From: Gordius sp. MW1
Lineage: Eukaryota; Nematomorpha; Gordioida; Gordea; Gordiidae
Length of the DNA: 64,000 bases
Assembly (NCBI GenBank): GCA_964036665.1
Contig: OZ038526.1
Location: 6,014,001 to 6,078,000, forward strand
Direction: 5' to 3'
The notes below the pieces were generated by a model, which had not been told where the DNA came from, searched no databases, and saw only the letters and a program-made list of their open reading frames with translations. Position numbers and translations under genes: made by a program. Positions 1-64,000 of this stretch are shown here, piece after piece (the first letter of the stretch is position 1; each line of letters opens with the position of its first letter).

Positions 1-3000
1 TATGATGGACACGAAAATTTTGTGTTGACAATAAAACTTTTTATTCAGTAACTTTATAACAAGGTAATCTAGCCTTCAACGAGAGAATGATAAAATGTAT
101 TCAATAAGGATGGAAGCTTAGACTCATAATGAATCATAACTGATATTAATTAATTAATTAATAATGTCTAGTTGATATAAATGATCAATGGTAAAAATGA
201 TAAGTAATTGATTCACTGTTATTCTAATTTTTAAACATACTAATACTTATGGAGCAAAAAACTTAAGGAGATGAAGTTTAGTAATTTCTTTTTCAAAACA
301 AAACATATGCTCGAAGTTAATGTCCAAACATTAACTTCGATGTGTAAGATTGCACGTCTGGCTCTGGCCCCTAAAAATTTGCTTAAAACAAAAATATTGG
401 AGGAAAGTATGGATGAGCAAGGGCGTTGCTGGGGCGCCCAAAAAAGCTGTATTGTCATCGGGGCTTTTGATAAACAATTTTTTTTGCCTTGTTTTAAACC
501 TTTTAATAAGGAAATGAAAGAATGCACTTTAGTTTAAAGGTGAATAAAATTATATATATTTTGTAAAATAAAGTCTTTGGGTTTTATTATTAAAGGTTTT
601 ATCGAAAATCTTAATTGAATATTTGATATTTTTTACTTATTAAAAATGAAAAAGTTTTTTTTGCTAATTTTCACCACCAGCGCCACTAGCGGGCGTAATT
701 TTAGTGAGGCAGGTTGTCATACTAAAAGATGGACATTAAACCTGATAACTTATTTTTATTTTTTTTAAATAACTATTTTAAATTATGATTTTTTGTTTAT
801 TTACATTATAGACAATACCATGTTTTGTCACACAAATCCATAATTTTTTAACAATACATTTTGTGGCCTTGTTTATAATATGTGGCGGGCCTGGTGAGGT
901 GCCGTTTAAGGTGTTATCTGCGCGCTGGGTGCGGGCAGAAAAATAAATATGAACGGGTATGGGCTGGGCCGTAATTTAATATTTCGGTGGATGCATATTT
1001 CTAAAAGAAGTTTATCAAAAACAACATATCAATTCGGTATGCCCTAATTTGCGTTAAGCTTTATTCATATGACATGCCTTTTAAATGATTAACGTACATG
1101 ACTACTTAGTGGCGAGCTGTTTATGTTACCATACATAAAAGGCATGATTTGAATCCTTAATTTGATATTTAAAGATCGTTTCTTAAATTTGTTAGTTACT
1201 TTATTTTAATTCTACTAATTATAATTGATAAAAAGTTCTTTTAATTTCTCAAAGGCATAATATGTGGACTTGATAAAAAATTGAAGTTTTATAGTTCTGA
1301 ATGTATAACTCAGATTTACAGTTATTGAAATTCCTGCTCATTCAATGGTTTAACTATATTTATTTTAAAATCAAAATGGATAGGTCTGATAAAAAAAATG
1401 TAAAAATTAATAGTCTTCTTTGCAAATTAACTATATACATAATTAACCATTAACATGGGTTTCAAGAAATTTACGTAAACTAGAAGGTATGGAATAAAAG
1501 TTTTATTTAAATAATTGCGATATCATTTGAACCTAATTTTCATGTAAGTCGTTGATTTTGTCATAATAGTTTTTAAAATGTGGAATTTAATTATTTAATA
1601 TATAGGGCATACTTTACCCAATTAAAATTAGTAAATTCATTGTAGAGAGACATACTTGGATTCATATTAATAGTTCAATGCATGATGTGATAAGTATTTT
1701 TTATTAAAAAAAGGAGTTTTTTAAAGAAAATTCATATGTATAGTTGAAATGAGATTAATTCGTAGTTACTTAATCGTGGTCGTCGTGTCCTATTAACGAT
1801 TGCCACAACGTAATTATTTCTCGTTAGTTCGTTCAGCATTAATTGCTATATCTGTAACCATTATTATACCATGTCATACTAAGAGATCAAGTAGATTAAT
1901 TCTAAATAAGGTCTTGATTAATCAGAGTATACATTGAGTACGAAACTTGTGTTATTAGACAAATTCATAGTTTGTTAGAGCATCATGACTCCATAAATTA
2001 ATGGAATATTTTAATGATACATAGTATTAAGACGGCCTTATTTAATATAAACAAATCGAAAATATCGTCTGGACCAATGGTTATAGCAAAGAGTTTAGAC
2101 CTTTTTAATGTTAATCTTAATTTGTCAGGGGGTTAATGTAGCATGAATTTAAATAGCATTTGCAGATCTAAAGTCATAATGTTTTCTAAAACAATGATAG
2201 AATTTTAAGGTGCTACTAATTTACATCGGTCATCGAGTTTATAAGTTGTAGTTAACACTATTATAAGGGGCAATAATCGATCGCAAATTAAGTTATCATA
2301 TTAAAGGCATCAAAACGTTAGGATTGTGATTATAGGATTTAAATATTAGTGCAATGTTTCGAGAGCATTTTACTCGTTTAATAGCGGGGACATTTCTCCC
2401 TCATGCTCAGAAACAATCATTAATATTCATAGCTTTTTAGTTCCAGAACGGTGTACGAATTTATAATGCTCATTGATATTTTTAACTAAGAAAGTTAAAG
2501 TACACTATGTTCTACGCTTTAAGAGTACCCGAAGCAACAAATTGTATAAACAAATATCTTTATCATAAATAAAAGGCTTTTTCCAACTATTTCATAGTGA
2601 AATAATTTTGATAAACTCTCCCAAATTATTAATTGTTATGTTTAAGTTTAAACGTTTTGAACAAAACTAAATACATATTTATATGAATCACGTTAACCGG
2701 TTATGTTCATCATAAACAATTATTATATAATTAAATTTTGTAATTTCTAGACCATATAATATTTTGAAGTTACCGTCTATATAGCAGATCGTACTTCTTG
2801 GTGTGTAAGATGCAATATTAGTAGCCGATTAATTAATTTTATGCTTATTGTTATAACCGTTACTTAGTATGATTGGCTATTATATCATTACACGCAAATT
2901 TGTTTGGTATGGAGATTTGAGATTAAAGGCGAAATTTCATGCGTTAAAAAGTAAAGGAGTCAAAAAACTCTGTTACTAGCATTTTTCACTATTTTCTAAA

Positions 3001-5570
3001 TAACTTAATTACATTATTAATTGCTATGCAATTTATGTATAATATAAACGGACATAAATATGCGTTTCCTTAATTTGTTGGAACCGAAAATCACATGTTT
3101 TGTTTGACACTTGGGGGGAATCCCATTTTTTAAAAGATTTTAAATCTACAGTATATTTGTGTAAAAATGAGGACTTTAGTTATCTCAAATAAATAATGAT
3201 TTCATTCACTACGGAACAGCATGGCTTAACAAAACTTACTAGGTCAAGATAACGTTAATAAAGTAATTTATATAAGGTTGCAACTATACATGATAAAACG
3301 ACTTTTTCTAATTTAGATTAAGGTATTAGTCTATTACATTCAAGTTAATATGACATTCAAGGCATGATTATTACTTACTTTTAATCCCCAATGCTCGTAA
3401 ACAGAGGCGAATAAAACCAAAATGGAGTACCAATAAATATAATTTGTGGGTTGTGGATTAGGTTCTAAATGTATTTAATGAATTATATGGTTGTTCCTTT
3501 TAATTCATAAATTGCCATTTAAATTAATTTAGTTCTCAATTGAACTACACTTAACAATTTTAAAAGTGATGAATATTTATTCTCAGTTATTTGTCTAAGG
3601 TTGATCTATCGTAAAGAATACTTATTGTTATCTAAAATATACTACGAAAACATAAGTTTTTATAATTAATTTTTGGATAGTCGGGAGTCACCCCTCATCC
3701 AATTTCTAATGAAGCTGATCATCAAGTATTAAAAACGGGAACTATTATCAAGACCATCATTTAGAAGATTTGGTAGTTCAGTTCGACGTAATATGATAAA
3801 TTGGCTAACCTCAAATGTTTAAGATGTTAGCTTAATTTCGCGAAATATTACTTTCGTGTTAAATTTATAGCTAAATTATAAAAATGTATGTCCATTCATT
3901 AAACCTAGCTAATTAATTAAAACATTGATTAGTTTCAAAAATGACATTTATAAATCCCTCTAGGTCTCTCACCCCTGCGTTTCAGTAACTTTGAAAATAA
4001 CTCGACAAGGTAGTGATTAATAGTAGATCGTGGCAAATTGTTTTGTTTCGTAAAATCAAAAATTTAATTAAAAAAATCTCACCCGACAGTGGGTCAACTT
4101 TGATTGATTAAATAAATGAGTTAAATGTAAGAGTTTTGTAGTCGATAACGATACTTGTAGTTGATTTATAAAAATCCTTGTTGTAGTTCAAAAGCTAGAA
4201 GCGAAGCAGAATAAAAGCTAATCAAACATGTATTCGTATTCCTTCTACTTAAGGCGGTTAATCAAAAATAGTATAAACAAACAAAATTATTTATGACATA
4301 AAAATTTGAATGTTTGCGGTTTTTAAAAAAATATATTGAAGGGTAGGCTCTAAAGCAACAAAGTTAGACATTAGGAGCCATTATGTTAAATGCCTATGTT
4401 TAAATTTTTGCATGACATAAATTTTAATAAATGTAATGCTAGAATAACACTGAAATTGTTTTCATGGCACATCCTAAAGAAAATTAGAGGTCTTTTTTCT
4501 ATGATTAATTGTCACTTAACTGTTGGTCAGCCCTTTAATTACTAATTTCCATTCGAATTTATATTCAAATTCAAATCATTAAAACTACAATGCAAGTAAT
4601 ATTTTAACTAATGATATTGAAAAATGTTTCTTTAAATGGTCAAACACACGTTTTGGACTTATTAATTATTGCATGAATTAGTTTGAAACATTCTTCAGAG
4701 TATGCTATACTTTCAAAGTTGTATTAGATATAGGTGATTTTAATAATCTAAAAAGCACATATATATTTAGATTTCGAAAATTTTAGCTATGCTATTTAAC
4801 TAATTAATTTGAATTTGTAAGAAAAGATTAATTCAACCTTAACAAATTTTTAAAACATACATTATATACTTAAAAGTACAAAATTTCCTGTGTTTTTTTT
4901 AAATGGTAATCAAGCAAAGATAAAGCAGTGATAAGAAAATCTACTAAATGACAAAAGGTAATATAATTTTAAGCAATTTAAAAAGAGGAGAAGAAGATAG
5001 TCAACTAATTTTTACCTTTTTTAAGAGTAATTAATATAAATTAATTAAAAAAGTGATATCACCTAATATGATCAGGAAAGGAGTATTGCTATTTTAATGG
5101 GTGGGATTTTTGTGTCGCCTGTAAAAATTTGATAGGTTTTAAAAGGTAAATTTATAAGTTAAACATCCAAATTTATTATATATAGAGCTAAAAAGGTAGA
5201 TATATACTATAATTATCTCTTAGCAGAATTCTTTATTTATATAAATAAAAAATTTTATTAAATGGTATACAAAAAAAATTACATACACGACTAAAAAAAT
5301 ATAAAAACGCGCTATAACTAAACGGATGGCATTGATCCATGTATGGAAATCGTGTTGGATTTAACGATTTCCATTGTGATCTTTTGCCTGAAATATTAGC
5401 TGTATTTATTAGTAGGTACACTTTTTTTGCTTAAATAATCTTTTTATTATTATTTTTTTAATGGTTATTTCACGAAACAAAGTTACATACATAAGCGTAA
5501 TAAAATAAAGACATATTGGTTAAATACAAATATCTATATCATTATCTATAGGCCATGAGTCGACAAAGGA
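1..5570. other. AT-rich intergenic DNA, no gene recognised
   Basis: No exon, conserved protein motif or RNA gene is recognisable on either strand. The DNA is strongly AT-rich. Open frames are short and look random; the longest, near 240-540, is open on both strands at once, as expected for chance. Local features are a 13-bp perfect hairpin at 311-340 and a GC-richer patch at about 870-960 with GGGCCTGG/GGGCTGGGCC-like words, which may be the remnant of a small DNA transposon. A lone AATTGCTATGCAATT palindrome lies at about 3020. The stretch could be intergenic or an intron of a gene beginning outside the window. Confidence 0.5.
311..340. repeat. 13-bp perfect inverted repeat (hairpin)
   Basis: TCGAAGTTAATGT at 311-323 is exactly complementary to ACATTAACTTCGA at 328-340 around a CCAA loop. 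No gene context supports a function. Confidence 0.6.
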
Positions 5571-6527
5571 TTTAAAGTTGTATCGAACAACAAGAATCCC
5601 TAGTTGTTGCCTGAGTAAAAAGGACCCGGAGATTTAGATTTCGGTGAGCGTTTTCCATTTTCTTCATAAAATTCCATTGCCTGTTTATTAAAGGAACCAG
5701 AGCACGAGGCAACAACAGCGATAAAAATATTGGATGCCAAAAGGGTAGAGTACTTTGTAGTTTTACGCCCTTCTGCTGTAGCGATAGGGTCGTAATTAAA
5801 ATGTGAAGGGGCACAAATAGGTCAATGCAAATGAAATCCTATTTGAGGGATACCCCATTTTGCCAGGCGACTAAAGAAGAGCCGTTAGGGCGCATCCTGC
5901 CTTCAAGAGAAGGATCTGACGGCTCGAGGATTGAGAGATTTTAGCCTTGTTAAGGGCAGCTTGAATTAATAAATTGGCTTTAGTGTGTCTAACATATTTA
6001 TACTTGTTTGCTAAGCAGTGTAGAGGGTACCTGCCATATTCGTCTACTATGGTAAGATATTTTCGACAAGGGAACTCTTTGGTGTAACTACACAACCTTA
6101 AAGCTATGGAATATGAAAGCTCAAAGTCGTCAAGCAGCATTCCAAAAGTTTACTGGGATAGGCTTTAAGCCACTCGTGACCACAACCATCAAAAGCGAGG
6201 GACCTAAGATTGTAATGCTGGCTATCATCGCTGCTCGATAAAAGGTAATCAACGGAGTGCGATACTAGTCCAAAATCCCAATCCTTTTGTCTCGTACTTT
6301 GAGGTTAATTGGTCTCAGGTGTGATATTCAAATTCCAAAGCTACAAGGCTTGAGTAAGCAGAGAGTCGGAATCCTGCGTTGCGAGATTAAAAATTAAATT
6401 TTTGACCGATCTAAGAGAGGATATAAAAGCAGCTAACGATATGCTGCCGGGAGGACGAATTCCTAATCCTCCAGATTTGTTGGGTGGGATGCTTGAAGCC
6501 AATTGTTAGTATTAAATTTTAAATTTG
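5571..6527 (-). pseudogene. Decayed retroelement polyprotein, C-terminal part
   Basis: Read on the minus strand in shifting frames, this stretch gives words typical of the region downstream of reverse transcriptase in a class of invertebrate retroelement polyproteins: SGGLGIR and LAAFISS near 6400-6470, GHEWLKAYPSK then GMLLDDFELSYSIALRL near 6110-6190, DEYGRYPLHCLANKYKYVRH near 5990-6050, and finally TAEGRKTTKYSTLLASNIF and FNKQAMEFYEENGKR near 5640-5770. Several frameshifts and stops interrupt it, so it is dead. I recognise the protein type from memory of such elements but cannot name the family. It is GC-richer than its flanks, as expected for former coding DNA. Confidence 0.55.
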
Positions 6528-7112
6528 TTCTAATAAAGTTTTTAAAAAGCCTTTGTACGACTTTAAAACGTCTGGGTGTAAAAATGCACCAGATGAGCGA
6601 AAACAATGATTTGAAATGTTAAAATAGTTTTTGATTATGTAAAAATAGTGATGTGCGGGCATGCATTTTAAAAGTTCCGTTTTAGATTTTAAAATTTCGA
6701 GGTTTTATTAAGAAATTTTAAAAGAAATTTTTAGATCCCAAAAGGGATATGTTTTAGCTCTTTAAAATAAAAAAGTTTTAAAAATTGTAAAGTCAATTGT
6801 GTTGGGAGACTGAAAGATTTCACATTTTTTCGAATTTAATTTGAGATTTAGGGTGGGTTCAAAACGATAATTTTAATGGCTTTACTAATCTCCTCCGGGC
6901 GGCCACATAGGGTGGCGTCGTCGAGATACCAAACATTCAAATCGAAAATATAGTATTTTTTTCGATTTCAACTGTCTTTAACTTTATAACATTAATCATG
7001 TAATGTTGCAATTTAACCTTTAATTTGACATCCGGGTCACCTATACTCAATTTCATGTTTAAGTTGATGCCAATTAATTTCTATGTGTAGAGTCGATCTC
7101 AATCTTTTAGTT

Positions 7113-9075
7113 ATTAATTGCTATGCAATTTATGGGCTCGTTTTTTGGTTGTCCGTTGTCCGTTGTCCGTTACCCTCCCTATCTATTTGCATTGGTTATA
7201 TTAGGTTATCGATTTTTTAAATTAATGCATGAGAAAGAGGTGCCCCACCCCTCATCTCTATCTCCCTCGCTGTGTTATTTTTTAAATTAATGCATAAGAG
7301 GTGCCCCACCCCTCATCTTTATCTCCCTCGCTTTCGGGCGGGGTCGGGTTTTAATTGCTACGTTAAATTAATGCATAAGTATATCTATTCGTTTTTGAAT
7401 TGGGTAACATTGATATTAATTGCTATAATTACCCTATGCCCTCCACTACAAGGGTTTGGGTTAGAATCTCGGAGTCTTTTTAGACTCTTATGATTGTTCT
7501 TGTTACTACCATTGATAATAAGACTTCTTGGCCGTCTGCTGGCTGCTAACCAATGAAAAAAATGACCATTGGCCAAAATGTGAATCCAAGTTTATTTTTT
7601 CTTTGACTATTATGATTGTTCCTGTTACTACCATTGCTAATACGACTTTTCGGCCGTCCACTGGCTGCTGACCAAAGAAAAAATGACCATTGGCCAAAAT
7701 GTGAATCCAAGTTTATTTTTTCGTTTTTTTTGACTATTATGATTGTTCCTGTTACTACCATTGCTATTATGACTTTTTGGCCGTCTGCTGGCTGCTGACC
7801 AATGAAAAAAATGACCATTGGCCAAAATGTGAATCCAAGTTTATTTTTTCGTTTTTTTTTATTATTATGATTGTTCCTGTTACTACCATTGCTATTATGA
7901 CTTTTTGGCCGTCCGCTGGCTGCTGACCGATGGAAAAAATGACCATTGGCCAAAATGTGATTCCAAGTTTTTTTTTCGTTTTAGTTTTGACTATTACGAT
8001 TGTTCTTGTTACTATCATTGATAATAAGACTTTCTGGCCGTCCGCTGGCTGCTGACCAATGAAAAAAATGACCATTGGCCAAAATGTGAATCCGAGTTTA
8101 TTTTTTCGTTTTTTTTGACTATTATGATTATTCCTGTTACTAACATTGCTATTATGACTTTTTGGCTGTCCGCTGGCTCCTGACCGATGGAAAAAATGAC
8201 CATTGGCCAAAATGTGAATCGAAATTATTTTTTTCGTTTTTTTTTGACTATTATGATTGTTCCTGTTCCTACCATTGCTATTATGACTTTTGGCCGTCCG
8301 CTGGCTGCTGACCAATGGAATAAAATGACCATTGGCCAAAATGTGATTCGAAAATTTTTTTTTCCTTTTTTTGACTATTATGAATTTATATCCACTTTTA
8401 CCGTGTCCTGGCTGCTGACCAATAAAATAAAATGACCATTGGCCAAAATGTGATTCGAAAATTTTTTTTCGTTTTTTTACTCTTATGAATTTATTTCCAT
8501 TTTTACCGTGTGCTGGCTGCTGACCGATGGAAAAAAATGACCATTGGCCAAAGTGAGCATCAAATTTTTTTTCCCGTTTTTTTGGCTACCATTGACTTAT
8601 AGAGTATCTGTTGGTACTGACCAATGGAGAAAAAATGACCATTCGCCAAATTTTTGATTTTTTTAATTAAAAATTGTTCAAATTCAACAAAAATTTCTCC
8701 CTACAATTCTGCAAATTCTTAACATTGTGATGTTTTATAATATAATGTTTGTTAGACCCATAATCACTAAAGGCCGTAAAAACTAATGTAATACGCAACT
8801 AGATGCAAACATTAAATCTAACCCTAACCCTTGCCTATATTACATTTTGCCTATAAATGGAAAATTTGTATAAATAATTAATTATTCATTAGGCATTAAA
8901 TACCCCCCTATAGGCATTCTCGCCCCTTCCCACCTTTCTCGCCCATAAATTGCATAGCAAATATGATACATTTATACGAAGTAAAGATGAGTCGTCCCCC
9001 CTTCCCTTCCCCCCTTCTTCCCTCCCCTTCTCCCCTCCCCCTTCCCACGAGGGCCGAAGGCCCGAGTTTTTGTTT
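7113..9075 (+). repeat. Minisatellite-bearing repeat (HINE/DINE-like), copy 1
   Basis: The 5' part starts with AATTGCTATGCAATT and TTTATGGGCTCG. A central array of about eight to nine units of roughly 128 bp follows (about 7490-8650), each with a TGACCATTGGCCAAAATGTG core. The 3' part carries GCCCATAAATTGCATAGCAA near 8940, the inverse of the 5' start, then a C/T-rich tract and a terminal hairpin GGGCCGAAGGCCC at 9051-9063 followed by a T run. Subterminal inverted repeats, internal tandem repeats and a 3' hairpin resemble the Helentron-derived HINE/DINE-1 class; assignment to that class is inference. Three other copies occur in the window. Confidence 0.6.
9051..9063. repeat. Terminal GAA-triloop hairpin of repeat copy 1
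   Basis: GGGCC-GAA-GGCCC forms a 5-bp GC stem closed by C-G over a GAA loop. It is the last structured element before the T run that ends the repeat. Confidence 0.7.
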
Positions 9076-9435
9076 TCTAGTAAAGGATTTCAATAACTGT
9101 AAGAGATAACGCTTGACTTTAGTGTTAAGTATTATTCATTAGTTCATCTTATTTACCATACCATTTAAAATGCAACTAGAGCTGCACTCTCGATATTATT
9201 AGATGGTAATTATATCTTTTTAGCAATGAATCCTTAATGTCAAAACATAATTTGGTTTGGCGATTAACATCGATAATATATGGTTTGTTTTCACCTAAGG
9301 CATTAATGAGAAATCTGATAAACTTTCCTTTTTCTGTTAGAAAAATAATATCAAAAATAATCAGAGGCAAATGATAAAAAAATTGAGATTTAATATTAAG
9401 AATTTTAGTCATCTTTTGCGCCTCAACGTTCAGAG

Positions 9436-9577
9436 CATGGTAGCTAGATTTAGCATTAGGGGGCGGGGCAAAACGTTTAAAAGATCAATTAGAGGGAGGC
9501 AAAACATATTTTGGATTTTTCAACGTTTTTGCATAAATTTTTTTTATAATTTAGGCGCCCCCCTGGCTACGCCCATG
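9436..9577. mobile_element. Small hAT-like MITE (GGGCGTAGCCAG family), diverged
   Basis: The right end is CTGGCTACGCCCATG; the left end is a decayed inverse starting CATGGTAGC. The flanks GTTCAGAG (9428-9435) and GTTCGGAG (9578-9585) match at 7 of 8 bases, an 8-bp target duplication. The interior holds the family's G-rich and C-rich blocks. Confidence 0.65.
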
Positions 9578-9782
9578 GTTCGGAGGATTGCCAGCCTTTA
9601 CGATATTTGCCCCCCTAATTGAGGGGTGGTGAATAAACTGGCAATCCATTTGTTTATTATAGTTTCTTAAATTCTATTCTTTTGATCCTCTTTTTAACGC
9701 TATTTTTTAACGTCTCTGATTCCTATATTTCTTTATCTTATATAGTTTGTTAACGTTTATTTTATTTTTTCAATTGTATATT

Positions 9783-9926
9783 CATGGGCGCAGCCAGGTT
9801 TTGGTTTTAAGATCAATTAGGGGGGGGGGAAACATATTTTTTTTTAATTTTTAAGGGTTTTTGTATTGAGTTTTTTTGTCATTTAGGAGGGGGGGGGGCG
9901 ACCGCCCCTCCCTGGCTACGCCCATG
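9783..9926. mobile_element. Small hAT-like MITE (GGGCGTAGCCAG family)
   Basis: It begins CATGGGCGCAGCCAGG and ends CCTGGCTACGCCCATG, an inverted pair. TGTATATT before it and TGTATATC after it match at 7 of 8 bases, supporting an 8-bp target duplication. A long G run sits inside each end. Confidence 0.75.
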
Positions 9927-10145
9927 TGTATATCTTCTTTACCTCATTTTTTTGACATCTCTGACACATATACTAGCTTTTTTATGACCTCAACTGAAAT
10001 GTTAATCGCTATCTTAAAATTTATCCAAATCTGAAGATGTATCATGGCTTACTAGCTTAGATACTGATCTTTTAATTATTCATTTTTTTGCACATTCTAA
10101 TATTTTAAATTTTATAATAAACATTTTGCAAGAGTATGCAACAAT

Positions 10146-10606
10146 CATAGACTACATAGACTGCTCATCACGGTATAAAATGTGTGTGTTTTTTTCCGCC
10201 ATTTTGATGAACACTACCGTCCTATATCACATAATGGCGTTTTGCCCTCTGCCGTTTTTCTCGAACAGGAGAGGTAAAGAAAAAAGGTTTTGATTCCATA
10301 AATAAGGAAGATATTACTAAATATATGATATTTTTAAAAATTTTCAATATCATTACAGTTTCTACATTTTTAATTTTTATGAAATGTTTCAATAATAAAT
10401 TTTTTAAAAATATCATATATTTAGTAATATCTTACTTATTTATGGAATTAAAACTTTTTTTCTTTACCTCCCCTGTTCGAAAAAAACGGCACAGCGCAAA
10501 ACGCCATTATGTGATATAGGACGGTAGTGTTCATCAAAATGGAGGCAAATTTCACACACAATTTGCCATATGGAATATATGACATGAGCAGTCTATGTAG
10601 TCTATG
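10146..10606. mobile_element. 461-bp palindromic MITE with 8-bp target duplication
   Basis: The element begins CATAGACTACATAGACTGCT and ends with the exact inverse; 23 bp match perfectly at the tips. Identical 8-bp GCAACAAT flanks lie at 10138-10145 and 10607-10614. The inverted similarity continues inward almost to the middle (for example CACTACCGTCC at about 10211 against GGACGGTAGTG at about 10521, and the AAATATCATATATTTAGTAA words), so nearly the whole element folds on itself. CA-starting tips and an 8-bp duplication fit the hAT or P superfamilies. It encodes no transposase. Confidence 0.85.
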
Positions 10607-10614
10607 GCAACAAT

Positions 10615-12267
10615 AATGAATCCATGTTTGGAATTTACAGGATTGTTATAAACTGTGCCAAACATATCTATTACTAGGAACGTCGGGACAAGAAGGACGG
10701 AAAAGAATATCATTCATAAACTATATATCTAAATAAGGATTAAAGTTTTAATATAACATTTATTGCAAAGATTTAAGAAAATAGTTCTGCTTTCTTTAAA
10801 GTGCCAGGTAAATGGGCTAAAGAGGTAATAACAATCTACTAAATCGTCCACCTTACCAAATTTGTAAAATAATCTGTTTAAATATGTGCATAAAGTCTTT
10901 TACAATCCAAAAAAGATGGGTATACTATACTTATACCCCCAATCCCATATTGTGAAAATTTTTTTGGGTGCGAACATCAATTAACAAATTAAAACTCATT
11001 TGTGTTATCAAATAAATTTACAAATAAAATTGTTTTGTTTGACCTTTAATTTAATTACATGCTAAAGCTTATGTATGGACTAATCAAATAATGAAAAACC
11101 CATCAAAATGTTTAAAAGGATCATGAAAGAGCTGAACTTAGCACCGATTACTTGATCAATTAGAGTATCATGCTTATTTATAGGGAGTGTTCAAGCTCTA
11201 TGGAGGACAATAATGATTCTGACAATGCGATGTAACGTAACAATGAATATTATACATCTCACAATGCGATGAATATTATATTTATGTCAATGCGATGCAG
11301 CATATCGATGAATATAATGTATATACGACAAAGTTGGGGTAAAATTGGAATGTATTTGGGTGGGAAAAAAGTCTTTATTACTTATAATGATTGTTTTTAT
11401 TACACAAAGAAGAAAGTGTGTAGTGAGGAGATCTTCGGGCATAGTTGAGGAATTAATAGCTGATGTTAATAAAATCTGCCCTTGCATACGCGTTAGTCCG
11501 CGATAGTGTCTCTCTTTAAGCTATCTCCTTTTAATATAAGGAATTAGGGGTCCTTTAAAAGCTTTCCAGCTTTAAAATATAAATTAAGTCGTGGGATACC
11601 AGAGATACCACAAACTGAAACTACCTTCCCTATCCTATCGGTATAATTATGAATTTCCATATAATTAGAATCTCTCGGAAAAAAGGCTGTGGTATTTTTA
11701 ATAGACTCTTTGACACACAAATTTATTTTTTTTAAACATATTTTGCTTTTGGTAAGGACCTAAGAGAGTTTATATAGTAATTAACTACAAAGTTTTTGTT
11801 GAATGCAGTTAATAAGACTGACTGTAGGGCAATCAAAAATTTTAAAGACCTGGGGTTGGTTTATATTTGCAATGAAATCTAATTGTGTAATAGAATTATT
11901 ACATTGCCTGTGATTATCAGCTACAAGCAAATTTATGTAATTACGATGCTTAGTTTACAATAAACTATTACCTATACACTATAGCGTAATTAACGTTATG
12001 ATGGAATATATAGAACAATAATGTATTTTTTATAGATAAGAAATTATTTTCTATGTAGTTTGAAGATTTTTAATTCAATATTATATTATTTCATATCTTT
12101 TAAAGCCAAAAGATATTTTTTACCTATATAAGCATTTACAAGTATTTAAAAGGTATAATAAGTGAAATGTCATATGCGATCTCAGTTTAGCTAAAATATG
12201 TAATGCTTGTTGTTTTTTAGAGAGTTATATCGTTAAGTTAACATAAAAAGTTCGTGCTTCCCTTCTA
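10615..12267. other. AT-rich DNA upstream of yki
   Basis: No coding exon is visible. A loose repeat of CAATGCGATG followed by AATATTAT words occurs about three times at 11223-11322. A pyrimidine run ending in TTTTTTAG at about 12216-12222 is a plausible acceptor for a 5' UTR exon that would carry the yki start codon at 12268; no upstream donor could be identified. Confidence 0.4.
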
Positions 12268-23277
<11,010 letters not shown>

Positions 23278-24019
23278 AGAGCCTTCGTTGTATTTCCCAT
23301 AACGCTAACGTGCCTTCGAATCACATTAATCCTTCCATAAATATCCGTCTTTCATAATTTATGCCATTTTTGATATCTTCCAATTTTATGCGTAGTATGC
23401 ATAGAACGCCATGAGATATGTTGATATAAACAGCTTGAACTCCTTTGTTTCTACGTTTTTTAACACATGTATATATTTATGATGGATTTTTGTGTCATTT
23501 CACAATTTTTTACTTGAGGACGAGCGTATAAATTGGTGCTGGGATCTAAAAAGTATTGTGCGTACGCTACGTGTGGATCCCGTAATATTTTACCCCTACT
23601 ACAACTTTTGTACATATATAAAGTGCGTTATCATCATCTCATCGGACATTATTTATTTCCGAAGTACGTTATTTATTAAAGGATGTAAATGTTAAGTATT
23701 TTTATCTGTACAATAGGTCACAGCTATTTACTTACGTATCATTACATACAAATTTTTACGAAGTGAATTATGTGGTTACATATTTTTATACTCTACGATT
23801 ATCAAATGTATTACCAATCGGCCTTGTTTGGCGGTGCATCGTTTTAATTATTATCAGCTTTTATGTGCCAATTTTTTAACCTCGAGCAACACCCTATTTT
23901 CTGTGTACATACATGTAATTGATATATTCTCAAATTTGTTTGCGATGTGCGTTTGTTTCCTATCCCCAAGGGTTTTAATTGCTATGCAATTTTTATAATC
24001 GGTTCTCGATTGATTTACA

Positions 24020-24025
24020 AATAAA
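24020..24025 (+). other. Possible yki polyadenylation signal
   Basis: AATAAA 743 bases after the yki stop, followed by a T-rich stretch. Other, weaker signals exist, so the site is tentative. Confidence 0.35.
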
Positions 24026-24669
24026 GTCGTTAAATTTGACTGTGCTCTAGAACTCTATCATTTATTAGCCAATTTTTACTTTTTTTGTTTACGAGTTTCA
24101 CATTTATGTAATAAGTTGGATTTCGAAAATATTTGGGGCGGTCTTGGTTTCAATAATTTTCTAATAGGTTTGGATGAATATGACAACGCTATTCCATCTT
24201 GATTAAACACCCATTTTAGTACTCTTTTTACCGTTTCATCAATTTACTCCTTCATTTGTTGTATTACTTTAGAAAATCCATCTTTGTAAAACGGTATAAT
24301 TACAAACTTAAAAATTTATTACAATACAAATAATAAAATCTAACTTTAACATGGAAAATCGAATCCCATACAATAATGGTCGTGCTTATTTTTCGATTGC
24401 TTGACATTAATTTTATGCAAAGGAAAATTCAGGGATTTGTTATTGTAAAAGCAGACATACAATTGCCAACAGCCTAGTTAATAAAGTTAGGAATTGAGCA
24501 TGAGATTTAGAATTATTGGGTTGCTTGTTTTTTTGTGAAATATTTCGAGAACATTATTAAGTTTAAATTTCAATCACAAAATTATAATAGTTTAACAACT
24601 TTAAACGAAATGGCCCCTAAATTATCTACATATTAGTGTTAGAGCCTTGGCATTATCAATTAAGATCTA

Positions 24670-25660
24670 CAGGGGCAGGCTCGGCGCCGGACGAATACGG
24701 ACGGTCTTTAAAGATAAAATATTTTAACGGGCAAGGCTTGGGCGGGCTAAACGGGATCTGACGGGCCTTAATAACGGGCTCGAACGGGCCTAATTTGTTA
24801 AATTTAAAACGAGATTTTAGAGATTTTCCTTATTACACAGATTAACTAGTATTTAAAATAAAAAGTTCTAATGTAATCCGTATATGGAAATGGTGTTTAT
24901 ATTTATTAATTTTTAATCAATGCATTTATTTGGGATTTTAACTTGATTGATATTTGATTACTTACATATTTACATAACTTGTCGTAGCTTCTTTATTTGG
25001 AACTATTAACAGTTTATGATATTTTATAATGCAACTCAAAATTTATCTATAAAATGCTAAAATTAAATTTAGTACTTTAGATATTGCATTTTAATTGAGT
25101 TTTGCCAATTTCTAGATTAAAATTACAACTTAAAAGGACTGTGTGCGCAACATTGGACATGCGGATATCTGATTACACTAAGATCTTTATCACTTAGCAT
25201 GCGTTTGGTTCTATAAATGATAACCTTCGAAAAAGTCTTTTTTACAGTCCCATTTTTTTACAAAAAATTAGGGTATAATATAAAAATGCGATGTAGAATA
25301 AATAACAACATTTGGAGCTATTTACCGAGAAATTATCGTAATATTTTTTAAGGGTCTAAATGTGGTATAGTAAAATACTTACAAAAACCAAACCCATTCG
25401 ATTGGGATATCTTAATAAGAATATCAATAAATTGTGCTTAGATCTTTAATTTTTAAAAGGAGGGGCCAACGGACCAATCTTTGTAGGCGACCGGGCCTGA
25501 AGTGCAATGAAAAAAACGGACGGGGTTGGAAGTTTTCCAAACGGGTGCGGGCGGGCCTAAAGTGCACAACAAATTTACAGACGGGCTCGGGCGGGCCTCA
25601 AAGTTTTCAAAACGGGTACGGGGGGGCCGACCTCCTAAAAACGGCTCGTTGCAGATTTAC
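24670..25660. repeat. Possible degraded DNA transposon with GGGCGGGCC ends
   Basis: Both borders carry GC-rich strings of the type CGGGCTCG/GGGCGGGCCT separated by AT-rich DNA without coding potential. GC-rich repetitive ends of this kind are common in hAT-like elements; no tips or target duplication were found. Confidence 0.25.
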
Positions 25661-25997
25661 AATCTCTATATAAATAATTATGTCATCGATTTCGACGCAA
25701 ACTTGCATATACTATAATGTTAATGTATTTATAAATAAACATTCATTTTATTCCAATTTCCAATATTGTCTAACATGAGGATATATGTTTAAATAAATTA
25801 TCAATTTAATATTTATAAATATGAAAACTCTCACCGTATAGGAATATTCATTTCTGTTTTAAGGATCAGAGAAGCGAGACACTTAAGGTGAATCAAAACG
25901 TAACTTAGTTATATATATTAGCTACATTACAGCTTGGTTCTAATATAAATAATAAACTCTCTTATTTCCAATAAAAAAACTGCTTGACCAGAATTTC

Positions 25998-26003
25998 TTT
26001 ATT
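25998..26003 (-). other. Possible protease polyadenylation signal
   Basis: AATAAA on the minus strand about 50 bases after the protease stop codon. Confidence 0.4.
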
Positions 26004-26053
26004 CGGAAAAAATTACATCATCACAATTCGATCAAAATAAGGATGATATATTT

Positions 26054-39425
<13,372 letters not shown>

Positions 39426-39427
<2 letters not shown>

Positions 39428-39596
39428 GCTTATAAAGAAATCGAATGTTATTTTGTGTAAAATTGCATTGATCTTTTCATTGGAGATCGCGAACGCACTC
39501 AAGGTCACTAAGATGTGCGGATCTTTAGATGGACGTCGTAAGAAAACAGAAGACTGTGAAAAAGCTGTGTGCTGCCAGTTGTATCTTGATATTTAG
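39426..39596 (+). CDS. Possible 56-aa secreted cysteine-containing peptide
   Basis: The frame starts MLIKKSNVILCKIALIFSLE and ends EKAVCCQLYLDI-stop. A hydrophobic stretch ending IANA could be a signal peptide; the rest is 32 residues, Lys/Arg-rich, with Cys at 31, 44, 49 and 50. It overlaps protease exon 1 on the other strand, the two ATGs sharing bases. I recognise no family. In AT-rich DNA such a frame can arise by chance. Confidence 0.2.
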
Positions 39597-41654
39597 CTTT
39601 GCGACACATTGTTAATTCGCCAATACTGGTAAAAGTAAAAATGTTCACAAATTGTTAAAGCGCAGTTATTGTTGAAATTTGGAAGTTTTGGACACAAAGT
39701 TTGATTTAATCAAAGCTATTAATATCCTCAAACCTTACAAAGCGAAAATTTTCAGTTTTACAAAATAAAGAAAATTAAGTTCTTCTACAAACTATATTAA
39801 TAAACGCCAAAAAATCCTAATACAGATCCAGCTTTGAACATAAAACGGTGTTTTCAAAGTTTATAATTTATGCCAAAAAAGTACTCCAATTAATTTATAA
39901 TTTTGGTCTATTAAGAACTTACCAAAATGATTGAAATAAAATGCTTGTGATAAGAGTTATTTATTAACAACCCTATAGTTTAAAATTTCACCCATATTAT
40001 TTATCTGGGATTTCCTTTAAATCCCTTGGATGATGCGGTGTATAACTGTTATCTTCATAAAAAACTTAATCAGAAATGATAAGTTAGGAAAAATTAAAAA
40101 TATATCACAGTTTCTCTGTTGGAACTTGGAAGGCTTTTTATGACCTTTCAACGGGACTTCATTAACATTGTCGCCGAAAGATCACAATGATAGGGTAATT
40201 TAAATCAACGTAATCCCCAATTCTCACATACTTGTTTTTAAAAAAATTTATATATATCTTAATGTATTACAATTAATTATAATAAAAAATTATAGGTTAA
40301 AAAAAGAGCTTGTTTACTGATATTTTATATTTATCATCTACGACTTTGACTTTGAAAAAATTCGGAAACATTCATAACCACTGCTGACTTTTACTCATTC
40401 TTTCAGATCGCTAAGGCAAAAAGAATTCCTTACAAAAAAATGGCTTTCACGTTCACCCGAGCGAAACCTACGGTCAATGAATAGCTATTTAGTAATTATT
40501 TACATAATATATAGTATAATAATTCCTTAAGTAGCGCACTTCTCACAGTAATAATTCGTAGGGCGCTCTTGCAGCACGTCAGGTATCAAATTATCCCTGT
40601 AAAACTGTCCATATTTTAAAAGTTTCTATCGAGATTAAATCAATTCATAGAGAAAATTTTATGCGTTTAAATCGCAAGGCTCCTCGCAAAAATGTAATTT
40701 GGTTTTGTTTATAAAAGAATATTATTTTTACCGCCTTTTAACAATTGTTTATTTCAAAACTTTCTCCCTCTCCAAGCCAGTTCCTATTTGCTACTTCTAC
40801 AATTCTGCAAGCAAGCTGATTAGAATGCATGACAAATTTTATAATTTTACAATTAGATTACTTATTAAAGCTAACATTTGCTTTCTTCTTCAAAATTTAG
40901 CAGAATAAGTTATAATCCATTATATCGCAATCTCTCCTTTTTAAGGTTTGCTACATTTAGTTAATGTTTTTATATAGACGCATGCTATTTTTTTGGCCTT
41001 TGTAGTATAAATTTCTGCCATAATATTGTTTTCAACTATTATACATTTTCAATAGATCTTCACAATCATTAAGTTGTCGCATGTAAACTATTAATTGCCG
41101 TCATTATTTTATATGACATCAAAATTACTTCAGAGGATCTTAGTATAATATTGTATAAAATTACACGCTATCATCAGATCCTGCCATATCCCGATATTTC
41201 GGTTAACTTGCATGTGACCGTGGCCCCATCATATAAAAAATATTCGTCTGAAAGCTTAAGCTACGAGTGGCTAGGTTGTGTGGAGAAAAATAATTTATTA
41301 TTGTAGATACCTCATGATTTATAAATACGCCTAAAAAATGTTTTGTGTCATGTTTAGACATTCATGACAAGTTAGTATATATTAAGTAAAATGATGACAG
41401 GAAATATATCACGGAATTACTAAAAACAAAGGATGAAGGAGAAGGGGCAGGCTAGAACGCGTATGGCGGTTTAAAAAATATGGGACGTAAAACAAAACAC
41501 AAAGTTCTAGGTTATGTGTAAATCAGGCACGGGGACACATACTTAACAAATGTTTGCATTTGGCCACAACCTAATTTCGGATGCATAAAAGTATGCGCGA
41601 CCTCGGAAAAACGGGTTATAAAGTATAAACGGGTAAAAATGGGTACAGCGATGG
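39597..41654. other. Intergenic DNA between the protease 5' end and the CRTC 3' end
   Basis: AT-rich, with no exon or repeat recognised. It must contain the protease promoter (reading left) and the CRTC 3' UTR. Confidence 0.5.
41294..41299 (-). other. Possible CRTC polyadenylation signal
   Basis: AATAAA on the minus strand about 356 bases after the CRTC stop. Confidence 0.3.
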
Positions 41655-41821
41655 TTAATGAGTCGTTGTGGCCATATCTGGGCTATCATTGCTCGCACCG
41701 TAAGTCCTTTTGTCGTAGATCGAGTTGAAGGGGGCGGAGGATAGGGTAGTTGAACAAAAGCTAACCTCCGACAAACTATTGCAGCCAGCGTTCGTGGTCA
41801 TCATGAGTTTATCATCGGCTC
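41655..41821 (-). CDS. CRTC: CRTC exon 14 (C-terminus)
   Basis: Acceptor TTCTCTTAG|GA completes the Gly of IILTG. It ends [15 protein letters not shown]. The last residues are not clearly alignable to other CRTCs. Confidence 0.85.
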
Positions 41822-44800
41822 CTAAGAGAAAATACAATAAAATTATATTTTCCCACAACAGAAAAGTTGATATTCCATAAGGGGATTCAATATACCGGTT
41901 AATATGATGTGGGGAATGCTTTTGAGTGATGGCAAGGCTCGTGTGGGGGAGCCAGAATCGGAGTTACCAGCAGTAATACCGTACGGGGTGGAGGACCAAA
42001 AGGAGCCCTGGTTATTGGTTTCATCGCGAGGCGTAGAGGGCGACGAGGCGTAGGTGGCACCTGTTATAATGTCTAAAAATTCGTCAACGTTGAGCGTGCC
42101 CACGTCGTTCGATTCGGCTTGCGTTCGACCGCATTCATCGCTAAGAGCGCCGCCGTTGAGCGTTATTGTGGGGTTTGTAGTGGGACTGTTTTGGCCTCCA
42201 GCCCCGCCAATTCTGGGTTCGCGAGGGCTCAGGCTGCTATCGCTAACCCCAATCACTATGGTGTCCATGAGTAAATCGCCAATGCAACATTCGGAATCTG
42301 GCAAAAGTCCCAACTCCGACCTGGGGCCTAAAGGGGAGGTCAGAGGGTCGTGGTTGGTCATATAATCGTCGGTGACGCTTCCCGACCCCAAAGCTAATTC
42401 GGCTAAGGGTAGGGTGTCGAAGGCCGATACCGAGATGTTGGTGTAAGAAGAGGACGCCGAGGATTTAAAGGGATAACCGGGCGGCGGGCGGTATTGTTGT
42501 TGTTGATGTTGGTGGTAATATTGATTATACGGATCTAAGGGATTTAGGGGCGATGTGGGTTGAGTCGATTTAACGCTGTACGGACTAGAAACTTCGGAGT
42601 TGGATCCTTGCTGATAGGATTGGCACGTTTGTTCTGACGTGCCACAGATGGCACTCGAAGGGCTGCTCGTAGGTTCCTGACTGGGCCCATTGTAGAATTG
42701 TAGCTGATTACCTAAGGCCAGAGAGGGAGCTTGACCACAGTCGTTGAGCTTTGGGTTGTCAAAGGGGTTATTGGGACGCTTTTTTAAATTACGTCCATTC
42801 TCCTGAGATCGAGATCGACGATTGGAGAACGCGCCAAAAGCGGCGGCCTGATCATCGTCGGACAGCGCGTTGCCTAGTGGACTTTTATGAGGTAAGTACA
42901 GGCTGTCGGGCTGCGACTCTTCGAGCTTGGTGGATAGGTAGGGATCGATCGTTGTACTGTGATACCGGCGAGAATTGAACGAAGTCGAATACCGGTCCGG
43001 ACCCGCATAGCTGTAGTAGGGAGAATGATTCGAGAGGCTAGCATTTGGCCGGTCCCAATCGAGGTGCTTCATCGATTAAATGATAAAGACGTTTTGATAT
43101 TTTAGGATGCGACAAGTGAGGCAAAGTCAAGTTTTGTCAGGGTAATACCTTTCAACTTTTAAAATTCAACAAACCGGAGACCAAATTTACACTACATCAC
43201 AATTAAGAGTTTTACAAAAAATATATATTACTAATTTAAGTGGTGGTCTAGCTTATGAGATATTTTGCGTTTTTAGCTTATTTTAATAATGGACCTAAAT
43301 TAATTAAACCGATTAAAATTTATTAAAAATGATCACCCCGAAACCGATCAAAATTATTTTTAAAATTTAGCCCAAACCAAAGGTGAAGTTGGGTCATAAT
43401 TAAATTACGTAACTAAATAGTAGGTAAAAGAGATACCGAAGTTGGTGAAACCGATAGGTTGTGGCCTTTCATTCCTCGCTCTTTTGACCTCATAAAAGCC
43501 TCGTCTAAAGTAGGGTAAGCTTGTCCCAGAGATCGGGAGTACGAATCGATGGTATACATGGATTTTTGGTTTTGATCCACATCGCAAAAACCCATCATGG
43601 GATCTTTGTTCAGGCCATCTTCGAACTGTATAAATTTAAGCGTAAAAATTGGAGACAGTTATTTATGATCACTTACACTCGAATTGTAGGATGGATATAA
43701 ATTGTTGGACGGGGTATTGGGGTCAACTGCATTGTAGGAGTTATTTAATAGTGGCAGGTTAGTTGTTTCTTGTGGCGCAGAGTGATCCTTGTAATACGAC
43801 CCTTGATTATAGGACTAAGGACAAAAAGATAAGAGATTATATGTTTAATAGTCAAATTCAATTTTCAACCGTTGATAAAAGGGGAACGAGGTTGTCGTGA
43901 GATCTTATGTTGACTTTAATTTACTTTAAAGTGACATGCGTTAAGCTATTTAATATAATAAAATAGTAGCAAGTTCGTATCAAAATAATTTTGATATGCC
44001 TAAGAATAACTTAAAGCCAAAATCGCAACACTACACTATGGCGTTTTAAAGACACGAGAATAATGAACGATTACGTTGATTTGTGCAAGCCACCAAACTC
44101 ACCTGGACGTTGTTATTTTGGTCCAAGTAGTAGGCCGGAAAATTGGAGCTAGGTTGTGAGCCTTTAACATTCGCGAGACCGCCAAAGGTCGGGCTCGCGA
44201 CGAATGAGGCGCTACGGGGTTGGTCGTTGGAGTAGGGGACACTAGCGGTGAGGGGGGAATTAACGATCAAGAGGGGGTAAGATGATCCCAGCCCGTCCGA
44301 ACGATGCTCCGCGATAGAAGTTGAACCGTTTGAAACGTAACAATAAGCCTGTGTCGAATACTGCTGTTGCGGTTGGTAAGTAGAGAACGCAGAAACAGGC
44401 CCGCCAAACGATTGGGTGTGGGGAGAACCAGGGTATGGTTCCTCCGATCGCGGAACGTAACGCAAAGACTAGGGGTAATGATATCATGATTTAGTGACGA
44501 GAATAGGCTCGTGCCCTTAATCGTTAATATGGGACAATGGTTTAACCGTAGATTAGATGCTTTACCAGGATATTGCACCAATCTATCATTATAACTAGTT
44601 AGAAAATATCATTCACGTTATTTAGTAAACTGAGAGCGTTGTTCGACTTAGCTTGAGGTAGTGTCGTAAAAACGGCTGGGTTTTGTTGGTCGACAATCCT
44701 GAGCATTTTGATCAAACCTTTGGCTGTTTATGTTTGGAAAACTAAAACCAAAGGTAGGCCAAACAAAACCCAGCCGTTTTTACAACACTAGTTAGAGGCA

Positions 44801-47800
44801 AATTTGAACATTAGTTAATGTACAAAAAAAGCATGAATGATTATGATAATTAAGAAAGATTAGCGTGTGGCGGGTATACCTCGTAAGTTGTGTGGCCGGG
44901 GTAGTCGTCGTGATCGATTGGGACGGAGAGGGGGGAAGGGAAATGGAGCGTTGACAGGTCTGGCAGTGAGCCCGTATTATTACCCAAGGCTAATGATTGA
45001 GCTTCGTGTTCGGGCAACGGGCAGGGATTTGTAGCTGTTACACTAATACGCACAAGCACAAATTATAACATGTCGCGTCACATTCAACCTCTAAAATCGT
45101 TCATATCTAATTATAAGTATATACTATTTTTTGTTTCACCGATGTTAATACTTATTTCATGAAACAACATTTTTAAACGTGTTTTGTCATATTAGTTAGA
45201 ATATTCGTGTACTTGATGCCGGGAACTTCGCACGATCTGGGCCGATCCGAATCACTTTCATTTGATGCTGCTGGGTCGTGCAAGTTTTGTTGCTACAGCC
45301 AAAAATGGTAAATAGTGTATAAACGTGCTAATGCAAAATGAGTGGTGAGGATAGTGTTATAACGCAATTCATCAGCATAATCAGGCAACGGTTTAAGTTC
45401 GGTTTAATTAAAAACTATGTTACAAATTTACTGGTCCGATTACACAACACAATATAACACCTATAATCACATTTTGCACTGCATTGCATAGTAAAGCATA
45501 GTGTTGTAAAACGACTGAGTTTTGCAAGGCCAACTTTTGGTTTTAGTCGACTAAACATAAACGGACAAAAGATTTGACCAAAAAATCTTTGGTTTGTTTA
45601 TACGATTAAGAAAAACATACCAAAAAAACGTTTGGCCTGTTAATATGTAGTCGACTAAAACTAAAGGTTGACCAAACAAAACCCAGCCGTTTTTACAACA
45701 CTAGTAAAGCAATTAAGCAACGTATAGTTGGAAAAACAGCGGAGGCACACCTTTAATTTGTTAAGATAAATGTGAGACATGCACAATTTCAGCATATCAG
45801 AAGAGGAGGAAGAAGCTGCTAAATGGTGATGGGTGTTGGATTGTTTGGCATTGTTAACTAATCCCACGGGACCGGCAGCCTTAAATTGAGCCAAGGGGGC
45901 CCGATCCGAAAAGCCGTTTTGGTTAGGTAGGGCGGCCGCTACGTGCCTAAGCATGCAACCCGTGGAATTGTATCGCGGGGGCGGGAACGATCTATCTTTA
46001 CGTTTTCGAATCAGACAGCCCTGCACATCGATCGGTCGAGACAACACACACACCACATGCACAGCATGAAAACAAACGAAATACGTACGTAACATACAAA
46101 AACAACACACATATAGGTAAGATATATTAGATGGATCAAATTAGTATATATATGCAATTTCAAAGATAATTTTATAATGTTATATATATTATATTTCGTC
46201 GGATGCAACTTACGTGAGTGGTTTTGCTTGGCCATCCATTGCGCGATTCCAAGGCTTCAGGGGTAGTGTTGTAATGGTAGTCCCCTACCCAAAAAATCAA
46301 CATTACAAATTGAGAAAAAAAATATATGACATTTTAGCTAACTTTTCAATTTCATAATAAAAAGTTATGAAAAAACATTAAAATCTGAGCAATTGACTAA
46401 ACTCACCATTTATGGGATTAAGGGTGGTGGGGGATGCAGCCCAATTGTGGTGCATGGGTGAGGGGATTTTTAAGGAATTGCTATGTAGGGCAGGGGGTGA
46501 AGGAGAGAGCGAGGCGCCATGATTATTACCCTGAGCGTGACCATTGACAGCAGATGATTGGTGGAGGGCGGAATCGGAGTTAGTCCTAGGGGTATGAAAG
46601 ATGCATTAATAATCTCACAACAATCCAAAAAAAATGCCAGAGTTAGCTGGGGGGTGACCGCCCCCCCCCCTAAATGACAAAAAATTTAGGTTTTGCCCCC
46701 CCCCCCAATTGAATTTAAAACGATTTCGCCCCCCCCTCTTAATCCAAAACCTGGCTACGCCCATGATGTGACGTGATGACACATGGTCGCATGATGATGA
46801 AAAAAATTACCACCAATCACATAGTCGCTCAACTTAATTCCCGCGTAAGCCGTGCCAAAATATTAAAACGACTAAGCGGCACGTGAAAGTTCGAGACCTT
46901 AGTTCTAGCTATATTCGAAATGTCGTTCAACACCCCCTTCCCCTCTGACCGACGCCACTCCACAATTTTAAAGATGCTCATGAATGAGGCGACAGTTGTT
47001 AGGCAAAAACTTTTCCCGATACGTCCCCCCTCGCGACGTGCGTGAGCGAATGATGGAGTGGCAATTAAGGGTTGTAAAAATTAAAACAAATACCCTCCTA
47101 CCCTACCTTACCACCTTTGCACATTCGAAGAAAAATAAAATATGTGAGACACGAAATGATGCGACAATAAATTTTTCGGCTAAAAGTTGACAATTTGCAT
47201 ATCGTACCTGCGCCAGTGAGCTTCGGGGGACGGAGGAGATAGGTAAGGTGACGCGTACGGACTGCAATCGACCTATCGAGATGAAAGCAAAGCGACACAT
47301 AAAAAGGACGTAAAATTTTACTACTAAAAGGTTGCCCCCTTCTTCACTCAAATTATATACATAACATATATATAAATCATTTCGCGCATCGCAATAAAGC
47401 TTTTTTGTTCACGGCCTTAAACATATAATGTTGTACCCTTGTTGGCGCCTTTCGACTTTCGTTGTGCGAAGAACGGGCTCGGGAGCCCTTGGACAAGCTA
47501 GTGCCCCGCGAACGGGGCTCAGCTTTGGGTCGGCCTTGCTTCATGTCGTTCAATGTATTAAGCGCACCCTAATATAGATTTGGATCGGGCTGGTTAAAGG
47601 CGTAAAATTAATTATTAAGTTTAAGAAATATGTTAAAGCAGTGTCCTAATTCTGCTGGCTCAAAATACTTCACCCTAATAATAATAATTTAATTTATCAA
47701 CATTTTAGGAAAAGCTGATTCTTTCTCCCGTGCAGAAATCAAAAAAAATAGGTAGGAAAACTCCGTGAAACTTGAGATTCAACTTTTTTTTGATAAAATG

Positions 47801-50800
47801 AATGCTCTACCTGGAGATCGATGTGGGCCTGAAGAATTTCGTGTGGTCGACTGACCATCATCTCTAAAGGGCTAACGTTTGGCAAAGAGCCCCCGTAGAA
47901 TGCCGCATTGTTACCTTGCACCGATTGAGATCCGTAACGCGGACCCGGGGGTTTTAGAGTGTGGGCCTGTGTGTGGTGTCCGTAACCTTGCATCTTTCGA
48001 TCGCTTATTTGGGGGAACGCTTGATAGGGTGCTTGGTCACTTCCCTTAACAAATGATGTATGGCATGCAATTAATTGAGGCGACGTTTAATGACCTCTTT
48101 TAAAAACTTATCACGACAAAATGGATTAGATGGGTCTTAGTGACCCCCCCCCCCCCCCAAAAAAAAAAAAGTAATGGAAAGTTTAGAAATGGAATATGGA
48201 GACGGCCTCAAAGACCGTACGATGGAATTTAAACATAGGCATCGAGGTTATAAGCAAAATAGACGAGCAAATAATCCTAGTTCAAGATGCAAAATGCATA
48301 ACGCCAATGATTAAAAAATTAAATAAACGCCTTTACCATTTGTGTGTTCAGGTGTGTTTTTAACCGGTGATAATTTAAATTTCAAACATAAAATAACCCG
48401 TTTGTAAATATATAAGTTAAAAATAAGCAAAATCTTGAAAAACCAATAAAATTATATATTAAATGGATTAAACATGCCTACCCAACGGTAATTAGATTTT
48501 TTACCATTAATCAATTAAAAGCACAATTAAAAAAATTGATTATATTTAATTATACCCCAACACGCCAAATATAGTATTTAACCAAAATTCCGCTTAAATC
48601 GCTAGTAGTTGTAGTCGTAAAGTTTATAAATATTTCTAAAAATGGGAGCTATTTTTTGTTATAAATTTTAGCATGGTCCATTAAATTAAATCCGATTTTA
48701 ATAAATAGAGAGTTTGGAGTTTTGTAAGACGGGTCGGCGTGGCTTAGAAAATTAAATATGGCACATGGAGTGCTTGACATGAATAATTTTGGTAAATCGG
48801 AAACACTATACCAAAAACTAAGTGCCCTAATCAAAAAATAAGGCTTCGTTTACTATAATTTAAATTAAAACTTCACAAAGGTACATTAAAACAAACGATG
48901 TCTTTAGATGTGTAAAAGATTATTTTGTAAATGTAAGTAACCGAAGTGACGATCTAGAAAACCGTAGGCTCGGGCCAGGTTCTTATAAACATATAAAGTT
49001 GCAAAGGAAATATTCAACAAAGGGTGGCGGTACGTACATAAACTTATACGTAGTACCATGGGCGTAGCCGGCATTGGTATTAGAGGGGGGGGCAAAAATG
49101 ATTTATGGAGGGGCAAAATGATCATTTTTTTTAAATATTTTAGCCATATGTTTAATAATTTTCAACAAATTTTTAGATTTAGAGGAGGGCAGCCACCCCT
49201 CCTTGCCCCCTCCCCCCTCGGCTACGCCCATGAGTAGTACCACCTTTGGGAGTTATGACGTTTCAAAATGGTATTGTCTAATAGTCTCTCTCTCTACCCC
49301 CGCTTACGTCTCAAACCCACTCACAAACCCTTTCTACTCCCTTATATGTCATTCAGTTCAAACACGACGCAGCGAGTGACGAATATAATGTATTAAGGTG
49401 CAACTAAATTTTCTTTGTCCCGCGCTCGACATAAGATCCTGTTCGCGAAACCACCAACCATTTAACCCATCTTACCGTACCCCGACCACGTATTTCGTCT
49501 CGACTTATGCTCAACACCCCCCCCCCTATGCTGTCACGCCATGGCACAGAAACGAATAAACTTTAAAGGCGTCCTCGTGTGACGAATGTGAAAGCGTTAA
49601 AGCTTCTTTAATCTACACATATATATACTAAAAAAAGGTATTGGCCAAACCCTGTACGAGTTCTTCAATCAGCTGGTTGGCCCACCACACATAAAGAATG
49701 AACTGGGATTGGGGGCTTAGATATATTGAATTGTCTCAAAGAATATAAACACCAATATAAATAAATTATACGATGTGGGCCCGAAGGAATGCTTGCCTAA
49801 CCTAACCTCGATCCAAAAGTCTATTCAAGCGCGAGACGGGCTCACACTTATTGAAACAGCGCGGTCTAGGCTTGGACCAAGAAAATGGAGATAGACGCCG
49901 TTTCACCATCGATAGTTGTTACTATACCATGGCAAAAGAGGGCCGGCCGGCCAGCCGGTCAAATATGGGCTGCGAAGAAGTTTAAAAACGTTGCTAGAAA
50001 AAGAACGTAATGTTTTCCCACCACCTTCCACCAACCTTATACAGGCTCTGCGCAATTCAATATCCCCGGTAAAGCAACTTAGAAACAAAAAAAGTGGAAG
50101 TGAAAACAGAGGGGGAAATGTTCCCTTGCGTCTTGCTCTCCCCCATTCTACGCCGGTGACGCGAAGGGGGAAAACCCGCATAGTTTTACGAGAGTGGTTA
50201 AATTCGCGTGCTACTGAAGTGTTGACTCCGTGAATCATGCCCTTATAATGTTAAAGTGCGACTTGAAAGTTAAATTGTCAGTAAACTCAATATTATGTCA
50301 ATTTTAGATACTAGTTGACATGGGCGTAGCCAGTATTGGGATTAGGGGGGGCAATAATGATTTGGGGAGGGCAAAATGAACTTTTTTTTTGATTTCAGCC
50401 TTAATTTTAATAAATTTCAACAAATTTTTGGATTTAAAGGGGGGCAGCTGCCCCTTCTGTCCCCCCTTGGCTACGCCCATGCTAGTTAATATTATATAAG
50501 TGTTAGTTACATATGATGACCAGCTATAGTAATTGTAAAATTGCTTTAGAGAGCTAGTGTCCTAACAAAATATAATATGTATGAGCCGTTTTGTATAAAC
50601 AGGGAAACACAATTTTCCTCACCACTCTGCCGCGGAATAAATTATAAGAATTAATTGCGAGGGACAGGGAGCTAAATAAAATTAATATTTGGCATAAATT
50701 AAACTTTCCATGCTCTAGCTATAAGCCTCAGTTTCACGCTCGTGCGGTGTCATTATAAATCTATCGCTTAAATATCCTGGAATTTATTATCCAACGATAA

Positions 50801-53800
50801 ATATTTTTAATGATTAACACTACACACACCTTGTTAAGCCATTTAAGATAGAAACATTCAAATAATAATTAACAAACACGGTGTTTTCACGAATAGTTTG
50901 CTTTATATTTTGATACAATTTTTTTTCCGACCCAGAACCGGACAAGCCAGCCCCTTTATAAAGCTAATTTTAGGTATAAATTAACTTAACCATACATTTA
51001 AATTTTATTAGCATTTGTGTTATCGAAAGCAGCAGTAGTCATAGTTAAGAAAGAGTAAAGGAGATGAAAACAAAATATGATAGCGTTTAGAGAATATTTT
51101 AAGAGTGGCTTTAACCTAATAATACTTTAAGGGATTATTTTCTCATATGTGTAGAATTTTTACTTAGATTTACCATAAAACAATTTCATTTTAAATTTCC
51201 CTATGCTTTTATTCTTTGTTAAGAACTTTGATTATGTAACAGTAGCTAAATATAGGATTTGGATAATGAACCAGACAATTAAAAAAGTGGGTAAAGACTT
51301 AAGACAGTTAATATGTACACTCGGCCTACACCCTTACTTTCTAATTAATAGCTATTTTCCAGTTTATAGTATTAATACACCCCCAGATCCCACTATTTGT
51401 AGTTTGTACGCTAAACTAAAAATTAGCTCCATTTACATTTTTAGACCGAAACAAATGCTTAAGCTTTGGGGCTACCCTATACCAAAGTAAATATTAATAC
51501 AGTATGCCATATCGAGTAACGGTAAAAATATGGCCCCTCAAAAGTGACATACCCCCCCCCCCTTCCCCATTCAAAAAATGACTCGCACTCAAGCCCCACC
51601 CCCTCAAGGTCGTCAGGACCTTTTTGACGTGTTCATGGGTAGCATTGGAATTAAAGGGGGGCAATAATGATTTACGGATGGGCAATATGATGATTTTTTT
51701 AAATTTAGCCATATTTTTAATAGATTTCAACATATTTTTCGATTTTGAGGGGGGGGGCAGTCGCCATTCCCTGCCGCCTACCCCCTGGCTACGCCCATGA
51801 CCTTGTTGTCATGCCAATTTTTAAAGACCCCCAAACACCCACTAAACACTGCACCTCCTATGTGAGAAGGAAGAACCCGTGCGAGCACGATAACAGTATT
51901 TTTTTAATAAATATTCATGACGGTTCGCTTGCTAATCTTTCGCACGGCGGAACTCGGCTAAGCTACACTTATCTAATCAATATACATTATTTATGGGGAA
52001 GCGATCCCAGGAGTTCCACGCTAAAACGTTAGCTTTGTTTAAAAGCACTGGCCCCCGCAAAAAATACAAAGGTGAGCACACAAAAACTTTTAAAATCCAC
52101 TTAAAATCACTAATTCCACTTTAAACCAGTCTCCTCACACTAGCCGAAACGCGCCGATCGGCTTACTTCAAGGTGCGCCTCCCGTATTATTAATGATAAT
52201 TTCAGGGTAAAGGAGGTTAAGTGCAAACTTTAAGCCCCGGCTTCCCCCATCGTGTCTTGAAAATCGCTAGGAAAATAATAACCTTGCAATTTGAGGAAAC
52301 AGGTTTGGGAAAGCGAGAACACACATTCCCCAAATGTTACACGTAGGTGTTTTGTGTTCAGCCCTCGCCCATTATAAGAAATCAAAATTCAAAGAAGTGA
52401 TTATTTTAAAGTCTTAACCGAACCACTTTAAACTAGATGCAAAATGAGGTGTAATCTGACTGAGCCTCGACATATTGTTTAGTGAGCTGCTTTAAAGTAT
52501 GCGATTAACACATTTCATAAATATTTTTACCGGCGTAAATTCACAGACACGGCACACCTTCCCACTTTGTGTTTTCTATCGTGACAGGCCTAAAAACGCG
52601 ACATTAATTATTAATGGAAGTGACTGGATCGAAGGGGCACAGAGGGACTTGCAGAAATTCGAGTTAGGTGCCTAGGTAACATTATCATTTACTAGGAACT
52701 GAATTATTTAGAAGAAATGTTACAGGGACAGAAAATCCCACGTTTTCGTTTAACCTCTCTAATACGAATCGAGTTTACTTAATTTTGGCCTTTGGGGAGA
52801 GATCGACTATTGAGAAATAAGTATGGGACGGTCAAACTAAACCCGAGCAAATAATCTTAAACGCGCCAGCAATCGAGCGGACCGAGGTTTTAGGGCTAAT
52901 AATGAAATAAGCTAATTTGCGTACGTACGCTGTGGCAAAAAAATCGATAAATTTTGCCCCCATTTGCGTGAGGGGGTGGGGGGGGGGGGGGAGCGGCAAC
53001 AAAAAACACATCTTGTAGGGGAAGGGAGGAGGGTTAATATTACCTACTCGAGGCGTAAGGTAGTTGGATGGAGTACGTATGAAGTTGGGGAGGGGGGTGA
53101 TCCCCCGCTTCCATAAAAACCGGTCAGGACAGGAAATTCCAAATTTGTCGTCTATTCATTACACTGCCTTAATTTACATGAAATCACGAATTTGGGTGTC
53201 CAAAAATTAAAAATTTTGTGCACCTTACAGATAGTTTTTAAACAAGGCCCATGGCATGTAATGGGCGTAGCCAGCATTGGGATTAGAGGGGGGCAATAAT
53301 GATTTAGGGAGGGGCAAAATGACAATTTATTTATATTTTAAAATATTTCAACTAATTTTTGGATTTAGAGAGGGCAGCCGTCCCTCCCGCCCCCCCCCCC
53401 GGCTACGCCCATGTGGCATGTTGACCTTCTCCTGGTATTGGCATCGAGCACAAATTAAACGAAGGGGGGGGGGTGCTAAAAAGGTGGAAAAGAGTGGGGG
53501 GACGGTCTTAGTAGAATAAGTGCCTTTCGGTCTAATTATTATTTTCTGGAACGCGATTTGACACAATACTCCGGCAACTACTTTGGCGGGGCAAAACTGC
53601 ATGATTCCTTTATGATCGAATTAAGTGAGGGGCATGGGGTTGGGGGTGGGAGACTTGGTAATTGGTTAATAATTAATAATGTTTCCATCCACCTTTAGGT
53701 AGTGATTGATATCAATCAAAAAGAAGAGGGGGGGGGGGCCGACTCAGGCTGGGGCCAACATAGCATGTTGTTGATGATTGGTTAAAGTGCGCGTTCCAGC

Positions 53801-56800
53801 CTTAGTCGTCCCCTCCCCCTTGATATATTTGATATATCTAATATATCAAATTTAGAGGATGCTGCGATGATGAGTGATGATAGTTAGCTTTATAATAGCA
53901 GTTGGAAGAGTGAGTAGAAAGGTACCGTCCTACTTCAGTAATGACCTCGGGGATATACCCGAGAAAAAAATAGATTTTGACTCGCCTTGAACACCTACCT
54001 AGCTTCCTTTAAATTGGTTCGAAATCAAGGGGGGGGGCTCGGTAAAAAACGAATCGCGCATTTTAAGTTATTGTGAAAATCAAAAAGTCAACAAAACTTT
54101 ACCACATCTATTGTTAACGTGTTTTTAAAAGGTTTTTTTCGCTTCCCTTTAAATTATGCTTGGTTTAATATATACGAGGCAGGGAAAATATAGGATACTC
54201 GACACGCTTACCCCCCCCCTAATTTAATTATTTATTTTATGATTGCCATCTCCGCTGAACAAACAAAAAAGCTACGTTCATCAGCTACATCCACATTGCG
54301 ACATTATAAATAGGAGTCGGAGAGGGAGGTGGAGGCGGGACGGGGCACCTCATTGTGGGTGAACCCAAAAAATAAACTCGAACCAACGAGATCGGTCCTA
54401 GCCTTAGGGCCTGACCGCTTTCTTAAGGTTCATCCGAAGGTCATTCGTCGTTTTTTTTGCACATCTAGAACGCGCAGAAAGATGGGGGATGGATGACTAA
54501 CTCGTTTTTCAAAAGTCGCGTCGTGTCCGCTGAGGTCGATCCCCAGTGTCAGACTGTCATCACTTTGCAAGGGGGCGCGTGAGGTGGGGAAGTGATGATG
54601 AACTGAGCAAAACTGCTAATTTTTGACAAATTTAGAGGGCCGGCTTTAAGGTGATATTAGTTATTGATGTTCGTTGTTCCGAAGGTTATCTAGGATTTTA
54701 ATTTAGCCAAAAAGGGGGGGGGGAGGAGAATGTTCAGTTTTGATTCAGGGGGCGACAAAATTATGACTTTTCAAAATTGCTCCTTTCCCAGATAGGTCCT
54801 GGCCATGTTTATATTTTGTGGGGGGGGGGGGGGGCGTAGTTGTATAAGCTTTGTCTTTGAACAAGAGCACGCGGGTTTAACGGTGGAAAATATATCACAT
54901 CGTCAACACGGCTGTCTGGCCTGGATAGCGGAGCCTCACCTCTCATGAAAATATCGAAAGAAGCTGACCACCTCAGTGTGACAAACAGCTATTGGAGGGC
55001 AGAGAATGACTACATCGAGGGTTAAGGTAGTCAGGGGATATTCAAGGTTACGTGGGGCATCGGGCAAATTGGGCAAGGTTGGCAAAATGCAAGAAAATAA
55101 TATAATAAACGATTCAAAATAAAAAAAGTAAATGAAAGGTTAAGAAAAAGGCATAAAAAACTCCTTTCATTCTCCCCCACAACCCTGCTTCCCATAAAAA
55201 TTAGCTTGTTTAATACTATAGAGTATAAAGTAATATTGAGCAATTAATTATGTGTAAAAAAACTTAATTCCGTCTTAAACCTGTGTACAGGAATTGAATT
55301 GGAGCATAGCCCCCTCCTCCTTTCCACCTTTCACAAAAACATTACATCATTGAAGTGATTAAATGAAGTGGTCTTGTCCCCATTTCAATGGGGAGAAAAG
55401 GAGTAAAGGTTAATAACAACAAAATAGGTAAATAATAAGATAGATAAGAACATGTAGTACTTGCACTCTCTATGGCCAAAAGTGAAACGTACTATTTGAT
55501 AACATCTGAATCCCAGGTTAAAATTAGATACATTACTATTATTTTTGGTATTATTCTGATATAATAAAGATCGTACCCAAAAGTGAATATATTCACTTTT
55601 GGGTACGATCTTTATTATATATCACTCAAATTCTTATACAGACGATAATAGTAATCAGAATAATACCAAAAATAATACGCCTACCGATTTACAACATGTT
55701 TTTACGAGGGGAATTAATTAATTCTTCTTTTTGAGTTGCTTTGACATATTTCCCACTACAACATTCTCACCTAAATCACTCCCGTTTAAGCTACTCATAA
55801 ATTCTTTAAATTTGCTTCTAGAATTGTTTAACTCCACTATAGACTCCATGGCAGTATTGCCCGTTATGTTGTCAATACTACTTAGTATCTCACTCACTCT
55901 TAAATCCATTTTTCCCAACTGACACACTATAATCTGTACTATTAAACGCTATCCCGTTAGCGTCTGGAATGAAGCATATACTCACAACCATTAAATAATA
56001 TAGCAACATTTTGTAAAATATGCTATTTTTCGGTCCAACTCTAAACTTTTCTTTATCCACTTCTCGTCTTTTCTTTCTAATATTTATGTGTTCCAAGTTC
56101 ACGTCTAGCTCACATCTCTTTGTTGTAACTCTCATCCTTCGTTGTTTTTGACTTCTATCTATTTTAGCAATTTCTTCATTTCTGTTGCATACACCAACCC
56201 CAAAATGATTCTTTTTAATGTCTATATTCTTCCTCCAACAGAAAGAACCTTCTGCAACCTTTTCAAATATGTTAGGATTCTTTTTATACCAATTATTTAC
56301 TTTTTCAGCATTTGGCACTCTATTTACACGTTTTCTCTCCGATATACCTAGTGTTGATGGTTTTAAACTAGAATTTAGCTTAGTTTCCGTCTTTATGAAT
56401 TTATACAAACTCCCTTCTCCATTCCATTTAGATGCAATCATTTTAAACTCTGGATGCACATTCCTTATTTTTCTTTTCTTAATTTTCTCCAACTCAATCC
56501 TTTCATTTAATTCTTTCTCTACACTTACCGTTAATGGTTCTGAATCAGAACTTATTTTGGCTTCCGTTTTTATAAACTTATACAAACTTCCTCTTCCACT
56601 CCACTTTGATGCAATCTTTTTAAAAGTTGGATGTATACTGTCTATCTTCCTTTTCCTAATCTCTTCTTACTTCATTTTTCCACTAAGTTCTTCCATAGCG
56701 ACCTTTTCTTTACACCACTTTACCTTCCCATGTAACTTCTCAACATTAACTCTCTCACTATCCTTCAACAACTCTCTTAGATCAGGTTGTGGTTCAGTAA

Positions 56801-59507
56801 CCATTAGAGACCAACATTTCCTTTCAACCATTTTATTTGATCCAACTTCTCTTATATTCAACTTTGTGTCTCTAAATCTACCATCAGATAGCCCAGTGAA
56901 TTGATAGACTAACCACATCACAGCTTCATCTGCGACGTCATCATCCTCAATACATGTGTAACGTTTTATGTAATCGCTAGCATTGGTTAGTATCGATCTT
57001 AAACTGTAGCCTGCCGCCACATCTCTCAACATATCATAGAACGCAAACAGCATATCCCTGTTTCTTGGCATCTCCACCAACCCTTGAAATAACATGGTTT
57101 GTGCCTTATCCTTAAGATGCCCATTTTTACAATTACTAACTTTTATATTACAAATTTTTTCGACACTTTTGAACACGCCCATTAGGACATGTCTAGGTAC
57201 ATTACTCAGTAACATACCTATTGGGAGTCTTCCCGTAAATTTCACCAACTCCCCTTTTCCATCGGCTGACGAACCAGCCTGTTCAGCATTTTAAGATCGA
57301 TACTAACCAATGCTAGCGATTACATAAAACGTTACACATGTATTGAGGATGATGACGTCGCAGATGAAGCTGTGATGTGGTTAGTCTATCAATTCACTGG
57401 GCTATCTGATGGTAGATTTAGAGACACAAAGTTGAATATAAGAGAAGTTGGATCAAATAAAATGGTTGAAAAGAAATGTTGGTCTCTAATGGTTACTGAA
57501 CCACAACCTGATCTAAGAGAGTTGTTGAAGGATAGTGAGAGAGTTAATGTTGAGAAGTTACATGGGAAGGTAAAGTGGTGTAAAGAAAAGGTCGCTATGG
57601 AAGAACTTAGTGGAAAAATGAAGTTAGAAGAGATTAGGAAAAGGAAGATAGACAGTATACATCCAACTTTTAAAAAGATTGCATCAAAGTGGAGTGGAAG
57701 AGGAAGTTTGTATAAGTTTATAAAAACGGAAGCCAAAATAAGTTCTGATTCAGAACCATTAACGGTAAGTGTAGAGAAAGAATTAAATGAAAGGATTGAG
57801 TTGGAGAAAATTAAGAAAAGAAAAATAAGGAATGTGCATCCAGAGTTTAAAATGATTGCATCTAAATGGAATGGAGAAGGGAGTTTGTATAAATTCATAA
57901 AGACGGAAACTAAGCTAAATTCTAGTTTAAAACCATCAACACTAGGTATATCGGAGAGAAAACGTGTAAATAGAGTGCCAAATGCTGAAAAAGTAAATAA
58001 TTGGTATAAAAAGAATTCTAACATATTTGAAAAGGTTGCAGAAGGTTCTTTCTGTTGGAGGAAGAATATAGACATTAAAAAGAATCATTTTGGGGTTGGT
58101 GTATGCAACAGAAATGAAGAAATTGCTAAAATAGATAGAAGTCAAAAACAACGAAGGATGAGAGTTACAACAAAGAGATGTGAGCTAGACGTGAACTTGG
58201 AACACATAAATATTAGAAAGAAAAGACGAGAAGTGGATAAAGAAAAGTTTAGAGTTGGACCGAAAAATAGCACATTTTACAAAATGTTGCTATATTATTT
58301 AATGGTTGTGAGTATATGCTTCATTCCAGACGCTAACGGGATAGCGTTTAATAGTACAGATTATAGTGTGAGTCAGTTGGGAAAAATGGATTTAAGAGTG
58401 AGTGAGATACTAAGTAGTATTGACAACATAACGGGCAATACTGCCATGGAGTCTATAGTGGAGTTAAACAATTCTAGAAGCAAATTTAAAGAATTTATGA
58501 GTAGCTTAAACAGGAGTGATTTAGGTGAGAATGTTGTAGTGGGAAATATGTCAAAGCAACTCAAAAAGAAGAATTAATTAATTCCCCTCGTAAAAACATG
58601 TTGTAAATCGGTAGGCGTATTATTTTTGGTATTATTCTGATTACTATTATCGTCTGTATAAGAATTTGAGTGATATATAATAAAGATCGTACCCAAAAGT
58701 GAATAGTCAACGTGTAGTAAATTGGATACTTAATATTTACTAATTCAGAAATTACATGGAATGTCATAGCAAAGTATCTTGCATGATTTAACCTATAGAA
58801 ATCTAATTTGCATTCTAATGTGAAAAAATCCTAGAAATTTACCCAAATTATAAGCAAAAATAAGCTAACGCACTTTTGCATAATTATAGAATGATGTTTA
58901 TACAGATACTGCATAAAAATATTATTTAAGCAAAAGGCTACCAAATGAAATATTAATTTTTAAAGCTCAGAATGACAAGGGCAAAATTTATGGCAATCCA
59001 CTTGTTAATGAGCACACTAAAATTGCAGCTGCTTTGCAAAGTTTTGATTCCACTATCAGTAACACAAGTAACAGGATGGTGGTAAAACAGAGTTTTAAAT
59101 TTAAACAATGCCATAACAAACAATTATAGATAAAAAATTGGCTATAAAAATTTATAAGGGTCTATAGGCTTGGTATATATCTTTAATTATTTATTTGTTT
59201 GAACTTTAAAGTAAAATTGTATTTATTATTTGTATAATTTTAGTGGTATTTTTGTATCAAATATAAAAACGATTTGTTGTTAAACCAAACTGCAGCAAAC
59301 TATTTAAAAGCTACAACTCAGAATTCATGCAGCATATTTAGTAAGTCAATAAAATATTTATAATTCAAAAATTTATCAGGTAATATTGATTCTTACCCTA
59401 GTGGCGTATCCAACTTCTTTCATAATTTGCTCAAAGGCTGCCGTTTCTTCAGCTTGTTTTTGTGTGTGCAAAGCAATTTTTTCACTAAATTTTCTTGGGG
59501 TAGCCAT
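41655..59507 (-). CDS. CRTC: CREB-regulated transcription coactivator (complete gene model)
   Basis: Fourteen exons join in frame (3336 nt, 1111 aa): 59507-59397, 48044-47811, 47568-47437, 47272-47208, 46585-46407, 46284-46214, 46020-45751, 45292-45213, 45042-44880, 44468-44103, 43814-43677, 43625-43437, 43066-41896, 41821-41655. The N-terminus [20 protein letters not shown] is the CREB-binding coiled-coil domain. YGGSLPNV (87-94), [17 protein letters not shown] (SIK/14-3-3 site, about S184), [11 protein letters not shown] (second phosphosite, about S374) and NNTGSLPDL...HFPSPL (402-417) appear in the same order as in vertebrate CRTCs. A basic stretch at 749-764 may be a nuclear signal. The C-terminal IPHIILTG (1050-1057) is the conserved start of the activation domain. 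CRTC enters the nucleus on cAMP/Ca2+ signalling and recruits transcription machinery to CREB. It is longer than the 600-700 aa of vertebrate paralogues, mostly through low-complexity Gln/Ser/Asn stretches. Confidence 0.95.
41896..43066 (-). CDS. CRTC: CRTC exon 13 (large, activation domain)
   Basis: Acceptor GATGAAG|CAC is weak (no strong pyrimidine tract) but keeps phase; donor AACCG|GTATAT. It codes residues 667-1056, including the basic 749-764 stretch, a Gln/His/Tyr run, and SIPHIILT at the end. Confidence 0.88.
43437..43625 (-). CDS. CRTC: CRTC exon 12
   Basis: Acceptor TTATACAG|TTC and donor ACTTCG|GTATCT, both phase 0. It codes [14 protein letters not shown] to SVSPTS. Confidence 0.82.
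43677..43814 (-). CDS. CRTC: CRTC exon 11
   Basis: Acceptor GTCCTTAG|TCC and donor TCGAGT|GTAAGT, both phase 0. It codes a Tyr/Asn/Pro-rich stretch. Confidence 0.8.
44103..44468 (-). CDS. CRTC: CRTC exon 10
   Basis: Acceptor CCCCTAG|TCT and donor GTCCAG|GTGAGT, both phase 0. 122 residues, Ser/Gln/Tyr-rich, start [16 protein letters not shown]. Confidence 0.85.
44661..44788. mobile_element. 128-bp TA-flanked MITE in CRTC intron 9
   Basis: It opens GTGTCGTAAAAACGGCTGGG and closes with the near-inverse ending CCGTTTTTACAACAC. Both sides are flanked by TA, the target duplication typical of the Tc1/mariner superfamily. No coding capacity. Confidence 0.75.
44880..45042 (-). CDS. CRTC: CRTC exon 9: SLPDL motif
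   Basis: Acceptor CGTATTAG|T completes the Asn of PGIN and donor [30 protein letters not shown] corresponds to a conserved regulatory block of CRTC1/2. Confidence 0.92.
45213..45292 (-). CDS. CRTC: CRTC exon 8: SCEVPGI motif
   Basis: Acceptor GGCTGTAG|CAA and donor [22 protein letters not shown] matches the second SIK/MARK-type site of vertebrate CRTC2. The exon is only 80 bases. Confidence 0.92.
45501..45701. mobile_element. 201-bp TA-flanked MITE in CRTC intron 7
   Basis: Same family as 44661-44788: GTGTTGTAAAACGACTGAG at one end, CAGCCGTTTTTACAACAC at the other, flanked by TA. The interior is longer and contains TAGTCGACTAAA words and a second inner fold. Confidence 0.75.
45751..46020 (-). 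CDS. CRTC: CRTC exon 7
   Basis: Acceptor GATGTGCAG|GGC and donor TTAAAG|GTGTGC, both phase 0. It codes [20 protein letters not shown] onward, 90 residues. The C-terminal [15 protein letters not shown] is unlike other CRTCs, so the donor could be misplaced or alternative. Confidence 0.72.
46214..46284 (-). CDS. CRTC: CRTC exon 6
   Basis: Acceptor TTGGGTAG|GG and donor ACTCAC|GTAAGT. It codes [20 protein letters not shown], short and basic. Confidence 0.8.
46407..46585 (-). CDS. CRTC: CRTC exon 5: SIK/14-3-3 site
   Basis: Acceptor ACCCCTAG|G and donor [21 protein letters not shown] is nearly identical to the inhibitory phosphosite of vertebrate CRTCs; the arginine before it is split across the intron. 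Confidence 0.95.
46645..46765. mobile_element. GGGCGTAGCCAG-family MITE fragment in CRTC intron 4
   Basis: Its right tip CCTGGCTACGCCCATG is complete; the left part is a C-run-rich segment without a clear tip. Confidence 0.6.
47208..47272 (-). CDS. CRTC: CRTC exon 4
   Basis: Acceptor TCTCGATAG|GTC and donor [31 protein letters not shown] aligns with the SCPYGTMYLSPP region of human CRTC1. A nearby AG (GATTGCAG) would break the phase, so the upstream one is chosen. Confidence 0.9.
47437..47568 (-). CDS. CRTC: CRTC exon 3
   Basis: Acceptor ATTAG|GGT and donor ACAAGG|GTACAA, both phase 0. [13 protein letters not shown] start, then Arg/Ser-rich. Confidence 0.85.
47811..48044 (-). CDS. CRTC: CRTC exon 2: YGGSLPNV motif
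   Basis: Acceptor TTGTTAAG|GGA and donor CTCCAG|GTAGAG, both phase 0. It contains [13 protein letters not shown], a CRTC signature. Confidence 0.92.
49057..49232. mobile_element. GGGCGTAGCCAG-family MITE
   Basis: CATGGGCGTAGCCGGCATTG start, GGCTACGCCCATG end. CGTAGTAC before and AGTAGTAC after match at 7 of 8 bases when one trailing base is allowed. Confidence 0.75.
50319..50481. mobile_element. GGGCGTAGCCAG-family MITE
   Basis: CATGGGCGTAGCCAGTATTG start, TTGGCTACGCCCATG end. Flanks CTAGTTGA and CTAGTTAA match at 7 of 8 bases. Confidence 0.8.
51634..51799. mobile_element. GGGCGTAGCCAG-family MITE, left tip shortened
   Basis: CATGGGTAGCATTGG start has lost a few bases of the tip; CCTGGCTACGCCCATG end is intact. 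No clean target duplication. Confidence 0.65.
53260..53413. mobile_element. GGGCGTAGCCAG-family MITE with perfect 8-bp target duplication
   Basis: AATGGGCGTAGCCAGCATTG start, CGGCTACGCCCATG end. TGGCATGT lies at 53252-53259 and again at 53414-53421. Confidence 0.85.
53828..53850. repeat. 10-bp-stem hairpin
   Basis: TTTGATATAT and ATATATCAAA around a CTA loop, inside CRTC intron 1. Confidence 0.6.
55538..55589 (+). repeat. Truncated extra end of the palindrome element
   Basis: It matches the distal end of the right arm (58620-58705) in direct orientation, with about 35 internal bases deleted, and abuts the left arm tip to tip at GTGAATA|TATTCAC. Confidence 0.75.
55718..57248 (-). pseudogene. 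Left-arm copy of the unknown ORF, broken
   Basis: Starting in the spacer ([17 protein letters not shown]), the frame runs outward into the left arm. A TAA at about 56669 (TTA in the right arm) stops it after ELSGKMK, and a 2-bp deletion near 55928 shifts the frame after DYSVS. The spacer-coded N-terminal part (about 80 residues) is present only on this side, because the right arm begins partway into the gene. The full-length ancestor therefore had a longer N-terminus than the right-arm copy retains. Function unknown. Confidence 0.75.
57372..58577 (+). CDS. Right-arm ORF: unknown basic protein with internal repeat and hydrophobic segment
   Basis: 401 codons open from [11 protein letters not shown] to QLKKKN-stop; the frame is open upstream to about 57297 without an ATG. 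The middle contains two similar blocks of about 60 residues, each with KRKI-type basic residues, HPxFKxIASKW and [10 protein letters not shown] (first near 90-120, second near 145-175). A very basic region (about 230-290) is followed by a hydrophobic segment [18 protein letters not shown], then a short Asn/Ser-rich tail. This suggests a membrane-anchored or membrane-passing protein with a charged N-terminal side. I recognise no family. The N-terminus is missing relative to the left-arm copy, so this may be a truncated gene kept open by youth, not selection. Confidence 0.6.
   Translation: MMWLVYQFTGLSDGRFRDTKLNIREVGSNKMVEKKCWSLMVTEPQPDLRELLKDSERVNVEKLHGKVKWCKEKVAMEELSGKMKLEEIRKRKIDSIHPTFKKIASKWSGRGSLYKFIKTEAKISSDSEPLTVSVEKELNERIELEKIKKRKIRNVHPEFKMIASKWNGEGSLYKFIKTETKLNSSLKPSTLGISERKRVNRVPNAEKVNNWYKKNSNIFEKVAEGSFCWRKNIDIKKNHFGVGVCNRNEEIAKIDRSQKQRRMRVTTKRCELDVNLEHINIRKKRREVDKEKFRVGPKNSTFYKMLLYYLMVVSICFIPDANGIAFNSTDYSVSQLGKMDLRVSEILSSIDNITGNTAMESIVELNNSRSKFKEFMSSLNRSDLGENVVVGNMSKQLKKKN
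59397..59507 (-). CDS. CRTC: CRTC exon 1: CREB-binding domain
   Basis: [20 protein letters not shown] then [17 protein letters not shown], donor ACTAGG|GTAAGA, phase 0. It is almost identical to the N-terminus of animal CRTCs, which forms the coiled coil contacting the CREB bZIP. Confidence 0.97.
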
Positions 59508-60526
59508 GATTACAATTGAGGCAATTATAGTATATTTGATACTATGTAATAATTAATATAAATATCGATAGAAATCATCCGAGTTTTTAATGATTATAAG
59601 GTATCTTGAGAAAAAACATTTAAAAGGTCAATTTAAAATCAATATGTATGTATGTATGTGTATAAGCCCCGATGACAAACAAGAGCTTAGCTAAATCGGC
59701 AAGCTAAGATTGAGTCCCATCTAACACCATTGGTGCATCTCGGGCCACGCTAACCAAAGGTTACGTGTTCAGTTGTTAGTAGGTTAGTGGTTAATTTGTT
59801 AGTATACTAAAGCGAAGGTCAGTATTGTTAGTAAGAAGCACTAAAGTATAGGCAAAAGCGGACCATGCATGAGACTAATATAAGCATATAAATATTAAAT
59901 ATTAAGGATACGACACTTCCTTGAGATTGCGGTGAGAGGACTTGAAGGTTTTCCATTGTTCGCTAGAGCGTCGGCCTCGGGCTCACGGATCGATGGTGTG
60001 GAAAGAAAGTCTTTTTACGATGTGGTTAATTTGAGGAGCTACCGATTCTCCAATCAGATTGTGGTACTCGCTAGGAGGCTCTCCATCCCTGGTTAACTAG
60101 TTTGGGCGTCGGATTGGGGCTTATTTACGATGCAGTTGGGTTGAGGGGCTACCGATTATCCATTCAGATTTCGGTGTAAGGCCTAGAAGGCTCTCCATGG
60201 TTAACTAGTTTGGGCGTCAAACTCAGGCTCAAAAAAAAAAAAAAAAAAAAAAAATATCTGGGATGTTGCTGAGTTGAGAGACTATTCGAAGTTGAGGCGG
60301 CTGGGAGGGGATACTTTGTGGGGAAATTGGAGGCAGAGAAGGTTTTCCAAGCGGATCTGTTTTGCATTATAGGGATTATAGTATTCCACTTGTGGTTGAG
60401 AGAGCGGAGTTCAGAGAAAGTTTTGTGGATCCAGGATCCTCGACATTTTAGATTTCTTAGTTGGGGCGGTCTCCATAGTATTGATCTTAAGCAAATGTTT
60501 AGTCCATTGCGTCTAGTCTGGTGGGC
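59508..60526. other. CRTC upstream region with tandem repeat and A-tract
   Basis: A TATG microsatellite lies at about 59644-59661. Two units of about 110 bp (about 60012-60120 and 60123-60228) share GAGGGGCTACCGATT, GGCTCTCCAT and GTTAACTAGTTTGGGCGTC; weaker units flank them. An A-tract of about 23-25 bases follows at 60231-60254. This could be a SINE-like insertion on the + strand or the 3' region of the adjacent non-LTR element. The CRTC promoter should lie here but no core motif is convincing. Confidence 0.5.
60012..60254 (+). repeat. Tandem ~110-bp units ending in an A-tract (SINE-like)
   Basis: Two similar units head to tail followed by a long A run, the arrangement of a dimeric retroposon. 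No clear RNA polymerase III promoter boxes or target duplication were found. Confidence 0.4.
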
Positions 60527-62030
60527 TTAGAAGTTCCACTTCCGTGATATTATTATGTTTTTAATGGGAGGGATTTCACAAAGGGTCCAAAGGTTTGGGT
60601 TGCTAATTACATCTGGGTAGAATATTTTACAAATTATTCTTAGCATTTTGTTTAGTTTGGTTTGAGCAGCTTTAAGAGTCGGGCCTTTTAGGGACCACGT
60701 TTCGCATCCATAGAGGAATACAGGTAGTATGGTGGTTTTGAAAAGACGGAGGCGGGTTGGTAGAGCTAGTTCGTGAGATTTCCAGATCGAATAGCAGGAA
60801 TAAAATCTCTTTAGTGCTTTAGCTAATTTATTAGAGGCATCTTGGTGGGAGTATGTATCTGAAGAAAGGGTCACTCCTAGGTAGTTTATTGATTCTGAAA
60901 AGGGGACTAATGTGTTGTTGATAATCAAGGTAGTATTTTGGTGGGGTAAGTTAATAGATAGCATGTTAGACTTGCTTGGGTTAATTATTACATCGGCTTT
61001 CTTGCATTCTAAGACGAACCTATCGGCAAAGTTCTGTGTTTTAAAAATTGAATCTGATACGATGCATAAATCGTCAGCAAAAAGCAGTGAAGACAGTTTG
61101 GTGCCGTTCATGTGGAGACCGTCGTAAGGCAGGGTGGATCTTTTTATTATGAGATCCATTGCCGTGATGAATAGTAGAGGAGATAGTGGACATCCCTGTC
61201 TAACTCCTAAATTGACTTGGATTGGGTTTGAGCGGTGGTGTAGATGTTTTATGACCACTTTCATATCCTTGTAGAGAAAGAAAATAAGTCTAATAATTTT
61301 TTTTGAAATTCCTAGTAGGCATAAAGATTCCCATATGTAAAGATGGGAGAGGGAGTCGAATGCTTTTTGAATGTCGACAAATGTTAGCACTAAAGGTGAT
61401 TTAGATTTAGAGGAGATGTCAATAATATTTTTAAGGGTAAGGATATGTTCAATTGTGGTTTTAGACTTACGAAAGCCGGCTTGGTTACTTTTTAAATTAT
61501 CATCAATGAATGGATAAATCCTCCTGTATATTATTTTTATAAAAACCTTGGAAATGTTATTTATGATTGTGATCCCTCTATAATTGTCGGCAAGAGATGG
61601 GTCTCCTTTTTTATAGATTTTACTAAGTAGACCAGTAGACCAAGCGTGAGGGATGAGCTCTTGTTGCCAGATTTTTGTGAAGAGTTGATGCAAGAGTTCG
61701 CTAGACAGGGTGTAATCGGCCTTAAGGGCTTCAGCTGTGATTCTGTCTGCATCGGGAGCTTTATGAAGTTTGAGGGATTTTAAAACGGATTTTATTTCAT
61801 TCATGGAGGGAGGTTCTAATCTGATACAAGGGGTGGTCGGTGTTTTAAAGTTGTTAATAAAGTCAAGGAATATGTCAGAACAGGGGATTGAGTAAGGGCG
61901 ATCTAGAATGGAACGAAAGTGGTTCTCCCAAGCCTCGGTTTGGATCAAAGAATCGTTGGAGCTATGTTCGTTTTGTATTGTGTTGTAGCTATGTTTATCG
62001 GCAAATTTTGCGGTGATGTTCCTTAGAATT
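60527..62030 (-). pseudogene. Reverse transcriptase domain of the non-LTR element
   Basis: Motifs in order: APDADRITAEALKA, IYKKGDPSLADNYRGITI, NQAGFRKSKTTIEHIL, FVDIQKAFDSLSH, VRQGCPLSPLLF and LLFADDLCI (the catalytic xADD box). About 500 codons are open, so this part decayed little; the defect lies in the linkage to the endonuclease part. Confidence 0.88.
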
Positions 62031-62519
62031 TTAAAGGGTGTGTGTATTGTTAGTACGAGCCGCAGATTCTGCTTCTTTTAGTTTGCTTGATAAGTAGTTA
62101 GCCTTGTCCTTTTTTATTGCAGCTTTGATCTTTTTTGTGAGTTCTTGGACCCATGCTTTTTTATTTCTAAGTGTCTTATCCTTAAAAACGTTATAACGGG
62201 TCTCGAGTAAATTAATGGTATCGATGGAGAACCAGGACTTGATGTTGACATGAAGGTTACTCTGGGATGGGGTAAAAATTTTTGCTAACAAGTCATTATG
62301 GTCATTGACTGAGAGAGGGGCAAGATCACCAAGTGACTTCGAGTCTGTTTGTAATGTGGGCACAAGCTGAGAGATGTCTCTGATTATGTTAGCTCCAGAT
62401 GGGTATTTTTTAAGTTTTTTTGACGTGTGGAGAGAGGAGGGATCAATAAAGAGATTTGCTACGATTACAAAATGATCTGTTTTTAAGATAGGCTGAATGG
62501 TGTGAAAGTTCTTTATCAT
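62031..62519 (-). pseudogene. Endonuclease-RT connecting region
   Basis: Open for about 160 codons in its own frame. It starts with the end of the endonuclease (KTDHFVIVANLF, the catalytic DH region) and continues as a Lys-rich linker. Confidence 0.7.
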
Positions 62520-62550
62520 TTTGTGGTTTCATAATTGGCATATTATATGA

Positions 62551-63171
62551 TCAATTTGGGTACCTCGGTGATTTTCGTTTTTTTTGGTATGTGATTAGGT
62601 TACCTAGAGGAAGGACGGAAAAAGTTGAGGTTATCTTTAGTTTGTGATTGTAGCAGAATTTTTTGAGCCGTTTGCCATTTCGGTTAGTCGGACCTATAGA
62701 ATTAGGGCCAATTACCAATTTATTATCACCCAATGATCGTTGGACGGAGGCATTGAAGTCCCCAGCGAGGATATTAATATGTTTAGCTTTCAATTTATCT
62801 GTGATGTTTTGCAGGAGGGATTCCATCGATTGAAAATTTTTGGAAGAGGGGGGAGCGTATATGTTAAAAATTGAAACACACCGATTTTTTATCTGTAGGT
62901 GAATGATTAAAAGTCTATTGTTCACGTAGTCAACGCTAATAACCTTAAGGTCGCGTTTGATAAATGTACCCACCCCTGTTGCAGATTCTTGGCCAGACTC
63001 GGTGGCGTAAAAAATATAATCGTTAACGGGGAGGACTTTGCGATGTGAGTATCTTGTTTGTTGGACGCAGAAAATGTGAAAGCAGTGGTGGGAGGCAAAT
63101 AAAGTAAGAGCCTGCAAGGAACCTGGTTCCCTTAGCGTTTGGGTATTTAAAGATCCAAGTTTTAATATCAT
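62551..63171 (-). pseudogene. APE-type endonuclease domain
   Basis: LKLGSLNTQTLREPGSLQAL at the start, FCVQQTRY (the Glu normally found here in many families reads Gln), FNIYAPPSS and LAGDFNASV are the ordered motifs of retroelement AP endonucleases. The frame is lost before the last catalytic motif. Confidence 0.82.
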
Positions 63172-64000
63172 TATAATTGGAGGATAAGAGTTTGAAAGTC
63201 GGGGTGAAATGGAACCGAGTTAACAATGAATTTTAATCCTTAATGAGCTGGCTGAAATGAAAGGTATTAAAATCAAACGTAGTTGTGTTTCGGATAATGT
63301 TAAAAATTCAGAAGTGAGAATGTATTTAAATTACTGAATATAAATAAGACCTTTTTTGAAGAGGGGTGGGCTTAGGCTTATCCTTATAAAGAGGGCGCCA
63401 ATCTACTTCCCTCTGGTATTTATCGTGTGTATTAGTATTGAAGCAGATCTCTTCCGGGAGCATTAAGCAGGAGAATAATATATTTGTTAAAAATAGAGTA
63501 GCTACTTTATGACTGCTAGCAAGAAATAGACGTGGAGGGGAACGGGGCAACAGCATTAACGCCAATAGTAAATCTTATTTTTTCAAAACAACGTCACCAG
63601 GCAAAAATTGGAACGGAGAGGCAATAACTAGACGTACCCATAATAGCCTATTTATTCTAACCTTAAGTTATTAAAGCCCGTAAAACTATATCTTTCCATT
63701 GTAACTAAAACTCTTTAATGAGCCTACATTTCTTGAAATTATAGAAATGATGTCGGGACAACATTCCGTCGGAGCAAAATAAAGGGGTTGCGTGCTCGAC
63801 CATTTTAAACAAAGAAATCCGACTCGGCCCGTAATTCCATTGTAGAGTCGGGTCAGAATTAAACCCGTTTAATAAATTGATCTTTATTTCCGAACTAAAA
63901 TTTAATCGACTCACTGAGAGTGTTAGACATTATCATCAAGTGTGGTGAATTAGGGAAAAAGATTTTATATATTATAGCATTTTAGAAAGTATTTGTACAG
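63172..64000. other. Right end of window, nothing recognised
   Basis: Part of it (to about 63570) may be 5' sequence of the non-LTR element; the rest is AT-rich without a recognisable gene. Confidence 0.4.

What the first reader, a model, noticed from the sequence alone, without database searches (positions are those of the whole stretch)
55590..58705. 1.4-kb-arm palindrome carrying an unknown gene inside CRTC intron 1
Two inverted arms of 1414 and 1416 bp flank a 286-bp spacer; I read only about six differences. Each arm encodes the same protein, which I cannot place in any family, and there is no recognisable transposase, RT or capsid. It may be a new foldback-type element, or a duplicated fragment of a larger element whose tips read TATTCACTTTTGGGTACGAT. 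Its place in an intron means CRTC pre-mRNA could fold into a long perfect dsRNA, a natural substrate for Dicer-2 or ADAR.
Basis: partly seen in the sequence, partly recalled or inferred. Interest (0 to 1): 0.8.

Follow-up and report, generated by a model that had tools for sequence, protein, structure and literature searches.

The report
Hairpin retrotransposon copy carrying captured gene
In an intron of an insect gene sits a hairpin-shaped DNA copy, apparently made when a retrotransposon's copying enzyme jumped onto a foreign messenger RNA and then copied its own product back; the captured gene is unknown, was once under selection, and has no other intact source that could be found in this genome.

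Summary
The palindrome is real. Its arms, 55590-57003 and 57290-58705, differ by five substitutions and one 2-nt indel. It lies in CRTC intron 1. It is not a foldback transposon. The outer 133 bp of each arm is the inner part (R, inferred) of the LTR of a Ty3/gypsy family. That LTR has at least 40 matches elsewhere, 22 of them in direct pairs, with gypsy pol inside some pairs. The right end runs on through U5 to the exact LTR end (58735). The unknown gene joins at the base where conservation among 41 family LTR tails jumps, taken as the U3/R border, where minus-strand strong-stop DNA changes template. Best reading: gypsy reverse transcriptase jumped from its own cap site onto another RNA, and the chimeric cDNA was folded back into a palindrome. 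The gene has one other home found in the genome, C6, 56% identical, also joined to a gypsy element within an inverted duplication. dN is far below a saturated dS, so it was a real protein gene. A third gypsy-associated palindrome (C3) sits inside an LTR element with a perfect target duplication. The gene's origin (RNA virus or lost retroelement ORF) and any dsRNA role are untested.

The parts
55532..55536 (.). possible left target-site duplication ATTAC (right counterpart TTTAC, 58736-58740; 4 of 5 match)
   Evidence: 4 of 5 or better has a chance of about 1.6% at a fixed place (my arithmetic), so equivocal
55537..55589 (+). fragment of the gypsy-family LTR (L012 LTR positions 308-331 and 365-395, 33 nt missing between), abutting the left arm tail-to-tail
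55590..55722 (-). R region (inferred) of the LTR at the left tip; carries AATAAA in CRTC-sense orientation (55616-55611)
55723..57289 (-). left copy of the captured gene, one nonsense codon and one 2-nt frameshift relative to the right copy
57004..57289 (-). spacer = N-terminal continuation of the captured gene, present only in the left copy
57287..57292 (.). fold-back junction; two gene copies meet head to head, with a few shared T/A bases
   Evidence: microhomology read by eye, not tested
57290..58572 (+). right copy of the captured gene (open; stop codon supplied by the R region)
58573..58705 (+). R region (inferred) of the LTR; begins where family conservation jumps, ends 21 nt after AATAAA (58679-58684)
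58706..58735 (+). U5 (inferred), ending at the exact LTR end
59397..59507 (-). CRTC exon 1 (host gene containing the insertion)
   Evidence: recognised by recalled motifs

Best explanation
It is a chimeric, palindromic retro-cDNA. A Ty3/gypsy reverse transcriptase started a minus strand at its tRNA primer site and copied U5 and R to the cap of its own RNA. There, instead of moving to its own 3' end, it moved onto another RNA and copied at least 1.57 kb of it. The new strand was then folded back and copied again, giving two inverted copies of gene plus R with a one-sided loop. The product was inserted into CRTC intron 1 with its U5 end intact and its other end damaged and joined to a scrap of LTR. 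Shown: family LTR identity, the join at the conservation border, the exact LTR end on the right, the palindrome anatomy, no other match to the gene in the genome but C6, past purifying selection on the gene. Inferred: that the border is the cap site, the order of steps, that the fold-back occurred during reverse transcription rather than after insertion, and that the donor RNA was foreign (viral or from a lost retroelement). It probably has no present function beyond making intron 1 able to form a long hairpin.
For: LTR family with direct pairs, 5-bp duplications, PBS and pol. The gene joins at 58573, exactly where per-column entropy over 41 LTR tails falls from a mean of 0.92 bit (15 columns before) to 0.04 (15 after), the last column before being the most variable of the upstream part (1.91); the bases just before it come in 19 versions in 38 copies. 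The right end is the exact LTR end. C6 locus: a relative of the same gene (56% identical) is fused to another gypsy family, with a 123-nt LTR piece that starts 3 nt before a TATA-spaced initiator (motifs recalled), and is inverted-duplicated. C3 locus: a 3.3-kb-arm palindrome lies inside an LTR element with a perfect ATTAT duplication, so a palindromic gypsy-type insert can be part of an integrated unit. Papers: capture of mRNA by LTR elements through template switching is described in PMC5408686 (passages); Ty3_gypsy enrichment beside viral integrations in Aedes in PMC5497376 (passages).
Against: The left tip does not look like a clean product: a simple self-primed hairpin should carry U5 on both ends, but the left end stops inside the LTR and abuts an LTR scrap. 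The target duplication is only 4 of 5. The 41 tails were chosen by similarity to R-U5, which exaggerates the contrast with U3, and other stretches of U3 farther upstream have six-column means as high or higher (1.1-1.3 bits). An early sign that foreign U3s were joined at the same base turned out wrong. The C3 inner part may have come in after the LTR element. No expression or read data were available.
Confidence: 0.7

Rival explanations
1. DNA-level inverted duplication: a single chimeric gene-R-U5 insertion was inverted-duplicated later by replication fold-back or break-induced replication in the host.
For: The outer fragment and U5 (55537-55589 and 58706-58735) flank the palindrome in register, as if it sat inside one LTR.
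Against: The tips fall 21 nt after AATAAA, as expected for an RNA end; two more gypsy-associated inverted duplications in the genome (C6, C3), one within a TSD-flanked element.
Confidence: 0.22
2. The gene is an ORF (Gag-like or Env-like) of a gypsy lineage now otherwise absent from the genome, so the insert is a deletion-type recombinant of a retroelement rather than capture of a foreign RNA.
For: Both homes of the gene are joined to gypsy sequences; the start of the C6 gene resembles the start of the family's short ORF1 in L017 (score 41, reached by 1 of 2000 shuffles); a signal/TM-like stretch near the C-terminus, read by eye.
Against: No other copy found in 211.8 Mb, although the short ORF1 of this kind of element gave 150 matches from 271 candidates, many of them weak; no Pfam gag, env or zinc-knuckle match; other stretches scored nearly as high in the same start-site comparison (up to 38).
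Confidence: 0.4
3. Foldback/TIR DNA transposon.
For: Long inverted arms with a spacer.
Against: Arm tips are LTR-internal, the whole arm was found at one locus, the exact tip-to-tip motif is unique; no transposase match.
Confidence: 0.02
4. Assembly artefact from a chimeric inverted read.
For: Such artefacts produce inverted repeats.
Against: Five substitutions, an indel, a one-sided spacer, different outer flanks, and two similar loci.
Confidence: 0.04
5. A functional hairpin-RNA locus: CRTC intron 1 makes dsRNA that is diced into small RNAs against the donor of the gene.
For: Near-perfect 1.4-kb arms in an intron; strong predicted fold of a piece across the loop.
Against: Low divergence can be youth alone; no small-RNA or expression data.
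Confidence: 0.08

Closest known systems
LTR-mediated retroposition (Tan et al. 2016: only the title, in the reference list of PMC8277862; not held; the model was read in passages of PMC5408686)
   Same: RNA sequence joined to LTR sequence by reverse-transcriptase template switching
   Different: join at the border of U3 and R, no U3 or second full LTR, product is a palindrome, donor gene not found in the genome
Non-retroviral viral integrations beside Ty3_gypsy elements in Aedes (PMC5497376, passages)
   Same: foreign-looking coding sequence next to gypsy elements, template switching suspected
   Different: no virus homologue found here; palindromic arrangement
Ty3/gypsy LTR retrotransposon (the family of L012-L019)
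   Same: R and U5 about 91-99% identical to the family
   Different: window copy lacks U3, PBS, pol and a second proper LTR
Foldback transposons (recalled, e.g. Drosophila FB)
   Same: long inverted arms
   Different: arm not found elsewhere, tips are LTR-internal
Drosophila hpRNA/esiRNA loci (recalled)
   Same: long inverted repeat in a transcribed region
   Different: no small-RNA evidence available

Membership tests
Foldback/TIR DNA transposon | same inverted-arm element at several sites | tested here: not met
   whole arm at one locus only; exact tail-to-tail tip motif only in the window
Foldback/TIR DNA transposon | transposase, or tips that are transposon ends | tested here: not met
   no transposase match in Pfam for the pieces given; tips are LTR-internal
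Ty3/gypsy LTR retrotransposon (source family) | paired direct LTRs, 5-bp duplication, PBS, pol | tested here: met
   8 direct pairs read: exact 5-bp duplication at an independently placed LTR start in 3 of 8 (L012, L013, L019); L016 and L014 have a candidate that chance could give; none found in L015, L017, L018. C3 element: ATTAT. PBS next to the LTR. RVP, RVT_1, RNase H, rve in L017
Ty3/gypsy LTR retrotransposon (the window copy) | U3-R-U5 at both ends | tested here: not met
   R-U5 on the right only; LTR scrap on the left
LTR-mediated retrocopy | captured sequence joined to LTR at a template-switch point | tested here: inconclusive
   join at the conservation border taken as U3/R; the cap site itself was not mapped
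LTR-mediated retrocopy | parental gene identifiable | tested here: not met
   no source gene found in the genome
Endogenous viral element | homology to a known virus | tested here: inconclusive
   no relative in IMG/VR (2 of 8 scans used), phage records, Pfam, PDB sequences; insect-virus databases not available; structure prediction never completed
hpRNA/siRNA locus | phased 21-22-nt small RNAs from the arms | not testable with these tools
   no reads available

The most novel reading that the evidence does not exclude
The captured gene comes from an undescribed RNA virus of the insect's lineage, taken up twice from different relatives by two gypsy families; in the window it was laid down directly as an inverted repeat inside a host intron, that is, a natural RNA-interference construct against that virus made in one step by a retrotransposon.
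Probability: 0.1. Interest if true: 0.85.

Novelty: new variant of a known kind. Interest (0 to 1): 0.48.

Why it matters
If the fold-back happens during reverse transcription, gypsy-type elements can deliver captured foreign genes as ready-made hairpins, a one-step path from RNA to a dsRNA-producing locus. Three inverted, chimeric gypsy-associated loci in one genome make that testable. The captured protein is also a lead to an undescribed virus or element.

Tried and rejected
Foldback transposon: rejected. Penelope-like pseudo-LTRs: considered, dropped when the repeats proved to be 425-bp LTRs with gypsy pol. First guess that the LTR was only 137 bp: wrong; the 137 bp is the inner part. Idea that L037, L049 and L052 carry foreign U3s joined at the same base: wrong; L037 and L049 are U3 variants of the family, and L052 holds an insertion of another repeat with about 19 bp duplicated. 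Gene as family Gag: a short start-site resemblance, not convincing. Weak Pfam hits (Arb2-like, Pox_A6, FAP206, Baculo_FP and others) are all under their cut-offs and taken as chance. CpG and TpA ratios did not separate gene from host. Paper searches listed no title on a palindromic LTR cDNA or a hairpin viral insertion of this kind; listings were read, and passages only of PMC8277862, PMC5497376, PMC5408686 and PMC11642819. Left unused: 6 of 8 viral scans and 4 of 12 genome searches, since two peptide-based scans had found nothing.

Full report
Observation. The inverted repeat is real: arms 55590-57003 and 57290-58705, five substitutions and one 2-nt indel between them, spacer 57004-57289. A whole-window scan for inverted repeats of at least 60 nt shows, besides it, one pair of 168 nt. 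It lies between CRTC exon 1 (59397-59507, minus strand) and CRTC-like exons at 47742-48086 and 46381-46605 (CRTC recognised from recalled motifs).

What the tips are. The outer part of the arm recurs in the genome (G000, 211.8 Mb in 12 contigs). One search lists 43 matches (40 of 56 candidates scored, so a lower bound): the two arms, the 31-nt scrap beside the left tip, and 40 others, none longer than 145 nt. Of these 40, 22 form 11 same-strand pairs 1.3 to 11.4 kb apart, 3 form a cluster with both orientations (C4, L021), and 15 stand alone. Inside pairs lie Ty3/gypsy-type protease, reverse transcriptase, RNase H and integrase (Pfam run on L017 only; L014 and L015 read alike), or a shorter derivative without them (L012, L013, L018, L019). 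The paired repeat is an LTR, 425 bp in L012, followed by TTGGCGCCCAACGT (a primer-binding site for tRNA-Lys, from recall) and preceded at the 3' copy by a polypurine tract. Of 8 pairs read, 3 have exact 5-bp duplications at an LTR start fixed independently by the direct repeat (L012 GTCTC, L013 GTCAC, L019 GTTAA). L016 and L014 have a candidate that chance could give (about 0.17 expected per locus by my arithmetic); L015, L017 and L018 have none. The C3 element has ATTAT.

Anatomy of the window copy in LTR coordinates (L012, 425 nt). Left scrap 55537-55589 = 308-331 plus 365-395; left tip 55590-55726 = 395 back to 259; right tip 58569-58705 = 259-395; 58706-58735 = 396-425, the exact LTR end. 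AATAAA is at 58679-58684, 21 nt before the tip at 58705. So position 395 fits the end of R, and the last 30 nt would be U5. In family tails the sequence runs on past position 395 (40 of 41 rows hold the U5 motif; the remaining row was not followed up); the window's left arm stops there.

Where the gene joins. Over 41 aligned tails, per-column entropy has a mean of 0.92 bit in the 15 columns before ATTAATTAATTCCCC and 0.04 in the 15 from it on; the last column before it (1.91) is the highest of the upstream part. The bases just upstream come in 19 versions among 38 copies; 3 further copies lacked the U3 motif used and proved to be two U3 variants and one copy with an insertion. Tails were chosen by their R-U5 likeness, so part of the contrast is selection of data, and stretches farther up in U3 are as variable in six-column means (1.1-1.3); the sharp position and the length variation are the stronger signs. 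The gene joins at exactly this base (58573). Its stop codon is supplied by the LTR, so its 3' end is probably cut. I read this as the point where minus-strand strong-stop DNA reaches the cap and changes template.

The gene. The right copy is an open frame of 435 codons (57270-58577; the first seven codons belong to the junction); the left copy is broken by one stop and one frameshift; the spacer extends the left copy towards the N-terminus. Features read by eye: a conserved N-terminal part, a tandem repeat around IASKWxGxGSLYxFIKTE, a basic stretch, and a signal or membrane-like segment near the C-terminus. No family matches above cut-off in Pfam or NCBIfam, no PDB sequence, no IMG/VR, GTDB-contig or phage relative. 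In the genome, matches were found only here and at C6: 6123228-6124041 and a second partial copy at 6125161-6125400. Between window and C6, dN is 0.34 and dS 2.8 in the N-part (128 codon pairs, pS 0.73, near saturation); in the C-part (150 pairs, ends not trimmed) pS is 0.82, so dS cannot be computed, and dN is 0.40. So the gene was long under purifying selection as a protein, and the two captured versions come from long-separated sources.

The C6 locus (L020, L068). A second gypsy family lies here. A 123-nt stretch of its LTR, L068 2359-2237, begins 3 nt before the A of TCAGT, which follows the first base of TATAAATAG by 26 nt (both motifs recalled). The same 123 nt are found again at L020 4585-4707, with the gene on one side and post-integrase sequence on the other, and the whole is inverted-duplicated (arms of 1673 and 1672 nt, 13 mismatches). 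Relative to the LTR the gene has the opposite orientation to the window case. If both events are reverse transcription, both strands of the donor RNA were copied, which would suit an RNA virus; but fold-back can also reverse a strand, so this is only a hint.

The C3 locus (L060, L061). Inverted arms of about 3.36 kb (3160 aligned columns with 8 mismatches and 30 gap positions, and a further 302 identical columns that overlap them by 101), with a spacer of about 970 nt, carry gypsy pol that differs from the family's (read by eye, no Pfam run) and further nested repeats. They lie inside an LTR element of about 11.8 kb whose LTRs are 99.3% identical and whose flanks carry a perfect ATTAT duplication. 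Palindromic gypsy inserts are thus not unique to the window. This is compatible with palindromes formed before integration, though later insertion of the inner part is not excluded.

Mechanism. Steps shown by anatomy: exact LTR end on the right; gene joined at the conservation border; second, inverted copy of gene and R; loop on one side. Steps inferred: strong-stop transfer to a foreign RNA; fold-back of the minus strand at a few shared bases near 57287-57292; second-strand synthesis to the end; insertion with a lost left U5 and an LTR scrap as filler. The left end is the weak point, since self-priming alone should leave U5 at both ends. Flanks ATTAC and TTTAC match at 4 of 5 bases, which is equivocal. 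With 5 substitutions in 1414 sites (0.35%) the insertion looks young, like the better-preserved LTR pairs (L013 100%, L012 and L019 99.8%, L017 99.6%; the other four 92.5-98.2%), unless gene conversion has kept the arms alike.

Consequences. Both R copies carry AATAAA; that of the left arm (55616-55611) is in CRTC sense and could end CRTC transcripts early. The intron RNA could form a duplex of about 1.4 kb; a 501-nt piece across the loop folds at -270.5 kcal/mol against a mean of -122.7 for 100 shuffles. No data on expression or small RNAs were at hand.

Verdict. Ordinary in its parts (gypsy LTR, template switching), unusual in the product. New variant of a known kind.

Noticed in passing
L017:999-1310 (+), L068:1381-1779 (-); 150 matches genome-wide from 271 candidates, many weak: Gypsy elements here carry a short ORF1 (roughly 100-147 aa) made of a hydrophobic segment plus CCHC zinc knuckle(s), with no recognisable capsid region before protease. 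Where the capsid comes from is unclear.
   Followed up: partly
C3:24079611-24091402 (L060, L061): LTR element holding a 3.3-kb-arm palindrome of another gypsy-like pol, with perfect 5-bp target duplication.
   Followed up: partly
C6:6121783-6130658 (L020, L068): Patchwork gypsy insertion: inverted arms, duplicated RT stretch, captured gene and an LTR piece that starts near a cap-like site.
   Followed up: partly
L021 (C4:23173700-23176200): Cluster of family LTR copies in both orientations with many nested direct and inverted repeats.
   Followed up: no
L052 (C5:4414270-4414940): Another repeat, also present in the window near 8.8, 16.3 and 38.4 kb, is inserted into a family LTR with about 19 bp duplicated.
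   Followed up: no
window 7144-9071, 14608-16521, 33897-38722: Related repeat clusters with internal tandem units of about 128 nt at three places in the window.
   Followed up: no
window 10177-10344 and 10397-10564: 168-nt inverted repeat, 92% complementary, 52-nt loop.
   Followed up: no
window 55616-55611 (-): AATAAA of the LTR lies in CRTC-sense orientation within intron 1, a possible premature poly(A) site.
   Followed up: no
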